Shown here: piece after piece, positions 1-64,000 of the stretch
Layout of the letters: each line of letters opens with the position of its first letter
Position numbering within the stretch: the first letter of the stretch is position 1
Virus record (IMG/VR): IMGVR_UViG_3300034355_001150
Coordinates: 1 to 64,000 of that record
Length of the DNA: 64,000 bases
Reading direction: 5' to 3' (one strand)
From: a virus
Position numbers and translations under genes: made by a program
Notes under the pieces: model-generated
Seen by the model: only the letters and a program-made list of their open reading frames with translations
The model's database searches: none
What the model was told of the DNA's origin: nothing

Positions 1-25
1 AGAAGCAGTTACCACCGTATCCCAT
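1..25 (-). CDS. N-terminal fragment of another methyltransferase copy (runs off left edge)
   Basis: Only the first eight codons (MGYGGNCF) lie in the window. They are identical in DNA and protein to the start of the methyltransferase at 949-1791, because 1-127 is an exact copy of 1767-1893. A sigma70-type promoter at 140-168 and the truncated ORF at 44-133 lie directly upstream. The gene body is outside the window, so function is inferred only from identity to the complete paralogue. It may also be a strain variant or an assembly-graph artefact. Confidence 0.45.
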
Positions 26-127
26 TACAAATCTCCGAATAAGTTATTCTTCTGTAGTTTCGGTGAGTTCTTCGGTTTTTTCCGGCAAGGAATGACCATT
101 TTCATGAAATAGCCTCTCCATAACATT
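1..127. repeat. Exact 127-bp repeat, copy A (identical to 1767-1893)
   Basis: Positions 1-127 match 1767-1893 base for base (offset 1766) and diverge at 128. The repeat holds the 3' end of a small conserved gene and the start of a methyltransferase. It begins exactly at the window edge, and 127 is a common maximum k-mer of short-read assemblers. The edge may therefore be a contig end produced by a repeat or strain branch rather than a true triplication. Confidence 0.9.
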
Positions 128-133
128 AACCAT
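44..133 (-). pseudogene. Truncated duplicate of the 98-aa gene (C-terminal 29 codons)
   Basis: A 29-codon ORF (ATG at 133, TAA at 44-46) keeps the reading frame of the last 25 or so residues of the complete gene at 1810-2106. Sequence upstream of 128 is unrelated to that gene and instead carries a good promoter. It looks like the footprint of a recombination that replaced the 5' three quarters of the gene with a promoter. Whether the peptide is made is unknown. Confidence 0.5.
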
Positions 134-139
134 GTGAGA

Positions 140-168
140 ATTGTACATAATGTTTTCCTAAATGTCAA
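140..168 (-). promoter_or_regulatory. sigma70-type promoter
   Basis: On the minus strand TTGACA (163-168) and TACAAT (140-145) are separated by 17 bp. It points at the truncated ORF at 44-133 and the methyltransferase copy that leaves the window. It matches the family of near-consensus promoters found elsewhere in this window. Confidence 0.65.
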
Positions 169-175
169 TCTTTTT

Positions 176-949
176 TTAATATTTTATCATTTTTATGGTT
201 TTTATGTTGGCAAATCCACTAAAGCGACAATGAACATTTATAACATCAATACAGTCCGTTAATCTTTTCTTTACTTTTTGAGCCTCTGGTTCAGTGTTGA
301 CATGAATATATACATACAATCTATGATCGGATGATCCCATATTGGGGGCCGAGTTTCCGTTGAGAATTACGATATTCTCGTTGCTCGCAGACCTGGTCAA
401 CGGAACACATACTCTAAGATCGGACGTGTTACACTGATCTATCTTGAACTCTCTAACTAGATTATCAGTTACGCTTAGTTCTGTTGCAACTCTGAGATGG
501 CCGCTTTTTGGCAAGAATCCCAATGTTGTGTCCTCTCCACTAACAAATCGCAATCCATCAGTGCCACCTTTGTTGACGATAACTACACCAAAAGTTGATC
601 CAACTCCTGCAAAATGTTTCGCAATAGATGTAACATCAGCTAAACTACTGTATCTATTAAATATATTCCAAAGTCTTGTTTCTTCATGAAGTTTATCTGG
701 CACTTTAAAATCATCCGAAGGCGAAGTCCAAGAAGTCGGTGTAATCAAAGATATTATCCCATTATCTGTCGCAACTTCAATTGATTTAATCCAAAATTTG
801 CTCCATAGATTGCTTGCCTGATCCTTCCTCTTGCCCCCCGCTTTGGTGCTTTGGAACGGAGGATTACCTACCACTATGTCAAATTTCATATCTGTTTCCC
901 ATGTCAAAAAGTCGGCTCTGATTACGTTCTTGAACCGGCCATGCAACAT
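176..949 (-). CDS. Adenine-methyltransferase-like protein lacking the SAM-binding half
   Basis: A 257-residue protein. Its first 32 residues are identical to residues 83-114 of the neighbouring methyltransferase and end in the catalytic NPPF motif (residues 29-32). The rest resembles the C-terminal part of Eco57I/type IIG-like N6-adenine methylases, with TPTSW after motif IV. The N-terminal SAM-binding motif I (NVACGYGT in the neighbour) is absent, so alone it is unlikely to be active. The ATG at 949 overlaps the neighbour's TGA stop (949-951), suggesting translational coupling. It may be a swapped target-recognition half, a partner subunit, or a decaying copy. The in-frame TTG at 952 is a less likely start. 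Confidence 0.65.
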   Translation of the reverse strand: MLHGRFKNVIRADFLTWETDMKFDIVVGNPPFQSTKAGGKRKDQASNLWSKFWIKSIEVATDNGIISLITPTSWTSPSDDFKVPDKLHEETRLWNIFNRYSSLADVTSIAKHFAGVGSTFGVVIVNKGGTDGLRFVSGEDTTLGFLPKSGHLRVATELSVTDNLVREFKIDQCNTSDLRVCVPLTRSASNENIVILNGNSAPNMGSSDHRLYVYIHVNTEPEAQKVKKRLTDCIDVINVHCRFSGFANIKTIKMIKY

Positions 950-951
950 CA
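861..951. repeat. 91-bp near-identical repeat, copy A (matches 1457-1547)
   Basis: This segment encodes the shared stretch ending in NPPF in both methyltransferase ORFs. The two copies differ at only about four positions, all silent, while flanking sequence is unrelated. Such a block is a natural crossover point for exchanging the downstream halves of the genes. Confidence 0.85.
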
Positions 952-1791
952 ATTTTCAATATATATTTTTATCAGATCATGCTTTGATAGACATGGCATA
1001 CCAACAGTTTCACATGCTGCTCGCCTGAGTAAAGGATACAATCTTTTTAATTTTTCCGTTACGTCGTCATTAGCAACTCTTAAAAAGTAATGATCTGCTT
1101 TGTAGTGTAGGAAATTTTCAGTCTTAACTTTTGCACATGGTCCATTTCCAACCCGACCAACAAAAACATTCGCTTCAGATTTATCAACGAATTTAAAATC
1201 CCGATGAGTAGTGAATCGTTCATGTATCGCTCTTTTTTCCGACTCAACTCGCCAGTGTTGCCAACATGTAATAATACCGCCACCAAATGAGCTATCAGGG
1301 TTATCGTGATCCTGTATCAAGTGTAAATGCCTATCAATTCGATTAACGTATGATATTTTACGCATAGTTTTGGGCAAAATCATATAAATTTCGTCGGAAA
1401 AGTTTTTTGCATGATTTAGGAATTTCATAGCTAAATTGGCATTTTTTCCAAAAGGTGGATTGCCTACCACGATGTCAAATTTCATATCTGTTTCCCATGT
1501 CAAAAAGTCGGCTCTGATGACATTCTTGAACCGGCCATGCAACATCATGCGATTAGTTGCCCATATTGCCTTATCAAGAACATATATGCGATTATTTATG
1601 TAATCATCTTCAAAGCCTAATTTTCGCATTCGGCGAACGATCACTATCGACTCAGTTCCATATCCACAAGCAACATTCAGTATCTTAATATCTGGATTTA
1701 GAAATACCTCATCGGGTATTTTGTCAATGATTTCTGTCCACAAATCAATACTATCGGGATCGCCCAAGAAGCAGTTACCACCGTATCCCAT
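949..1791 (-). CDS. N6-adenine DNA methyltransferase
   Basis: A 280-residue protein with a class I methyltransferase layout: SAM-binding motif I (NVACGYGT, residues 39-46) and catalytic motif IV NPPF (111-114), which is typical of N6-adenine methylation. It probably methylates phage DNA to evade restriction or mark replicated DNA. The start is supported by a CGGAGA ribosome-binding site before the ATG at 1791. It lies downstream of the clamp-loader gene and the 98-aa gene on the same strand. Its end overlaps the start of a second methyltransferase-like ORF with which it shares a near-identical 91-bp block, and its 5' end is repeated at the window edge. Specificity cannot be read from sequence. 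Confidence 0.8.
   Translation of the reverse strand: MGYGGNCFLGDPDSIDLWTEIIDKIPDEVFLNPDIKILNVACGYGTESIVIVRRMRKLGFEDDYINNRIYVLDKAIWATNRMMLHGRFKNVIRADFLTWETDMKFDIVVGNPPFGKNANLAMKFLNHAKNFSDEIYMILPKTMRKISYVNRIDRHLHLIQDHDNPDSSFGGGIITCWQHWRVESEKRAIHERFTTHRDFKFVDKSEANVFVGRVGNGPCAKVKTENFLHYKADHYFLRVANDDVTEKLKRLYPLLRRAACETVGMPCLSKHDLIKIYIEN
1457..1547. repeat. 91-bp near-identical repeat, copy B (matches 861-951)
   Basis: Second copy of the methyltransferase core block, here inside the complete gene. The encoded peptide is identical to that of copy A. Confidence 0.85.
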
Positions 1792-1893
1792 TACAAATCT
1801 CCGAATAAGTTATTCTTCTGTAGTTTCGGTGAGTTCTTCGGTTTTTTCCGGCAAGGAATGACCATTTTCATGAAATAGCCTCTCCATAACATT
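1767..1893. repeat. Exact 127-bp repeat, copy B (identical to 1-127)
   Basis: Internal copy spanning the methyltransferase start codon (1791) and the last codons of the 98-aa gene. It is embedded in intact genes, so this is probably the ancestral arrangement. Confidence 0.9.
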
Positions 1894-2106
1894 TTTATAA
1901 TGTTCGTAGTAATAGCCCACGATAGTATCCCAATCTTTTGATACCACACTACTATCAATAATAGCTTTAATGATTTTTTGATCTCTAAAGTCCATAATCA
2001 GATTGGCTTCTGATACATCTTTAGTCTTCAGATTTTTCAGAATCTTAACAGACTCATCAAATTGACCATTCGCTTTTTTATAATATGTAATTGAAAAATA
2101 TCTCAT
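1810..2106 (-). CDS. Conserved small phage protein downstream of gp44
   Basis: A 98-residue protein with an acidic, threonine/glutamate-rich tail. It sits directly after the clamp-loader ATPase gene on the same strand, the place where T4 has gene 62, but I see no gp62 similarity. From memory, similar short proteins occur in T4-like cyanophages; no function is known to me. An AAGGTA ribosome-binding site precedes the ATG. The C-terminal 25 or so codons are duplicated at 44-133. Confidence 0.7.
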   Translation of the reverse strand: MRYFSITYYKKANGQFDESVKILKNLKTKDVSEANLIMDFRDQKIIKAIIDSSVVSKDWDTIVGYYYEHYKNVMERLFHENGHSLPEKTEELTETTEE

Positions 2107-2130
2107 TTTTTACCTTTGGTTATATTGTTT

Positions 2131-3057
2131 TTAAGAACGTGTTAGTTGAGCTAATTCTACCAGCGTTGCGCTCAGATTTATTTCCTGATCGCTGATGAAC
2201 GGCACGTTTACCAATCCATTTCGTATGATGATGATAGCTTCATCTTGTTTATAAACATCCGTTGTCCATAAGTCCAAGTTATCATAACACCACCTGAATA
2301 TCTCTTCCATTTCATCTTGTCTCGCCGATGAACAGATTAGTTTTCTTGCTTCGGTTGGTTTACCTGACTTGAATAGCTCAACAGCCGATAACTTCCAATC
2401 GGAAGAAGAACGATCATTTTCACGTGGGCTAATCAGTTTTCCACCGGTTGAATTCATTTGCAGATTGTTGAGGCATTTTCTTAAATCAGGATAAGTGGAC
2501 CTAACATAATTGTCCAAAGTATCCAAATCAAAATCAACACCTTCTTCTACAAGAACAGTAGCTACTCTGGCTGTAAACTCGGTTGCATCAAGTTTATCAA
2601 TATGGAAGCCTTGGCACCTAGAATGGATAGCCGGAATAATTTTATGAGGGTAGTTGCACGTAAGGATGAATCGTGCTGTTTGATGATATGCTTCCATCAT
2701 GTGGCGCATACTTGCCTGTGCATTTGGTGTACAAAAATCAAACTCGTCAAGTAATACTACCTTGAAATCGCCGAAAGGCATTGTTTGAACGAAATTCGTG
2801 ATTTTATCGCGGATAGTGTCAATACCATTTTCCCTTGAGGCATTGATTTCCATAAAATCAAATGGGTCAACTTCTAATAGATTGACGAGAATTTTGGCAA
2901 GTGTTGTTTTTCCGCAACCTGGACCACCCGACAACAACACCTGGGGGATAGATTTTTCTTTAACCCAGCCCTCAATCGTTTCTTTTTGAGCTTGATCAGC
3001 GAAAACATAACCGTCCAATGTTGACGGACGATGACTTTCAACCCATAGTTTTGACAT
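2131..3057 (-). CDS. 44: Sliding-clamp loader small subunit (T4 gp44-like)
   Basis: A 308-residue AAA+ ATPase of the gp44/RFC-small family, which loads the gp45 clamp on primed DNA for replication and, in T4, for late transcription. Visible motifs are Walker A GGPGCGKTT (44-52), Walker B VVLLDEFD (100-107), a sensor-1 region with TCNYP (about 133-137), and the RFC-box SRC (146-148) that supplies the arginine finger. Length and order match T4-like gp44 (about 320 residues). It has its own promoter at 3087-3115, set inside an inverted repeat. The matching gp62 subunit is not visible in this window. Confidence 0.93.
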   Translation of the reverse strand: MSKLWVESHRPSTLDGYVFADQAQKETIEGWVKEKSIPQVLLSGGPGCGKTTLAKILVNLLEVDPFDFMEINASRENGIDTIRDKITNFVQTMPFGDFKVVLLDEFDFCTPNAQASMRHMMEAYHQTARFILTCNYPHKIIPAIHSRCQGFHIDKLDATEFTARVATVLVEEGVDFDLDTLDNYVRSTYPDLRKCLNNLQMNSTGGKLISPRENDRSSSDWKLSAVELFKSGKPTEARKLICSSARQDEMEEIFRWCYDNLDLWTTDVYKQDEAIIIIRNGLVNVPFISDQEINLSATLVELAQLTRS

Positions 3058-3062
3058 AAAAT

Positions 3063-3115
3063 AACCTCATTGTGATAGTAGCACTTAGTCTACACTACCA
3101 TAATGAGGTTGTCAA
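3063..3115 (-). promoter_or_regulatory. gp44 promoter framed by a 9-bp inverted repeat
   Basis: On the minus strand TTGACA (3110-3115) and TAGACT (3087-3092) are 17 bp apart, directly before gp44. AACCTCATT at 3063-3071 and AATGAGGTT at 3102-3110 form a perfect 9-bp inverted repeat that brackets the -10 box and the start site. The layout resembles an operator, or alternatively a leader hairpin. Confidence 0.6.
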
Positions 3116-3120
3116 GCGTT

Positions 3121-3504
3121 TTAATTAGAAGATTTTGCTACGTGAACTGCTGTGCTCATCGTATCATCCTGAGGCGATTCATCACTGACCAACATAATAT
3201 CATTTGGATCTACTTTTCTAACGGTTTTTACTCCCGACTCGTCTTCTATCTCAATTCCGCGAGTCCATCTTCCATGACCAACTAAAATCCAATCACCCAC
3301 ACTAATCTCTTTTTGCTTTGGTCCGATTGCATATACTCGGCCCCATCTTGGTCTGATTCCCAAACTTGTTCCGTTGTCATTAAGCAACACCAAGCCTGAT
3401 TGAGTGATTCGCTCATCAAACACCATGCTTTCAACGATAACATCATTGTTGATAGCTTCAAAATTTTTATAGACTATTTTATGAGGCGAGAAGGCTGCTG
3501 TCAT
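3121..3504 (-). CDS. GroES/gp31-like co-chaperonin
   Basis: A 127-residue protein with the Cpn10 pattern. DVIVES (21-26) starts the first strand, a mobile-loop-like segment follows (28-50), then GRVYAIGP (55-62), SVGDWILV (68-75) and NDIMLVSDE (101-109), which correspond to the GroES positions GxVxAVGxG, VGDxVxF and DILAIVE. T4 gp31 (111 residues) replaces host GroES so that GroEL can fold the large capsid protein, and this protein may play that part. It overlaps the upstream gene by 4 bp (ATGA). A second, canonical GroES is encoded at 63145-63450, so this phage has two. Assignment is by motif alignment from memory. Confidence 0.72.
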   Translation of the reverse strand: MTAAFSPHKIVYKNFEAINNDVIVESMVFDERITQSGLVLLNDNGTSLGIRPRWGRVYAIGPKQKEISVGDWILVGHGRWTRGIEIEDESGVKTVRKVDPNDIMLVSDESPQDDTMSTAVHVAKSSN

Positions 3505-4025
3505 TTTGATCTCCTCGTTCTTGCAATCGCCGCAGCTAACCCAGATAGATTCTCAATAGGTTCCTCAATATCATCTTCCATTTCAATAGCAAGGAGTTCT
3601 TCTTTTTCTATATCACTTAGCGATTCTATCATCTGATCGGCAATCGCCTCAATTTGTTCATCCGCATTGATCGTTGAAAAATCAACATCTTGCAACGAAA
3701 TCTCTTGTGGTTGATCATCTACATAGTCAATCTCAGGAAGCTTGGGCAATACCGGCATATTGATTAGCTCTTTTTCAGCTAGCTCAATGAGCTTCTTGAT
3801 AGTAGGCGATGGTGGCACCTCGCGCATATACAATTTCTTACTATTCTGTTCCTTGTTTTTCAATAAACGACCATGCCGAGCTTCTTCTGGCTTTTTGTCA
3901 CCGACCATTTTTTTCTTTTTGTCGCCCTTCATATTACCAACAGCGGTGACATTTTCTTGTTTTAATGTCAACGCACCAAAATCCAAGGACTTTCCATTTG
4001 CTGTTCTATATACTCTGTCTGACAT
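3501..4025 (-). CDS. Conserved T4-like phage protein, function unknown
   Basis: A 174-residue protein. The N-terminal region (VYRTANGKSLDFGALTL, then AVGNMKGD) resembles a motif I recall from T4-like phages of aquatic bacteria. It is followed by a lysine-rich stretch (about 34-65) and an acidic helical C-terminal half ending in basic residues. The charge segregation suggests a scaffold or nucleic-acid/virion-associated protein, but this is inference. It is translationally coupled to the co-chaperonin downstream (4-bp overlap). Confidence 0.65.
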   Translation of the reverse strand: MSDRVYRTANGKSLDFGALTLKQENVTAVGNMKGDKKKKMVGDKKPEEARHGRLLKNKEQNSKKLYMREVPPSPTIKKLIELAEKELINMPVLPKLPEIDYVDDQPQEISLQDVDFSTINADEQIEAIADQMIESLSDIEKEELLAIEMEDDIEEPIENLSGLAAAIARTRRSK

Positions 4026-4029
4026 ATTT

Positions 4030-4518
4030 TTACCTTAAAAAATCTTTGATATCTAAATCATATTCAATTGAATTGATTTTATGTAGTCCTATCTTAAATA
4101 GAACATACGAACTAACGCTTGATCCTCTGCCTACCCCCCAAATAATATTGTTATCTCTCATTAAATCAACCAGATATACCATATATTTAAGCACGTCTAA
4201 TAGATTTTTTTCTTTATATAGGATCAATTCTGAATTGCATCGCTCAATCTCTTGATTATTGATGCATTTGTCTATTATGTATCTTTTTATATCAAGGTCT
4301 TTATATTTTTCAGGCATACGCCATTCAGCTTGATTTTTTTCATCAAACTCTTTTTGACTTATTGTGATGGGCTGATATAGTTGACAATTGAGTAAACTTG
4401 CATTTAACTCATCATCAACTATACATCTGGAGAGATCAACGAAGCTTCGTCCTCTCATTAGTAGGTCAATAAGATCAAATTCATTTAAAATGAATTGATC
4501 ATAGTCGTCTCGGTTCAC
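4030..4518 (-). CDS. DNA polymerase III alpha (DnaE)-like fragment protein
   Basis: A 162-residue protein whose C-terminal part carries WGVGRGSSVSSY (127-138) followed by IEYDLDIKDFL (151-161). This corresponds to the GxGRGS...L...FDLLFERFL segment at the entry to the C-family polymerase palm. WRMPEKYKDLDI (66-77) also resembles the DnaE region before it. The catalytic aspartates that follow in DnaE are missing because the protein ends there. It is much shorter than DnaE (about 1160 residues), so it is not a polymerase. It overlaps the upstream gene by 4 bp. The role is unknown; it could be a domesticated nucleotide- or partner-binding fragment. Confidence 0.65.
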   Translation of the reverse strand: MNRDDYDQFILNEFDLIDLLMRGRSFVDLSRCIVDDELNASLLNCQLYQPITISQKEFDEKNQAEWRMPEKYKDLDIKRYIIDKCINNQEIERCNSELILYKEKNLLDVLKYMVYLVDLMRDNNIIWGVGRGSSVSSYVLFKIGLHKINSIEYDLDIKDFLR

Positions 4519-4739
4519 TGAATATCAATTACTTCGTCAAATAATTTGTTTGTTTCTTTCGTTAAACGATCATTGTATTCGCTCTGATAATTCACTAGGG
4601 CCAATCTGATCTGATTGCATAATTGTGCATTACCTGATCGCATAGCGAAAGTTAATTTTTTTCCTAACTCTGCTATTTTAGCAGAGATTTCATCACTCGT
4701 CAAGTCAGATAGGCTACCTATCAATGGATGGTCCATCAT
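4515..4739 (-). CDS. Small conserved phage protein
   Basis: A 74-residue, mostly helical protein (LSDLTSDEISAKIAELGKKL near the start). The ATG at 4739 overlaps the TGA of the upstream structural gene (4736-4738), which fits translational coupling and decides the start over an upstream alternative. It overlaps the next gene by 4 bp. Function unknown; its position between a virion protein and the DnaE-like fragment suggests a late or mid operon. Confidence 0.65.
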   Translation of the reverse strand: MMDHPLIGSLSDLTSDEISAKIAELGKKLTFAMRSGNAQLCNQIRLALVNYQSEYNDRLTKETNKLFDEVIDIQ

Positions 4740-5623
4740 AAAATGAGAGCACCGTTGTTGCCTACACAGAACCAACGTCCATTAGTGTATCTTAGTGTAC
4801 ATCCACTGCCCAATGTTGTCAAGCTAATTGAACCAGGCGTTGATGTTGCCCATCCGGCATTGGTTACCTGAATTGTCACTGTTCCGCCACCTGTGCTTTC
4901 AAGAACAAAGATTTTTGTCAAGCCTTCAATTCCCGCTGGCAACATAACATTTGTGTTTCCATTGATTGAGATTCTTGAAGTCGTGACTGCTAAATTGGCT
5001 GTTCCACCGGGCGCTAAACTCTCGCTTGTTGCATTAAATGGTTGAAGAACGGTATTTGTCTGAAATACTGTCATAGCAAAACCGCCATTGATGGTTAATA
5101 ACTTAAAGTTATATACACCCGTTGCGACAAACGTGATCGTATTTGTGATCGGATTTAATCCTACAATCCCACGATTGTTGACATTTGCAGCCGTTGGTAA
5201 AGTTACAGTATGAGCAACATTGCTAACAAGAATAGCTAATTCAATTTCGGCAGCAACACCGGCTGCTGGTAAATTCTGAATCTGTAGATTGATTGGACCA
5301 GCGGTAGTGATTGCTTGATAAGGTCCAGCTAAAAAGTCAACATTGACCGCACCAGAACGATTGCCCAAAATAACCACGGTGCCGGTAAACCCTTGAATTT
5401 GAGCATTACTTATAATCGTGCCCATCATGTCATTGTTGATTGTTTGACCAGATAATGGTGATTTTAACACAACGTTGTTCTGAAGTTGCGTTATTTCATC
5501 TGCACAATATTGAAAATTAACTTTTGTTGCTGTGAAGTTGTCCCGAAATCCTTGAGAAGAATTATTTTGTCCGGCAACTGGATATGCACCATCAATTTCT
5601 GATGGGTTTATTAATGAAGTCAT
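4736..5623 (-). CDS. Virion structural / tail-associated protein
   Basis: A 295-residue protein. The N-terminal signature INPSEIDGAYPVAGQ...GFRDNFT resembles a domain seen at the start of structural proteins of T4-like cyanophages. It is followed by a beta-rich, low-charge body and a C-terminal strand segment with TNGRWFCVGNN, similar to the ends of the fibre proteins at 25901 and 29706. The ATG at 5623 has a GGAG ribosome-binding site; a GTG at 5653 is less likely. A late promoter at 5644-5651 lies just upstream, overlapping the stop of the preceding gene. Confidence 0.75.
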   Translation of the reverse strand: MTSLINPSEIDGAYPVAGQNNSSQGFRDNFTATKVNFQYCADEITQLQNNVVLKSPLSGQTINNDMMGTIISNAQIQGFTGTVVILGNRSGAVNVDFLAGPYQAITTAGPINLQIQNLPAAGVAAEIELAILVSNVAHTVTLPTAANVNNRGIVGLNPITNTITFVATGVYNFKLLTINGGFAMTVFQTNTVLQPFNATSESLAPGGTANLAVTTSRISINGNTNVMLPAGIEGLTKIFVLESTGGGTVTIQVTNAGWATSTPGSISLTTLGSGCTLRYTNGRWFCVGNNGALIL

Positions 5624-5643
5624 TTTGTTCTCCGTATTGAGTA

Positions 5644-5651
5644 TATTTATC
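5644..5651 (-). promoter_or_regulatory. T4-type late promoter (GATAAATA)
   Basis: The minus-strand GATAAATA, followed by TACTC, lies 21 bp before the ATG at 5623 and overlaps the TGA of the upstream gene. It matches the late-promoter consensus repeated across this window. Confidence 0.6.
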
Positions 5652-8600
5652 ACGCACCAATAGGCGTGGTGATGTTCCTCTTAGGGAACAACAAGTATTG
5701 ATTAAACCTATCATCTGGGCAATATTCATCTACGGGAGCAATAAACTCCATACTACCATGATCAAATATTGTCGGCGTAGTTGTAAATTTGGGAATAGGT
5801 TCCCATTGAATATATAAATTATCACCAGTTTGAGTGCTCGGAACATACAGATATTGTCCATTTTTCCGTCTGCCATTTATTATTTCAACATAATCGTAAG
5901 TTGTGGTATTCTCAACCAATTCAAGTTGAACTATATTTCCAGGCATTATGTTTATCTTCCATATACCCATTCTTTCATTAGGTATAAGTGGATTTTTTCC
6001 GTTAGCAATTTGACCGGGAATAATATATGCTTCGTCAAACAGATGATCACCATATCCAGAATAATCATAAGGATAATTGTAATCGGTCCACGCTAATGTA
6101 TCTGATAATGGTCCCGGATATTTCGCCCAATCTGGATTGACGAAATCCTGTTGTTTTTCAAAAATAAGAGTTTTTCCATGAGAGAATACACTTATTGGCC
6201 CATCAATTCCACCCAAAGCATTGATATCATCAATAGAACACATATTGATGTCAACAAATGGCAATATCGTAGCATAATCCACCGTACCGATATAATTTAA
6301 CGGTAAACTGAATCCTTCGGCATCAAATGTAGTTTGAGATGGTTTTGGCACCCATTTTTTTAATATAGGGTCCCAATGAATACTCAGAGTATGATCCAAT
6401 TCATATCTGTCTGCCTCAAAATCTATTAAGTTGAGAGGCTTTCTCATTTTTGTTTGAATATTATAGGCTATTTGTCCACTTTCGCCGGGTTTAGTGTATG
6501 CTAATACCCACGCTGGAGTAAATCCAAGTACCGTTCCGTTTTCTTGTGGACTTAGCATCCATCTGGGCAACATTGGACTGATTTGACCAACATTGTCAAT
6601 CACTTGATCGCGCATATCTTCCAATCCATTTGGATAAACCACCAATGTTTTTGCAGAATCTATTTGAGATGGATTGGTGAATGGAGCGCAGTCGGCTGTT
6701 ACAAAGTAGTTATCTACGGTAACCATGGTTGAATCGGCGCGACGATCAAATCCCTCAATCGGAATGGGATAAGGAAGCGTTACTGCACGATTTACCGTTA
6801 TGCCATCGTTATTAACCATCGTGTCGACGACTTGGCTATATACAACTTCGTATAAAACATCGCCGTTACTGTCCAATGCTCTGGCCGTTTTTATTTCTCC
6901 CAACGTAAGTTGTTTCCAATAGTGATTAAACTCCATTGCATTAAGATACGTTTCTCTAGTAGAACTAGTTAATCCAAAAGCATGCCAATAAACAACATCT
7001 TTGGCTACACCAAAGAATGGATCAGTCGGTCTATAGATTGACTTTTTAGGGAATATTTTGGAATCTGTGAGCAATTCTTCAATTTGCCAACGATCATTCA
7101 TCGGAGGCATTGCTTCTATATACAGATTTTCGTATGGTTCATTATAGCATCTCTTTAGCAATATTGAACATTCTCTATCTAAATCAACCTCTCCGTCTAA
7201 TGAATATACATTAACAACAAATTCAAATAGCATATCAAAGGTTGTTTCCGAACATTCTATTCCCGGACACGTTTTACACGCCGCGCAACCTTCGCAACAA
7301 TTATCGCATGTTGCACAGTCACAAGGGCCACACGTTCCAACAACAGGCTCAATATACGGCGAAATGTCAAACGTTGTTGTTCCTTCGTCTATCGCGAACG
7401 TATTAAAACTTGCTCTTCCAGATATATCACCATTAGGCAACAGTTTTAATCCTTGTGGTAGTAAACTATAACTACCGTCTTTTAATTTATACTGAAGTGG
7501 CAGATTGTCATAAGTTTCATCATCAAATCCAGCCACATCGTAAACCGATCCGAATCCTAAAATACCGGGTCCAAGTCGTTCCGCCTTTACATAAAATGTA
7601 CTCACTTCACCATTATCTATGCAACCCAAATAACTTGGTGTTAGCCATCTTACTTGACTGGATATTTCACCAGTGAGTGTCAACGAATAAGTGATTGGTC
7701 CTGTGTTGTATTGTGGATTATCTAATTCATAGGCATAAATTTGGAATTCATAAGTTTCAAAAGACCTTTCGGCTTTTGGTAGATATCCCATCAACCAACC
7801 AGACCATGGCTCCAACAATAATCCCGGCGGTATGGTGTTCTTAATAAGAACACCACCGTTTTCTAATTCAATTGGGTCAATAATATCTTGTAGCTCGTCT
7901 GGGTTCCATGGTTCATATCCCAATTGTTGATCATTGAAGTCAACCGCTTGAAATTGAAATGCAAAGAATGTATCTCCCGGAACTGTGCCAATTGAGCCAG
8001 CGGGTGTAACCATCACAGGTGGCGTATAATTAGATACATCTGCTGTGATAAAAGTATTATCAGCAGTTATGTAAGTATTATCAGCGGTTAATGTATCTCT
8101 GTTATATACATCAATGGTAAACGATCTTAAACTACCACCTGAATTATTCCGAACTTCTAACGTAAATTCATAAGTGGTGATTCTGTCATTATGTGGGTCA
8201 ACATACCCAGTGATTAACCCTTTTTCACTAATCGTAAGTTCAGCCGGTAGTTCTCCGCTAATTAGTGTAATTGTGGAATTTTCATAATCAGTGAATCTGA
8301 TTTGAACTCCTGGATCACGAACAATAGCGCCATCATAAAATTGGCCAACCAACCCAGATTCGGTAATAAATTGAGGAGGTTGCTGTCCAGTTACAGTGAG
8401 GGTGAATGTTCTATCGGATAGATGGTCAATGAATTTGAATCCATTTATATTGCGTTGAGTATATGCTCTAACAGCGAATCTACTTTCAATATTATACTCT
8501 GTGACATTTATGTTGGGTATACCAGCTATTATACCCTTATTATTACACGATACTCCGTTTGGAAGATTTCCTGATATAACCTCGAAAAAAACTGTTTCAT

Positions 8601-8700
8601 TTTTTTCTGGGTCATACGCATTTATAGGTACTTCATAAAAAGTACCTTGAGGTATTACGCCAATACTTCCCGCAGGAGTAATCCAAACAGGTTTTCCCAT
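5650..8700 (-). CDS. Large virion protein with cadherin/Ig-like domains and a Cys-rich insert
   Basis: A 1016-residue protein built of repeated beta-sandwich modules of the putative-Ig (He_PIG/cadherin-like) type: TPAGSIG...P..TF occurs near residues 9-20 and again near 225-240, and GLITGY/GIIAGIP turns end modules. TADNTYITADNTFITAD (about 208-224) and a related VTVDNYFVTAD (about 660) recur. Residues of about 451-480 contain ten cysteines within 27 positions (CGPCDCATC, CCEGCAACKTC), unlike the rest of the protein. It is probably a tail or baseplate-associated structural protein, judging by its position between two other structural genes. Its ATG lies one base after the upstream stop; the gene is probably co-transcribed from the late promoter at 10739. 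Confidence 0.72.
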   Translation of the reverse strand: MGKPVWITPAGSIGVIPQGTFYEVPINAYDPEKNETVFFEVISGNLPNGVSCNNKGIIAGIPNINVTEYNIESRFAVRAYTQRNINGFKFIDHLSDRTFTLTVTGQQPPQFITESGLVGQFYDGAIVRDPGVQIRFTDYENSTITLISGELPAELTISEKGLITGYVDPHNDRITTYEFTLEVRNNSGGSLRSFTIDVYNRDTLTADNTYITADNTFITADVSNYTPPVMVTPAGSIGTVPGDTFFAFQFQAVDFNDQQLGYEPWNPDELQDIIDPIELENGGVLIKNTIPPGLLLEPWSGWLMGYLPKAERSFETYEFQIYAYELDNPQYNTGPITYSLTLTGEISSQVRWLTPSYLGCIDNGEVSTFYVKAERLGPGILGFGSVYDVAGFDDETYDNLPLQYKLKDGSYSLLPQGLKLLPNGDISGRASFNTFAIDEGTTTFDISPYIEPVVGTCGPCDCATCDNCCEGCAACKTCPGIECSETTFDMLFEFVVNVYSLDGEVDLDRECSILLKRCYNEPYENLYIEAMPPMNDRWQIEELLTDSKIFPKKSIYRPTDPFFGVAKDVVYWHAFGLTSSTRETYLNAMEFNHYWKQLTLGEIKTARALDSNGDVLYEVVYSQVVDTMVNNDGITVNRAVTLPYPIPIEGFDRRADSTMVTVDNYFVTADCAPFTNPSQIDSAKTLVVYPNGLEDMRDQVIDNVGQISPMLPRWMLSPQENGTVLGFTPAWVLAYTKPGESGQIAYNIQTKMRKPLNLIDFEADRYELDHTLSIHWDPILKKWVPKPSQTTFDAEGFSLPLNYIGTVDYATILPFVDINMCSIDDINALGGIDGPISVFSHGKTLIFEKQQDFVNPDWAKYPGPLSDTLAWTDYNYPYDYSGYGDHLFDEAYIIPGQIANGKNPLIPNERMGIWKINIMPGNIVQLELVENTTTYDYVEIINGRRKNGQYLYVPSTQTGDNLYIQWEPIPKFTTTPTIFDHGSMEFIAPVDEYCPDDRFNQYLLFPKRNITTPIGA

Positions 8701-8701
8701 C

Positions 8702-10717
8702 TTACAAGCGTCCTACGACAACCTCAATAACACCGAGATCGCCATCAAAATTTTCAAGAGCTTTGCCGATAACCGATCCTATTTTTGGATCAATTGATGC
8801 CTTGGCTCTACCGTTGCCGGCTGATACCATCATATCGCCCTTTTTAACTGAACCTTCTACCAATGTGGGCACACGTCCTGTTAATGCAACAGAAACTATA
8901 AACTTACCTTCAGCATTTGCATTCATGAGATATGAAGGAGCAGTTGATACTACGCCAGCTACCGTTACGTCATCTTCACGATCACTGACAGTAACCTCAT
9001 ATTCGCCACCAAAACATAATACCGTTCCGGGAACATAATGCTCATCCGCTACATAATTTTCAGCTAAGTCGCTATAAACAGCCGATGTACTTACTGCGAA
9101 TACTCTGTTGTAATAATTTGAAACTGAACCAATATTACCCACTCCACTCGCATTTGGGTTAATCAGATTGCCAGTAACAACATTGCCACTAACAATCAGA
9201 TTGCCGGTAACACCAACATCAGCCGATGTTTCACTAACAACAACACTAGCATTACCACTGCTATTATACAGTCCAGTTTTTGATACTACCGTAAACTGTC
9301 TGACCTCAATGATGTCACCCAAATTAGGCGCTTGATTGAATATCAATGATGTTCCAGCTACTGTATAGGCTTGTGATGGTACTTGAACTACGCCATTGAT
9401 GGATACTATACAGCTATTTGCAGTATGAGTGTCTGGTAGAATGAACAGTGTTTGATTGCCAGTACCCGTGTAACTATTAGTTGCAATTTGTGTGCCAGGA
9501 TAACAACGAACATTGATTAAATCACCAACATAAGGCGGGAACACAAACTCAATGACATCATTTCTGATAGTGTAAGCCAAACCAGGATTCTGAATAACAC
9601 CATTAATTGTAACCAAGCTGCTTTCTGTTGTTTGAGAAGTTGATAGAACAAACGTACTATCGGAGCCATTTCCCACAAATGAATCACTTACAATTTCAGC
9701 AGTAATTACGCCTCGTACATCAATCACATCTCCGTATTCAGGTGCCTCTCCAATAAATGTCAGAATATTCATGTTAACATTGTAGGCATCCATTGGCATC
9801 TGCATGATACCGTTGATTGTTACAATGCAGCTATTGGTAGTTTGATTTGTATCTAAAAAGAACGACATTGAATATCCATCACCAACAAACTGTTGATCTG
9901 TGATGATAGTAAAATTGGAAGCATACATTTCTACCCAAAATGCACCATTGTATACCTCAAGGGTAGCCGTGGTTTCATTGAATCTGAGCATACCCATTCG
10001 CGGATATACTGGTCGCTGAAGCGTGTTGCCAACGGGCAACAACATCGAATCGGTCGCATTTACGGCAAACGTGGCACCCAATGTTTGAACATTACTACCC
10101 ACAGAAACGGTATTCGTTTGTCCATTGACAAATAACACATTAGCATTGCCGCCATTTACTGAAAAATCACTGATATAATTACCAGAATTGATATTGACTA
10201 CACGAGTATCACTGGTAATTACATCGTTATAGATGATAATATTACCAAAATCACCACGATTGCTGAAAACAGTGTCGGCTGCACTGATGTTTCCACCAGC
10301 GAAAATGTCGTTGGTTGTTGTGATATTGTTTTTTACTTCAATTCCAGACTGAGTAACGACCAAAACATCTGGGACATTGTTCACCATGAAGCGAACATTC
10401 CCATTGTAGTTTGATATCTCTACTTTGGAATTACCGTTGACTATATCCGTAACAGATACATTGCTTGTTTGAGAAATTCTTGCCCAAATTAAACTACTGC
10501 CATCAAAATCGTTGTAACAATAATAAAAATAATCTGGATCATATGCGTACATTCCAGCGGAATCACCCGATTGTCCCACCAAAGTAAGTGGGGGAAACGG
10601 TTGCGCTTGTGCATAAAGTTCAGTGAAATTATTGTTACACTTAATGAACGCGGTTCGCAGTGGATCACCATTGCCTGAGTTGGGAGTCGTCCCAACGTTA
10701 ATATATTCTTGAGTCAT
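8702..10717 (-). CDS. Tail fibre-like structural protein with C-terminal G2-peptidase/chaperone-like domain
   Basis: A 671-residue protein. The N-terminus (YINVGTTPNSGNGDPLRTAF) is a typical phage-fibre head motif. Three consecutive modules of about 65 residues follow the pattern F-G-G-S/N-F-L...T.TINGV.Q.P..AY...L.F..AP..GD.I.VR (about 278-475). A C-terminal domain starts around AVYSDLAENYVADEHYVPGT and ends VIEVVVGRL; it resembles the peptidase-G2/autoproteolytic or chaperone-like domain at the end of many phage fibres. It is first in its late transcription unit, with GGAGA before the ATG and a late promoter at 10739-10746. Confidence 0.8.
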   Translation of the reverse strand: MTQEYINVGTTPNSGNGDPLRTAFIKCNNNFTELYAQAQPFPPLTLVGQSGDSAGMYAYDPDYFYYCYNDFDGSSLIWARISQTSNVSVTDIVNGNSKVEISNYNGNVRFMVNNVPDVLVVTQSGIEVKNNITTTNDIFAGGNISAADTVFSNRGDFGNIIIYNDVITSDTRVVNINSGNYISDFSVNGGNANVLFVNGQTNTVSVGSNVQTLGATFAVNATDSMLLPVGNTLQRPVYPRMGMLRFNETTATLEVYNGAFWVEMYASNFTIITDQQFVGDGYSMSFFLDTNQTTNSCIVTINGIMQMPMDAYNVNMNILTFIGEAPEYGDVIDVRGVITAEIVSDSFVGNGSDSTFVLSTSQTTESSLVTINGVIQNPGLAYTIRNDVIEFVFPPYVGDLINVRCYPGTQIATNSYTGTGNQTLFILPDTHTANSCIVSINGVVQVPSQAYTVAGTSLIFNQAPNLGDIIEVRQFTVVSKTGLYNSSGNASVVVSETSADVGVTGNLIVSGNVVTGNLINPNASGVGNIGSVSNYYNRVFAVSTSAVYSDLAENYVADEHYVPGTVLCFGGEYEVTVSDREDDVTVAGVVSTAPSYLMNANAEGKFIVSVALTGRVPTLVEGSVKKGDMMVSAGNGRAKASIDPKIGSVIGKALENFDGDLGVIEVVVGRL

Positions 10718-10738
10718 AATTAAAAATCTCCGATTGTG

Positions 10739-10746
10739 TATTTATC
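10739..10746 (-). promoter_or_regulatory. T4-type late promoter (GATAAATA)
   Basis: Minus-strand GATAAATACA lies 21 bp upstream of the ATG at 10717. It immediately follows the end of the IF-1 gene and should drive the structural genes 10717-4736. Confidence 0.65.
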
Positions 10747-10766
10747 TGAGATTAAAAATCGCCAAA

Positions 10767-10985
10767 TCAGAGTCGTCTTGTGATTCTTCCTCTGGTTAAA
10801 TCATAAGGTGAAAATTCAATTGTGACTGTATCGCCGATAACCACTTTGATATTGGCTTGGCGCATTTTTCCAGATAATGTTCCCAAAACTAAATCAGGAA
10901 AATTTTCTATTTTAATGCGATAGGTTGTGTTTCTTAAAACTTCAACGACTGTGCCGTCAAGTTTTATAGTATCTTCTTTTGAAAT
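10767..10985 (-). CDS. infA: Translation initiation factor IF-1 with an ATT start codon
   Basis: The minus strand encodes exactly 72 residues, the length of E. coli IF-1. It begins SKEDTIKLDGTVVEVLRNT (bacterial IF-1: AKEDNIEMQGTVLETLPNT), continues with GTLSGKMRQANIKVVIGD (cf. AHISGKMRKNYIRILTGD) and ends EFSPYDLTRGRITRRL (cf. ELTPYDLSKGRIVFRSR). These form the S1/OB fold that binds the ribosomal A site. No ATG, GTG or TTG exists in frame at the N-terminus. The codon at the conserved start is ATT (10983-10985), six bases after a perfect AGGAGG, so AUU is the probable start, as in E. coli infC. A late promoter lies at 11070-11077. The gene is missed by ATG-based prediction. It would supply IF-1 during infection, perhaps to favour phage messages. 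Confidence 0.9.
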   Translation of the reverse strand: MSKEDTIKLDGTVVEVLRNTTYRIKIENFPDLVLGTLSGKMRQANIKVVIGDTVTIEFSPYDLTRGRITRRL

Positions 10986-11069
10986 GGTGAACCTCCTAAA
11001 TTCATTAGTTATTTATTACGTCAATATCAATACATCGTACTTGAATGCGCAAATACGGTCGGTGTAATT

Positions 11070-11077
11070 TATTTATC
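11070..11077 (-). promoter_or_regulatory. T4-type late promoter upstream of IF-1
   Basis: Minus-strand GATAAATAAATT lies 84 bp upstream of the IF-1 start, with a weaker AATAAATAAC nearer the gene (about 11008-11017). Either could drive late expression of IF-1. Confidence 0.5.
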
Positions 11078-11162
11078 GTTTAAGGAGTACAAGGATGTAC
11101 GACGACCCCCAAACGCATATTCGGCGAGTTATTGTGTAGCAAGACGTTTTGGAGCATAGAGG

Positions 11163-11170
11163 TATTTATC
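11163..11170 (-). promoter_or_regulatory. T4-type late promoter next to the TnpB remnant
   Basis: Minus-strand GATAAATACC matches the phage late consensus exactly, so phage DNA reaches at least to about 11170 on the left of the element. It would transcribe the 11100s region toward IF-1. Between 10986 and 11162 I see no convincing gene; a 14-codon plus-strand ORF at about 11095-11139 with an AAGGAG site is the only candidate. Confidence 0.5.
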
Positions 11171-12062
11171 CCCGCCGTTTCTCAGATAAAAACACTTGAC
11201 TTCTTGGTCGAGTAAATACATTATGTTGATTAATAAATCATACAAAATTAGAGCATATCCCACATACGAGCAAAAAACTGGGAGTAAAAACCTTAGCGGT
11301 TTACTCAACGGGCGAGCAAGTGAAAGCACATCAAGCACTGAAGAAGTTGCAACGTCGGCTCAAGCACTTGCAGAGATGTTTAAGTCGTAAAGTTGGCAGT
11401 AAAAAAGGTCAAGTAAAATCAAATAGATACAAAAAGCAACAAGCACGAGTAAACCGGGTTCACTGTCGGATATCCGACTCTCGTCGTGATAGCCAACACA
11501 AATTAACGCATGATTTAACTAGCAGATTTGGTGTTATTTGTCTTGAGGACTTGAACGTCAAAGGCATGATGACTCGTGCCAAGAGCAAAAATGTTGCTCA
11601 AAAGCGAGGATTAAATAGAGGCATTGCTAATGCTGGCTTTGGTGAAATACGTCGGCAAATAGAATACAAAGCCAAATGGCGTGGTCGATTGGTGTACTAT
11701 GCGGACAGATGGGCACCAACAAGTCGGACTTGCAATGAATGTGGCACTTATCAACAAGAATTTAATTTATCCATGCGTGAATGGACGTGTCCAGATTGCG
11801 GCACACATCACGATAGAGATTTGAACGCGGCAAAGAATATTGTTGTGTTCGCTACGGGGCTTGCTCCGGAAGCTATGGTCGGGCAGACCAAAAGTAATGC
11901 ACGTGGAGGTATAAAAAGACTCAATGCCAGTAGTAATAAAATTACTACTACTGGAACAATTGAGATATCTATGAAGCGTGAACCCAAGAAGTCTTATCAA
12001 ATCAACGAGGTCTTACCGAACGAGGTAGGACACCAAGTGAAGGTATGACAGGCGGGGATGCC
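11171..12062 (+). mobile_element. IS200/IS605-type TnpB-only element remnant
   Basis: Approximate limits of a TnpB element: no TnpA is present. ATCCCCGCC at 11168-11176 and GGCGGGGAT at 12051-12059 are inverted matches near the two ends, and a palindrome GCCAATTGGC lies at 12060-12069. The right end falls inside the last codons of rlpA on the other strand. True ends cannot be fixed without an empty-site sequence. In active relatives the region at the tnpB 3' end encodes the guide RNA (omega RNA). Confidence 0.55.
11223..12048 (+). pseudogene. tnpB: tnpB with large internal deletion and frameshift
   Basis: A normal TnpB start (MLINKSYKIRAYPTYEQK, frame of 11223) runs directly into sequence that, one frame over from 11278, reads LGVKTLAVYSTGE, the RuvC-I region. 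About 150 residues, including the residue before LGVK that is the catalytic aspartate, are gone. The remaining reading frame from 11278 or from the ATG at 11320 retains the RuvC-II region (FGVICLEDLNVKGM), the zinc-finger pairs CNEC and CPDC, and the RuvC-III DRDLNAAKNI. RNA-guided nuclease activity is therefore unlikely, though the C-terminal piece could still be translated. Confidence 0.8.
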
Positions 12063-12544
12063 AATTGGCTTAAAACTACGATTTCCACCGGTGCAACTCC
12101 TGATATTCCGATGGCACTGGCAGCGCCTTTACTCAAGTCAATGATTCGCGACTTAACGTATGGTCCACGGTCATTGACTGTTACAACAACAGATGAACCG
12201 TTTTTCATATTAGTTACTTTAAGCCGAGTTCCAAAGGGCAGAGTTTTATGTGCCGCAGTTAATGCGTGTTGATTGAATCGCTCACCGGAAGCGGTCTTAT
12301 GTCCATGAAATCCCGGACCATACCACGAACTTAGTCCCCTAAACGATGAATGTTTGGTAGACCTTTTTCGTTCCTTTTTGATTTCATGACGATCTTTAGC
12401 GACATTGATATTGGATTTATACTTATTCGCTTCCTTATAATACGAAGGTGACGAATAGGTATCCCAATGTTTATACACATTAGCATCAGCGGTGGATGTA
12501 AAAATAACAGCCACGAGAGCCAATAATTGATTTAGATTTTTCAT
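12002..12544 (-). CDS. rlpA: RlpA-like double-psi beta-barrel protein (peptidoglycan hydrolase)
   Basis: A 180-residue protein with a signal peptide (1-21, cleavage near TADA-N), a basic linker (40-68) and an RlpA/DPBB domain (about 70-158) with [33 protein letters not shown] and IIDLS. RlpA proteins are septal lytic transglycosylases acting on denuded glycan; in a phage it may help lysis or alter division. The ATG at 12544 follows GGAGAAAT. The natural domain ends around residue 158; the last 20 or so residues are encoded by the TnpB-element end, so the original tail was replaced by the insertion without touching the fold. Expression is probably from the late promoter at 12822. Confidence 0.82.
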
Positions 12545-12820
12545 AACATTTCTCCATCGGCAGACAGGCCGTTCTGCGGGCATTTAATTCATTGATATCA
12601 ATGAATCACATCGACGGATAGACAAGGAAAGATATACTGGATATGATAACTGGCTTGGACCACGGGCCTCTATTGCCTACTCTCCTTGACGAAACTTTTT
12701 TGGCTGCATTGCTTTGGAGCCTCACGATTCGTAATTCTAGTGTCAATGGAGGACACCCGAGTCCTCGGTTTAACGAACTCATCTGAGTTTCAGATGACTT
12801 TGTGACAGAGTGTCACAAAA
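12545..12820 (-). ncRNA. Structured leader or small RNA upstream of rlpA
   Basis: This 276-bp gap has no gene but many helices. TTGTGACA/TGTCACAA (12800-12818) and TCATCTGA/TCAGATGA (12779-12797) are perfect 8-bp hairpins with 3-nt loops. GAGGAC/GTCCTC (12749-12766) competes with GTGTC/GACAC (12740-12756). ATTCATTGATATCAATGAAT at 12587-12606 is a perfect 20-bp palindrome. A late promoter at 12822-12829 would start transcription just before the first hairpin, leftward into rlpA. Two mutually exclusive helices suggest a switch, but no known riboswitch is recognised. Confidence 0.5.
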
Positions 12821-13129
12821 CTATTTATCTGTGGATAAAATTTCCCAGACTTTATTATAACTTTCTAACTCTTTTTCAAGTTTTCTATACTTCTCGCCCA
12901 ATTCTTGAAGTTCCTCCCATTGAGCTTCAAGTTCTTTGTTGGGTGCAAGAATATTTAATCTTTGTTCTATTTTTTGCAAGGTTTCTCTTAACGATATGCC
13001 ATTGATGTTTACATCGCTAACATTGATTGTCGATAAATTGTTACAATTTATCGACGATGGAGAAGAACTCGTTGACAGCACTCCGGCACTCAGAGTACTA
13101 CCAGTTATAGTGCAGCTTGAGTTATTCAT
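12821..13129 (-). CDS. Conserved phage protein with coiled-coil C-terminus
   Basis: A 102-residue protein. A serine/threonine/asparagine-rich N-terminal half is followed by a helical segment (ISLRETLQKIEQRLNIL, then PNKELEAQWEELQELG) of a type I recall from short proteins of T4-like phages. The ATG at 13129 overlaps the stop of the upstream gene, which fixes the start. Function unknown; possibly a virion or fibre-assembly component. Confidence 0.6.
   Translation of the reverse strand: MNNSSCTITGSTLSAGVLSTSSSPSSINCNNLSTINVSDVNINGISLRETLQKIEQRLNILAPNKELEAQWEELQELGEKYRKLEKELESYNKVWEILSTDK
12822..12829 (-). promoter_or_regulatory. T4-type late promoter before the rlpA leader
   Basis: Minus-strand GATAAATAG overlaps the TAG stop of the gene at 12821-13129 and precedes the structured rlpA leader. 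Confidence 0.6.
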
Positions 13130-13319
13130 TTTGTTCTGCTTTTCGTAAAATGATTGAATCTGATTCATCATCCTGAATCCATTCAAGAATGTCGCCCTCA
13201 TTGAATCCAGATAATTGACACATTTCTTCAGTTAGTTGAATGTAACACTCGCCGGTTTCTGTGTCTTCTTGAACATCCAATTCGTATGTGATAATCTTTT
13301 TTTCTGGCAATTGATTCAT
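13122..13319 (-). CDS. Small conserved phage protein, AbrB/MazE-like pattern
   Basis: A 65-residue acidic protein. GECYIQLTEEMCQLSGFNEGDILEW resembles the swapped-hairpin pattern of AbrB/MazE-type proteins (a strand, then a hydrophobic helix, then W/F-x-x-GD). Similar proteins occur in T4-like cyanophages. There is no obvious basic DNA-binding face, so a DNA-binding role is uncertain. It is translationally coupled to the gene at 12821-13129. Confidence 0.6.
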   Translation of the reverse strand: MNQLPEKKIITYELDVQEDTETGECYIQLTEEMCQLSGFNEGDILEWIQDDESDSIILRKAEQNE

Positions 13320-13336
13320 TTTATTCTCTAAAAATT

Positions 13337-13361
13337 GGGGCCTGAGTTTAATTCAAGCCCC
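13337..13361 (-). terminator. Hairpin with T-run after the Hc1-like gene
   Basis: On the minus strand GGGGC (13357-13361) pairs with GCCCC (13337-13341) around a loop rich in A/T that can extend the stem, followed by AATTTTT. It would end or attenuate transcripts from the 13557-14703 cluster before the gene at 13319. Confidence 0.55.
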
Positions 13362-13368
13362 GATATTA

Positions 13369-13557
13369 TCACTCAGCCGCTGAGAGGGCTTCCTTTTCCA
13401 GAGTAATTTCCTTGCGGCGTTCCTTCAGTGCCTTACTCAGTTCTTGGAGTGCCTTGCGAGCGCGTGAAGCAGAAACTTTCACGCCCTTCTCAGTGAATCT
13501 TGCATTTTCTGCAAGATAAGTTTCATATGCGGCTACGATAGATTCATGATTTGTCAT
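13369..13557 (-). CDS. Histone H1-like (Hc1-type) small basic protein
   Basis: A 62-residue helical protein: a short N-terminal helix with AYETYLAENARFTEKG, then VSASRARKALQELSKALKER. This follows the Hc1-family pattern F-x-x-KG-x-x-x-(A/S)-x-x-RARKxLxELxKLxKExRKEI of bacterial histone-H1-like nucleoproteins. It may bind phage or host DNA. The start at 13557 has AGGAAA before it; a longer in-frame start at 13632 would run into the upstream gene. It is in a leftward cluster with promoters at 14096 and 14346. Confidence 0.65.
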   Translation of the reverse strand: MTNHESIVAAYETYLAENARFTEKGVKVSASRARKALQELSKALKERRKEITLEKEALSAAE

Positions 13558-13606
13558 ATTTTTCCTATAGGTTGTAAACGTCCTGAATATGTCAGGACGA
13601 ATATAA

Positions 13607-13966
13607 TTATGCTGGCTCGTAATCACTGTCAATTTTTTCCTTGCGTGAACGAATGTCCTTCAGTGTGATATTCTTCACCTTGGGTTTTGGTCCACGTTTT
13701 TTTGGAACATAATTTAGCTTTTCATTGATTTCATCAATCCTATAATCAATGGCTTCTAAAGCATCACCGGTAAAATCTTGAGTTTTAAGATACTCTAGAC
13801 CTTCGGCTTTAGTCATGGGATATGGCAGTTCGAGCAAGTTAATATTGGTAAATCCTTGTTTTACCATCATTTTTACTCGACCTACCAAATTATCTGTCCA
13901 GCGAACCTTAGTAACACCATCAGTTCCAGTGGCAGTGCCAGCTACAGTGTATTTACGATCAGTCAT
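13607..13966 (-). CDS. Conserved small phage protein
   Basis: A 119-residue protein. The N-terminal part is beta-like (YTVAGTATGTDGVTKVRWT), the middle has NINLLELPYPMTKAEGLEYL, and the tail is basic (KKRGPKPKVKN). I recall similar proteins in phages infecting aquatic bacteria but no function. AAGAGGAC precedes the ATG and overlaps the stop of the 29-aa gene upstream, so the two are coupled. Confidence 0.65.
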   Translation of the reverse strand: MTDRKYTVAGTATGTDGVTKVRWTDNLVGRVKMMVKQGFTNINLLELPYPMTKAEGLEYLKTQDFTGDALEAIDYRIDEINEKLNYVPKKRGPKPKVKNITLKDIRSRKEKIDSDYEPA

Positions 13967-13978
13967 TGTATTGTCCTC

Positions 13979-14068
13979 TTATTTGCTTTCTCTGCGAGCG
14001 ATTTCAGCTTCAAGTGCTGCAATATAAGCAGTCAGTTCTTCGATGGTCATTACATTTACGTCTTGCAT
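13979..14068 (-). CDS. 29-residue coiled-coil peptide (DUF1192-like)
   Basis: A short gene with a good AAGGAG ribosome-binding site seven bases before the ATG at 14068. The peptide begins MQDVNVMTIEELTAY and has ALEAEIARRESK, similar to the short coiled coil of DUF1192 proteins. It lies between a consensus promoter (14096-14123) and the 119-aa gene. The function is unknown. Confidence 0.6.
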   Translation of the reverse strand: MQDVNVMTIEELTAYIAALEAEIARRESK

Positions 14069-14095
14069 GGTTAGCTCCTTTTGGTTAAAAACGAT

Positions 14096-14123
14096 ATTAT
14101 ACACGATTAAAATTCATTGTCAA
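14096..14123 (-). promoter_or_regulatory. sigma70-type promoter
   Basis: Perfect TTGACA (14118-14123) and TATAAT (14096-14101) hexamers with a 16-bp spacer, overlapping the stop of the upstream gene. It serves the genes at 14068, 13966 and 13557. Confidence 0.8.
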
Positions 14124-14314
14124 CAGGCTTCTGCTGAAATACCAGCCACGTGTCGTATTGCTCGCTCTGCACGTTCAACAGAGCGAGAATAATTCTCTTT
14201 AGCATACAAAGCCTTGGCATCATCAAGGCAGATTTTAGACGATTCATTAAATGGAAAATTATTCATCATCCTTTCGGCAGTGAGGATTACTTTGTCCGCG
14301 AGTTGCTTGGTCAT
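14120..14314 (-). CDS. Small helical protein, unknown function
   Basis: A 64-residue protein (MTKQLADKVILTAER...), predicted all-helical with SRSVERAERAIRHVAG near the end; the pattern resembles a single helical-hairpin repeat. An alternative start four codons upstream (14326) exists and neither has a strong ribosome-binding site. It is driven by the promoter at 14346-14373. Confidence 0.5.
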   Translation of the reverse strand: MTKQLADKVILTAERMMNNFPFNESSKICLDDAKALYAKENYSRSVERAERAIRHVAGISAEAC

Positions 14315-14345
14315 GATCGGTCTCATTGTTGGTTAATACGAAAGT

Positions 14346-14373
14346 ATTATACAGAAAAAATTTAGGATGTCAA
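14346..14373 (-). promoter_or_regulatory. sigma70-type promoter
   Basis: Perfect TTGACA (14368-14373) and TATAAT (14346-14351), 16-bp spacer, just upstream of the gene at 14314. Confidence 0.8.
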
Positions 14374-14376
14374 CAC

Positions 14377-14703
14377 TTAATTTAACATATCTCTAACAAT
14401 TTCTTCATCACCATCTTCAATAGAAATGATGTTGTTCGGAAATCTTTCTAAGAAATTTTCCTCAATTTCCGTTTTGTTTCTGCCAGAACACACGTACTCC
14501 ATGGTATTTTCACGGTAAAGGAAAAAAGTGTCCTCGTATTTTTCTACCTTCACTCTGATCACAGAGTTTTCAAAACTCTCAATCAATTCTCGATGCCATC
14601 GGTCAACAGTCATGTCAATTTCCTTGAACCTTCTTCTGATTCCATAAACTTTCCACATTGCGATTAGGATGGAACTCAGCAACAATGCTGTCATTAAATT
14701 CAT
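14377..14703 (-). CDS. Membrane-anchored small protein
   Basis: A 108-residue protein: an N-terminal transmembrane segment (MTALLLSSILIAMWKVYGI) followed by a basic stop-transfer (RRRFK) and a soluble domain with VKVEKYEDTFFLYRENTMEY and LERFPNNIISI. The soluble part resembles a conserved protein of T4-like cyanophages of unknown function. It has its own promoter at 14739-14767. Confidence 0.65.
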   Translation of the reverse strand: MNLMTALLLSSILIAMWKVYGIRRRFKEIDMTVDRWHRELIESFENSVIRVKVEKYEDTFFLYRENTMEYVCSGRNKTEIEENFLERFPNNIISIEDGDEEIVRDMLN

Positions 14704-14738
14704 ACACTTATCCTCGGTTGATGTTGAACAAGATGCGT

Positions 14739-14767
14739 ATCTTACATGGTCTTGACCGAGATGTCAA
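14739..14767 (-). promoter_or_regulatory. sigma70-type promoter
   Basis: Minus-strand TTGACA (14762-14767) and TAAGAT (14739-14744) with a 17-bp spacer, 35 bp upstream of the ATG at 14703. It is divergent from the late promoter of the fibre locus at 14789. Confidence 0.65.
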
Positions 14768-14788
14768 CATCTTTTTTTCAAAAATTTT

Positions 14789-14796
14789 TATAAATA
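14789..14796 (+). promoter_or_regulatory. T4-type late promoter TATAAATA, start of fibre locus
   Basis: A perfect T4-type TATAAATA ends only six bases before the ATG at 14803. T4 late transcripts begin about six bases past the box, so this message may be leaderless; no ribosome-binding site is present. Confidence 0.6.
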
Positions 14797-14802
14797 TGTT
14801 TT

Positions 14803-16458
14803 ATGGCATACCAACTTCAACTTCGCAGAGACACATCCGTAAATTGGTCAAGCATTGATCCTATCTTGGCTCAAGGTGAGCCAGGTTATGAACTTGATAC
14901 GGGAAAAATCAAATACGGCGATGGCGTCACGCTATGGTCGGCGTTGCCATATTTTACCGGAGGTGGCTCGGGTGGCAATACCACGCCGGGTGGCCCAATA
15001 AATTCTGTTCAGTTTAATGCCAATGGTTCATTTAGTGGCTCATCGCTGTTAACAATTGATATTGGCAATTCAAATGTCGTATCTACTGGAACAATAGTAT
15101 CCCAATATTTCGTAGGTGATGGTAGCCAGCTTTCAAATATACCTACGCCAAATTTAAGCAGTGTATCCAACGATATTATACCATCTGCCAATGTAACATA
15201 TTCATTGGGGAATGCAACCAACCAATGGAAAGAATTATGGGTTAGTGGCAACACGATTTATTTGGGTGGATTGCCTTTATCAAAGAATGCCAATGGCAAT
15301 ATAACCTACGATGATCAGGAATTGATTGCTCAATCAAATACTGGCAATACAAATATATCCAATTTAACCAGTGAAGATGCAAATATAACCAATTTAACGA
15401 GCGAAGATGCAAATATAACCAATATCGTTTCGGATTCTATATCAAGTCAAAACATTATTGGTGCATTTATCGCTGGTGATGGCAGTAATATCACCAACAT
15501 TAGCTATAATAACATCATTGGTGCTTATGCCAATGTCAATGTTGCCGCATATCTACCAAATAATACGTCGAATGTAGCTGCTGCGTATTTTATCGGAGAT
15601 GGTAGTCAATTAACCAATTTACCCGTATTGGATAATTACTCCAATGCGAATGTTGCCGCATATTTACCTACGTACACGGGTGATATTACTGCTCAAATTG
15701 TCACAGCATCGTACTTTTACGGCGATGGGAGTAACATCACTGGATTACCGGATGCATACTCAAATGCAAATGTTGCTGCATATCTGCCAAACAATACGTC
15801 AAATGTAGCTGCTGCTTATTTTATCGGTGATGGTAGTCAATTAACCAATTTACCCGTATTGGATAATTACTCAAATGCAAATGTTGCTGCATATCTACCA
15901 ACCTATACAGGGAATTTAGTCGGATTAACCGGCCAAGTAGTAACAACAGCGAATATAACAGGAAATTACATTTTAGGCAATGCTGCATTCATGACCGGCA
16001 TCGAGATGGCGATTGGATCATACTCAAATGCAAATGTCAATAGTTATTTGCCCATTTATAATGGTAATATTTCCGCTGATATTATCACAACAAATTCCAT
16101 AAATTCAGAAATCGTTCAATTTGGAAATGCTAACGCCAATATCTGCACTCAGTCTTGGCTAACGGCACAATCATCCAGCTTATCTAATGTAATATTATAT
16201 CAAGTTCCCGCATCCGATGTTGCAAGCATTGATTTTAATATTATCGCAACTTCTAATAACAATAGGCAGGTATGTAAACTTATAACCGTAGTGATAAATA
16301 CTTCGTTCGAATACTCCGAGTATGGTTCATTAAATATAGGCCCATTGCTTGGAAATTTCACAATTGATCTCGTAGGTGGCAACCTGCTATTAAATGTTGA
16401 ACCATTTACGAACAATGCAATTGATTATACAGTAGTTTTCACCACCTATAATAGCTAG
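14803..16458 (+). CDS. Tail fibre / adhesin protein
   Basis: A 551-residue protein. The N-terminal domain (1-50: AYQLQLRRDTSVNW...LAQGEPGYELDTGKIKYGDG) is the attachment-type domain found at the start of many phage fibre and hyaluronidase-like proteins, and it recurs at 19566 and 42651. A glycine-rich collar (52-65) leads to repeats of the type YFIGDGSQLTNLP and YSNANVAAYLPTYTG, which likely form trimeric beta-structure. The C-terminal 80 or so residues are a separate beta-rich tip, the probable receptor-binding end. First gene of the rightward fibre locus. Confidence 0.8.
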   Translation: MAYQLQLRRDTSVNWSSIDPILAQGEPGYELDTGKIKYGDGVTLWSALPYFTGGGSGGNTTPGGPINSVQFNANGSFSGSSLLTIDIGNSNVVSTGTIVSQYFVGDGSQLSNIPTPNLSSVSNDIIPSANVTYSLGNATNQWKELWVSGNTIYLGGLPLSKNANGNITYDDQELIAQSNTGNTNISNLTSEDANITNLTSEDANITNIVSDSISSQNIIGAFIAGDGSNITNISYNNIIGAYANVNVAAYLPNNTSNVAAAYFIGDGSQLTNLPVLDNYSNANVAAYLPTYTGDITAQIVTASYFYGDGSNITGLPDAYSNANVAAYLPNNTSNVAAAYFIGDGSQLTNLPVLDNYSNANVAAYLPTYTGNLVGLTGQVVTTANITGNYILGNAAFMTGIEMAIGSYSNANVNSYLPIYNGNISADIITTNSINSEIVQFGNANANICTQSWLTAQSSSLSNVILYQVPASDVASIDFNIIATSNNNRQVCKLITVVINTSFEYSEYGSLNIGPLLGNFTIDLVGGNLLLNVEPFTNNAIDYTVVFTTYNS

Positions 16459-16488
16459 GTAGTGAATCGCGTGTTGTCAAAAACCCTT

Positions 16489-16506
16489 ATACCGATTTTT
16501 CGGTAT
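16489..16506 (+). terminator. Hairpin between fibre genes
   Basis: ATACCGA (16489-16495) and TCGGTAT (16500-16506) enclose TTTT. There is only a weak T-run after it (TGTTAATT), so termination would be partial. Confidence 0.4.
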
Positions 16507-16532
16507 TGTTAATTACTCATGAGGAAATACAA

Positions 16533-18227
16533 ATGTTAAAACCTTTTAATTCGATTGGCGGATTCGCAGTAGGCGAAGGCCAAGATATCGTCATTGATAG
16601 CAATCTTAACGCAACGCTTGCCAATATTGATGCGTCCGGCAACCTGGTTGTTAGTGGTTTCGCTAATATTGTCGGTGATATTTTTGCCGCTGATGCTGAG
16701 TTTGGCAATCTACTAATCAACACCGATGCCAACATTGTTGGTGATCTTGTTATTGGTAACTCCATTTCTGTTACCAGCAATATTTCTGCTGGGAATATTG
16801 CCGTAACTGGTGCATTCACCGGTTCTTCCATCACCGTTAGTGGTCAAGCACAATCTGCCACTATAAATGTTACTGATTCTGGTAATGTTGCAAATTTTCT
16901 AGGTATCGGCAATGCTCTATTTGTAACGAATGGCGTAACCTCTGGTTCCCTTGATACTGGTGAAATCGTTTCTTCCGGTAGTGCAAATATCGCAGTAGAT
17001 GTGATTGTAGGCAATGATCTAAGTGTTGCTGGTGATGCAAATATCATCGGTGGTGCTAATGTTGGTGGTATTCTTGATGTTACTGGCGATGCTTCTATTG
17101 ACGGCGTTCTTACCGTTTCTAATGTTGCCAACATCACAAGTGATCTGATTGTTGGCGGTGATGCAAACGTATCTGGTGATCTACTTGTTCTGGCCACCTC
17201 TAATGTCGTTGGCGCGGCCACTTTTGGTTCCACAATCAATGTAGCTAACGTTGCTACCGTTAATGGCTTGGTTGTTTCAACCGATGCTCTTATCTCCGGT
17301 AATCTAACCGTTGATGGCAATGTTGTTTATGTCAACGTAGAAAACCTAACGGTTGAAGATCCACTTATTGATCTTGGCACTGGTGCAAATGGCGCTCCTC
17401 TGACTGCAAATGATGGCAAAGATCGTGGTACTCTACTTGAATACTTCAGCACAGCCGGCAACGTAGCGTTAACCGCTTACTCTGGTTGGAAGAACTCCGC
17501 TGGTGAGTTCTACATGGCTTCTGAAGTTACTGTTGCTAACGATATCGTTACAGTTAATGATTGGGGTAATGTACGCCTTGACACCGTTCTTGGTAATGTG
17601 GTTGGTGGTTATATCACTCTAACCGGTGCTGCCAACATCAGTGGACCTCTGACTGTTAGTAATATTGCCAATATCACTTCTGATTTGTTCGTTGGTGGCA
17701 ATGCTAATATCTCAGGAAACCTCAATATCGGCGGCGATGTTCAATTTGATGACCTGTATTCAACCGGTAATCTAGTTGCCGCTAAAGCGGTTATTGGCAA
17801 TACCGTATCTGCTAATGCAAACATGACTTTTGGCACCACTCTAACTGGTCCAACTGTATTTGCCAATTCATTAGTATCTAATGCTGTTATTCTATCCAAC
17901 AGCACGATTGGATATAGCTCCAATACCACCGCTCGTTCTGCCTTCACTTCGTCAAACGTTGCTCAGGTAATCTTCAGTGGAACTAGCAGCCAAAATTACT
18001 CCTTCCGTTTGGTTGGTATTGATCAAGGCAACATCGCTAATCGTTACGCTGTTTCTATTGATAGCGATTCCAGCGGTGATTATGTTATCTATAACACACT
18101 AGGTAGCAGCCTTGGTTCACTGAGCTTCGCTATTGATGCTCCAAACAATCTTGCTAATCTGAGTGTTACACCTAACACCAACAACAGCATTGTTTGGTAC
18201 AACACTGTTACTACCACAAACTTTTAA
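16533..18227 (+). CDS. Tail fibre / adhesin protein
   Basis: A 564-residue protein starting MLKPFNSIGGFAVGEGQ, an N-terminal type shared with the gene at 18330. It consists of short beta repeats (NITSDLIVGGDANVSGDL). A module with VTVEDPLIDLGTGANG-like sequence (about residues 278-340) recurs in the larger fibres, and an 80-residue C-terminal beta tip ends the protein. The ATG at 16533 has GAGGAAAT before it; an upstream in-frame TTG (16506) lies in the terminator hairpin and is rejected. Codon choice is more alternating and less repetitive than its neighbours. Confidence 0.78.
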   Translation: MLKPFNSIGGFAVGEGQDIVIDSNLNATLANIDASGNLVVSGFANIVGDIFAADAEFGNLLINTDANIVGDLVIGNSISVTSNISAGNIAVTGAFTGSSITVSGQAQSATINVTDSGNVANFLGIGNALFVTNGVTSGSLDTGEIVSSGSANIAVDVIVGNDLSVAGDANIIGGANVGGILDVTGDASIDGVLTVSNVANITSDLIVGGDANVSGDLLVLATSNVVGAATFGSTINVANVATVNGLVVSTDALISGNLTVDGNVVYVNVENLTVEDPLIDLGTGANGAPLTANDGKDRGTLLEYFSTAGNVALTAYSGWKNSAGEFYMASEVTVANDIVTVNDWGNVRLDTVLGNVVGGYITLTGAANISGPLTVSNIANITSDLFVGGNANISGNLNIGGDVQFDDLYSTGNLVAAKAVIGNTVSANANMTFGTTLTGPTVFANSLVSNAVILSNSTIGYSSNTTARSAFTSSNVAQVIFSGTSSQNYSFRLVGIDQGNIANRYAVSIDSDSSGDYVIYNTLGSSLGSLSFAIDAPNNLANLSVTPNTNNSIVWYNTVTTTNF

Positions 18228-18251
18228 TTTTTAGTTAATGGTTTGATTCTT

Positions 18252-18278
18252 GAAGCCCCTTTATTGGGGCTTCTTTTT
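18252..18278 (+). terminator. Rho-independent terminator
   Basis: GAAGCCCC (18252-18259) pairs with GGGGCTTC (18266-18273), loop TTTATT, followed by five T. It ends the 14803-18227 transcript. Confidence 0.85.
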
Positions 18279-18295
18279 ATTCGCGATTTTTAAAA

Positions 18296-18303
18296 GATAA
18301 ATA
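18296..18303 (+). promoter_or_regulatory. T4-type late promoter (GATAAATA)
   Basis: AAAAGATAAATAC directly after the terminator and 26 bp before the GTG start at 18330. It fits the window consensus AAAGATAAATAC. Confidence 0.65.
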
Positions 18304-18329
18304 CACCATCAATCTGGGAGTTTCATATA

Positions 18330-19472
18330 GTGGCCATTCAATCGTTCAATTCATTAGCCGGTTTTTCAGTAGGAGAAAGCAATACTCTGGTTATTGACGA
18401 TAACAATAATGTTATTGGCAATATAGGAACATTCAATACTGTAAATGTTGCTAATAGTATCACATCTAATAATATCACCGCAACTGGCACGGTAACAGCA
18501 AATTATATCTTTTCTACCGGAAATATCACTGGTTCTGGTATCGTTACTGCCGGTCAATCTAGTGTGGGGAATGTTTTTGCCTCTGGTAATGTAAATGCAG
18601 CTAATGTAAATACCACTGGCAAAGTATCAACCAATAGTCTATCAGCAAATGTCATTTTAGGAAATCTAATACCGTCGGTTGACAACACCTATTTTTTGGG
18701 TAACTCCACCAATCGTTGGTCGAATCTGTGGTTAGGTCCAGGTACGATTTATATCACTGATACTGCAAATACTGCCAACACAGCTGAACTGACAGTTTCA
18801 AATGGCATTTTACAAGTAAATGGAGCCGCCGGATTACAATCCAATCTAATCTCAGGCAATAGTAGTTTAACTATCGCTAACTCAGGAAATATCGCATTGT
18901 CTGTTGCTGGCACGAGCAACGTGGCGGTATTCAATAGTAATGGCTCTAATATATTGGGTAATACTACTGTTGGTAATCTGACTGTCACTGGCAATATCAT
19001 TTCAAATCCAATATATGGTAGTTTTTGGAGCAATGCCACACAAACGACAGCTAACGCAAATGTTGTTCAATTGTTTACATTGAACAACACCGATGGTCAT
19101 AATAGCATAACACTAGGTAATGGCGCAAGTAATAGTCGCATGATTATCAACGATCCGGGTACTTATAACTTACAGTTCTCTGTTCAAATCAACAAAACAT
19201 CTTCAAGTTTGGATTCAGTTTATATTTGGTTGCGACAAAATGGTCAAGATATTGCCAACACCACTGGTTATTTTCAAATAGATCGCCAAACAGCAATGAT
19301 TCAAAGTTGGAATTATATTGTCAATACCTCGAATATTGGTGAGTATATTGAAGTTGCGTTTGCTACAACCGATACTACCATCAGCTTCCCCGCTGCCGCT
19401 GAACAGACTACACCCTATGTTCGCCCAGCCATTCCTTCAATAATCACCACGATAGTTCCTGTTGGAGCTTAA
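18330..19472 (+). CDS. Tail fibre protein with C1q-like tip
   Basis: A 380-residue protein with a GTG start (GGGAG before it), N-terminus AIQSFNSLAGFSVGES like the gene at 16533, then short beta repeats. The C-terminal 150 residues (from about 228) look like a C1q/TNF-type jelly roll: LFTLNNTDGHNSITLGNG, DPGTYNLQFSVQIN, VYIWLRQNGQDI, GEYIEVAFATTD. Such domains form trimeric receptor-binding tips. Closest in design to the C1q-like part of the 2832-residue protein. Confidence 0.78.
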   Translation: MAIQSFNSLAGFSVGESNTLVIDDNNNVIGNIGTFNTVNVANSITSNNITATGTVTANYIFSTGNITGSGIVTAGQSSVGNVFASGNVNAANVNTTGKVSTNSLSANVILGNLIPSVDNTYFLGNSTNRWSNLWLGPGTIYITDTANTANTAELTVSNGILQVNGAAGLQSNLISGNSSLTIANSGNIALSVAGTSNVAVFNSNGSNILGNTTVGNLTVTGNIISNPIYGSFWSNATQTTANANVVQLFTLNNTDGHNSITLGNGASNSRMIINDPGTYNLQFSVQINKTSSSLDSVYIWLRQNGQDIANTTGYFQIDRQTAMIQSWNYIVNTSNIGEYIEVAFATTDTTISFPAAAEQTTPYVRPAIPSIITTIVPVGA

Positions 19473-19491
19473 TTCGCTCATTGATATTTAT

Positions 19492-19522
19492 AGAAAATAA
19501 TTCACGGAATGGATTATTTTCT
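19492..19522 (+). terminator. Inverted repeat between fibre genes
   Basis: AGAAAATAAT and ATTATTTTCT form a perfect 10-bp stem with an 11-nt loop; a weak AT-rich terminator or a protein site just before the next late promoter. Confidence 0.45.
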
Positions 19523-19528
19523 AATAAA

Positions 19529-19536
19529 GATAAATA
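19529..19536 (+). promoter_or_regulatory. T4-type late promoter (GATAAATA)
   Basis: AAAGATAAATATATC lies 29 bp upstream of the ATG at 19566, which has its own GAGGATAA ribosome-binding site. Confidence 0.65.
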
Positions 19537-19565
19537 TATCATATTACCCCCGAGGATAAACTACA

Positions 19566-22500
19566 ATGGCATATCAAATTCAACTTCGTTCAGATACAGC
19601 TAATAACTGGACATACGTTAATCCAACGCTTGCTCAAGGCGAAGCAGGATACGAAACCAACACCGGCAATCTAAAAATCGGCGACGGTTCTACAGAGTGG
19701 GCTAACTTACCCTACTTTGCTGGCTCCGGTGGTGGTGGCAACGGAACACCCGGCGGAAGCAACGGAACGATTCAGTTTAATAACAATGGTTCATTTGACG
19801 GGAATCCTAATTTTATCATTGATTTAGCTAATAGTGTACTCTCAGTTACAGGAAATGTCAATGCAAATTATTTTATTGGTGATGGTAGTCTACTAACCAA
19901 TCTACCTGCTGGTAATTATTCCAACACCAATGTTCAATCGTTTTTAACCTCTGGCAATCTGGTCGGGAATATTATTCCAAGCGGCAATGCCATTTATTCT
20001 CTCGGTAATGCAACGAATCAATGGAAAGATTTATGGATCAGTAGCAATACGATTTATATTGATACTATTCCTCTGAGCACAAATAGCAATTCCGATCTTA
20101 CCTTTAATGGTAATCCGATTGTTACAGCCAATGCTGCTGCTAATGGCGCTACTAATGTCAACGAGCTATCGGTTAGCGGAAACGTATCAGCCACGAGCGC
20201 GAATATCGCGAATACTTCTATCGCCAATGGCAATGTAACTGCAAATTATTTTATTGGCGATGGATCATTGCTCACTAACATCAATTATTCCAATATTGTT
20301 GGTGCTTATGGTGATGCCAATGTTGCCAATTATCTATCTACTGTCAGTAATATCAATCTGACTGAAGTTAATGCTTCGGGTGATATCACTACTGGTGGTG
20401 TATTTTATGGTAATGGTGCTGGATTAACGAATATCCCTGCCTCTGCGATTATTGGCGCATATAGCAATGCTAATGTTGCTAATTATCTACCTACTTATAC
20501 TGGCGAATTTACTGCCGGTAACGCTAACGTAAGTGGCGAAGTAGTAGCTGGCGGCAACATCACAGCAGATTATTACTATGGTAATATTGCATTCACCACT
20601 GGTGGATACGGCGATAGTAATGTAGCTGCATTTTTACCCACTTATGGTGGTGATATTCTCGCCAATACAATTACAGCGAACAATGCCGCATTTGATAACA
20701 ATGTCAGCATTGCTGGCAATTTGGATGTAACCGGAAATACCAATTACACCAATGTTAATAATCTTCTCGTTGATGATCCTCTGATTTATGCTGGTGCTAA
20801 TAATATCAGCAATATCGTTGACCAAGGTTTAATCACACCATTTAATGATGGCACCCAACAGTATGGTGGATTTGTTCGTGATGCAAGCACTGGTGCTTGG
20901 AAGCTATTTGCGAATGTTACTGATGCACCCAATACCACGGTTAATTTTGCTAATGCAACGTATGTAGGATTACAAGCTGGTTGGTTTGCTGGAGATGGTG
21001 GCAATCTGAGCAATATCAATGCTGCTAACATCACTGGTAATATCTCATTAGCTAATGCTGATGTAACGGGTTCCGCTAATATTGGTGCCAATCTGTCAGT
21101 CGGTGGTAACATTATTTCCAATGGCAATATCACTGCTGATTATTTCATCGGCGATGGGAGCAATCTATCTAACATTCAATATTCAAGTTTGGTTGGCGCT
21201 TATGGTGATGCTAATGTTGCGGCATATCTGCCCACCAACACCAGTAACGTAGCTGCTGCATTTTTTATTGGTGATGGTAGTAAATTAAGCAATATCAATT
21301 ATGCGAATATTCCTGGTGCTTATTCTAATAGCAACGTTGCCGCCTATCTGGCTAATAGCAATGTTGTTATCAATACCTCCAACATCGTAAGTAATACAGC
21401 GAATATTGTGACTTTAACTGGCAATACCGCCAATATAACTACAATTACAAGTAATAGTATTACTGGCAATACCGCCAATTTAACTACTCTTCGTAGTAAT
21501 ACCATTAACGCAAATACTGTAACTGCGAATTATTTCAGCGGAGATGGAAGCAATTTATCTAACATTCAATATAGCAGCATCGTGGGTGCGTACAGCAATT
21601 CCAATGTTGCAAATTATTTACCGACTTATGCTGGTATTGTTACAGCCAGTGATGTAACTGCAACCGATACGATTACTGGTGATAGACTGACCACCGGCAA
21701 TTTATCAATGCAAGCTAACATAATCAGTTCAGTTGGCAGTAATATTACTATTGACCCAGGCAATGATGGTCTATCGGGCGGTAACGTCATTATCGCTGGT
21801 AATTTGCAAGTTGCTGGCAATGTAACCTATGTAAATGTTACAACTGCTGATACCGATAATTTAGTTTGGGTAGCTGCTAATAATGCTTCTACACCATCTG
21901 CTGCTACCGGTGGTGGTTTAGCGGTTGGTCCAGCAACGAATCCTTATGCTACATTCTTATATAATGCTGCTCAAAATATTTGGGTCAGCAATCTATCGCT
22001 TGGCGTAAACGGTGGTGCTAATTTCAGTGGCGCTCTTACAGGGGTCACCAACATTACAGCAAATGGCAATATCACTGGTGCTTATATTCGCGGCGATGGT
22101 AGCAACCTGTCTAACATTCAATACAGCAATCTGATTGGTGCTTACAGCAATGCCAACGTAGCGAGCTACTTGAGTAGCAATTTGGTATCAACTAATGTTA
22201 AAACTTCAGCTAATGTACAAGCTGCGTTCTTTATTGGCGATGGTGGATTCTTAACCAATGTTTCCGGTGGTGGTAGTAATTATTCAAATGCAAATGTTGC
22301 TGCATATCTGCCAACTGATTCTACAATTTCTGTTATCAATGGTAATGTCGCCAATACTAATAGCAATGTCAGTAACTTAACCGATAGTTTAGCCAACACC
22401 AATAGTAATGTTACTTTTATAACAAATGGTTTGGCGAATACCAATAGTAATGTCAGTAACTTAGCTAATAGTTTAGCTAATACTAATAGTAATGTTGCTA

Positions 22501-25500
22501 CATTAACGACCGGTTTAGCGAATACCAATAGCAATGTTAGCGATCTTTCTAACAGCATCAGCAATCTACAAGGACAAGTATATGCCAATAGCAATGTAGC
22601 GGCATATCTACCGTCATACGGCGGTGATATTTCAGGCGTTAATGCTTCATTTGATCTGATGACTGCTGTGCTATTCAGCGGCGATGGTGGTCAAATTAGC
22701 AACATCAATGCTGCGAATCTTGTTGGTGCATACTCAAATGCTAACGTAGCTGATTATCTACCCACCTACGCAGGACAATTCACTGCTGCGAATGTTACCG
22801 TAACCGGCGATGTCATCGCTGATCTATTTGTCGGTGATGGTGGTCAATTAAGCAATATCAATGTTGCCAATATCACTGGTGGATATGCTAATAGCAACGT
22901 GGCAAACTATCTGCCCACTTATACCGGAATTGTAACCGCAAGTGATGTCAACGTAAGTGATAGCATTACTGTTGCAAACACTGTTTCTGCTGCTAACATT
23001 GACACTGGTACTGGCAATATTCAAATCCGTGGTAATACTATCTCAACGACTACTGCGAATATCATTCTTGATCCGGGCAATGATGGAATTACAAGCGGTG
23101 ATGTTTACATTCAAGGTAATCTACAAGTAGTAGGTAATGTTACTTATGTTGATGTATCAATTGCTGCCAGTGACAATCTTGTATGGCAAGCTGCTAATAA
23201 TGCAATCAATTCTTCTGCTGCTGATGGTGGTGGTTTAGCAGTTGGCCCGGCTGGCAATAGCTATGCTACTTGGTTATTCAATAACTCAACCAATTCTTGG
23301 AACAGTAGCATCAACGTAGAAGTTGCGGGTGATGTTGGCGTGTATGGCGACCTTAATGCGCTCACCGTGGTAGCATCTGAATTCTTCGGTGATGGCGGTG
23401 GCCTAAGCAACATCAATGCCAGCAATATCGTCGGTGGATATAGCAATAGTAATGTTGCTTCGTATCTACTAACTAACACCAGCAACATTCAAGCTGGAAA
23501 TATTATTGCAGTTAAAAATGTATATGCTGACCAATTCATCGGCGATGGTGGATTATTGAGTAATATCCAAGCTGGTAATGTCGTTGGCGCTTATTCAAAC
23601 AGCAATGTTGCTTCGTATCTACTAACAAACACTGGCAATATCAGTGCTGATTATTATCTTGGTAATGGTTCTCAGTTAACTGGGCTATATTCTAACAGCA
23701 ATACTGCCTCTTATCTATTGACAAACACTGGTAATATCAAGGCAGGTAATGCGAATATCGTTGGCAATATCAATGCAAGTTACTTTATTGGTAATGGCGC
23801 ACTATTAACTGGGTTACCTGCTGGATACAGTAACGCTAATGCTGCAAGTTACTTACTAACAAATACTGGTGATATCAATGGTGGCAATATCACTGCTAAT
23901 TATTTTATTGGCAATGGTTCACTATTAACTGGTCTACCAGCCACTTATGCTAATAGTAATGTAGCTAATTATCTACCTACTTATGGCGGTGATATCTCTG
24001 CTGATTATATCACAGCTAATTCTATGGGATTAGGTGTTGGTAATATTCAAATGCTCGGTGATTTAATTTACTCAACCGACGAATTTATCACAATTGATCC
24101 GGGTGCCAACGGCGCTACAAACGGTACTTTAGTTGTTGCTGGTAATCTACAAGTTACCGGTAACATCACTTACGTTGATGTATCAGTTGCTACCAGTGAT
24201 AACTTAATATGGCAAGCTGCTAATTCTGCTACTAATCCCGGAATGGCCGATGGTGGTGGTTTAGCGGTTGGTCCTGCCGGCAATAGTTATGCTACATTCT
24301 TATATAATAGCGCAACTGATGTATGGCAAAGTGATGTCACCATTGAGAGTGCGAGCAATTTCGTTGCTCTTGGCAATGTATCAGGCGCATACATTATCGG
24401 TGATGGTAGCCTTCTAACCGGACTTCCAGCACAATATGCTAATTCAAATGTAGCTTCTTATTTGGCTAGCGGAAATGTAGTTACCGATATCATAACTTAT
24501 GGCAATATTGAATCCAATATTATGATTTCATCCAGAGCGATGTTCGCTCTTGATTCAATCGGATCAAATTTGATAACAGGTAATAATTGCGTATTTGCCA
24601 ATGGTATAATCAATAATATCTTGAATATAAACGGCAATGCGACTGTTACCAATGGTATGTTTGCTGGTAATCTACATGGTGAAGGCGGCAATATCAGTAA
24701 CATCAATGGCGATAATATCGTTGGTGGTTATGGTAATATCAATGTAGCAACATATCTGGCCAATAGTTCAACTAACGGCGACATCTTCGGTGGTGTTATT
24801 ACTGCCGAGGACAATGTTCTGAGTAATGCTTACTACATCGGGGCTAGCGGAGTTCTTGCTGAAAACAACGGTATTATTTTGGCAGGAGCAGATGGCGCAA
24901 ACGGCACATCGGTTGGAATAATCGCTGGCAATGCTAACGGAATAAATTCAGATGGTGGTACTGTAGCACTTATCGCTGGTACCGCTACCGGAACTGGTAA
25001 TCCAGGACTAATTTATCTTATCGGCGAGACCGCTGTTAGTGGGGCTAACCTTACCGTAACAGGCAACATCACTTCAGATGGCATTGATGCTAATGTCGCC
25101 ACAGTGAGTGATCTCGTATCAAGCAACATGATAGGCGCTGTTGATTTGGTAGCAAGCGGCAATATAACTGCTAATGGCAAAATCACAGCTGGATACTTCT
25201 GGGGAGATGGCAGCAACATTAGTAATATCAATGCTGGAAACCTCGTTGGTGGTTATGGTAATGCAAATGTTGCAGATTATCTGCCCACATATACTGGTGA
25301 TTTATCTCCAAGTAATATCACAGTTACCACAAGCGCAGACTTAGGTGCTATCGCAAATATCACAATCACAGGCGGTAATGCAGGTGAGGTGATAATCACA
25401 GACGGTGCGGGCAATCTATCGTTCGGAACGGCAATCAACGCAATCCCAGCGGTATACTTCAGTGCTCCTATCAGTGGCAATAATCAAACATTCAGCAATG

Positions 25501-25901
25501 CTGTCCTAAGTGCTTATGCAGCCAACACCGATATTACGTTGTTCTACAATGGTGTATTGCTTGAAAATAGTTTTTATACATTAAGTGGTGATACGATCAC
25601 GGTTAACACAGAACTAAATTCTGGTGATTCGATTGATATTGTACAACAGTTTACTGGCACATTCAATACTATTGTTAATAATTCGTATGGTAATGCTAAT
25701 GTAGCATCTTACTTGCCAACATACACGGGTGATGTAACTGCTGCTAATGTATCCATCACTGGTCTATTCAGTGCGCCTCAACGAACAGTAACATCCAGTT
25801 CACCTGGCAGCGTTGGTCAAATTTGTTGGGATGCAAGTTACATTTATGTATGTACCTCTGCTAATACATGGTCGCGCACACAATTAACGAGTGGGTTTTA
25901 A
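19566..25901 (+). CDS. Giant tail fibre / adhesin (2111 residues)
   Basis: N-terminal attachment domain (1-50, IQLRSDTANNW...GDGSTEWANLPYF) and a GGGGNGTPGGSNG collar. Dozens of modules of two linked motifs follow: YFIGDGSNLSNIN and GAYSNANVANYLPTYTG. Embedded larger modules include LLVDDPLIYAGANNIS...GGFVRDASTGAWKLF (about 395-465) and three copies of NVTYVDVS...DNLVWQAANN (about 750, 1190, 1530). There is an asparagine-rich heptad stretch LANTNSNVSNL (about 925-1000). Near the end lie an FYNGVLL module (about 1960-2035) and a C-terminal GQICWDASYIYVCT...W tip (2080-2111). It probably forms a long trimeric fibre for host recognition. It shares its end with the next gene. Confidence 0.8.
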   Translation: MAYQIQLRSDTANNWTYVNPTLAQGEAGYETNTGNLKIGDGSTEWANLPYFAGSGGGGNGTPGGSNGTIQFNNNGSFDGNPNFIIDLANSVLSVTGNVNANYFIGDGSLLTNLPAGNYSNTNVQSFLTSGNLVGNIIPSGNAIYSLGNATNQWKDLWISSNTIYIDTIPLSTNSNSDLTFNGNPIVTANAAANGATNVNELSVSGNVSATSANIANTSIANGNVTANYFIGDGSLLTNINYSNIVGAYGDANVANYLSTVSNINLTEVNASGDITTGGVFYGNGAGLTNIPASAIIGAYSNANVANYLPTYTGEFTAGNANVSGEVVAGGNITADYYYGNIAFTTGGYGDSNVAAFLPTYGGDILANTITANNAAFDNNVSIAGNLDVTGNTNYTNVNNLLVDDPLIYAGANNISNIVDQGLITPFNDGTQQYGGFVRDASTGAWKLFANVTDAPNTTVNFANATYVGLQAGWFAGDGGNLSNINAANITGNISLANADVTGSANIGANLSVGGNIISNGNITADYFIGDGSNLSNIQYSSLVGAYGDANVAAYLPTNTSNVAAAFFIGDGSKLSNINYANIPGAYSNSNVAAYLANSNVVINTSNIVSNTANIVTLTGNTANITTITSNSITGNTANLTTLRSNTINANTVTANYFSGDGSNLSNIQYSSIVGAYSNSNVANYLPTYAGIVTASDVTATDTITGDRLTTGNLSMQANIISSVGSNITIDPGNDGLSGGNVIIAGNLQVAGNVTYVNVTTADTDNLVWVAANNASTPSAATGGGLAVGPATNPYATFLYNAAQNIWVSNLSLGVNGGANFSGALTGVTNITANGNITGAYIRGDGSNLSNIQYSNLIGAYSNANVASYLSSNLVSTNVKTSANVQAAFFIGDGGFLTNVSGGGSNYSNANVAAYLPTDSTISVINGNVANTNSNVSNLTDSLANTNSNVTFITNGLANTNSNVSNLANSLANTNSNVATLTTGLANTNSNVSDLSNSISNLQGQVYANSNVAAYLPSYGGDISGVNASFDLMTAVLFSGDGGQISNINAANLVGAYSNANVADYLPTYAGQFTAANVTVTGDVIADLFVGDGGQLSNINVANITGGYANSNVANYLPTYTGIVTASDVNVSDSITVANTVSAANIDTGTGNIQIRGNTISTTTANIILDPGNDGITSGDVYIQGNLQVVGNVTYVDVSIAASDNLVWQAANNAINSSAADGGGLAVGPAGNSYATWLFNNSTNSWNSSINVEVAGDVGVYGDLNALTVVASEFFGDGGGLSNINASNIVGGYSNSNVASYLLTNTSNIQAGNIIAVKNVYADQFIGDGGLLSNIQAGNVVGAYSNSNVASYLLTNTGNISADYYLGNGSQLTGLYSNSNTASYLLTNTGNIKAGNANIVGNINASYFIGNGALLTGLPAGYSNANAASYLLTNTGDINGGNITANYFIGNGSLLTGLPATYANSNVANYLPTYGGDISADYITANSMGLGVGNIQMLGDLIYSTDEFITIDPGANGATNGTLVVAGNLQVTGNITYVDVSVATSDNLIWQAANSATNPGMADGGGLAVGPAGNSYATFLYNSATDVWQSDVTIESASNFVALGNVSGAYIIGDGSLLTGLPAQYANSNVASYLASGNVVTDIITYGNIESNIMISSRAMFALDSIGSNLITGNNCVFANGIINNILNINGNATVTNGMFAGNLHGEGGNISNINGDNIVGGYGNINVATYLANSSTNGDIFGGVITAEDNVLSNAYYIGASGVLAENNGIILAGADGANGTSVGIIAGNANGINSDGGTVALIAGTATGTGNPGLIYLIGETAVSGANLTVTGNITSDGIDANVATVSDLVSSNMIGAVDLVASGNITANGKITAGYFWGDGSNISNINAGNLVGGYGNANVADYLPTYTGDLSPSNITVTTSADLGAIANITITGGNAGEVIITDGAGNLSFGTAINAIPAVYFSAPISGNNQTFSNAVLSAYAANTDITLFYNGVLLENSFYTLSGDTITVNTELNSGDSIDIVQQFTGTFNTIVNNSYGNANVASYLPTYTGDVTAANVSITGLFSAPQRTVTSSSPGSVGQICWDASYIYVCTSANTWSRTQLTSGF

Positions 25902-25941
25902 TGAAAACTAATACTAAAATAATGAGTAACGGAGTAACAAA

Positions 25942-28900
25942 ATGAGTATTATTAACAAGGTAGCTGGTGGATTAGCTAATATAACCACCTATGATGCGAA
26001 TACTGGTTCAATCATTGATATCACCGTATCCGGTAATGTTACTGCTGCTTACATCATTGGTGATGGTAGCAATCTAAGCAATATTAATGCTGGAAATCTT
26101 GTCGGGGCGTATGGTAATGCTAATGTGGCTGCTTATTTGCCTACTTATACTGGGGCAATTACTGCAAATAGCGCAAATGTAACAGGGAATGTTCTTGGCG
26201 CTAACTTCATTGGCAATGGACAATATCTAAGCAACATCAATATCGCTAATATCGCTGGTAGCTATTCCAATTCTAATGTAGCCAGTTATCTGCCCAATAA
26301 TACCAGCAATATTTCCGGTAACGTAATAACTGGTAATTTATTCTTTGGTGATGGATTTGGATTGAGTAACATTCCTTATGCAAATATCACTAATGCTTAT
26401 AGTAATGCCAATGTAGCCAGTTATCTGCCCAACAATACAAGCAATATTTCCGGTAACGTAATAACTGGTAATTTATTCTTTGGTGATGGATTTGGATTGA
26501 GTAACATTCCTTATGCGAATATCACCAATGCATATAGTAATGTGAATGTAGCCAGTTATCTGCCCAATAATACAAGCAATATCTCCGGTAACGTAATAAC
26601 CGGAAATCTGTTAAATGTCAATGGTCCAGCGTTTGTAGCTGGCAACTTGACCGTTAGTGGCAATGTTAACTACACCGATGTAACTGACTTAGTTGTCGGT
26701 GATCCTCTTATCTTCGTTGGAGCCAACAACGTCAGTGATATCGTTGATTTGGGCATGATCGTAACTTTTGATGACGGTGTAGCCCAACACGGTGGATTTG
26801 TTCGCGATGCAAGCGATGGTGTTTGGAAGTTGTTCAGCAATGTTATACCCGAACCCAATACTGTAGTTGACTTCAGCAATGCTATATATGATACGTTGCA
26901 AGCCGGATTCTTTTTAGGAGATGGTGGATTATTGAGCAATATCAATGCTGGCAATCTGGTTGGTGCATACAGTAATGCTAATGTTGCTAACTATCTGCCA
27001 ACATTCACTGGAACATTAACAGCGGGTAATGCTAATGTTACTGGCAATATTATTGCTTCTAATTTCATCGGCAATGGTCAATACCTAAGCAATATCAATA
27101 TCGCTAATATCGCTGGTAGCTATTCCAATTCTAATGTAGCCAGCTATCTACCCAATAATACAAGCAATATTTCCGGTAACGTAATAACTGGTAATTTATT
27201 CTTCGGCAATGGCTTTGGATTGAGTAACATTCCCTATGCGAATATCACTAATGCTTACAGTAATGTGAATGTAGCATTCTATCTACCTAATAATACCAGC
27301 AATATTTCTGGTAATGTCATAACCGGCAATCTATTTTCAGGTAATGGCTCACAACTAACTAATCTACCAATTGCATCAATTATTGGTAACGGCACAAGCA
27401 ACGTCAGGATTCCTACTGCCAATGGCAATATTACGATGACGATAAATGCCGCAAGTGCGTTCAATCTTAGCGCCACGTCTGTTAGTGTGGGAGTTGGCGC
27501 AGGTAGCTTCGCTCAAAGTCAGTTTGGCATAGCGATAGGTGAAAACGCGGGTCAAAACTTACAAGGCGATGGTGGCATCGCCATCGGTGCTGCTGCGGGA
27601 CAAGAAACACAAGGCTCCGGAGCCATTGCTATCGGCTTATCTGGAACGGCTGGTAATACACAGGGCGCATCGGCTATTGCTATCGGCCTTGGCACCGCTT
27701 ACGATAATCAAGGTGAGAGAGCAATCGCTATCGGTGAGCAAGCAGCATATGACATACAAGGTGCGGATGCTATTGCTATCGGCCCGTATTCTGGGTACAG
27801 CATACAGGGCATAGGCGCTGTGGCTGTCGGCAACTATGCGGGTCATTTTGTCCAAGGTGAATACAGTATTGCTATCGGCACACTGGCTGGCAATAGTTCG
27901 CAAGCCAACAACAGCATCATTCTGAATGCAACAGGCAATGATCTAGACGCCAACAATAGCGGATTTTATGCAGCACCAGTTCGTGACAATGTAACAACCG
28001 ATGCTGTTTTTTATGATGTTACTACTAATGAAATATCATATGCTACGGCCTATGGTAACGCAAATGTTGCCGATTATCTACCAATCAACACATCCAGTGT
28101 TAACGCTGATGTTGTTACAGCTACACTGTTTAGTGGTGACGGTGGATTACTGAGCAACATCAATGCCGGCAATCTGGTTGGCGCTTATGGTAATGCCAAT
28201 GTTGCAGATTATCTCGCAAACAATGCGACATCAGGTGACATATACGGTGGAATCATCACTGGCACATATCTTTATGGTGATGGTAGCAACCTAACCAACA
28301 TCGATGGCTCAACTATCTTTGGCGATATCAATATTTCTCCAAACAACATCACTGCTGGTAATGCTACGTTTAATGGAAATATCAGTGTAGTCGGTAATGT
28401 AACCGTATCCGGCAATCTGAATTATCAAGACGTTACTGATTTAGTTGTAGGTGATCCACTTATCTATATCGGTGCGAATAATACTGCTGATATCGTTGAT
28501 CTCGGGTTAGTTGCAAGCTACGATCCTGGTGCTGGTGAATTACATACTGGCTTCGTGCGTGATCATACAGATGGAATTTGGAAGCTATTTACCGCATTAG
28601 CCGATGAACCAACAACCGTAGTCAATTGGGCAAACGCAACGCTTGCCGCAATGGAAGTAGGAACAATTATCGGTGACGGTGGATTCCTATCTAATATTCA
28701 ATATGCCAATGTTGTTGGTGCTTATAGTAACACCAATGTTGCCGATTATCTACCTCTTAATACTGCCAGCGTTAATGCTGATGTAGTTACTGCCACGCTG
28801 TTCAGTGGCGATGGTGGTGAGTTAAGTAATATTATTGCTGCTAATTTAGTAGGTGCATATGCTAATGCTAACGTAGCAGACTACTTGCCGACTTACACTG

Positions 28901-29706
28901 GCAATCTTGCTGGCAACAACATCACTATAACTAATGAGTCCAACTTTGGTGCTATTGGCAACGTCACTATTACTGGCGGCAACGCCGGTGAAGTAATAAT
29001 CACTGATGGTGCTGGCAATCTGTCGTTCGGCAACGCAGTTACAGTTATTCCAGCAGTCTATTTTACTGCCAATACTTCTGGCAATAATCTGACATTCGCT
29101 AATGCTATTTTGTCAGCCTATGCTGCCAACACCGATATGACACTGTTCTACAATGGGTCATTGCTAGATAGCAGTTATTACTCGCTTAGTGGTGATACGA
29201 TTACCGTAAAAACACCGCTGTCAACTGGGGATAACATTGATATTATACAACAGTTTGCCGGAACTTTCAACACTGTTGTACCAAATGGTTATGGCAACGC
29301 CAACGTAGCTGCTTACCTACCAACCTACTCTGGTAATGTTGGGGCTGGATACATCAACGCCGACGATGAGATAACAATCGCTACCAATAATGAGCATGGC
29401 GGCGTTGGATATGCTGGCATTATGACGATGACTAACACTGGTTCCAATGTTACTAACCCCAACAAGTTTGTAAGGCTCAATAACGTCGGAGCATTAGAGA
29501 TAATAAATAGTTCATACAGTAATGTTATATTGGCCCTAAGTGATTCCGGCAATACTACTATTACGGGACTATTATCTTCACCTCTCAGAACTGTAACGGC
29601 TAATTCCATAGGTACTGTCGGTCAGATTTGTTGGGATACCAATTACGTTTACGTATGCATTGCAGACAATACATGGAAGAGAACAGCATTGACAGGTGGG
29701 TTCTGA
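25942..29706 (+). CDS. Large tail fibre with YadA-head-like repeats (1254 residues)
   Basis: The N-terminus MSIINKVAGGLANITTYDANTG is shared with the gene at 29805 and differs from the LRRDT type. Repeats YFIGDG/LSNIN and SNSNVASYLPNNTSNISGN follow, and the block at about 125-220 is almost exactly tandemly duplicated. Residues of about 515-655 hold YadA-head-like units (GIAIGENAGQNLQGDG, AIAIGLSGTAGNTQGA), a left-handed beta-roll known from trimeric adhesins. DPLIYIGANN and FYNGSLL modules and a GQICWDTNYVYVCI...W tip close the protein. No late promoter lies before it, so it is probably co-transcribed with 19566; GGAG precedes the ATG. Confidence 0.8.
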   Translation: MSIINKVAGGLANITTYDANTGSIIDITVSGNVTAAYIIGDGSNLSNINAGNLVGAYGNANVAAYLPTYTGAITANSANVTGNVLGANFIGNGQYLSNINIANIAGSYSNSNVASYLPNNTSNISGNVITGNLFFGDGFGLSNIPYANITNAYSNANVASYLPNNTSNISGNVITGNLFFGDGFGLSNIPYANITNAYSNVNVASYLPNNTSNISGNVITGNLLNVNGPAFVAGNLTVSGNVNYTDVTDLVVGDPLIFVGANNVSDIVDLGMIVTFDDGVAQHGGFVRDASDGVWKLFSNVIPEPNTVVDFSNAIYDTLQAGFFLGDGGLLSNINAGNLVGAYSNANVANYLPTFTGTLTAGNANVTGNIIASNFIGNGQYLSNINIANIAGSYSNSNVASYLPNNTSNISGNVITGNLFFGNGFGLSNIPYANITNAYSNVNVAFYLPNNTSNISGNVITGNLFSGNGSQLTNLPIASIIGNGTSNVRIPTANGNITMTINAASAFNLSATSVSVGVGAGSFAQSQFGIAIGENAGQNLQGDGGIAIGAAAGQETQGSGAIAIGLSGTAGNTQGASAIAIGLGTAYDNQGERAIAIGEQAAYDIQGADAIAIGPYSGYSIQGIGAVAVGNYAGHFVQGEYSIAIGTLAGNSSQANNSIILNATGNDLDANNSGFYAAPVRDNVTTDAVFYDVTTNEISYATAYGNANVADYLPINTSSVNADVVTATLFSGDGGLLSNINAGNLVGAYGNANVADYLANNATSGDIYGGIITGTYLYGDGSNLTNIDGSTIFGDINISPNNITAGNATFNGNISVVGNVTVSGNLNYQDVTDLVVGDPLIYIGANNTADIVDLGLVASYDPGAGELHTGFVRDHTDGIWKLFTALADEPTTVVNWANATLAAMEVGTIIGDGGFLSNIQYANVVGAYSNTNVADYLPLNTASVNADVVTATLFSGDGGELSNIIAANLVGAYANANVADYLPTYTGNLAGNNITITNESNFGAIGNVTITGGNAGEVIITDGAGNLSFGNAVTVIPAVYFTANTSGNNLTFANAILSAYAANTDMTLFYNGSLLDSSYYSLSGDTITVKTPLSTGDNIDIIQQFAGTFNTVVPNGYGNANVAAYLPTYSGNVGAGYINADDEITIATNNEHGGVGYAGIMTMTNTGSNVTNPNKFVRLNNVGALEIINSSYSNVILALSDSGNTTITGLLSSPLRTVTANSIGTVGQICWDTNYVYVCIADNTWKRTALTGGF

Positions 29707-29752
29707 TACTAAATCAGCTTCCAACAACAATGAATAATATAGATATGGTATA

Positions 29753-29760
29753 GATAAATA
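29753..29760 (+). promoter_or_regulatory. T4-type late promoter (GATAAATA)
   Basis: TAGATAAATATAC, 44 bp before the ATG at 29805, which has an ACGGAG ribosome-binding site. Confidence 0.6.
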
Positions 29761-29804
29761 TACACATAAAAGAGAATAGCATTAACGAACAACGGAGTTA
29801 TAAA

Positions 29805-32800
29805 ATGTCAATTAAAAATAAAGTAACCGGCGAATTATCAAACATTACTACCTATGATCCAATTACTGGGGAAATCTCAGATATTGGTGTATCTGGTAAT
29901 GTTGTTGCCGGAAATGAGATGGTTGCTGGTTACTTTATTGGTGACGGCAGCAATATATCCAATCTAAATCTATCCAATGCTACCGGTGGTTACGGTAACA
30001 GTAACGTTGCTAATTATATGCCAACATATGCTGGAAATATCTTAGCCAATGTTGTTACTGCTAATTTATTTTACGGTAATGGATTTGGATTAAGTAATAT
30101 TCCTTATGCTAACGTTACTGGTGCCTACAGCAACGCCAACGTTGCCAATTATCTGCCAACGAACACGAGCAATATTGCTGGCAACAATATAACTACAATC
30201 GGAAATGTTACAGCTGGGTATTTTATCGGCGATGGTTATAATCTATCAAACCTGAACTTAGCCAACGCTACTGGTGGTTACGGTAACAGCAACGTTGCTA
30301 ATTATCTACCTACGTATACGGGCAACATCACCGCAAATAATGTTACTGCAACCACATTTATAGGAAACATCGCTCTCGCTAATGTAGTCGGGGCTGGCAA
30401 TCTCGCAGCTATAAACCTAAATGGCAACGTGTCCACGTATTTGGCTGGCAATGGCGGATGGCTACCAAGTCCATCGTTGTACAATAACGCAAGTGCAGCA
30501 GCATATCTTGCTTCGTTCGGCAGCAATTCAATTAATACCACTGGCACTATTTCTTCTGGATACTTTATTGGTAACGGCAGCAATCTTACTAATTTACCGG
30601 GTGCTAATATCGTTGGAGCAATCAACATTTCTCCAAATAACATTACTGCTGGCAATGCTACATTCAACGGCAACATTAGCGTAGCTGGCAACGTCACTGT
30701 ATCTGGTAATCTGAATTATCAGGACGTTACTGATTTAGTGGTAGGTGATCCACTTATCTATATCGGTGCGAATAATACCGCTGACATTGTTGATCTTGGC
30801 TTAATCGCAAGTTATGATCCAGGTAACGGCGAACTACACACTGGGTTCGTTCGTGATCACACTGATGGCGTTTGGAAGCTATTTGACAATCTACCCGATG
30901 AACCAACCACCGTTGTTGATTTTGCTAATGCGACTCCAGCTGATATTCAAGCCGGTACGTTCTTCGGCGATGGCGGTGGATTATCTAACATTCAGTATGC
31001 TAATTTGGTCGGCGCTTATAGCAACTCAAATGTAGCAGCTTATCTGCCCACCTACACTGGTAACATCACCGGTAACACCGCCACATTTACTGGCAATGTA
31101 ACAGGCAATTATATTTTGGGCAATGGTAGCCAACTAACTAGTTTGCCTACTCAGACTCAAATAGTGAATGGCACAAGCAACGTCTTTATCCCAACAGCCA
31201 ACGGTAACATCGCATTTACTGTAGCCGGAAACAGTGCTGGCAGAATCAGCAACAGCGCCGTGTCTTTGGGTGCTGGTGCTGGTGCCACAGCACAAAGCAC
31301 ACAAACTGTTGCCATAGGTGTTACCGCTGGCGCAAACACACAAGGATTCCGTGCTGTTGCCATCGGCTCTGACGCTGGCGCAAACACACAAGGTTCTGGT
31401 TCCGTTGCAGTTGGTCGTGGTGCCGCAACTGATGGACAAGGTTCTAGTTCTGTTGCTGTTGGGCCAACCGCCGGTTATGAATTTCAAGGTATTACAGCCG
31501 TCGCCATAGGTTCTGGCACTGGATACTCACGTCAGGGTCTAAACTCAGTTGCTGTCGGATATAATTCTGCCGGAAACGCACAAGGCAACAATTCAGTATG
31601 TATTGGTTCAAGTGCTGCTACTGAATCTCAAGGATCCAATGCTGTTGCTATAGGAACAAACGCTGGCTACCGAACCCAGGGTGCTAACAGTATCGCTATC
31701 GGTCTCAACGCTGGTGCCGGCAACACATTCGCTCAACCAGCTAACAGTATTGCTATCGTAGCAACCGGTGTTGATATGGTTCCACGCAATGCTGGTTTCT
31801 ATGTTGATCCTGTTCGCAATGATACCGGAAACACCACAAACGTGCTGTATTACAACACGACCACAAAGGAACTTACTTATGGTCCAGGTGCAAGCAATTA
31901 TGGCAACTCAAACGTAGCCACATATCTAGCGAGTGGCAATAACACAAGCAATATTATTACAACAGGTAATTTGGCAATCGGAAATACCATTGCTGTTCTA
32001 CCTAATACTGTTGCAAGCTTTGGTGCTAATGTTGATAGTTATGCTCAGATAAATCTCCAAAACTTGAGCAACGGGTCAAATGCCGAAGCTGATTTTGTTA
32101 TTACCGCCAATAATGGCAATGATACCGTTAATTTTGTTAACATGGGTATCGTCAATAGCGGTTATGATGCAAATACTCCCACCAATAGCCTCGGTAATAT
32201 CATCAATGCTGCTGATGCTTTCGTATATGCTCAAGGTAATACAGCTAATACATCTCAAAGTGGCGGCAATCTCGCTATCGGCACCACAGTTGCAGGAAAA
32301 GTCGTCAGAGTATTTGCTGGTGGTAATACCACATCTGAAATCGTTGCAGTTTTTAGCAATAATCGTGTTACTATTGGATCAGGCGCAGCTACTGCTAATG
32401 CTGGTTCTAACTCGGTCGCTATCGGAACATCTGCTGGTGCTAATGCCCAAGGAAACAATTCCGTAGCTATCGGAACATTTACTGGTAATAGTTTGCAAGG
32501 TGCTAATTCAGTCGCTATTGGCTTTGAATCTGGCAACGCATCACAAAATGCCAACAGTGTTGCAATTGGTTATCACTCTGCAAGAAATAGTCAATCCGTT
32601 CAATCAGTGGCTATCGGTTTTAGAGCAGGTAATAATTCACAGGGATCGCAATCAGTTGCTATCGGACAAAATTGCGGTAATGCCACTCAAGGAACTAATA
32701 GTGTTGCAATTGGATCAGCTGCTGGACAAACTACCCAAGGAGATTACGCTGTTGCTATAGGATCATTCACTGGGGTAACTAGTCAAGGTGGGTTAGCTGT

Positions 32801-35342
32801 GGCTATGGGACATCTAGCAGGTCAATCTACACAAGGCGCGAGAAGCGTTGCTATCGGCTCTGACGCTGCTGTTACGACACAAGGCGCAAATGCAGTAGCG
32901 GTTGGTTACTTGGCTGGTAGAGGAACTCAAGGAAACAGTTCTGTTGCCCTCGGCCACTCAGCAGGAAGCAACGCACAAGGAATGCAAAGTGTTGCTATTG
33001 GCTATCTCGCAGGTAATATTACCCAAGGCAATACCGCCGTTGCTATCGGTTCTTCTGCTGGTGAAACATCACAAGGCATCAGATCAGTTGCGCTTGGTGA
33101 TGGTGCTGCATCAATTTCCCAAGGAACACAATCTGTTGCAATCGGGTATAATGCTGCCGGAAATACCCAAGGCACTAACTCTGTTGCGATTGGGCAAAAT
33201 GCTGGCAATAATTCACAAAGCGGATCAGCAGTAGCAATCGGTAAATCTGCCGGTCAAACGTCTCAAGGTGCATCCGGTATAGCAATCGGCTCTGATGCCG
33301 CTCTGACCTCACAGGGACAAAGTGCTGTCGCTATTGGTACAGGAGCGGCAAATAATACTCAAGGAACTCAATCAGTTGCTATTGGTTACTTGGCTGGTAG
33401 TAATGTTCAAAGTGTCAATGCTGTTGCTATGGGACCATTAGCTGGTCAATTTAGCCAATCTGCAAATGCAGTTGCCATTGGCTTACAAGCTGGCTCAAAT
33501 ACTCAAGGCTCATACGCTATCGCAATCGGTTTCACAGCGGGCTCCACAAGCCAATCTACCAACGGTGTTGCTATTGGCACGTATGCTGCTAACGTATCAC
33601 AGGGTGCTCGTTCAGTAGCCATTGGCTACGATGCTGGTCGTGTATCACAGGGCGGTAGTTCAGTAGCTATAGGCGAAGATGCAGCTAACGCCTCACAGGG
33701 ATTGGGTGGCGTGGCTATCGGTTACCAAGCAGGTGCCAACACTCAGGGTGCCGCTGGTATCGCAATAGGTACAGTGGCCGGTAGTCTCACACAAGGAGCA
33801 CAATCTATTGCTATCGGTAACACGGCTGGGGCAAACACACAAGGTGCCAACTCTATTGCCATGGGCTACCAAGCTGGACAGACAACACAAGGAGCGAGAG
33901 CAATAGCAATCGGCGGAGTAGCTGGTCAGGTTTCACAAGGCATCAATTCTGTTGCCATTGGTTATCTTGCTGGTAACGCTTCTCAACCAGCAAATAGTAT
34001 TATCCTTAATGCTTCTGGTTCAGCACAAAACGCAACCAACTCAGGTTTCTATGTCAATCCAGTTCGTAACGACACTGCTAATGTGGCAAACGTTGTTTAT
34101 TTCAACGCAACCACTAATGAACTCACCTATGCTACTGCCTATGGTAATACACAGGTCAGCAACTACTTAGCAAACGGCAACAATACCGGCGGGTATTCTA
34201 CCACAGGCAACATTTCTTCAGGTAGCATAACAGCAAATGGTAATATCATTGTATCAGGAAATGTCGGTACAGGCAACATAAGTGGCGCTAATAATATCGC
34301 TGCTGTCAATTTCCTAGCATCTGGTAACATCACGGTCAGTGGCTTATCAAACCTCGGTGCTGTGGGCAATGTCAGTATCACTGGTGGCAGTAATGGTCAA
34401 GTTCTTACAACTAACGGCAATGGAGTACTAAGTTGGACTACAGTAAGCGGCGGCAGCAGCTATGGCAATAGTAACGTTGCTCTCTATCTTGCTAGTGGTA
34501 CTAATACAAGCAACGTCATTACTACTGGAAACCTCGCGGCTGGTACTACCATCAGTTCATTGCCGAATACTGTAGCCAGTTTTGGTGGTAATGTAGATAG
34601 TTACTTGCAAATCAATCTACAGAACTTGAGTACAGGCAGTAATGCGGAATCCGACATCGTTATCACTGCTAATAACGGTAACGATACTGTCAATTATGCT
34701 GCGTTGGGATTGGTCAATAGCGCCTACGACAGAAACTCTCCGACTAATAGTCTAGGTAATATCCTCTACCCGGTTGATACATTCTTGTATGCTCAAGGCA
34801 ATACTGCTAATACTGCACAGAGCGGTGGTAACCTGGTTCTCGGTACCACAGTGCCAACGAAAAACATCAAGTTATTCGCTGGTGGTAACAATGACCAAGC
34901 ACAGGTAGCAGTATTCACTAACAGTAACGTGTTTATGAATGCTATTCGTAGCGATAACGGAAACCTCGTAAACGTGATGTATTTTAATACTTCCACGAAG
35001 GAAGTAAGTTACGGACCAGCGTCTGTTATCGGCAAGACTACTCTTACCGGCAACACTACTCTGAGCCTTGGACAAGCAGGCACGTTCTTGTATTCAACAT
35101 CAGCAAACAACATCAGCGTGACAGTTCCATCAAACTCCAACGTTGCGTTCGCTGTAGGTACTACCATTACGCTCGTACAGCAAGGTTCGGGTGCGGCAGT
35201 TCTTACTCCACAGGCAGGCGTAACTATGTATCTCGGTGGCAACAACATAAGCACCAGCAGAACAGTAAGCCCATACGGCATTGGAACGTTGTTGAAGGTG
35301 GATACTGATACCTGGTTCGTTAACGGCACAGGAGTATATTAA
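29805..35342 (+). CDS. Giant tail fibre rich in YadA-head-like repeats (1845 residues)
   Basis: The N-terminus MSIKNKVTGELSNITTYDP is paralogous to 25942. GDGYNLSNL and YLPTYTGN repeats come first. A first beta-roll block (about 485-650) and a very long one (about 855-1395) consist of 14-residue units NSVAIGxxAGxxTQG, over 35 in a row, like the YadA/Hia head. Each block is closed by a neck-like sequence with NAGFYVDPVRNDTGN or NSGFYVNPVRND and an ELTYGPG/ELTYATA strand. Two paralogous domains of about 110 residues (IAVLPNTVASFGANVDSYAQI; ISSLPNTVASFGGNVDSYLQI) and a 100-residue beta tip (about 1745-1845) follow. It presumably forms a trimeric adhesive fibre. Confidence 0.82.
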   Translation: MSIKNKVTGELSNITTYDPITGEISDIGVSGNVVAGNEMVAGYFIGDGSNISNLNLSNATGGYGNSNVANYMPTYAGNILANVVTANLFYGNGFGLSNIPYANVTGAYSNANVANYLPTNTSNIAGNNITTIGNVTAGYFIGDGYNLSNLNLANATGGYGNSNVANYLPTYTGNITANNVTATTFIGNIALANVVGAGNLAAINLNGNVSTYLAGNGGWLPSPSLYNNASAAAYLASFGSNSINTTGTISSGYFIGNGSNLTNLPGANIVGAINISPNNITAGNATFNGNISVAGNVTVSGNLNYQDVTDLVVGDPLIYIGANNTADIVDLGLIASYDPGNGELHTGFVRDHTDGVWKLFDNLPDEPTTVVDFANATPADIQAGTFFGDGGGLSNIQYANLVGAYSNSNVAAYLPTYTGNITGNTATFTGNVTGNYILGNGSQLTSLPTQTQIVNGTSNVFIPTANGNIAFTVAGNSAGRISNSAVSLGAGAGATAQSTQTVAIGVTAGANTQGFRAVAIGSDAGANTQGSGSVAVGRGAATDGQGSSSVAVGPTAGYEFQGITAVAIGSGTGYSRQGLNSVAVGYNSAGNAQGNNSVCIGSSAATESQGSNAVAIGTNAGYRTQGANSIAIGLNAGAGNTFAQPANSIAIVATGVDMVPRNAGFYVDPVRNDTGNTTNVLYYNTTTKELTYGPGASNYGNSNVATYLASGNNTSNIITTGNLAIGNTIAVLPNTVASFGANVDSYAQINLQNLSNGSNAEADFVITANNGNDTVNFVNMGIVNSGYDANTPTNSLGNIINAADAFVYAQGNTANTSQSGGNLAIGTTVAGKVVRVFAGGNTTSEIVAVFSNNRVTIGSGAATANAGSNSVAIGTSAGANAQGNNSVAIGTFTGNSLQGANSVAIGFESGNASQNANSVAIGYHSARNSQSVQSVAIGFRAGNNSQGSQSVAIGQNCGNATQGTNSVAIGSAAGQTTQGDYAVAIGSFTGVTSQGGLAVAMGHLAGQSTQGARSVAIGSDAAVTTQGANAVAVGYLAGRGTQGNSSVALGHSAGSNAQGMQSVAIGYLAGNITQGNTAVAIGSSAGETSQGIRSVALGDGAASISQGTQSVAIGYNAAGNTQGTNSVAIGQNAGNNSQSGSAVAIGKSAGQTSQGASGIAIGSDAALTSQGQSAVAIGTGAANNTQGTQSVAIGYLAGSNVQSVNAVAMGPLAGQFSQSANAVAIGLQAGSNTQGSYAIAIGFTAGSTSQSTNGVAIGTYAANVSQGARSVAIGYDAGRVSQGGSSVAIGEDAANASQGLGGVAIGYQAGANTQGAAGIAIGTVAGSLTQGAQSIAIGNTAGANTQGANSIAMGYQAGQTTQGARAIAIGGVAGQVSQGINSVAIGYLAGNASQPANSIILNASGSAQNATNSGFYVNPVRNDTANVANVVYFNATTNELTYATAYGNTQVSNYLANGNNTGGYSTTGNISSGSITANGNIIVSGNVGTGNISGANNIAAVNFLASGNITVSGLSNLGAVGNVSITGGSNGQVLTTNGNGVLSWTTVSGGSSYGNSNVALYLASGTNTSNVITTGNLAAGTTISSLPNTVASFGGNVDSYLQINLQNLSTGSNAESDIVITANNGNDTVNYAALGLVNSAYDRNSPTNSLGNILYPVDTFLYAQGNTANTAQSGGNLVLGTTVPTKNIKLFAGGNNDQAQVAVFTNSNVFMNAIRSDNGNLVNVMYFNTSTKEVSYGPASVIGKTTLTGNTTLSLGQAGTFLYSTSANNISVTVPSNSNVAFAVGTTITLVQQGSGAAVLTPQAGVTMYLGGNNISTSRTVSPYGIGTLLKVDTDTWFVNGTGVY

Positions 35343-35343
35343 T

Positions 35344-36927
35344 ATGTCAGCTTTTGAACAGCTAACAGTGGGGTCGGCGGCGCTACCGCCGTCGGGCTCT
35401 ACCGCATATGGTGTGTCTAACCAAAACAATGCAAATATGTTTCTACCGAATAGCGTTGCTAATTTCAACAACTTGCTGCCGCTCACTGGTGATTTTTGTT
35501 GGGAGATGTGGTGCTCCATAGACGGCCTTGGTGGACAGATGTTCAGTTTTGGCAATTTGCCTGGTTATCAGTTTGGTGTTAGTTTTTATCAACCTGGAGA
35601 CGGTACAGCGGCATTGTCATTCCTAGTGGGCGGCGGGCAAGGACCGGATACCTACTACTATGCTCCAGCAAGTAACTACGCAGGAGCAGGATGGATGCAT
35701 CTTGCTTTTGCTCGCAGCGGAACAACAGTGAGCACATGGGTCAATGGGGTGTTATCAGCACGACTATCTGGCTTCACTGGTACAATTGATTCTTCTGTTT
35801 CTACGACCTTATGGATATTTGGTGGTCCAGTTGGCGACCGAGACGAGACTTATGGTTATAGCACGTCCGGCAGCTGGCGTAATCTAAGATATGTCATCGG
35901 TGATTCTGTGTATGGCACTAGTAATTCGTTTGTCCCGCCCCCTGTAAGTGAAAATATACCGGTTATCACCGGGACCCAGTATATTTGGTGGTTGAATCCT
36001 ACAAGCGACATTCCGGATCATAGCACTTTTAACTATGATCCTCGTACTCCTGATTATACTGCGGATGCAGCATGGTTGTGGACTAGTGGAACTGGTGCAT
36101 CAAACGGTACCCAGCCAGCTAAGATGCCGTTCGTATTCCCAGGCGGTGACCCTGCGTTTCCGATTACTAATTACGGACAGATTTTGGGTAGAGGGAGTTT
36201 CACAAACATGGGTACGGCACCTAACCAGCCTATTATCACTAGCGTCGGTCCCGCTGTTCCTGGTTTTTGGGCCAACACTGTGGGCGATTTTACAGCGACG
36301 GGCACTAATGTTCGCATATACAACGCTGGAGCACAAACGCTTTCACCTGGTCAACAGAGTTGCATTTATATCCTATATTTCTATGTCCCTGGTAACATAA
36401 CCAACGAATGCAAAAATTTATTAGTAACAGAAGCAGCAAACGGATTTGTGCTTAACATTGGTAGAACTGGATACGGATTAGATTGGGTATCTATTGAAAC
36501 GTACGAAGGCACTGAGTTGGCATATGGTGCGCACGTATGGGCTCGTAACGCTTGGAATTATTTGGTAGTACAGCGGCTGTGTCAACCATTCTACTCCGCT
36601 TACAACTTTGCTGTTTGGGGCGGATGGGCTGGTGCCAGTATGGTTCCCAAGATACCAATGTATGACGCTGGATTCGCATCCTATTCGTTTGCAGGCAGCA
36701 CCCAACCTTTCTCTATAGGATGTAAAGCTGGGTCAAGCGTGTCGTGTCAATTGTATCTCAGTGAGATTTGGACGTGGATCGGTAATTACGCACCAGAATT
36801 CTATGACTTTGATGCTCCGTTTATATCTCAACAGACGGTCGCTCCATTTGTTAACTACGCCGATGCTGCCCTTGGTATGATCTTTGACGGAGCAAACGGC
36901 AGTACTACATTTAATCAGTTATTATAA
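35344..36927 (+). CDS. Concanavalin/LamG-like virion protein
   Basis: A 527-residue protein starting one base after the stop of the giant fibre. It has a lectin-like beta-sandwich pattern: FCWEMWCSIDGLGGQMFSFG, WMHLAFARSGTTVSTWVNG (about 118-136) and WRNLRYVIGDSVYGTS. A second half is less similar (VWARNAWNYLVVQRLC, FSIGCKAGSS). LamG/ConA folds bind glycans, so it may be a glycan-binding head for the fibre complex or a fibre-tip adhesin. It is unlike its neighbours in lacking the GDGS repeats. Confidence 0.72.
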   Translation: MSAFEQLTVGSAALPPSGSTAYGVSNQNNANMFLPNSVANFNNLLPLTGDFCWEMWCSIDGLGGQMFSFGNLPGYQFGVSFYQPGDGTAALSFLVGGGQGPDTYYYAPASNYAGAGWMHLAFARSGTTVSTWVNGVLSARLSGFTGTIDSSVSTTLWIFGGPVGDRDETYGYSTSGSWRNLRYVIGDSVYGTSNSFVPPPVSENIPVITGTQYIWWLNPTSDIPDHSTFNYDPRTPDYTADAAWLWTSGTGASNGTQPAKMPFVFPGGDPAFPITNYGQILGRGSFTNMGTAPNQPIITSVGPAVPGFWANTVGDFTATGTNVRIYNAGAQTLSPGQQSCIYILYFYVPGNITNECKNLLVTEAANGFVLNIGRTGYGLDWVSIETYEGTELAYGAHVWARNAWNYLVVQRLCQPFYSAYNFAVWGGWAGASMVPKIPMYDAGFASYSFAGSTQPFSIGCKAGSSVSCQLYLSEIWTWIGNYAPEFYDFDAPFISQQTVAPFVNYADAALGMIFDGANGSTTFNQLL

Positions 36928-36928
36928 T

Positions 36929-37678
36929 ATGAATCCCAATTACTTTTACGACCTAAAATATATCAGTCCATATCGGTTTTACATCTTTGAGTATTCAAAG
37001 TTGGACCCTGAACAGAAGGTGGATTTTTCTGTTTATTACGACGAGGGTATGATAGAGGCAGGCTTCTTTAATGATGAGAGTCTTGCTCTGCTTGACCAAT
37101 ACCGTGCTGTCCCTGCTCCCTACTCTTCGTACCCAAGTTTGGCACTTGAGTTTGATTGTGGTTCTAAAACTCCTGCATTCTTTACCAGACTACAGTTTAG
37201 AGCATTCAGAGCAGAAGAGACAATGGCTGGGTTGGCGTCTATTCTTGGTGTTTCTACACCTGCACTACCCGTAGTCAATTCTCCAGCGGAATACGACGAA
37301 GTAGGCATTTATCCCGAAAGAAATCGCAATCAATTCAAGTTTGCCGTTCGCGGTCATGGCCAAGCGTTGAAGGATTTTGCTGACCTTCACGGCTGTAATA
37401 ACACCGATGTAATAATGAGCGTGGATCATCCACCAATGAACACAGCGGTCAACTTCAATTGGGATGGCGAAAGGATGTCACATTTCACATTCTCTGCACC
37501 AGATTTAGGAGTGAATGACGAATGGGTTCAGCATGTCACTGAACACAATGCCGCTAAATGTGCTGAGTATTTTGGCGAGCGTGAATATAATATTCAACGT
37601 GTTGTGAAAATGTCAATAGGCACAGATTTGCCCGATGGGTACTTGAAGGCTTACTTCATTGTTAGAGCATCAAAATAA
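36929..37678 (+). CDS. Protein of unknown function within the fibre operon
   Basis: A 249-residue protein (MNPNYFYDLKYISPYRF...) of normal composition, with no low-complexity repeats. The ATG at 36929 comes one base after the previous stop; an upstream in-frame start would overlap 45 bp of coding sequence. Its place between lectin-like fibre proteins suggests an assembly chaperone, hinge or adhesin accessory protein, but there is no motif to support this. Confidence 0.65.
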   Translation: MNPNYFYDLKYISPYRFYIFEYSKLDPEQKVDFSVYYDEGMIEAGFFNDESLALLDQYRAVPAPYSSYPSLALEFDCGSKTPAFFTRLQFRAFRAEETMAGLASILGVSTPALPVVNSPAEYDEVGIYPERNRNQFKFAVRGHGQALKDFADLHGCNNTDVIMSVDHPPMNTAVNFNWDGERMSHFTFSAPDLGVNDEWVQHVTEHNAAKCAEYFGEREYNIQRVVKMSIGTDLPDGYLKAYFIVRASK

Positions 37679-37684
37679 ACGATT

Positions 37685-38416
37685 ATGTCAATTACAGTAG
37701 AGTCAGGTATTACAGTTCAGAACGGAATCGTCATGGGCGATATACCGATTATCAGTGCTGGTGCCAATACTCACACTATTGTCGCCAACACTAATGCTAG
37801 GATGTCAACCGCTCAAGCTAAGTTTGGAACAGCATCATACACAAGTAACTCTACAGCAGGTTATTTGCGTATCACTCCCTTTTCAGATTTTGTTTGGGGA
37901 ACAGGTGATTTCACGATGGAAATGTGGCTTCGTCCTACATCGGTGACCTCAGCCTACACGTTGGTTGGATTTCGTCCAGCGAGTACAGAAGGTCTATTTC
38001 CTAATATATACGTAAATAACAACAATACAGTAAATTGGTATATTGCGACTGGCAACAGAATAACATCTGCTCTTGGCATTCTGACCTTGAATGATTGGAA
38101 CTCTATTGCGGTTGTTCGGTTATCGGGCAATACCAAGCTATACGTAAATGGCACCCAAACTGGTTCAACCTACGTTGATAACAATAACTACCAAGCTGGA
38201 GCGTGTATCATCGGGGCTAATGATTTTCAAAACGGTACCAGTTTGTTCGTACAAGGCAATCTGGATGAAATCAGATTCAGTAATGTAGCAAGATACTCTG
38301 GCAATTACACGCCTGCTACTGGTCAATTTTGGCCAGATACTTTTACTCGGTTGTTGCTCCATTGTGATGGTGCCAACAACAGCACATCTTTTACAGACTC
38401 AAGTAGCGCAGTATGA
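37685..38416 (+). CDS. LamG/ConA-like adhesin paralogue 1
   Basis: A 243-residue protein with an N-terminal attachment stretch (MSITVESGITVQNGIVMGDIP). A single laminin-G-like domain follows: AKFGTASYTSN, WGTGDFTMEMWLRP, NSIAVVRLSGNTKLYVNG, DEIRFSNVARYSGNYTPAT, and a terminal LLLHCDGANNSTSF. The first of three tandem paralogues with 4-bp overlaps, probably alternative or cooperating glycan-binding tips. Confidence 0.8.
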   Translation: MSITVESGITVQNGIVMGDIPIISAGANTHTIVANTNARMSTAQAKFGTASYTSNSTAGYLRITPFSDFVWGTGDFTMEMWLRPTSVTSAYTLVGFRPASTEGLFPNIYVNNNNTVNWYIATGNRITSALGILTLNDWNSIAVVRLSGNTKLYVNGTQTGSTYVDNNNYQAGACIIGANDFQNGTSLFVQGNLDEIRFSNVARYSGNYTPATGQFWPDTFTRLLLHCDGANNSTSFTDSSSAV

Positions 38417-39144
38417 CAATAACGATTGAATCCGGAATAACAATAGCACCAGGTATTGCCATAGGAGATATACCTGTCTTTTCAAGCGGGGGTGGATTGA
38501 CTCACACTGTCACTCCTGTCGGACAGGCTCAGGTATCAACCGCCCAAGCCAAGTTTGGAACAGGCTCATATACATCCAACAACTTGAGTGGTTACTTGCG
38601 TGTAAATCCTTTTTCGGATTTTGCTTGGGGCACCGGTAATTTTACTATGGAGTTTTGGTACAGACCAGTGGCATTCTCAACAGCATCCACGCTGATTGGG
38701 TTGAGGCCAGCATCAAACGAAGGCGCATATCCGGTCATTTTTATCAATACTAACTCCTCAGTCGGCTATTATGTAAGCGCAGTAACTCGGATAACTTCTG
38801 CGACCACTGTGATTACGGCGAACACTTGGAACTCTATTGCTGTTGTTCGTTCCGCTGGCAACACTAGGATGTACATCAATGGAAACCAAAGTGGCAGTAC
38901 GTTCGTAGATTCTTTCAACTATCAAGCGGGCAACTGTATCATAGCAGGAAATGATTTTACGCTCGGATCTGCTCCTATACTCGGCAACATGGATGAAATC
39001 AGATTGAGCAACATTGCCAGATATACTGCCAACTATACACCAGCTACCTCTGCTTTCACGACAGATAATTACACTAAATTATTGATTCACTGCGATGGAA
39101 CCAATGGCAGTAATGTTTTTGTTGATATGAGCAGTGCTATATGA
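38413..39144 (+). CDS. LamG/ConA-like adhesin paralogue 2
   Basis: A 243-residue protein, same architecture as its upstream neighbour: ITIESGITIAPGIAIGDIP, AKFGTGSYTSN, WGTGNFTMEFWYRP, DEIRLSNIARYTANYTPAT, LLIHCDGTNGS. It is coupled by an ATGA overlap to both neighbours. Loop residues around the predicted binding face differ from paralogue 1 while the framework is conserved, consistent with binding-site diversification. Confidence 0.8.
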   Translation: MTITIESGITIAPGIAIGDIPVFSSGGGLTHTVTPVGQAQVSTAQAKFGTGSYTSNNLSGYLRVNPFSDFAWGTGNFTMEFWYRPVAFSTASTLIGLRPASNEGAYPVIFINTNSSVGYYVSAVTRITSATTVITANTWNSIAVVRSAGNTRMYINGNQSGSTFVDSFNYQAGNCIIAGNDFTLGSAPILGNMDEIRLSNIARYTANYTPATSAFTTDNYTKLLIHCDGTNGSNVFVDMSSAI

Positions 39145-39857
39145 CGTTTGAAATACAACAAGGAATAACTATCGGACAAGGTATCTACTTGGGAGATATG
39201 CCAGCATTCAGGACACCAAAAACTATTAGCGTTATTCAACAAGGAAGAATATCAGATGCTCAAGTAAAATTCGGCACCGGTTCATTGTCAAATAACGGCA
39301 ATCTTGGTGGTATCAGAGCTACACCTACTACTGATTTCGCTTTTGGAACAAATGACTTTACTATTGAGTATTGGTACTATCCTACCAGTTTCACAGATTC
39401 TTTAGGCGTAGATATGAGGCCGGCAGCTACACAAGGAGCATACCCACTCGTTGGCCCACGAGCAACTGGTTCAACTATCTACTATGTGTCGGCTACTACC
39501 AGAATCACTTCTTCCACGACAGCAACGCCACTGAATCAATGGTCGTCGGTATCGGTGGTTCGGTATCAAGGTAATACCAATTTGTATATCAACGGCGTTC
39601 AAGAAGGAGTAACATACGTTGATAATAACAACTACATCGCAGGTAACTGCACGATGGGATGTAATGGATACGATGGCAACGCTGGTACCTTTCCTCTCAA
39701 GGGTTATTTAGACGAGATACGCATTAGCAATGTAGCGAGATATACCGCTAACTACACTCCTGCTGCTCAGGCATTCGTAAATGATCCTTACACTTTGCTA
39801 TTATTGCATTGCGATGGTGCTAATGCCAGTCCGACATTTACGGATACTTGGTTTTAA
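39141..39857 (+). CDS. LamG/ConA-like adhesin paralogue 3
   Basis: A 238-residue protein of the same family (FEIQQGITIGQGIYLGDMP, VKFGTGSLSNNG, FGTNDFTIEYWYYP, DEIRISNVARYTANYTPAA, LLLHCDGANAS). It is the most divergent of the three in its first 60 residues and last of the co-translated set; the unit ends before the late promoter at 39879. Confidence 0.8.
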   Translation: MTFEIQQGITIGQGIYLGDMPAFRTPKTISVIQQGRISDAQVKFGTGSLSNNGNLGGIRATPTTDFAFGTNDFTIEYWYYPTSFTDSLGVDMRPAATQGAYPLVGPRATGSTIYYVSATTRITSSTTATPLNQWSSVSVVRYQGNTNLYINGVQEGVTYVDNNNYIAGNCTMGCNGYDGNAGTFPLKGYLDEIRISNVARYTANYTPAAQAFVNDPYTLLLLHCDGANASPTFTDTWF

Positions 39858-39878
39858 AAACAATTATGCGAATTAAAA

Positions 39879-39886
39879 GATAAATA
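39879..39886 (+). promoter_or_regulatory. T4-type late promoter (GATAAATA)
   Basis: AATTAAAAGATAAATACTAC, 21 bp before the ATG at 39908, which has GAGGATC ahead of it. Confidence 0.65.
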
Positions 39887-39907
39887 CTACTAACAAACGA
39901 GGATCAC

Positions 39908-40837
39908 ATGAAAATTAGCGATGTAATAAGAAATATCAGTGATATGGTAGACTCCACTCCAACCGAAAGGTCAAGTGGTGACAATACCAGCAAATTCACG
40001 GCATTTACTGGCGATTTAACTTTAGTTGAACTACCAGATGGTGAGGATGAAAAACGAAGAGAACCCGGCAAGATGCCTTCGGGCAATGATGAAATGCCGG
40101 AAGACCTTTATCTTCCACCGCTTCAATTAAAATCTGAACTATTGAAGAAAGCAGTAGATGTTGAAAACGTTTTTGATGACGGCACTCCGGCTGTACGCTA
40201 CAACGAAGAATATGGTGATGAGGGATGGCATGGCGATGATAACGATCATAGTTATATCGGTGCTCCTCAAACTGCTGAAGAAGTGGATGGACAACCTGAT
40301 CCTAATGAAACCACCGATGGTTCTGATTCTGGCAAGCGTTCTAAACCAAGAGCAGATTCCGATGATTCGGACGATGATGATTCGGACGACGATGAAGAAC
40401 GTGAACGCGCTGATGAATCTTTGAATCGCATCCTTGAACTTGCTTTAGTAAAGGAATCAAACTATCATGATTCTAAGTTCGTGGACAGGACTGAACGTCT
40501 TGAACGTCTAATGGCTCTTGATAAACGCACAGGTGAGTCAATTGATCGTATTCTTGAACTGGCTCTGGTAAAGGAATCAAACTATCACGATTCTATCGTT
40601 GAGTGGAGCGAGGATGACAACGAGGATCCGGATGTTGCCAAAGCAGACAGAGAGTTATCTCGCTTAGGCAAGACCTCTATCAAAGCAGCCAACATAGACA
40701 CTGACAAAGATAAACTTGACGACAAGGAGGAAGAGCAGTTAGACGAGGAAGTCAAGGAAATGAATCGTATGCGTGAACTGGCCGGGTTGAACCCAGCAGT
40801 ATTGTTCGCGCTCGGCGACGATGATTACCCGGTGTAA
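39908..40837 (+). CDS. Acidic phage protein with duplicated 16-residue motif
   Basis: A 309-residue, strongly acidic protein with a run of aspartate/serine/glutamate (about 148-172). RILELALVKESNYHDS occurs twice (about 173-190 and 215-232), each preceded by charged helix. It ends with a helical segment EEQLDEEVKEMNRMRELAGL. The ELAGL-type ending is reminiscent of short motifs repeated in T4-like phage proteins. It may be a scaffold, prohead or ejected protein; function unknown. It has its own late promoter and a strong terminator. Confidence 0.62.
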   Translation: MKISDVIRNISDMVDSTPTERSSGDNTSKFTAFTGDLTLVELPDGEDEKRREPGKMPSGNDEMPEDLYLPPLQLKSELLKKAVDVENVFDDGTPAVRYNEEYGDEGWHGDDNDHSYIGAPQTAEEVDGQPDPNETTDGSDSGKRSKPRADSDDSDDDDSDDDEERERADESLNRILELALVKESNYHDSKFVDRTERLERLMALDKRTGESIDRILELALVKESNYHDSIVEWSEDDNEDPDVAKADRELSRLGKTSIKAANIDTDKDKLDDKEEEQLDEEVKEMNRMRELAGLNPAVLFALGDDDYPV

Positions 40838-40851
40838 TACCACCGCTTGAC

Positions 40852-40886
40852 AAATATTAAAAGCCCCTTCGGGGCTTTTAATATTT
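40852..40886. terminator. Strong bidirectional terminator
   Basis: AAATATTAAAAGCCCC and its exact complement GGGGCTTTTAATATTT form a 16-bp stem around TTC, with A/T runs on both sides. It separates the convergent genes 39908-40837 (+) and 40894-42006 (-). Confidence 0.9.
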
Positions 40887-40893
40887 TACACCG

Positions 40894-42006
40894 CTAAATT
40901 TGTGGCGGCCAATTCTTTTTACGGTTACCAGCAATCTCCCCAGTTAACCATCTGGGATCATCTTTGGTTGTCCTAAACATATTACCTTGCAAATCCTTCA
41001 CAACCATAGTATCTTTGGCGTGTCCAACCATTTCTCCTGAAATCCATCTTGGATCATCTGCGTTGATGTGGTGAATGACGCCATGTTCATCTCTTGCTTT
41101 TATGGTACCATTGGTGGTACTAACTAACTCACCCGATAGCCGTCGTGGATCATCTATTGCTATATGGTGGACTTTGCCGTTCTGATCTTTAGCAGGCATC
41201 ATGCCTTTAGTGGTGCCGAATAGTTCTCCTGATAACCATTCAGGGTCATCTTTGCCGACGACACGAACCCTTCCGTTTTTATCTCTTGTCGCCACTTTTC
41301 CAGTCGAGATACTAACCAATTCACCCGACAAACGCCGAGGATCATCCATACTGATACGATAAATGTTTCCGTCTTTATCTTTAGCTGGCATCATACCTTT
41401 ATTGATTCCGACTAATTCACCCGACAAACGCCGAGGATCATCCATATTGATATGATAAATGTTTCCATCTTTATCTTTAGCTGGCATCATTCCTTTAAAA
41501 ATATGCATAATATTACCAGTCTGTATTCTCGGGTCATCTATTGATACTCGCATTAAGTTTCCGTCTTTATCTTTAGCTGGCATCATACCTTTATTGATTC
41601 CGACTAATTCACCCGACAAACGACGTGGATCATCAAGTGATACAAAATAGACAAACCCATCTTTATCACACACAGATACCTTTCCAGTAACATAACACTT
41701 GTAACAATCAGATTTATTTAACCACTTATCATCGGCAACCACTTTAAGTCGACGCAAAACTTTATGCTCCCACAGTACTGCGTCATCTGGCGTAGAGAAG
41801 CCTTGGCGTCTGATCTGAATGATATCAGGATCACCGTGTTGTTCTCGGAACTTGGCTACATACTTGCTCGACGTCTGGTATTTAACCCAGAATAAGCCGG
41901 GATCGGCATCTTTTCCATACTTGCTTCCATAATACCAAACATTTAGCCAGGACCAGCCGATCAGGTAGGTATAGTAAATAGGTGTTTTTAATTTTTTGGT
42001 TGCCAT
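40894..42006 (-). CDS. GIY-YIG endonuclease-like protein with eight 32-residue repeats
   Basis: A 370-residue protein. The N-terminal domain (about 10-95) follows the GIY-YIG nuclease pattern: YYTYLIGWS...VWYYGSKYG, an arginine-rich middle (FREQHGD..IIQIRR) and the glutamate in AVLWEHKVLRRL. Residues 108-363 are eight consecutive repeats of exactly 32 residues of the type GMMPAKDKDGNIYRISMDDP followed by RRLSGELVGINK. Repeats of this kind follow nuclease domains in homing-type enzymes of T4-like phages and probably bind DNA. It lies against the direction of the fibre locus, as expected of a mobile gene inserted between structural genes. Late promoter at 42146-42153. Confidence 0.75.
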   Translation of the reverse strand: MATKKLKTPIYYTYLIGWSWLNVWYYGSKYGKDADPGLFWVKYQTSSKYVAKFREQHGDPDIIQIRRQGFSTPDDAVLWEHKVLRRLKVVADDKWLNKSDCYKCYVTGKVSVCDKDGFVYFVSLDDPRRLSGELVGINKGMMPAKDKDGNLMRVSIDDPRIQTGNIMHIFKGMMPAKDKDGNIYHINMDDPRRLSGELVGINKGMMPAKDKDGNIYRISMDDPRRLSGELVSISTGKVATRDKNGRVRVVGKDDPEWLSGELFGTTKGMMPAKDQNGKVHHIAIDDPRRLSGELVSTTNGTIKARDEHGVIHHINADDPRWISGEMVGHAKDTMVVKDLQGNMFRTTKDDPRWLTGEIAGNRKKNWPPQI

Positions 42007-42070
42007 TGATTATCTCCTTTGTTGGTTATGGCAACGCCGATAGAAGATAGTTCAACGCTAAGGTATAATA

Positions 42071-42078
42071 GATAAATA
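42071..42078 (+). promoter_or_regulatory. T4-type late promoter (GATAAATA) with adjacent TATAAT
   Basis: GGTATAATAGATAAATAATC carries both a sigma70-like -10 and a late box. It lies 141 bp upstream of the gene at 42219; the gap between holds the divergent promoter of the GIY-YIG gene. Confidence 0.45.
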
Positions 42079-42145
42079 ATCATTGCTGATGTCCTTCTGC
42101 GACGTTAGAACCGATGGATACTTGCAATATCGTGATCGGTATTTC

Positions 42146-42153
42146 TATTTATC
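42146..42153 (-). promoter_or_regulatory. T4-type late promoter for the GIY-YIG gene
   Basis: Minus-strand TTAGATAAATAGAAA, 140 bp before the ATG at 42006. Confidence 0.45.
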
Positions 42154-42188
42154 TAATTCCTGCCAGTTTACAGTATTTGACGACAAAG

Positions 42189-42196
42189 CATAAATA
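42189..42196 (+). promoter_or_regulatory. Late promoter variant (CATAAATA)
   Basis: AGCATAAATACAATC lies 22 bp before the ATG at 42219; the spacing fits the other late genes although the first base deviates. Confidence 0.45.
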
Positions 42197-42218
42197 CAAT
42201 CAACAACGGAGCAAGATA

Positions 42219-42521
42219 ATGGCTGAAACGGAAGACTGGATTCAAAGACTTTACACATCACGAGATAACAACAATCCTGGTGCTAATTACATAGGCCAAG
42301 AGGGACGTTTATTCTATCGCCCCGACGACAACACCATACGAGTCAGCGATGGTGTTACTCCCGGTGGTATCATTGTTAGCGGTGGCGGTGGTGGCATTGG
42401 TAAAACACAAATTGACGGTGGTGCAGCAGATTCCGTTTATCTTGACGCCGATCAAGTAAACGGTGGTTCTGCCGCCAGCGTGTATACACCAAGTCAAGTT
42501 ATCAATGGTGGTTTTGCTTAA
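42219..42521 (+). CDS. Short fibre-associated protein with attachment-type domain
   Basis: A 100-residue protein. EDWIQRLYTSRDNNNPGANYIGQEGRLFYRPDDNTIRVSDGVTPGG is a variant of the N-terminal attachment domain of the giant fibres (LRRDT...GDG). It is followed by a glycine collar and two short beta repeats (IDGGAADSVYLDADQVNGG). It is a minimal fibre: an attachment domain with almost no shaft. The start at 42219 has ACGGAG upstream; a longer in-frame ORF from 42114 is rejected because its extra residues are not fibre-like and it would precede the promoter. Confidence 0.7.
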   Translation: MAETEDWIQRLYTSRDNNNPGANYIGQEGRLFYRPDDNTIRVSDGVTPGGIIVSGGGGGIGKTQIDGGAADSVYLDADQVNGGSAASVYTPSQVINGGFA

Positions 42522-42542
42522 ACTCATCAATCATTTAACAGC

Positions 42543-42573
42543 AATAACCTCGATTTATTCGGGGTTATTTTTT
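42543..42573 (+). terminator. Rho-independent terminator
   Basis: AATAACCTCG pairs with CGGGGTTATT (one G-T pair), followed by a T-run. It ends the short fibre gene. Confidence 0.8.
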
Positions 42574-42612
42574 GCCCGAATTATTATATCATGAATCAAT
42601 CTCACATAAAAA

Positions 42613-42620
42613 GATAAATA
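42613..42620 (+). promoter_or_regulatory. T4-type late promoter (GATAAATA)
   Basis: AAAAAGATAAATACATC, 30 bp upstream of the ATG at 42651. Confidence 0.65.
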
Positions 42621-42650
42621 CATCATACTTCTTTTTAATAGGTAACATCA

Positions 42651-45600
42651 ATGGCATCAGAAATTCAATTACGCAGAGACACGTCCAATAACTGGATAGC
42701 TATCAATCCACTGCTTGCTCAAGGCGAGATCGGTATCGATTTAACAACAAATCAGATAAAGATAGGCACAGGGGTAGATAACTGGGTGGACCTTCCCTAC
42801 TTCGGTGGCGGAAATGGCACTGGTGGCTATGGCAATTCAAATGTTGAAGCATTCTTAGCATCAGCGAGAGTGAGCAACATCATTCCGGACGGAAATGCGA
42901 TCTATTCATTAGGCAATGCTACGAATCAATGGAAGGATTTATGGATCAGTAGTAATACAATCTACATGAATACCATTCCTATCAGTTTAACCAACACAAA
43001 TGATTTAACCGTAAATGGCAATCCTGTTGTAACTGCCAATTCTGCTGCCAATGGTGCTACTAATGTCAATGCAATCTCTGTATCGGGTAATCTATCGGCT
43101 CAAGAAGCTACAATTGCTAATACAACTATCAGCAATGGCAATATTACTGCTAATTATTTTATTGGTGATGGTAGTCTATTAACTGGTTTACCCGCTGGTT
43201 ATGCCAACTCTGATGCTGCCAATTATTTTGCAAGTGGTAATGTTACCACCAATGTTATTACTAGCGGAAATATCGCTGCCGGTTACTTTATTGGCGATGG
43301 TAGCCAATTAACTGGTTTACCTGCTGGTTATGCCAATTCTAATGTCGCTGACTATTTTGCAAGTGGTAATGTTACCACCGATGTTATTACTAGCGGCAAT
43401 GTAACTGCAAATTATTTCTTGGGCAACATTGCTTTTGCTTCAGGGGGTTACAGCAATACCGATGTTGCTGCCTATTTGGCCAACAATACTGGCGGTGAAA
43501 TTGTTAGTAATGTTATTGTTAGTAACACTGTAACTACTACTGATATCATAGCAAATGGAGAAATTTCAACTACTGGCGTTGTCATCTCTAACGGCAATAT
43601 CACCATTGGTGAAACGCTAACAAGTAATTCTGTCGTGAGCAATATTTTCGTGGGTGGTGATTTTAGCGGAGATGGTGGCAATCTATCCAATATCCAATAT
43701 TCATCAATAGTTGGCGCTTACGGAGATAGCAACGTAGCTCTTTATCTTGAGAGCGGCAACCTATCAACGGAGATTGTTAGCACTAATAGTATTACGGCTG
43801 CTCAGTTTTTCGGAGACGGGTATAATCTATCTAATTTAAATCTTGCAAATGCAACAGGCGGTTATGGCAATAGTGATGTTGCTAATTATCTTCCAACGGA
43901 TTCCACTATCATTGCAATCAATAGCAATATAGCAAATACAGATGCTAATGTAGCCAATATTATTGTTGATATTGCTAACACCAATGCAAACGTAGCTAAC
44001 ACAGACTCCAATGTAGCCAATATTATTGTTGATATCGCTAATACTAACAGCAATGTAGCTAACATTGTTATTGATATTGCTAACACCAATGCAAACGTAG
44101 CTAACACAGACTCCAATGTAGCCAATATCATTGTTGATATCGCTAATACTAACAGCAATGTAGCCAATACCGATTCTAATGTAGCTAATATCGTTCTGAA
44201 CATCGCTAATACTAATGCGAACGTAGCGAATACCGATAGTAATGTAGCTAATATTATCCTAAGTATTGCAAATACCAATGCAAATGTAACTAATGTCAGT
44301 GCCAATGTAGCCAATACCGATTCTAATGTAGCCAATATTATTGTTGATATCGCTAATACTAACAGCAATGTAGCCAATACCGACAGCAATGTAGCCAACA
44401 ATGCTTCTAATATTCTTACACTACAAGGTCAAGTTTATTCAAACGTAAATGCTGCCGCGTATCTCGCCAATGCAAATACACAAGGAACAATCTACTCTGG
44501 TGATTTAACTATTGGCGCGGGTAATACTCTTGCCTTTGCCGAAGGTGGCTCAGTTGATTCTGTTACTGCCGCTGGATTTGAAGGCACTCTGACTATTAAC
44601 GGCAAAGCCAATAGAGGTATCTCTGTTACTGCCGGTGGTACTGTACCGGGTGCAAGTTATTCTCAGTTACAGTGGGTAGAAGATATCGCCAATTATGACC
44701 CTTATGGCGCACCTAATTCTATCACGAACTGGGTTTATGTCCAAAATGACGGTATCTATCTTCAGAATATTGATACGCTAAACTCACCCGGATATGATTA
44801 TCTATGGAAGTTTGCCGTTGATGGCAATCTAACATCACCTGGTAACATCATCAATGATGGTGATATCTATGCAAATGCTTATTACGGCGATGGTGGATTC
44901 TTATCTAACATCACTAGCAGTTATCAAGATGCTAATGTAGTTGCATTGTTACAAAGTGGCAATATCTCTACTCCGATTGTTACTACTAATGCTATTACAG
45001 GCAATACAGTGACAAGCACCAGCACAATTACGGCTGTTGATGCAAATATCGCCAACACAGTAATAGCTAATCTATTCATCGGTGACTTCCAAGGTAATAT
45101 CTCTGGTAATCTATCTGTTCCGGGTGCTAATACTCAGGTACTATTCAATGATAATGACGTGGCTGGTGCTGATGTTGGATTTACATATGATTCTGCTACC
45201 AAAACGGCCACAGTGGGCAACACCGTTGCTGCTGTTAATGTCGTTACAAGCGGACAAGTATTCTCTACGGGCAATATCACAAGTAATTCAACTGTTATCG
45301 CTAACACATTAAGTGTAGGTGCAAATAGTATCGCTATCGTTGATAATTTAATCAAGACAGCCTCCCAAACGATCACCATTGATCCAATCGGCGATGGTTC
45401 GGCGGCAGGTAATGTGGTGATTCAAGGCAACCTACAAGTTACTGGTAACTTAACATACGTTGATGTATCTACTGCTGTTACGAGTAACCTACTATGGCAA
45501 GCGGCCAATTCCGCTAATAGTCAAAGCGAAGCGTCGGGTGGTGGTTTAGCAGTTGGTCCCGGCAATACAGCTTATGCTACATGGACATACAACAGCGGAG

Positions 45601-48600
45601 GCAACAGTTGGGTTAGTAATTTACCTATCAAAGCGACGGGTGGCGCTAATATCGCTGGCCCACTAACTGGTGCAACTACTGGTTCATTCGCAAATACTGT
45701 TACCGCTGGTGCATTCTCCGGTAATGGTGCTGCATTAACAAGTATTACTGGTGCTGCTGTTACTGGCCAAGTATCCAACGCGATTATTGCCGGAACTGTT
45801 TATACTGCTGCTCAACCAAATATCACTTCTGTTGGCAACTTGACATCTCTGGTTGTATCAGGTACCGCTAATGCCGTGGACATCAATGCTTCTGGCAATA
45901 TCGCTGTTACTGGCAATCTATCAGTCAATCATGTCGTCGCTGCCGGAAATCTCTCTGTTTCTGGTACATTAACTGGCAATAATGCTAATTTTAGCAATAC
46001 AGTTACGGCTGCTTACTTCTCCGGTGATGGTAGCAATCTTGTTAATGTACCGATTGCTTCAAGATTAGCCAATGGCACAAGCAATGTTAGCATTCCGATT
46101 GCTAATGGAAATATCACAATGGCAGTCAATGGTACTCCTATTGTAAACCTATCATCCACATCTATAGCTATTGGTGCTGGTATCAATACTATCCAACAGG
46201 TATCTGGTGCCGTTGCGGTCGGTGATGGTGCTGGTGCAAGCAACCAACAAGCAAATGCAATTGCTATTGGCGTTGGTGCTGGTGCCGCGTCACAGGGCAA
46301 CAATGCTGTTGCTATTGGTGCTGGTTCAGGTGGTACTAATCAAGCGGAAAATTCAGTTGCAATTGGTTCTCGCGCTCATGCAAGTAATGCCGCTATCGTA
46401 TTAAATGCAAGTGGCACTATTCAAAATGGCCAGAATGCAGGATTCTATGTTAACCCGGTTCGCAATGATCAATCTAATATTGCACAAGCGGTAACATATA
46501 ACGTCACATCAAAAGAAATCACTTATTCTAATACCATCAATTTAGCAGGAAACATTTCTGGTGGCAACTTGAATTCAATTGGAATTGCGAATGTTGTTGG
46601 CAATATCAATAGTGGTAGCTGGCTAAACGCAAACGGCGCTAATATTCAAGGTAATGTTATCGTTTACGATACTGTTAATAGTGGTGGAGTAAGCACTGGT
46701 GTATTAGCAACATCAGGCAATGCTTCTATCGGCAACAATATCACTGTAGCAAGCAATGCCGTAGTAACGGGTAATATCTCGGGTAATAACTTATCTATCA
46801 GTAACAATGTTGCTATTGCAGGAAATGAAACTATCGGTGGGAATGCTACAGTAACGGGGAATATCTCAGGTAATAACCTATCTATCAGCAACAATGTTGC
46901 TATCACTGGCAATGAAACCATTACTGGCAATACAGTTGTAACCGGTAATATCTCAGGCAATAACCTATCAATCAGTAACAATGTTGCTATCACCGGAAAT
47001 ACCGTTGTAACAGGCAATATCTCGGGTAATAACCTATCTATCACTGGCAATGAAACCATTACTGGCAATACAGTTGTAACCGGAAATATCTCGGGTAATA
47101 ACCTATCTATCAGTAATAGTGTTGCTGTAACCGGTAATACCGTTGTAACCGGCAATATCTCAGGTAATAACTTATCTATCAGTAATAGTGTTGCTGTAAC
47201 CGGTAATACCGTTGTAACCGGTAATATCTCAGGTAATAACCTATCTATCAGTAACAATGTTGCTATCACTGGCAATGAAACCATTACTGGCAACACTGTA
47301 GTAACAGGGAATATAACCGGCAATAACTTCATTGGTAATTCAATGGCGATTACTGGTAATATTTCTGCCAATAACTTTATCGGCAATCTCGCCAATGGCA
47401 CCACTAATGTATCCATTATGGGCACTAACGGCAATATTACTATGACTGTTGCTGGCACACCATCGTTTACATTGAATAACAATAGTATTGCTATTGGTAA
47501 TTCTGCCGCACTCACATCCCAAGGTGTCAGTGCTATTGCAATTGGCACAAGTGCCGGTAGAACTTCACAAGGAAATTCAACAGTAGCGGTCGGCCAAAGC
47601 GCAGGTAATTCTTCACAAGGAATTGCGGCAGTAGCGGTTGGTTTTCAAGCAGGTTTCACGAGCCAAAGCACTAATGCGGTTGCCATTGGTAGCTATGCAG
47701 GAAATGTTACTCAAGGTGTAAATGCAATTGCCGTGGGTGTAGGCTCTGGTGCAAATACACAGGGTTCAAATTCAGTCGCAATTGGTGCATTTGCTGGAAA
47801 TATTTCACAAGGTACTTCGGCGGTTGCCATCGGCCTCAATGCTGGAACAAATGCTCAAGGAGCAGGCACAATTGCAATCGGTAACCAAGCTGGCAACTCT
47901 AGCCAAAGCACAAGTGCGATTGCGGTTGGTCAATTGGCTGGATCAAATGCACAAGGAATTGCGGCAGTAGCGGTTGGTTTTCAAGCAGGGTTCACTGGAC
48001 AAAGCACAAATGCAATTGCCATCGGTAGCTATGCTGGAAATTCAACCCAAGCGACAAGTGGTATTGCGATTGGCACAAATTCTGGTGCAAATACACAATC
48101 AGCTAATAGTATCGCTATTGGCACCAACGCGGCCAATAATACACAAGGCATTAATAGTGTTGCTCTTGGTGCTTCAGCCGCCAGCAATGTTCAGTTAGCT
48201 AACGCGGTTGCAATCGGCACTCAAGCTGGCAACAATATGCAGCAAACCAATAGTATAGCAATGGGTACTCAAGCAGCCAATATCAACCAAGGTACTAACA
48301 GTGTTGCTATCGGTACTGAAGCTGCTGGTTTATCAGCAAGATACACAGCGAATAATATTATGTTCGCTAATAGCACGATGTCGGTATTTGGCACTCAGAG
48401 CGGAAACATCACCACTACATTGCTTGTTGCCGGAAATGGTGTTGCTGCCAATACTCGGGTAAGTGCAGTTAATACCACCATCAACCCTAATTCAACGATT
48501 ACAGGAACAACATTAACAGTAAAAGGAACTGTTCAGATTGCTTATCTCGACAATGATTATGTTGTTACCGGCAATGGTGTTGCTGCCAATACTCGCGTCA

Positions 48601-51149
48601 CATCAGTAATTCAATCTACCATGAATGCCACAGTGAGTGGCACCACGCTAACTGTTAATTCGTATTCCGGCAATGATCCTGTTGTTGGTATGTATATGAA
48701 TTTCAATGGCGCAAATCCTGGTGTTTGGATTGCAAATAATATCAGCGGCAATGGCGTCGGCTCAACGTGGCAATTAAGTTCGGCTGTTACAGCCGCAACG
48801 TACACCAATACGGTCGGTAGAATTTGGACAGTAGAACCATCACAAACCACAAGCAATGTCACACTAACCGGTGTTGCATACTCATTGAATAATTCACTTA
48901 ATGCCAATGTAGGTAACATCAGCAATGTCGTCGTAACATCTGGACAAGGTGCTCTTTCTGTTGCCATCGGTTATCAAGCCGGCGCGAATACACAAGGTAA
49001 TATTGCTGTCGCTATCGGTTACCGAACTGCTGCTACTTTACAAAGTCAAGGTGCTGTTGCTATTGGGCAAGATGCTGGTAGCAATAGACAATCGTCGTCG
49101 GCAGTTGCCATTGGCACAAATGCTGGATCAAATACACAAGGACAAAACTCTGTTGCCGTCGGCCCAAGTGCTGGTTTATCTGGTCAGGCTCAAAACGCGG
49201 TTGCAGTAGGTGTCATCGCAGGCTCTACCGGACAAGGAGCACAATGTGTTGCTGTTGGCTATTACGCCGGTGCCACCACTCAAGGAACATCGGCAGTTGC
49301 TATTGGTCAATCTGCTGGGCAAACCACTCAGGGCACAAACGCGGTTGCTATCGGTATTAACGCTGGTAGTGGTTCTCAAGGAACACAAGCGGTTGCTGTC
49401 GGTCAATCTGCTGGGCAGACTACTCAAGGTGTAAGCGCGGTTGCTGTTGGTGTTAACGCAGGCTCTACCGGACAAGGAGCGCAATGTGTTGCTGTTGGTG
49501 TTAACGCTGGTCTGTCCACTCAAGGAACACAGTCGGTTGCAATCGGCGCTGGCGCTGGTCAAACAACACAGGGAACACAATCGGTTGCTGTTGGCGGAGC
49601 TGCTGGTCAATCCTTACAAAAAAATAACACGGTAGCAGTTGGGTATTTCGCTGGCCAAATATCACAATGGGCTAATAGTACAGCATTGGGTCATTACGCT
49701 GGTCAACATTCTCAACGACCCGGTGCCGTCGCCATTGGTGCACAAGCAGGAATGGGCATTCAAGGAGCATTTACCAACTCTGGTACTATTGCTGGAAATG
49801 TATTCTCGATTGCCGGTAATGCCGCCAACGTGTCTGGTACTTTTGCAGTGGGTCAAACACTATTCGGAACTAATGTCCCAAATGATACCTACATCACTGC
49901 TTTGGGAACCGGCACCGGTAATGCTGGCACTTACTTCCTAAACACCAATACTGGCAATATTGTTGCCAATACTCAAGTATGGGCATACACAGGACAAGGT
50001 AATAGTGCCATCGCTATCGGCAATATTGCTGCCCCGTATAATCAAGGCGGAAACGCTATCGCCATTGGTAATTCGGTTGCACGATTCAATCAAGGCAACG
50101 CTGCTATTGCTATTGGTAATAATACTGCCAACAGCCAAGGAACAGGCTCTATTGCTATTGGTTCAAATGCTGTTGCTAATGCACAATTTGCAAACTCTAT
50201 CGTAATCAATGCTTCTGGTAATGCAATCGTAGCATCAAACGTGGGATTGTATATCAATCCTGTGAGAAATGATCTCGGAAATCTTGCTAATGCGGTTTAT
50301 TACAATACATCAACAAGAGAACTAACCTATGGTCCATCATCTCTTGCATCAACCGATTACATCCACGTTGTTCGCACTACCATCCAATCATGGAACTCGA
50401 CAAATGCTGCTGTATTATTTAATTCAACAGTAGCCACTAATAGTAGTATACCATATAACTCAAGCACTGGTGTGTTCACACTATCAGCCAACAAAACCTA
50501 TCGCTTAACTGCTGGTATTCCGTTAGACGCAGCGGGTGGATATAATTCCTACCAATGGCAATATAGTGGCAACACTACTCCTATCAGCACAGCCACAGGA
50601 ATGGCCGCTACTACTTCTTATGGAGCAAGCACCATCGAAGTGATATTTACATCAACCACTGATACTACTGTAGCATTGAAAAGCCTCATGTCGTCGGGTA
50701 GTACCATATACGGTGGCGCATGGGCGGTTGTTCAACAAATTGGCGCAAGTGCGGTAACAAATAATCTTACCATTACTGGTGGATTATTTGCCAATACTAT
50801 CGGAGGCACTGCTGCTAATGCCGGTATGGCTTTCAGCAACTACAAAGATGTAGTAAATAGCCCCGCCTTCGTTGCCTCGTATGCTCCCGATGTCAGCACT
50901 GGTTCAGTATTCAGAATGACATTGACCAACAACATCACTATCAATGGTTTTGGCGGTACTCCACAAGCTGGTCAAAGTGCAACATTGATCTTGACACAAG
51001 ATGCAACGGGCAATAGGACTTTAAGTTCAACCATGAAGTTTGCTGGTGGCAACAAAACTCTCAGCACAGCAGCAAATGCGATAGATATGTTATTCATCTT
51101 CTATGATGGCACAACATATTATGCAAGTCTGACAAAGGGGTATCAATAA
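42651..51149 (+). CDS. Giant tail fibre / adhesin (2832 residues)
   Basis: The largest gene of the window. N-terminal attachment domain (1-50, IQLRRDTSNNW...QIKIGTGVDNWVDLPYF), GDGSLLTGLPAGYAN repeats, and a long heptad region (about 422-590) with NTNANVA, NTDSNVA and NIIVDIA units that reads as a trimeric coiled coil with core asparagines. A module with NLTYVDVS...NLLWQAANS comes at about 930. Several YadA-head-like SVAIGxxAGxxTQG blocks lie at about 1170-1250, 1610-1900, 2100-2380 and 2445-2520. A tandem series of NISGNNLSISNNVAITGN units (about 1365-1565) is visible in the DNA as near-perfect repeats. The C-terminus has a C1q-like domain (about 2565-2690) and a 100-residue final tip. A trimer would exceed 850 kDa. 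Confidence 0.82.
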   Translation: MASEIQLRRDTSNNWIAINPLLAQGEIGIDLTTNQIKIGTGVDNWVDLPYFGGGNGTGGYGNSNVEAFLASARVSNIIPDGNAIYSLGNATNQWKDLWISSNTIYMNTIPISLTNTNDLTVNGNPVVTANSAANGATNVNAISVSGNLSAQEATIANTTISNGNITANYFIGDGSLLTGLPAGYANSDAANYFASGNVTTNVITSGNIAAGYFIGDGSQLTGLPAGYANSNVADYFASGNVTTDVITSGNVTANYFLGNIAFASGGYSNTDVAAYLANNTGGEIVSNVIVSNTVTTTDIIANGEISTTGVVISNGNITIGETLTSNSVVSNIFVGGDFSGDGGNLSNIQYSSIVGAYGDSNVALYLESGNLSTEIVSTNSITAAQFFGDGYNLSNLNLANATGGYGNSDVANYLPTDSTIIAINSNIANTDANVANIIVDIANTNANVANTDSNVANIIVDIANTNSNVANIVIDIANTNANVANTDSNVANIIVDIANTNSNVANTDSNVANIVLNIANTNANVANTDSNVANIILSIANTNANVTNVSANVANTDSNVANIIVDIANTNSNVANTDSNVANNASNILTLQGQVYSNVNAAAYLANANTQGTIYSGDLTIGAGNTLAFAEGGSVDSVTAAGFEGTLTINGKANRGISVTAGGTVPGASYSQLQWVEDIANYDPYGAPNSITNWVYVQNDGIYLQNIDTLNSPGYDYLWKFAVDGNLTSPGNIINDGDIYANAYYGDGGFLSNITSSYQDANVVALLQSGNISTPIVTTNAITGNTVTSTSTITAVDANIANTVIANLFIGDFQGNISGNLSVPGANTQVLFNDNDVAGADVGFTYDSATKTATVGNTVAAVNVVTSGQVFSTGNITSNSTVIANTLSVGANSIAIVDNLIKTASQTITIDPIGDGSAAGNVVIQGNLQVTGNLTYVDVSTAVTSNLLWQAANSANSQSEASGGGLAVGPGNTAYATWTYNSGGNSWVSNLPIKATGGANIAGPLTGATTGSFANTVTAGAFSGNGAALTSITGAAVTGQVSNAIIAGTVYTAAQPNITSVGNLTSLVVSGTANAVDINASGNIAVTGNLSVNHVVAAGNLSVSGTLTGNNANFSNTVTAAYFSGDGSNLVNVPIASRLANGTSNVSIPIANGNITMAVNGTPIVNLSSTSIAIGAGINTIQQVSGAVAVGDGAGASNQQANAIAIGVGAGAASQGNNAVAIGAGSGGTNQAENSVAIGSRAHASNAAIVLNASGTIQNGQNAGFYVNPVRNDQSNIAQAVTYNVTSKEITYSNTINLAGNISGGNLNSIGIANVVGNINSGSWLNANGANIQGNVIVYDTVNSGGVSTGVLATSGNASIGNNITVASNAVVTGNISGNNLSISNNVAIAGNETIGGNATVTGNISGNNLSISNNVAITGNETITGNTVVTGNISGNNLSISNNVAITGNTVVTGNISGNNLSITGNETITGNTVVTGNISGNNLSISNSVAVTGNTVVTGNISGNNLSISNSVAVTGNTVVTGNISGNNLSISNNVAITGNETITGNTVVTGNITGNNFIGNSMAITGNISANNFIGNLANGTTNVSIMGTNGNITMTVAGTPSFTLNNNSIAIGNSAALTSQGVSAIAIGTSAGRTSQGNSTVAVGQSAGNSSQGIAAVAVGFQAGFTSQSTNAVAIGSYAGNVTQGVNAIAVGVGSGANTQGSNSVAIGAFAGNISQGTSAVAIGLNAGTNAQGAGTIAIGNQAGNSSQSTSAIAVGQLAGSNAQGIAAVAVGFQAGFTGQSTNAIAIGSYAGNSTQATSGIAIGTNSGANTQSANSIAIGTNAANNTQGINSVALGASAASNVQLANAVAIGTQAGNNMQQTNSIAMGTQAANINQGTNSVAIGTEAAGLSARYTANNIMFANSTMSVFGTQSGNITTTLLVAGNGVAANTRVSAVNTTINPNSTITGTTLTVKGTVQIAYLDNDYVVTGNGVAANTRVTSVIQSTMNATVSGTTLTVNSYSGNDPVVGMYMNFNGANPGVWIANNISGNGVGSTWQLSSAVTAATYTNTVGRIWTVEPSQTTSNVTLTGVAYSLNNSLNANVGNISNVVVTSGQGALSVAIGYQAGANTQGNIAVAIGYRTAATLQSQGAVAIGQDAGSNRQSSSAVAIGTNAGSNTQGQNSVAVGPSAGLSGQAQNAVAVGVIAGSTGQGAQCVAVGYYAGATTQGTSAVAIGQSAGQTTQGTNAVAIGINAGSGSQGTQAVAVGQSAGQTTQGVSAVAVGVNAGSTGQGAQCVAVGVNAGLSTQGTQSVAIGAGAGQTTQGTQSVAVGGAAGQSLQKNNTVAVGYFAGQISQWANSTALGHYAGQHSQRPGAVAIGAQAGMGIQGAFTNSGTIAGNVFSIAGNAANVSGTFAVGQTLFGTNVPNDTYITALGTGTGNAGTYFLNTNTGNIVANTQVWAYTGQGNSAIAIGNIAAPYNQGGNAIAIGNSVARFNQGNAAIAIGNNTANSQGTGSIAIGSNAVANAQFANSIVINASGNAIVASNVGLYINPVRNDLGNLANAVYYNTSTRELTYGPSSLASTDYIHVVRTTIQSWNSTNAAVLFNSTVATNSSIPYNSSTGVFTLSANKTYRLTAGIPLDAAGGYNSYQWQYSGNTTPISTATGMAATTSYGASTIEVIFTSTTDTTVALKSLMSSGSTIYGGAWAVVQQIGASAVTNNLTITGGLFANTIGGTAANAGMAFSNYKDVVNSPAFVASYAPDVSTGSVFRMTLTNNITINGFGGTPQAGQSATLILTQDATGNRTLSSTMKFAGGNKTLSTAANAIDMLFIFYDGTTYYASLTKGYQ

Positions 51150-51862
51150 TGTTTTTGCAAAAAATGGCCGCTAATCCTAAAAGGGTGGCGGTCACTGTAA
51201 ATCCACAAACCATATCCGTAACTACAACCACTGGATCACCTGTGGGTTCCGGATATGCAATGTTTTTTCCGGGCAACAACGGATTGAACGAATGCGTATT
51301 CTTAAATGGCACTAATGTACCATTGGCTCAAAATGGATTTACATTTGGAACAGGCAATTTTACTATGGAGTGTTGGTTTAACCCAACAAGACTTAATATC
51401 GGCAGTTTTGGTTACCTCATGGAGATACCCGGCGGCGGTCCTACGCTCTTTTTGCAAGCATCTGATTCCAAATTGTGTATGGGCCAAGCTGGCGTAGGTT
51501 GGATTTATACGGGATCAGTACCCAGTATAAACACTTGGTATAACTTTTGTGTATGCAGAGCGAGCGGCACTCTGAGAACATTCTTAAATGGCACCATTGT
51601 TCAAAGTATTTCAGCGAGTAATGTATTCAGTCAAGGAGCATCATCTCCAAACGCATTCATTGGTGGCGGATTTCCGGGAGGAAGTAGTCCCGCGTGTGGG
51701 TTTACTGGTTTCATCTGTGAGGCAAGAATCAGCAACATTGCGAGATATACTGCAAATTACACACCACAAACGACACCTTTTGTTAATGATACAAATACTC
51801 TTTTGTTGGTGCATGGCGATAATACCAACGGATCATTGGCAATATCAGATGATAATACATAA
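51149..51862 (+). CDS. LamG/ConA-like adhesin
   Basis: A 237-residue protein, the fourth LamG-like paralogue: NGFTFGTGNFTMECWFNP, GWIYTGSVPSINTWYNFCVC, CEARISNIARYTANYTPQT, LLLVHGDNTNGS. It overlaps the stop of the 2832-residue fibre by one base (TAATG), so the pair is co-translated, as 35344 is with 29805. The pairing of giant fibre plus lectin-like ORF occurs twice in this locus. Confidence 0.78.
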   Translation: MFLQKMAANPKRVAVTVNPQTISVTTTTGSPVGSGYAMFFPGNNGLNECVFLNGTNVPLAQNGFTFGTGNFTMECWFNPTRLNIGSFGYLMEIPGGGPTLFLQASDSKLCMGQAGVGWIYTGSVPSINTWYNFCVCRASGTLRTFLNGTIVQSISASNVFSQGASSPNAFIGGGFPGGSSPACGFTGFICEARISNIARYTANYTPQTTPFVNDTNTLLLVHGDNTNGSLAISDDNT

Positions 51863-51865
51863 TGT

Positions 51866-51894
51866 AGCGAGTTAATCCAGATAATTAACTCGCT
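51866..51894. terminator. Hairpin between convergent genes
   Basis: AGCGAGTTAAT and ATTAACTCGCT form a perfect 11-bp stem with a 7-nt loop between the end of the fibre locus and the leftward gene at 51905. It lacks a T-run but is well placed to separate convergent transcripts. Confidence 0.6.
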
Positions 51895-51904
51895 ATAGCT
51901 TCGT

Positions 51905-52393
51905 TCAGTGATTGCCGGCAGGAATATAATTGTATGGACCATCGTAGCGAGGATCATAATATGATGGTGCGGCATCATAGTAATCACCACCATAATAATC
52001 ACCATCATCGCATTCTGATTCTTCCGGAAAACAAAAGTTTTCAAACTCAGATTCAGAAAAATCACCATTCTGTACACACCGAACGAAATCCCACTCATCC
52101 AAGAATCCATCCCCGATTTGTTCCATAGTGGAGAAGTCACGAACACATAGATTATTATCAATCTCGGTCAGTTCATAGCCATCGCTATCATCAAATGGTT
52201 TTGCAATATCACAATCTGCATCAAGCGCGGCCTGAGCTTTTGCTTCACTACTGAACCAATCAATATAACCATACTTAGGTTCAATGAAGAACTCAAGAGT
52301 GTCCATGTCACCAACAGTGTACAGATAACCCCAATCCAGCCCCTTACGATTTCTTACGCCAGTGATATGCTTTACTTTGATTACGCTTTTCAT
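51905..52393 (-). CDS. Acidic protein, unknown function
   Basis: A 162-residue, acidic protein with N-terminal VIKVKHITGVRNRKGLDWGYLY, a middle with SEAKAQAALDADC, and a tyrosine/aspartate/glycine-rich tail (GDYYGGDYYDAAPSYYDP). No family is recognised. A sigma70-type promoter sits directly upstream, so it is likely expressed early. Confidence 0.6.
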   Translation of the reverse strand: MKSVIKVKHITGVRNRKGLDWGYLYTVGDMDTLEFFIEPKYGYIDWFSSEAKAQAALDADCDIAKPFDDSDGYELTEIDNNLCVRDFSTMEQIGDGFLDEWDFVRCVQNGDFSESEFENFCFPEESECDDGDYYGGDYYDAAPSYYDPRYDGPYNYIPAGNH

Positions 52394-52425
52394 GATTTTT
52401 CCCCTGATTGAGTTGATGGAGAGTA

Positions 52426-52452
52426 TTATACAGAAAGATTTAAGATTGTCAA
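52426..52452 (-). promoter_or_regulatory. sigma70-type promoter
   Basis: TTGACA (52447-52452) and TATAAT (52426-52431) with a 15-bp spacer, upstream of the gene at 52393 and overlapping the region just after the lipoprotein stop. Confidence 0.7.
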
Positions 52453-52737
52453 CTACTTTGACATGTATTTTTTAAATTGCTTATCCAACTTTTCCTGATC
52501 GGTGGTCTTGCCGTTTCTGCTTTCCAACCAGCACACTCTATCTTGCAATGCCTTAACCATTGATTCCAATTGCGCCACTCTGGCCACCGTATTTCGTTGA
52601 GCATCAACGGTGGATTTAGCGAATTGCTGTTGTAAATCAGAAGATACTATCACTTGTTGAGTTAATCCATTAACTGCCGATTGACTTGCACATCCACTCA
52701 TTATCATCAATCCAACTACTGCTACTATCTTTTTCAC
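52453..52737 (-). CDS. Small lipoprotein with coiled coil
   Basis: A 94-residue protein with a GTG start at 52737 (AGAGGA seven bases upstream, one base after the preceding stop). It has a short signal and lipobox LMIMSGC ending at Cys16, then a helical coiled coil (VARVAQLESMVKALQDRVCWLE) and a basic tail. It should be lipidated and held in the inner or outer membrane. Candidate roles are an Lpp-like or o-spanin-like envelope protein; no proof for either. It is second in a two-gene early unit. Confidence 0.68.
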   Translation of the reverse strand: MKKIVAVVGLMIMSGCASQSAVNGLTQQVIVSSDLQQQFAKSTVDAQRNTVARVAQLESMVKALQDRVCWLESRNGKTTDQEKLDKQFKKYMSK

Positions 52738-52738
52738 C

Positions 52739-52855
52739 TTACCATCCTCTTTTGTTATGTTTAACTTTTCTTTGATAATCGTTTTTACGGTCACGGTGAG
52801 TTGCCGCTTTATTTACTTCTCGGGCATATTTTGCTACTAAGTTATTTGCTTTCAT
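52739..52855 (-). CDS. 38-residue basic phage protein
   Basis: The peptide starts MKANNLVAKYAREVNKAATH and has RDRKNDYQRKVKHNKRGW. Its N-terminal VAKxAREFNKxxxHRDRKxDYxR pattern is widespread among small proteins of tailed phages that I recall, with unknown function. The high charge suggests RNA or DNA binding. GAGAGAA precedes the ATG, and a perfect promoter lies at 52884-52911. Confidence 0.68.
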   Translation of the reverse strand: MKANNLVAKYAREVNKAATHRDRKNDYQRKVKHNKRGW

Positions 52856-52883
52856 GTTTATTTCTCTCGTTGGTATGGCGAGT

Positions 52884-52911
52884 ATTATACAGAATGATTT
52901 GAGAATGTCAA
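52884..52911 (-). promoter_or_regulatory. sigma70-type promoter
   Basis: Perfect TTGACA (52906-52911) and TATAAT (52884-52889), 16-bp spacer. Confidence 0.8.
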
Positions 52912-52926
52912 CTGTTTTTGCAAAAA

Positions 52927-54879
52927 TTATCGTTGTTGTTTTTCTTGTTCTACTGCTCTTTTCACTTCGTCTCGTAATTCTGGTGGCACATCATACAACG
53001 CTATGTCCTTTTGATTAACAGCGATTTTGCATAGCTCTGGTGTTCTCAGTTCTTCTGGCACTGCTCCCAACGCCTCGCCATTTTGACTAACAGCGATTTT
53101 GCATAGCTCTGGTGTTCTTAATTCTTCTGGCACATAATGCAACGCTATGCCCCTTTGATTAACAGCGATTTTGCATAGTGATGGTGTTCTTAGTTGTTTC
53201 GGGTGTTCTGGCACATAGTCCAACGCCAAACCATTTTGTCTAACAGCGATGTTACATAGATCGGGTGTTCTTAGTTCAGGAGGCCATATTTGTGCCAACG
53301 CCTTGCCATTTTGACTAACAGCGATTTTGCATATATCTGCATATTCTGGCAAATTTGTTGGTACGATTTTCAGTATCTCGCTATCTTGTCTGACTGCGGC
53401 TTTGCATATTTCCGAGTATTCCGGTAAATCGCGTGGCATCTGGATCAACACCTTGGGATTTTGACTAACAGCGATTTTGCATATATCTGCATATTCTGGC
53501 AATTCTGGTGGCACGTATCTCCACATCTCTCCTTTTTGACTAACTGCCATTTCGCACAATTCCGGCGTCCTTGAATCGATTGGTATATATACCAACGCAT
53601 TGCCATCTTGACTAATAGCGATTTTACATAGTTTGGTATAACCAGTAGTAGATGGTTGAATGAACTCTAGATTTTTGTAATACGATTGCACCAATCCTTC
53701 CAAAATTTCAAAATTTCTTCGTATATCTCTATTTGCTTGAGATATAAGTAATTCGGGATCTCTTTTCAGCACATTCAATATCACGTCTTTATATCTCTCA
53801 ATCATATTACTCGGAACATTCAGCGATAATTCCGGGTCTGCTTGAATCGCTTTGTCCCATGCCGCGGGATCATTAGTGTATTCACCGGTATTTGGATCAA
53901 TCAGATATTGTAAGCCAGGTGATAGACCCGATATCTCATTGATGTACATTTTTCTTACCCAGGCCGGTGCTCGTAGTGCTTGATTGGGACTTACTTTAAT
54001 TTGATCGCTTATCAAATTAGGTTTTTTATTTTGAATTACTTGTAGGTTTTCATCTGATAGGTCAAATACCGAGAAGTTATTGTCGGCTAAGTAACCACCA
54101 CCCTCAATTCCTTTTACCTTGTCGCTTAGTAATAAACTCATGATCTGAGGATGAAGCTTTTCTGATGGCTTTTGGTTATTATATGCCTTCATCTCTCCTA
54201 AATTGCCATTAGGTTCAAGCACGAATGTAAGCAATACCTGACCGTTTTTCCTCAAGCTCAGTATTCGCTGATTTGGGTTGCTTTTTCCAGTTACATTACC
54301 ACAATGCTTGCCGTGCTTGCCTTCTCTGTCGCAATAGGCCCTGTCGACCCACCACCAAGCAGAGCCATCAGGGAATTTCATCAATTCATAGTCGCCTTCT
54401 TGTGGTTCTATTGGTGGCAAATTACGCTTAGACTGTTTCTCGCTCCAATCTTGTTCTATTGATTGCAAATCATTGATAATTTCATCATAAGACTTCTTAC
54501 CGAATTGATACTGATCAATCGCCGGTATATTAAACCCAAAGAAGTGTCCGAGATCATTCTGAATTTCTTTTATATCAGGTACTTGTTTTCCTGCTTGTTG
54601 ATCAACAAGCATATTGCCGACATTCTTCATATACCAAACGATTTTTTCGTCTTTTTTGAGCGTAGCCTTTGCCCACTTGAGTTGATCTGTGATTTCTTGT
54701 TGGAAATCGGGATACTTAGCCTTCATCGAGGCAATCATACCATCATAACTGGCTTCAGTGAGATTCACTTCTTCGTATATCTTCTTGCTGGATTCTAACA
54801 CGAACTGATGAAACAACTGATAAGCAGTTGTTTCATCATCATTCATTAGTGATTCAAGGATTTTGGAAAAGTGTGACAT
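52927..54879 (-). CDS. Large protein with C-terminal DUF4116-like repeats
   Basis: A 650-residue protein. The N-terminal half contains a conserved-looking block with SAWWWVDRAYCDREGKHGKHC, GN, ILSLRKNGQVLLTFVL, GEMKAYNNQKPSEKLHP and IEGGGYLADNNFSVFDL, a type I recall from large phage genomes without assigned function. From about residue 420 to 640 there are about nine helical repeats like ELCKIAVSQNGEAL-x-x-VPEELRTP, the pattern of DUF4116 found in large bacterial and protist-associated effector-like proteins. It may be a protein-interaction scaffold. A late promoter at 54902-54909 leaves a leader of only about 15 nt with no ribosome-binding site. Confidence 0.65.
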   Translation of the reverse strand: MSHFSKILESLMNDDETTAYQLFHQFVLESSKKIYEEVNLTEASYDGMIASMKAKYPDFQQEITDQLKWAKATLKKDEKIVWYMKNVGNMLVDQQAGKQVPDIKEIQNDLGHFFGFNIPAIDQYQFGKKSYDEIINDLQSIEQDWSEKQSKRNLPPIEPQEGDYELMKFPDGSAWWWVDRAYCDREGKHGKHCGNVTGKSNPNQRILSLRKNGQVLLTFVLEPNGNLGEMKAYNNQKPSEKLHPQIMSLLLSDKVKGIEGGGYLADNNFSVFDLSDENLQVIQNKKPNLISDQIKVSPNQALRAPAWVRKMYINEISGLSPGLQYLIDPNTGEYTNDPAAWDKAIQADPELSLNVPSNMIERYKDVILNVLKRDPELLISQANRDIRRNFEILEGLVQSYYKNLEFIQPSTTGYTKLCKIAISQDGNALVYIPIDSRTPELCEMAVSQKGEMWRYVPPELPEYADICKIAVSQNPKVLIQMPRDLPEYSEICKAAVRQDSEILKIVPTNLPEYADICKIAVSQNGKALAQIWPPELRTPDLCNIAVRQNGLALDYVPEHPKQLRTPSLCKIAVNQRGIALHYVPEELRTPELCKIAVSQNGEALGAVPEELRTPELCKIAVNQKDIALYDVPPELRDEVKRAVEQEKQQR

Positions 54880-54885
54880 AATAAT

Positions 54886-55779
54886 TCATATAATAATGAA
54901 GTATTTATCTGAAACCTCAAATTTCTTCAGAACAAGGCGCTCACCTTTCGCATTAGCTTCACCAATCATACCTTCATCTGCCATCAGATTCACCAAGGCA
55001 TGAACATACTTATCATTAAGGCGAAATTTCTTCTTCAGAATGTCATTAGTGATCTTCTTTTGGTGCAAAGTAAAGGTAGCTACCTTAAACCAAATCTTAT
55101 CATCAGCATAACCTAACGTATGAACGTATGCCTTTATAAGAAGATTTCTATACTGATCGTCTTTTCTTTTATTCTTGATCCAATCATTGTAAAAATCAAG
55201 TGCCATTGCAATCAGAATAGTGCTTACAACGATAGTACCGATAATACCACCCAGATGAAGGTAAACAAATTTAAGAATTATCACAATAAGAGCTACAAGA
55301 AGCACTGGAACAAAAAATGATGCAGCAGCGCCAACCAGTCCACCCACTATCATATCTGATATAAATCCACCACCGTGGTGTGCATCAGCAAAAACGCCAT
55401 AAATCATTCCGATAATTGTAAAAGGAATAATAGTAATTCCAGTGAATATACTACCCTGAGGAACCCACTCTCTGTTTGATGTAGAAGAAGAAACACTTGA
55501 GGTAATTGACGAAACAGAATTGGAAACACTTGAGGTAATTGACGAAACAGAATTGGAAACACTTGACGATGAACCTGCTAATGAAGATTTTGATCTCGAA
55601 GCGATATCGGAAAGTCCTTCAGAGGTAAGATCATAGCCTTGCATAAGAAAAATTGATCCTTTGCCATAAGTAGCTTCGGCAATAGATGTTGCCATGCTCG
55701 TATTAAGAGCATCAATTTTTACATTAAAGGGATATTGACCATGAAGACGAATGGTAGCAAGAAATGAAGACATTGACAT
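54886..55779 (-). CDS. Membrane protein with serine-rich linker and C-terminal winged helix
   Basis: A 297-residue protein: an N-terminal soluble segment (1-60), a serine-rich linker (about 62-100) encoded by 33-bp tandem repeats, three hydrophobic segments (about 111-130, 142-170, 173-196) and a C-terminal domain. The C-terminal domain (about 236-290: ITNDILKKKFRLNDKYVHAL, NLMADEGMIGEANAKGERLV) matches the FtsK-gamma type winged helix, which in FtsK reads DNA polarity sequences. A membrane-tethered DNA-binding protein is the simplest reading; it could anchor phage or host DNA at the envelope. A sigma70-type promoter lies upstream. Confidence 0.62.
   Translation of the reverse strand: MSMSSFLATIRLHGQYPFNVKIDALNTSMATSIAEATYGKGSIFLMQGYDLTSEGLSDIASRSKSSLAGSSSSVSNSVSSITSSVSNSVSSITSSVSSSTSNREWVPQGSIFTGITIIPFTIIGMIYGVFADAHHGGGFISDMIVGGLVGAAASFFVPVLLVALIVIILKFVYLHLGGIIGTIVVSTILIAMALDFYNDWIKNKRKDDQYRNLLIKAYVHTLGYADDKIWFKVATFTLHQKKITNDILKKKFRLNDKYVHALVNLMADEGMIGEANAKGERLVLKKFEVSDKYFIII
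54902..54909 (-). promoter_or_regulatory. T4-type late promoter (GATAAATA)
   Basis: Minus-strand CAGATAAATACTTC, inside the end of the membrane-protein gene and 22 bp before the ATG at 54879. Confidence 0.55.
55491..55556. repeat. 33-bp tandem repeat, two copies
   Basis: Two perfect 33-bp units starting at 55491 and 55524, with a partial third, code for 11-residue serine-rich repeats (SVSSITSSVSN) in the linker of the membrane protein. Copy number probably varies by slippage and changes linker length in frame. Confidence 0.85.
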
Positions 55780-55812
55780 GATTTTTATCTCTCGTTGGTT
55801 GGTATGGAGAGT

Positions 55813-55840
55813 ATTATACAGAAAGATTCAGGAAAGTCAA
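55813..55840 (-). promoter_or_regulatory. sigma70-type promoter
   Basis: TTGACT (55835-55840) and TATAAT (55813-55818), 16-bp spacer, before the membrane-protein gene. Confidence 0.75.
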
Positions 55841-55860
55841 ATGTTTTTTATGAGAGAAGG

Positions 55861-55958
55861 ATGAACGCAATAGTTCATTATAATGGAGAAATTGTGGTAG
55901 TAGGTTCAGAGATGAGCGTAGCTCATCTGATGATTGGTTAGCACCAATCATCTTTTTT
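55861..55958 (+). ncRNA. Candidate small RNA ending in a terminator
   Basis: A TATAAT at 55879-55884 (no good -35) precedes two adjacent perfect hairpins: AGATGAGC/GCTCATCT (55910-55928) and the terminator. The only ORF is 26 codons (55861-55941) whose ATG touches its AGAAGG site, leaving no spacing, and whose stop lies in the terminator loop. An RNA of about 65 nt or a mini-leader is more plausible than a protein. Confidence 0.4.
55929..55958 (+). terminator. Rho-independent terminator
   Basis: GATGATTGGT and ACCAATCATC form a 10-bp perfect stem with loop TAGC and six T. Only the plus strand has the T-run. Confidence 0.88.
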
Positions 55959-55973
55959 CTTACACGATTAAAA

Positions 55974-56665
55974 GATAAATTCTTGTTTAATAAGAATATT
56001 ATTGTTGAATAATGATGGAGGATAGTGAGATTTGAGATTACCTCACTTCGGGAGGATTGTGCTGGGTTTATGACAGCCCCCTTTCAGGGGACAATCATAA
56101 TCTTCGGTTGGGACCGGAGGGATACAACAGGTAGGATTTTTTTGAACTCTTGGACGGGGGGCTCGCACCCAACCCCGGTACCTACTGCGACTTTCTTATT
56201 AAGGGATTCCCTGGCGTTAATTTGGAATTCCCAGTCCTTCATCAAATAATGGTATTACTTGAAACAAGTTCAATAGACGATTGATTACTCAACCTCAAAC
56301 CTATTACAGTGACGCAAAATTCCTTCTCCATAAGGAGAGGATTTTTAAAGGCATCCAGACACGCGATGGACTGGGTAGTGCGCCAAGGCTTGGATGCGAC
56401 CTCCAAAATTACGTTCCTCCACACAGCAGAGAGGCATTCCGTTGCCGAATTATCAGAGGAGCCGGCTATCTCCAAAAATCGCAGTGGGTGCCAGTTTTGT
56501 TTCCCACTCTGGCAAGTGGTTTGTAACGCTAGTTTAAAGGGCACCCGGTTACCTGGAGTCCACGGAGTAAGCTCTACCGCGAGGCGACGGTAATGATAAT
56601 CAGATTATCTGCTTGCCCCGTCTGAACAAGCACTTTTATTTATACACAATACTACGCTTGTTCAG
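55974..56665. ncRNA. Large structured non-coding RNA candidate (about 650 nt)
   Basis: No convincing gene in about 700 bp, G+C visibly above the surroundings, and many perfect helices. 56055-56096 is a junction with no unpaired bases: GATTGT/ACAATC enclosing GCTG/CAGC and CCCCT/AGGGG. Further helices are GCATCCA/TGGATGC (56351-56397), TCTCC/GGAGA (56325-56338), AGTGGG/CCCACT versus TGCCAG/CTGGCA (56483-56514), TACCG/CGGTA (56575-56592), GATAAT/ATTATC (56595-56609) and CTGAACAAGC/GCTTGTTCAG (56622-56665). A late-like box GATAAATT starts it on plus (55974-55981), while TATAAATA faces left at 56637-56644, so the strand is unsettled. One helix (CTTCGGT/ACCGGAG) needs a U-G pair that exists only in the plus transcript. 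It resembles the ornate large phage RNAs (GOLLD, ROOL) in size and complexity; identity is not established. Confidence 0.65.
56637..56644 (-). promoter_or_regulatory. TATAAATA box inside a 10-bp inverted repeat
   Basis: Minus-strand TATAAATA lies in the 24-nt loop between CTGAACAAGC (56622-56631) and GCTTGTTCAG (56656-56665). If used, it would transcribe the whole structured region leftward. Confidence 0.45.
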
Positions 56666-56686
56666 GAATCACGTCAAGTAAAAAGG

Positions 56687-57070
56687 TCAAATGCCACGTA
56701 TTTTCTTAATCTCAGTTTTCATGTCATCAACCGATATTTTTCCATCTACGTATGATATCAATAGCGATTTAAATTCCTTGATAAATTTTTTAATCTCAGT
56801 GCTTTCATAAGTATCCAAGGCATTCTTAACATACTTTGCGATTATTGTGGGATTGTTTCCGATAGAATATGTTGCAACATGTATTCTATTCTTAAACACC
56901 TTCATTCTACATTTGGTGTGGGGTAATTCGTCGGGTTGAGTGCGAGTCCATAGCGTGATGTTACCGGGAATACCAGTAACATCAGCAATCAGATTGCCCA
57001 TTTCGGCAATGAATGTATCTTCTCGTAGATTCATTCTGAGCTTATTATGAGGTAATTCAGAAATTTTCAT
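56687..57070 (-). CDS. Unknown protein, paralogue-like to its upstream neighbour
   Basis: A 127-residue protein: GIPGNITLWTRTQPDELPHTKCRMKV at about 33-58, then a helical C-terminal part. The neighbour at 57067 has the same layout (GLPVNIYVSS...HGPRIKVM, then helices ending in a short YWNDEIDTTEMVQEL). Proteins with this G-(L/I)-P-x-x-(I/V)-x-(L/V)-W/V pattern occur in phages and bacteria without known function. The two genes overlap by 4 bp. Confidence 0.6.
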   Translation of the reverse strand: MKISELPHNKLRMNLREDTFIAEMGNLIADVTGIPGNITLWTRTQPDELPHTKCRMKVFKNRIHVATYSIGNNPTIIAKYVKNALDTYESTEIKKFIKEFKSLLISYVDGKISVDDMKTEIKKIRGI

Positions 57071-57408
57071 AATGAACGTAGTTCTTGAACCATTTCTGTG
57101 GTATCAATCTCGTCATTCCAATATTTCATCAATACATCGTAGTTTTTGTTGATGTATTCCCTTAGTGCATTTAATACATCATTGGTGAGTGTATCGTAAC
57201 CGATTACATCATCCTGCGTGATGTTTCTTTTTAGTATAACGCTAACTGTTTCGTGTGGATTAAAATTATCATCAGTGTTGGTCATAACCTTAATTCTCGG
57301 TCCGTGACGTTTATTCACGCTGCCGCCGCTACTGACATAAATGTTTACGGGCAATCCGGAAGTCCTTTTCCAGATATTGCTCATCTCAAATAGATCATCA
57401 ACGAACAT
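57067..57408 (-). CDS. Unknown protein, paralogue-like to its downstream neighbour
   Basis: A 113-residue protein; NIWKRTSGLPVNIYVSSGG followed by RHGPRIKVMTNTDD and a helical tail. It starts directly after clpP on the same strand; an internal ATG at 57384 is an alternative start because the family motif begins there. A shared fold with 56687 is inferred from pattern, not from strong identity. Confidence 0.6.
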   Translation of the reverse strand: MFVDDLFEMSNIWKRTSGLPVNIYVSSGGSVNKRHGPRIKVMTNTDDNFNPHETVSVILKRNITQDDVIGYDTLTNDVLNALREYINKNYDVLMKYWNDEIDTTEMVQELRSL

Positions 57409-57409
57409 T

Positions 57410-58000
57410 TCAGATACTATTTCTATCTACGATGATTTTATCAGCCAATCCATAGGCAACCGATTCTTCCGCTGACATAAATGTATCTCTGTCCATATCT
57501 CGTTCAAATTCTGCATAAGTTTTACCAGCAGAATTATGATTAACGTAGATATTAGTGAGTGTTTCTTTTACCTTCTGAATTTCTTTTGCTTGAATCTGAA
57601 TATCAGATGCCATGCCGCTCGCACCACCGCTCGGTTGATGAATCATGTGCCTTGCATTGGGTAACATAATTCGCTTACCCGGTGAACCAGCAGTAGCTAA
57701 TAACGAACCCATACTACATGCCTGTCCAGTCACGATAGTAGATACATCGGGCTTGATGAATCGCATAGTATCGTAGATTGCCATTCCAGCGGTTACTTCA
57801 CCTCCACCAGAGTTGATATACATAAATATGTCGGTTTCTGTATCTTCGGCCTCTAAAAATAGCAATTGAGCTACCACAACATGGCTCATTTCAGTGTGAA
57901 TAGAACCATTTAAAAATATAATTCTTTCTTTCAATAGCCTGGAAAAAATATCATAACTTCGTTCAGAAGTGGCTGTTTTTTCTATTACAAATGGAATCAT
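57410..58000 (-). CDS. clpP: ATP-dependent Clp protease proteolytic subunit ClpP
   Basis: A 196-residue serine peptidase with the complete triad: Ser96 in GQACSMGS, His121 in RHMIHQPSGG and Asp170 in DMDRDTFM, at the spacing of E. coli ClpP (97/122/171). YINSGGGEVTAGMAIYDTM is the substrate-strand region. There is no long propeptide. ClpP forms tetradecamers that degrade proteins fed by ClpA or ClpX. No ClpA/ClpX is visible here, so it would use a host unfoldase or one encoded elsewhere. GAGGG precedes the ATG. It may process phage proteins or alter host proteolysis; phage ClpP proteins are also known as prohead-protease-like enzymes, but there is no head gene nearby. Confidence 0.93.
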   Translation of the reverse strand: MIPFVIEKTATSERSYDIFSRLLKERIIFLNGSIHTEMSHVVVAQLLFLEAEDTETDIFMYINSGGGEVTAGMAIYDTMRFIKPDVSTIVTGQACSMGSLLATAGSPGKRIMLPNARHMIHQPSGGASGMASDIQIQAKEIQKVKETLTNIYVNHNSAGKTYAEFERDMDRDTFMSAEESVAYGLADKIIVDRNSI

Positions 58001-58015
58001 TTATTTTCCCTCATG

Positions 58016-58411
58016 TTAAGATTCTGTTCCCTCTGATTCTTCTACGCAAAACTCAACCGATTCTTTAGTTAGTGTGCGTAATGCATCTTTTTCTATATAC
58101 AGTCTGCGAACAACATCCTCAAGACTCTTATATTCATTAACTGAGATATGTCCTTGCGCTCCCTCGGCCAAAAATACCATGTCCCAATAGTTTTTAGCAG
58201 TCAAAAAGATATTGGCCGCTATAATCATTTGATTTTTATCTTCTTTGTCTTTTGTACCGGATGCAAAAACAGCAGCAGAATTCATTGCTTCTGTTAATAC
58301 AACTGAGCATATTCTCGCCCTGCCAAATTTGGTATATTTTTCAATTTCCTGAGACAAAGATGCAGATGATATACAAATCAATCCGCATCCTATAATGTGT
58401 TTAATTTTCAT
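58016..58411 (-). CDS. Secreted/periplasmic small protein
   Basis: A 131-residue protein with an N-terminal signal (MKIKHIIGCGLICISSASLS, cleavage near SLS-Q) and a helical body with two cysteines (near residues 35 and 122) that could form a disulphide. No family is recognised. It overlaps the upstream small membrane-protein gene by 11 bp, and is probably in one unit with it. It may be involved in the envelope or superinfection exclusion, by inference only. Confidence 0.58.
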   Translation of the reverse strand: MKIKHIIGCGLICISSASLSQEIEKYTKFGRARICSVVLTEAMNSAAVFASGTKDKEDKNQMIIAANIFLTAKNYWDMVFLAEGAQGHISVNEYKSLEDVVRRLYIEKDALRTLTKESVEFCVEESEGTES

Positions 58412-58649
58412 TTATTAGTGATAGTAGTAATTCACGATGATGATACACCGTTCCACTCAAGTATATCACCAACAATCCGATGTTGACCAGAAAAATGTTG
58501 AAATCTCTCACTCGCCATGCCCACAACGCATACAACAATGCACCAAAATTACTGATGTAGATATTAAGTGGGGCTATCTGAAATGCAGTCAGAGTAGCCC
58601 CAATCAATGCAACAATCAAACCAAAATTTTTAATTACGCTATTAAGCAT
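58401..58649 (-). CDS. Small three-helix membrane protein
   Basis: An 82-residue, very hydrophobic protein: IVALIGATLTAFQIAPLNIY, NFGALLYALWAWRV and FLVNIGLLVIYLSGTVY, three transmembrane helices, resembling small SWEET/MtN3-type phage membrane proteins that I recall (GA-LT-F-I-PLN). The ATG at 58649 overlaps the TAA of the upstream gene, choosing it over an in-frame TTG. Transport or an accessory envelope role is possible; not established. Confidence 0.62.
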   Translation of the reverse strand: MLNSVIKNFGLIVALIGATLTAFQIAPLNIYISNFGALLYALWAWRVRDFNIFLVNIGLLVIYLSGTVYHHRELLLSLINEN

Positions 58650-58806
58650 AATCAAAATCTTCTAATGATGCTGCATAAGCATGTTCAAGAAAATCAATCT
58701 GCCATTGAATTTCTTGGAGAGATTCTACTGTGAGTTCTTCGGATTCAAATTGCTCATACAATGAATTCAGTTCGGTCTTGATAGAAGCGTTGTCTGAAAT
58801 AATCAT
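58642..58806 (-). CDS. 54-residue helical acidic protein
   Basis: A short protein (MIISDNASIKTELNSLYEQ...) with two predicted helices, LQEIQWQIDFLEHAYAA in the second. The ATG at 58806 follows GGAGAA. It is driven by the consensus promoter at 58843-58870 and coupled to the membrane-protein gene. Function unknown. Confidence 0.6.
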   Translation of the reverse strand: MIISDNASIKTELNSLYEQFESEELTVESLQEIQWQIDFLEHAYAASLEDFDYA

Positions 58807-58842
58807 CTTAGGTTCTCCGTGGTTGGTGTTGATGATGGGTGA

Positions 58843-58870
58843 ATTATACACGCAAACCAAAAGATGTCAA
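58843..58870 (-). promoter_or_regulatory. sigma70-type promoter
   Basis: TTGACA (58865-58870) and TATAAT (58843-58848), 16-bp spacer, starting the unit 58806-57410 or at least its first genes. Confidence 0.8.
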
Positions 58871-58876
58871 GCGTTT

Positions 58877-59431
58877 TTAGCTTTTCAATAAAGATTTCAC
58901 GTTCTTCATGGTGTCCATGAGGATATTTTCCGCCCCACTCAACTCGGAGAACAGTTCGCCAACATGATCAACAACAACCCACTGAACTTTAGGATATGAG
59001 CGTATCACTTCGCTGACCAAATTTCTATAGTTGGTTAACTTAGTTCCGATTGTTGAATCATCTTCAGTGCTCCAATCAAATCCATATAATATAACAATAT
59101 CAGATGATACACTGGCTAAGTGCATTGCGATTATTTCTTCATGATTGATGACATCATGGGCAAATTCACCATGAAAATAGGTTACTTTGGGCATTACACC
59201 AAATTTTTCCTCACACTTTACCGGAAGATAAAGCATATTGGCTACCTGATTGAATCGTTTTCTTATTAGCTTATCTGCCTCAGACGAATCATAGCAAATG
59301 ATATTATCAGTTTTACACGTATGCCATGTTTTCCAACTACCCCAAAATTGTCCGCTTGCTTTTAGCGCAGCAACATCCTCGGTTGGGTCCATGACTGTAT
59401 CGTTGGCGAATACCCAATTTATTTTCATTTT
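58877..59431 (-). CDS. Unknown protein, possible small alpha/beta enzyme or nucleotide-binding fold
   Basis: A 184-residue protein, start chosen at MKINWVFANDTV. Alternating strands and helices are visible (KINWVFAN, DIVILYGFDWS, KVQWVVVDHVGELF), a pattern of a Rossmann-like fold without a clear P-loop. It overlaps the upstream gene by a few bases. I do not recognise a family. Confidence 0.6.
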   Translation of the reverse strand, partial: KMKINWVFANDTVMDPTEDVAALKASGQFWGSWKTWHTCKTDNIICYDSSEADKLIRKRFNQVANMLYLPVKCEEKFGVMPKVTYFHGEFAHDVINHEEIIAMHLASVSSDIVILYGFDWSTEDDSTIGTKLTNYRNLVSEVIRSYPKVQWVVVDHVGELFSELSGAENILMDTMKNVKSLLKS

Positions 59432-59778
59432 ACGATCAACGCTGTCCAATTTTCTGATGGAGGGGTTTCTGTAAATTCAGCAATACGACGCTTAATATCA
59501 TCGTAAAAACTGTTTACTTCTCCGCTCCAAAATCCATACAATGATTCTATACATTGCAAGCAATCGTCCCACTTTTTTTCTTTATACGCTTCAATCATGT
59601 CTTTATGTAATTCACTCATTTCTGCATTGAGTGACATTTCCTCAACAGGAACAGTTTCAATGACGCAAAAAGCCGTAGATGTTTCTGGCTTATCCTTAAA
59701 CAAGAACGTATCAAGTTCAAGAATGGTGTACTTAGTTGACAGACGTTCTGCTGATTCGTGACCGAAAATAATATTCAT
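59425..59778 (-). CDS. Conserved T4-like phage protein
   Basis: A 117-residue protein starting MNIIFGHESAERLSTKYTIL, then ELDTFLFKD, with a helical C-terminal half WDDCLQCIESLYGFWSGEVNSFYDDI. I recall close relatives in T4-like cyanophages and pelagiphages with no assigned function. A TATAAATA box at 59806-59813 precedes it. Confidence 0.68.
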   Translation of the reverse strand: MNIIFGHESAERLSTKYTILELDTFLFKDKPETSTAFCVIETVPVEEMSLNAEMSELHKDMIEAYKEKKWDDCLQCIESLYGFWSGEVNSFYDDIKRRIAEFTETPPSENWTALIVK

Positions 59779-59805
59779 GCGCTCTCCAATTTGCTAAATA
59801 TACTA

Positions 59806-59813
59806 TATTTATA
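59806..59813 (-). promoter_or_regulatory. T4-type late promoter (TATAAATA)
   Basis: Minus-strand TATAAATA 27 bp before the ATG at 59778, in the short divergent gap with the metallophosphoesterase gene. Confidence 0.5.
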
Positions 59814-59825
59814 TTATTCTAAACC

Positions 59826-60617
59826 ATGACAACAATTTTGTGCGATATCGTTTCGGATTTACACATCACACACGCAGATGATTTTAACTGGGAAGGCCAG
59901 CCTACCAGTCCATTTTGTATCGTTGCCGGTGATGTAGCCAGAGATAGGACTATTCTTAAATCTGTTTTAACTCATTTGGGTCAATGCTATCAGCAAGTGT
60001 TTTACATTGATGGCAACGATGAACATCGTGATTATCTTGAGGATTTGGATGCAAGCTACGATCATTTAGGTGATATGCTTGCTGGAATCAATAACGTAGT
60101 TTATCTACGTGACGAGATTGTTGTTCTCAACGGAGCAGCTATTATTGCAGCCAATGGATGGTGGACATATGATTTTGATCCTATGATTAGTGTTGATTCC
60201 GCTCTTCAAGGCTATTGTGATTATACCGGCATTTCCAGAGAAGCTGCCCTCAAAATAGTAGAGAAGGCTTATGAAGATTCCTGTTACTTAGTAAACAGTG
60301 TTCAAAAGATTCAGAGACATCCCGATATCAAGGTGGCTACGATCATTAGCCATACATTGCCGTGTACAACACTTATAAATCATGATATTTCGTTAGTGGG
60401 AGAGCCAAGATTTAATTGCATGGGCAATCAACACATGAATCAAGTGTTTCAAGCTGATTTAGAATCTAAAATAAAAGTGTGGGGAATGGGACATTATCAT
60501 TATTGTATTGATCGTGAATTGAATGGCGTAAGATATATGAGTAATGTTAGGGGACGTGCTAATACACCATGGTATCAACACGCCTTTTACCCTAAACGAA
60601 TTACGTTTGATAATTAA
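59826..60617 (+). CDS. Calcineurin-like metallophosphoesterase
   Basis: A 263-residue protein with the metallophosphoesterase signature in order: DIVSDLH (7-13), GDVARDR (35-41), GNDEHRD (63-69), SHTLP (about 181-185) and GHYHY near the C-terminus. These residues bind two metal ions. Substrates in the family range from cyclic nucleotides to protein phosphate and nucleotide adducts; the substrate here is unknown. Similar genes occur in T4-like cyanophages. It is the only rightward gene in the 51905-64000 part and overlaps the end of clpS by 4 bp convergently. No clear ribosome-binding site precedes the ATG. Confidence 0.82.
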   Translation: MTTILCDIVSDLHITHADDFNWEGQPTSPFCIVAGDVARDRTILKSVLTHLGQCYQQVFYIDGNDEHRDYLEDLDASYDHLGDMLAGINNVVYLRDEIVVLNGAAIIAANGWWTYDFDPMISVDSALQGYCDYTGISREAALKIVEKAYEDSCYLVNSVQKIQRHPDIKVATIISHTLPCTTLINHDISLVGEPRFNCMGNQHMNQVFQADLESKIKVWGMGHYHYCIDRELNGVRYMSNVRGRANTPWYQHAFYPKRITFDN

Positions 60618-60919
60618 GCATCAGGCTCAATTTTCACTTGCAGCGGATAGTTTTGCGTTCTTGCAGCTAAAGTAACTTCAATACCGCGTTGTTCCGCTAT
60701 TTCAAATGGTAATACAGCAACAACAGCCGAACCTTTTTCGTGTATATCTTGTGTGATATAAATCGCGGTTTCAGCAGTATAATTGAAGTAATCAATAAGT
60801 GTTTCAATAACGAATTCAACCGTGGTCGTATTATCGTTAATATATACCACTCTGAACAACGGCGGTTCTTTAATTGCTACTTCTGGCCTAACAAGTACCG
60901 CTGGATCTGCATTTCCCAT
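60614..60919 (-). CDS. clpS: Clp adaptor ClpS (N-degron recognin)
   Basis: A 101-residue protein of the ClpS fold: PLFRVVYINDNTTTVEFV aligns to the E. coli segment MYKVILVNDDYTPMEFV, followed by HEKG (cf. HYQG), PFEIAEQ and YPLQVKIE. Asn28, Asp29 and His60 match the residues that grip the N-degron amino group. The gatekeeper position, Met40 in E. coli, is Val34 here. ClpS delivers proteins with N-terminal Leu/Phe/Tyr/Trp to ClpAP and blocks other ClpA substrates. A late promoter lies at 60944-60951. With the phage ClpP and no visible ClpA, it most likely acts on host ClpA. Confidence 0.88.
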   Translation of the reverse strand: MGNADPAVLVRPEVAIKEPPLFRVVYINDNTTTVEFVIETLIDYFNYTAETAIYITQDIHEKGSAVVAVLPFEIAEQRGIEVTLAARTQNYPLQVKIEPDA

Positions 60920-60943
60920 ATAATTATTCCCTTTGTAAAAATG

Positions 60944-60951
60944 TATTTATC
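60944..60951 (-). promoter_or_regulatory. T4-type late promoter for clpS
   Basis: Minus-strand TAGATAAATACATT overlaps the last codon region of hsp20 and lies 25 bp before the ATG at 60919. Confidence 0.65.
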
Positions 60952-61397
60952 TACGAAGCATATGTAATAGGAATACTTTTTGGCTTTTCAATCTCCGGAA
61001 TAAGTCGCTGAACCCTAACATTCAGAATTCCGTCCTTTACATTAGCATCCAATACTTCTACATTATCGGCCAATGTCCATGTCCGAATAAATTTTCTTGC
61101 CGAGATACCATGATGAACATAGTTTACCTCGGTTGTATCTTCATTAAATGCTTTTTCACCTGAAATAACCAGTAGACCGTTTTCAATCTTTACTTCAAGT
61201 TCGCTGATATTAAAGCCAGCAACTGCTACTTGTACCTCAGTTTCGGTTTCACTTAGCTTAATAATATTATAAGGCGGATAGTTACCGTGTTGACCATTTT
61301 GATTTTCAATTGAATCCAAAATGCGTGTAATAATCCTATCAGCACCAAGAGCATGCCGATGAGCATTGGTAAAATCGGTTGATGTTAATCTAGACAT
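60951..61397 (-). CDS. hsp20: Small heat-shock protein (IbpA/Hsp20 family)
   Basis: A 148-residue protein with an alpha-crystallin domain (about 40-135). YPPYNIIKLSETETEVQVAV, AGFNISELEVKIENGLLVIS, GISARKFIRTWTLADNVEV and DGILNVRVQRLIPE follow the IbpA/T4-like-phage Hsp20 pattern, and IPITYAS ends the protein where IbpA carries its I-x-I motif. It holds unfolded proteins in a refoldable state, possibly for capsid or giant-fibre assembly. AGGAG precedes the ATG. It lies between clpS and groEL on the same strand. Confidence 0.9.
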   Translation of the reverse strand: MSRLTSTDFTNAHRHALGADRIITRILDSIENQNGQHGNYPPYNIIKLSETETEVQVAVAGFNISELEVKIENGLLVISGEKAFNEDTTEVNYVHHGISARKFIRTWTLADNVEVLDANVKDGILNVRVQRLIPEIEKPKSIPITYAS

Positions 61398-61512
61398 TTG
61401 TTTTTTCTCCTAAGTTAGCGAGTATTTTACTTCCCTTTACGGCAAAGTTAAGTGGGAGAAGTATATTTTAATCGCCCCTCTCCCGTTTGGCGACTCCCAT
61501 CCCGATGGGATA
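61398..61512 (-). terminator. Hairpin-rich gap after groEL
   Basis: CCCATC/GATGGG (about 61496-61509) lies immediately after the groEL stop and GGGAGA/TCTCCC pair across the AT-rich stretch further on. A weak -10 (TAAAAT) and -35 (TTAACT) precede the hsp20 start, so hsp20 may have its own promoter. There is no T-run, so termination strength is uncertain. Confidence 0.45.
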
Positions 61513-63144
<1,632 letters not shown>

Positions 63145-63450
63145 TTAGTTTTCTCCTCTAATAATTGCAACCACTTCGTCTTCGCGAAGAATATGATAAT
63201 TTTTACTCTCTACTGTAACCGTTTGGCCAGCGTGTTTGCTAAACAGAACACGATCACCAACACTAATGACCAACGGAACAATAGTACCATCTTCGGCGAT
63301 ACGACCAGAACCGACACCCAATACTACCGCTTGAGTGGGTTTTTCGTTTGCGGAATCTGGAATAACCAATCCAAATTCAGTCACGGTTTCATTTTCAATA
63401 AGCTCAACTACGATTCTATCGCGAATTGGCTGAACAGGACATGTACTCAT
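63145..63450 (-). CDS. groES: 10-kDa co-chaperonin GroES
   Basis: A 101-residue canonical Gro[14 protein letters not shown] (8-19), mobile loop around [18 protein letters not shown] (21-38), [27 protein letters not shown], and [10 protein letters not shown] at the end. The mobile-loop hydrophobic triad (GLVIP) matches the GroES GxIVLxG region. It forms the groES-groEL operon in bacterial order. It is clearly distinct from the gp31-like co-chaperonin at 3121-3504. A 30-bp palindrome lies 37 bp upstream. Confidence 0.95.
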
Positions 63451-63486
63451 TTATTTCTCCATTAAATTTTAGGCAAGTTTGTCTTT

Positions 63487-63516
63487 GAATCGCTTGAATA
63501 GATATTCAAGCGATTC
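63487..63516 (-). promoter_or_regulatory. 30-bp palindrome in the groES leader
   Basis: GAATCGCTTGAATA (63487-63500) and its exact complement TATTCAAGCGATTC (63503-63516) are separated by two bases, 37 bp upstream of the groES ATG. It could be an operator with the role that CIRCE has in bacterial groESL, or an RNA hairpin. The sequence is not the CIRCE consensus. Confidence 0.65.
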
Positions 63517-63531
63517 ATTTGGGTGAGTTTA

Positions 63532-63747
63532 CTATCGGGAATGTTGCATCGCCCTTAATAGGCGATTTTTCTTTCTACTTTGATTTATTCCCTGTCGCAT
63601 ACAAGGGGTGAGTAGCCTCATAAAGCTACTCAATAGTGGCCCTGATCTTTTCAGGATTTTTTGAATTCTTTGTTGTTTCCAACGACAATATGGTCTTCTG
63701 AATATGACCATGACTTTTCTTGGACATGGTGTCTTTTTTCTTTTCAT
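63532..63747 (-). CDS. Doubtful small ORF upstream of groES
   Basis: A 71-codon ORF with a good AAGGAG site seven bases before the ATG at 63747. The protein is unusually rich in Arg/Lys/Cys, with no family. A second frame gives a 33-residue peptide (MSKKSHGHIQKTILSLETTK...) from 63728, also plausible. The DNA holds several hairpins (GAGTAGC/GCTACTC 63610-63631; ATCGCC/GGCGAT 63548-63566; CCTGA/TCAGG near 63639-63655), so part of this stretch may be a structured groESL leader. Coding status is unresolved. Confidence 0.35.
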   Translation of the reverse strand: MKRKKTPCPRKVMVIFRRPYCRWKQQRIQKILKRSGPLLSSFMRLLTPCMRQGINQSRKKNRLLRAMQHSR

Positions 63748-63868
63748 TATGTTTCTCCTTAAATCAAGCGAGTATTACTTATGAACCCATATAGGCATTC
63801 ATATATTCACTATCATTAGACTAATAATAGCGTCTGAAGTTCAATAATTCAAGTACAAAGTTGAAATT

Positions 63869-64000
63869 CTAAACTTCAGAAAAATGTTTCTCAATGAAAT
63901 CAGCTTCTTCCCAGGGATAGTGTTGAATCAATCCTTCTACTAGCAAATGATGCTGTTCTTTCAACGTATGAGTTGGGTTTAGTCCCTTCCAAACCTTTGC
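63869..64000 (-). CDS. C-terminal end of a gene entering from the right edge
   Basis: An open frame of 43 codons ends at a TAG (63869-63871). The visible peptide includes GLNPTHTLKEQHHLLVEGLI and YPWEEADFIEKHF; it is balanced in composition, looks like real coding sequence and is cut by the window edge. No family can be assigned. The 120 bp between it and the ORF at 63747 hold no recognisable gene; a weak promoter-like TAATACTCGC block is present near 63770. Confidence 0.55.
   Translation of the reverse strand, partial: AKVWKGLNPTHTLKEQHHLLVEGLIQHYPWEEADFIEKHFSEV

What the first reader, a model, noticed from the sequence alone, without database searches (positions are those of the whole stretch)
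1..1893. Methyltransferase locus shuffled through shared core blocks
Two adjacent methyltransferase ORFs share a 91-bp block, about 96 % identical, ending exactly at NPPF, and then diverge completely. The downstream ORF lacks the SAM-binding half. The start of a further copy is at the left edge behind its own promoter. This looks like a cassette in which C-terminal, target-recognising halves are exchanged by recombination in the conserved core, a possible way to change methylation specificity.
Basis: partly seen in the sequence, partly recalled or inferred. Interest (0 to 1): 0.6.

Follow-up and report, generated by a model that had tools for sequence, protein, structure and literature searches.

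The report
Phage methyltransferase with swappable target-reading halves
A large tailed phage carries repeated DNA-methyltransferase genes that share one half and differ completely in the half that presumably reads the DNA target, and the same layout in cultured marine phages suggests a widespread, little-noticed way for phages to change how they mark their DNA.

Summary
Two adjacent minus-strand ORFs (1791-949, 952-176) share 97 nt (94%) ending in the NPPF codons, then diverge. Bases 1-127 repeat 1767-1893 exactly, behind a promoter, but base 1 is the contig end. The same contig holds a second array at 68.7-74.3 kb: two more full genes with the same N part and three more C-half ORFs starting at or just before the same motif, all with different C parts. 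A separate gene nearby encodes the missing SAM-binding half (motifs X/I). In other phages X/I genes lie directly behind a motif-IV/target-recognition gene in 69 of 72 testable loci (bare half, full gene or helicase fusion), and tandem copies differing only after NPPY recur. In cultured cyanophages a constant X/I gene accompanies different halves, a bare half is under purifying selection, and 7 of 26 records carry an extra tandem half. Best reading: a split, modular N6-adenine methyltransferase whose catalytic/target half is exchanged by homologous recombination in the motif-IV block. Exchange is well supported; activity in trans and ongoing switching are inferred. The one alternative isoform found (L001) could be an assembly collapse.

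The parts
949..1791 (-). F6: full-length methyltransferase, N part (motif I, ILNVACGYG) + motif IV NPPF + C part 6
   Evidence: Eco57I E 7e-7, MTS E 4e-6; C part matches phrog_5172 and resembles, by eye, the stand-alone halves of S-CAM7 and P-SSM2
176..952 (-). H7: C-half ORF (motif IV + C part 7), no motif I; start overlaps the F6 stop as TGATG
1451..1547 (-). shared block in F6 (MMLHGRFKNVIRADFLTWETDMKFDIVVGNPPF)
   Evidence: D2
855..951 (-). shared block in H7, 94% identical to 1451-1547
1..127 (-). start of a further copy: 3' end of the upstream ORF, ribosome-binding region and first codons MGYGGNCF; cut by the contig end
   Evidence: 100% identical to 1767-1893; contig edge
140..168 (-). 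sigma-70-like promoter TTGACA-17-TACAAT in front of the third copy
   Evidence: sequence
1767..1893 (-). matching copy upstream of F6, running back into the 98-aa ORF
1810..2106 (-). 98-aa ORF upstream of F6; 15 relatives in phage contigs of up to 347 kb, none of the 14 records checked having an Eco57I-type gene

Best explanation
This is a modular N6-adenine DNA methyltransferase system of a large tailed phage. Its exchangeable unit is the half from motif IV (NPPY/F) through the target-recognition domain. That half occurs (a) fused behind a conserved SAM-binding N part, as F1, F4 and F6, and (b) as a bare gene starting at or just before motif IV, as H2, H3, H5 and H7. A separate 158-aa gene (contig 76556-77032) encodes motifs X and I, the piece the bare halves lack. 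Homologous recombination in the conserved N part or block inserts, deletes or swaps C halves, so the phage can keep several specificities and change them. SHOWN: the anatomy, the repeated block, mosaic N parts, the same layout in other phages, and isolate-level gain or replacement of halves beside a constant X/I gene. INFERRED: that bare halves are completed in trans by the X/I protein, that each C half sets a different target, that this protects phage DNA from host restriction or serves a phage-borne restriction system, and that phage homologous recombination does it.
For: Second array in the same contig: order X/I gene, two helicase-like ORFs, F1, H2, an unrelated gene, H3, F4, H5. N parts of F1, F4, F6 are 95-98% identical in protein while C parts are 19-25%. 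F1/F4 differ at 18/160 then 0/182 sites, p=7e-7. L001, otherwise 100% identical to the contig, joins the N part of F1 to the C part of F4, removing 3.6 kb. An alignment of X/I relatives gave 80 phage loci; in 69 of 72 testable ones the gene directly upstream, usually overlapping, is a motif-IV gene: full, bare half or helicase-fused. Tandem copies with like N and unlike C: L050 (N 94-96%, C down to 19%), L080 (N 92%, C 23%), L107 (bare halves sharing 26-39 nt). Like C with unlike N: L071/L084 (C 90%, N 20%, join at the block). S-CAM7 isolates: X/I gene 93-95% identical, neighbouring halves unrelated. ACG-2014f: bare half in all 26 records, dN/dS about 0.07-0.3 in informative pairs, X/I gene about 100 kb away; 7 of 26 records have an extra tandem half sharing only 36 nt. 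P-SSM2 has a bare half overlapping its X/I gene. AlphaFold2 of F1 (pLDDT 86.7, pTM 0.87) matches CamA, M.TaqI and M.BseCI.
Against: No activity, methylome or read-level data. L001 could be an assembly collapse, because the identical stretch (182 nt) exceeds a 127-mer. F1, F4 and F6 keep motif I and may not need the X/I gene; in relatives the G-loop pattern is kept in only 24 of 48 full-length N domains. In this phage the X/I gene heads the operon instead of following a half. Between unrelated loci the block is no more conserved at synonymous sites than background codon use predicts, so it is not a dedicated recombination site there. The Met just before KFD (41/51 full-length phage genes) also occurs in 18/46 cellular homologues, so it is not clean proof that full genes are fusions onto a bare half's start codon.
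Confidence: 0.66

Rival explanations
1. Silent-cassette archive: bare halves are not made as working subunits; they are stored C halves recombined into an expressed full-length gene, as in pilin or vlsE gene conversion.
For: In this phage most bare halves lie directly behind full genes and share the exchange block; L001 is the predicted deletion product.
Against: Bare halves in ACG-2014f, P-SSM2 and S-CAM7 have no full-length recipient directly beside them, stand next to or share a genome with a separate X/I gene, and (ACG-2014f) are under purifying selection. Bare-half starts in this phage overlap or closely follow the upstream stop codon (TGATG, ATGA), as for translated genes.
Confidence: 0.22
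2. Ordinary tandem duplication and decay: the halves are remnants of duplicated methyltransferases with no function in exchange.
For: H3 carries a degenerate remnant of the N part upstream; repeats alone do not prove function.
Against: All four bare halves here are uninterrupted for 258-303 codons. C parts are unrelated within otherwise near-identical genes, which duplication and drift do not give. The pattern recurs in unrelated phages.
Confidence: 0.07
3. Assembly artefact: the assembler joined variants from a mixed phage population at the shared blocks, making false tandem copies.
For: An exact 127-nt repeat at the contig edge; some blocks longer than a k-mer; L001 and the contig disagree.
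Against: The F6/H7 block (97 nt, 94%) is shorter and more divergent than a 127-mer overlap. Complete cyanophage isolate genomes show the same anatomy. Even if true, it would mean the variants coexist in the population.
Confidence: 0.08

Closest known systems
Domain movement / TRD exchange in Helicobacter pylori Type I S and Type III M genes (PMC3983042, PMC3077401)
   Same: Target-recognition sequences move between and within genes, probably by recombination at flanking repeats or at DNA encoding conserved methyltransferase motifs, changing specificity.
   Different: There it is bacterial and in genes of restriction-modification systems. Here it is phage-borne, the unit is the whole motif-IV-to-C-terminus half, it is tandemly arrayed, and it also exists as a bare gene with the SAM-binding half elsewhere.
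Gamma-class N6-adenine methyltransferases (M.TaqI, CamA, M.BseCI)
   Same: F1 has motif I before motif IV with a C-terminal recognition region; best PDB fold matches.
   Different: Those are known as single genes (my knowledge), not arrays; sequence identity is 12-17%.
Naturally split methyltransferases such as M.AquI, and fragment complementation of M.SssI/M.MpeI (PMC5944983)
   Same: A methyltransferase encoded in two pieces that can assemble.
   Different: [quoted passage not shown] Here the split lies just before motif IV, the breakpoint between gamma- and beta-order enzymes, and one X/I gene may serve several partners.
Multispecific phage C5 methyltransferases with modular TRDs (Trautner et al. 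1996, cited in PMC12707154)
   Same: Phage enzymes with several target-recognising domains.
   Different: There several TRDs sit in one polypeptide of a cytosine enzyme; here they are separate tandem genes of a predicted adenine enzyme.

Membership tests
Gamma-class (TaqI/CamA-like) N6-adenine methyltransferase, for F1, F4, F6 | motif I before motif IV [NDS]PP[YF] with C-terminal TRD | tested here: met
   NVACGYG then GNPPY/F; Eco57I/MTS Pfam hits; order read
Gamma-class (TaqI/CamA-like) N6-adenine methyltransferase, for F1, F4, F6 | fold of a class I methyltransferase with C-terminal recognition domain | tested here: met
   F1 AlphaFold2 pLDDT 86.7, pTM 0.87; CamA, TaqI, BseCI at E 1e-15 to 1e-10, TM to query about 0.5-0.6
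Gamma-class (TaqI/CamA-like) N6-adenine methyltransferase, for F1, F4, F6 | m6A activity | not testable with these tools
   no biochemistry
Gamma-class enzyme, for the bare halves H2, H3, H5, H7 | own SAM-binding motif I | tested here: not met
   ORFs start 0-21 residues before MKFDIVVGNPP; Eco57I matched only from profile position 63-73
Split (two-gene) methyltransferase | missing half encoded by another gene of the same genome | tested here: met
   X/I gene at contig 76556-77032 (N6_Mtase, phrog_21201, phrog_4376, phrog_11371 C part)
Split (two-gene) methyltransferase | the two polypeptides assemble into an active enzyme | not testable with these tools
   needs co-expression; only genomic linkage (69 of 72 loci) and selection are shown
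TRD exchange / domain movement | shared flank with unrelated recognition part among copies or strains | tested here: met
   N 92-98%, C 19-39% within loci; S-CAM7 and ACG-2014f isolates
TRD exchange / domain movement | changed methylation motif | not testable with these tools
   no methylome
Invertible phase-variable specificity locus | long inverted repeats flanking the exchanged part | tested here: not met
   only chance-level inverted pairs of 30 nt or less, 70-88% complementary; all copies are direct
Restriction-modification system | cognate nuclease in the operon | tested here: inconclusive
   helicase-like ORFs; one with a weak, below-cut-off MUG113 (GIY-YIG-like) hit, E 0.019; PADLOC gave only weak generic methyltransferase hits and no nuclease

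The most novel reading that the evidence does not exclude
A widespread class of split N6-adenine methyltransferases in large tailed phages, in which one constant SAM-binding subunit works with several interchangeable catalytic/target-recognition subunits from tandem arrays, broken at the motif III/IV circular-permutation point and diversified by recombination in the motif-IV block: a combinatorial, switchable phage methylome.
Probability: 0.42. Interest if true: 0.82.

Novelty: new variant of a known kind. Interest (0 to 1): 0.68.

Why it matters
If true, phages carry a modular system for changing DNA methylation specificity, a direct counter to the diversity of host restriction, hidden among 'hypothetical proteins' in well-known cyanophages such as P-SSM2 and S-CAM7. 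It would also show live intermediates (bare halves, gamma-order fusions here, a beta-order fusion in phage PX29 gp083) for the long-proposed circular permutation of DNA methyltransferases. It can be tested with isolates that already exist, and the exchangeable halves could be useful for engineering new methylation specificities.

Tried and rejected
A PF00145 (cytosine methylase) search of the contig found nothing; wrong family. The N part has no relative in the 50,697 annotated phage records at E 1e-3, and a search with the full-length alignment found none in cellular genomes. The idea that the ~36-nt block is a dedicated DNA site conserved across phages was rejected: synonymous codons there match background; only within-locus identity is informative. 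The idea that the Met before KFD proves fusion onto a start codon was weakened by the cellular control, 18/46. A first AlphaFold2 run with 9 sequences was useless (pLDDT 44); a 69-sequence alignment fixed it. Inversion-based switching was rejected (no long inverted repeats). Literature searches in the open-access library found no description of this arrangement; subscription papers were not covered, so absence is weak.

Full report
WHAT IS THERE. The window is the first 64,000 bases of an 89,766-bp IMG/VR record. The minus strand of 1-2106 reads: a 98-aa ORF (2106-1810), a full methyltransferase F6 (1791-949), a C-half ORF H7 (952-176), a promoter TTGACA-17-TACAAT (168-140) and the start of a further copy cut off by the contig end. 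F6 and H7 share 97 nt with 6 mismatches, ending in the NPPF codons. Bases 1-127 equal 1767-1893 exactly. An exact 127-nt match at a contig end is also what a k=127 assembler leaves at a branch, so the third copy is real sequence but its context is unknown.

A SECOND ARRAY IN THE SAME CONTIG. Blasting the first 2200 bases against the rest of the contig found further copies at 69.6-74.4 kb. On the minus strand the order is: X/I gene (contig 77032-76556, 158 aa), two helicase-like ORFs, F1 (74346-73240), H2 (73243-72419), an unrelated 217-aa ORF, H3 (71684-70815), F4 (70746-69649), H5 (69639-68728). F1, F4 and F6 share 95-98% of their N part in protein but only 19-25% of the C part; at DNA level the shared part stops within about 20 nt of the NPPY/F codons. 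The bare halves start 0-21 residues before MKFDIVVGNPP. Three of them overlap or closely follow the stop of the gene before (TGATG for F6/H7, ATGA for F1/H2, 12 nt after for F4/H5). H2 and H5 end in TTGACA...TATAAT promoters for the next gene.

RECOMBINATION SIGNS. Along the N part F1 and F4 differ at 18 of the first 160 nt and at none of the next 182, Fisher p=7e-7; F1 and F6 show no such break. Most codon differences are synonymous (13 of 15 for F1/F4). Contig L001 is 100% identical to this contig over 6.3 kb and again over the following part, but joins the N part of F1 to the C part of F4, lacking the 3.6 kb between. This is what a crossover in the identical 182 nt would give; an assembler could also make it, so it is not decisive. 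A third contig, L002/L003, ends inside the same N part and carries yet another C half, followed by a phoH-like gene (named by eye).

WHAT THE HALVES ARE. Pfam assigns Eco57I-type N6-adenine methylase to all. F1 modelled with a 69-sequence alignment (pLDDT 86.7, pTM 0.87) matches CamA, M.TaqI and M.BseCI, that is gamma order: motif I, motif IV, recognition domain. The bare halves lack motif I. PHROGs pointed to the rest: the 158-aa X/I gene matches stand-alone families phrog_21201 and phrog_4376 and the C part of phrog_11371, whose N part matches the F4 C half. In Aeromonas phage PX29 the two pieces are one chain in the opposite, beta, order. So the break between bare half and X/I gene falls where gamma and beta orders differ.

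RELATED PHAGES. An alignment of X/I proteins gave 80 IMG/VR loci, including L044, the locus of contig L001. Seventy-eight others were classed by HMM (L111, a fused 1,081-aa protein, set aside). Six are cut by the contig edge just upstream; of the remaining 72, 69 have a motif-IV gene directly upstream, usually overlapping (67, plus L087 and L107 on inspection; L087 rests on its length and position only). Among those 67 upstream genes, 40 have a 21-150-residue N part, 17 are fused to a helicase-length protein, 8 are bare halves and 2 are other. In full-length relatives a G-loop pattern is present in 24 of 48 N domains, consistent with the X/I gene being the working SAM-binding half in many. Tandem arrays with like N and unlike C parts occur in L050 (four genes), L080 (two) and L107 (bare halves sharing 26-39 nt). 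The converse, like C and unlike N, occurs in L071/L084 (C 90%, N 20%, similarity starting 40 nt before the end of NPPY), L067/L085 and L050/L072.

ISOLATES. Three isolates of Synechococcus phage S-CAM7 have X/I genes 93-95% identical at one locus beside unrelated motif-IV genes, and a second locus where one isolate has a different half. In ACG-2014f the X/I gene lies near 36 kb and a bare half near 137 kb; the half is present in all 26 records and under purifying selection (dN/dS roughly 0.07-0.3 in informative pairs). Seven of 26 records (two records are RefSeq duplicates) have an extra bare half directly upstream that shares only 36 nt at motif IV. P-SSM2 has a 193-aa bare half overlapping its X/I gene. 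These rule out an assembly artefact for the general pattern.

MECHANISM. Most likely each C half reads its own target and carries the catalytic motif; the N part or the X/I protein supplies SAM binding; homologous recombination in the repeated N part or block adds, removes or swaps C halves. Shown: anatomy, mosaicism, recurrence, isolate variation. Inferred: trans completion, distinct targets, purpose (protection from host restriction, or a phage-borne restriction system given the helicase-like neighbours), and the recombination machinery.

CONTROLS THAT TEMPERED CLAIMS. Between unrelated loci the block's codons follow background usage. The conserved Met before KFD is also common in cellular homologues (18/46 vs 41/51). 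No inverted repeats support inversion. No literature description was found in the open-access library, which does not cover subscription journals.

VERDICT. I call it a new variant of a known kind (TRD exchange), with a split-enzyme architecture in phages that I could not find described.

Noticed in passing
contig 75726-76568 and 74346-75701 (-), outside the window (L020 11726-12568, 10346-11701): A helicase-like gene appears split into two ORFs in the same frame, separated by three stop codons within nine codons; L001 is identical there. Whether this is a true split or decay is unclear.
   Followed up: partly
61513-63141 (-) and 3121-3504 (-): The phage encodes a GroEL-type chaperonin (phrog_5725, E 1e-172) and a short protein with a GroES co-chaperonin hit (phrog_3188, E 5e-6) alongside a better head-morphogenesis hit (phrog_931).
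   Followed up: no
15500-55800: Very long ORFs (up to 2,832 aa) hold many internal direct repeats, 65-94% identical, some shared between genes over 20 kb apart (e.g. 19968-20263 and 42876-43171); probably tail or adhesin proteins with shuffled repeats.
   Followed up: no
40894-42006 (-): HNH endonuclease (phrog_12434, E 8e-45) among the long structural ORFs.
   Followed up: no
contig 71736-72389 (-), outside the window: An unrelated 217-aa ORF with no Pfam or PHROG match sits between bare halves H2 and H3 inside the methyltransferase array.
   Followed up: no
L025 8030-8641, L168 2436-2999: Cyanophages S-CAM7 (KU686213) and Bellamy have similar-looking ~190-200-aa ORFs near the X/I gene with a possible PD-(D/E)xK nuclease signature (read by eye; no significant Pfam hit for the S-CAM7 one), hinting at a phage-borne restriction module.
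   Followed up: no
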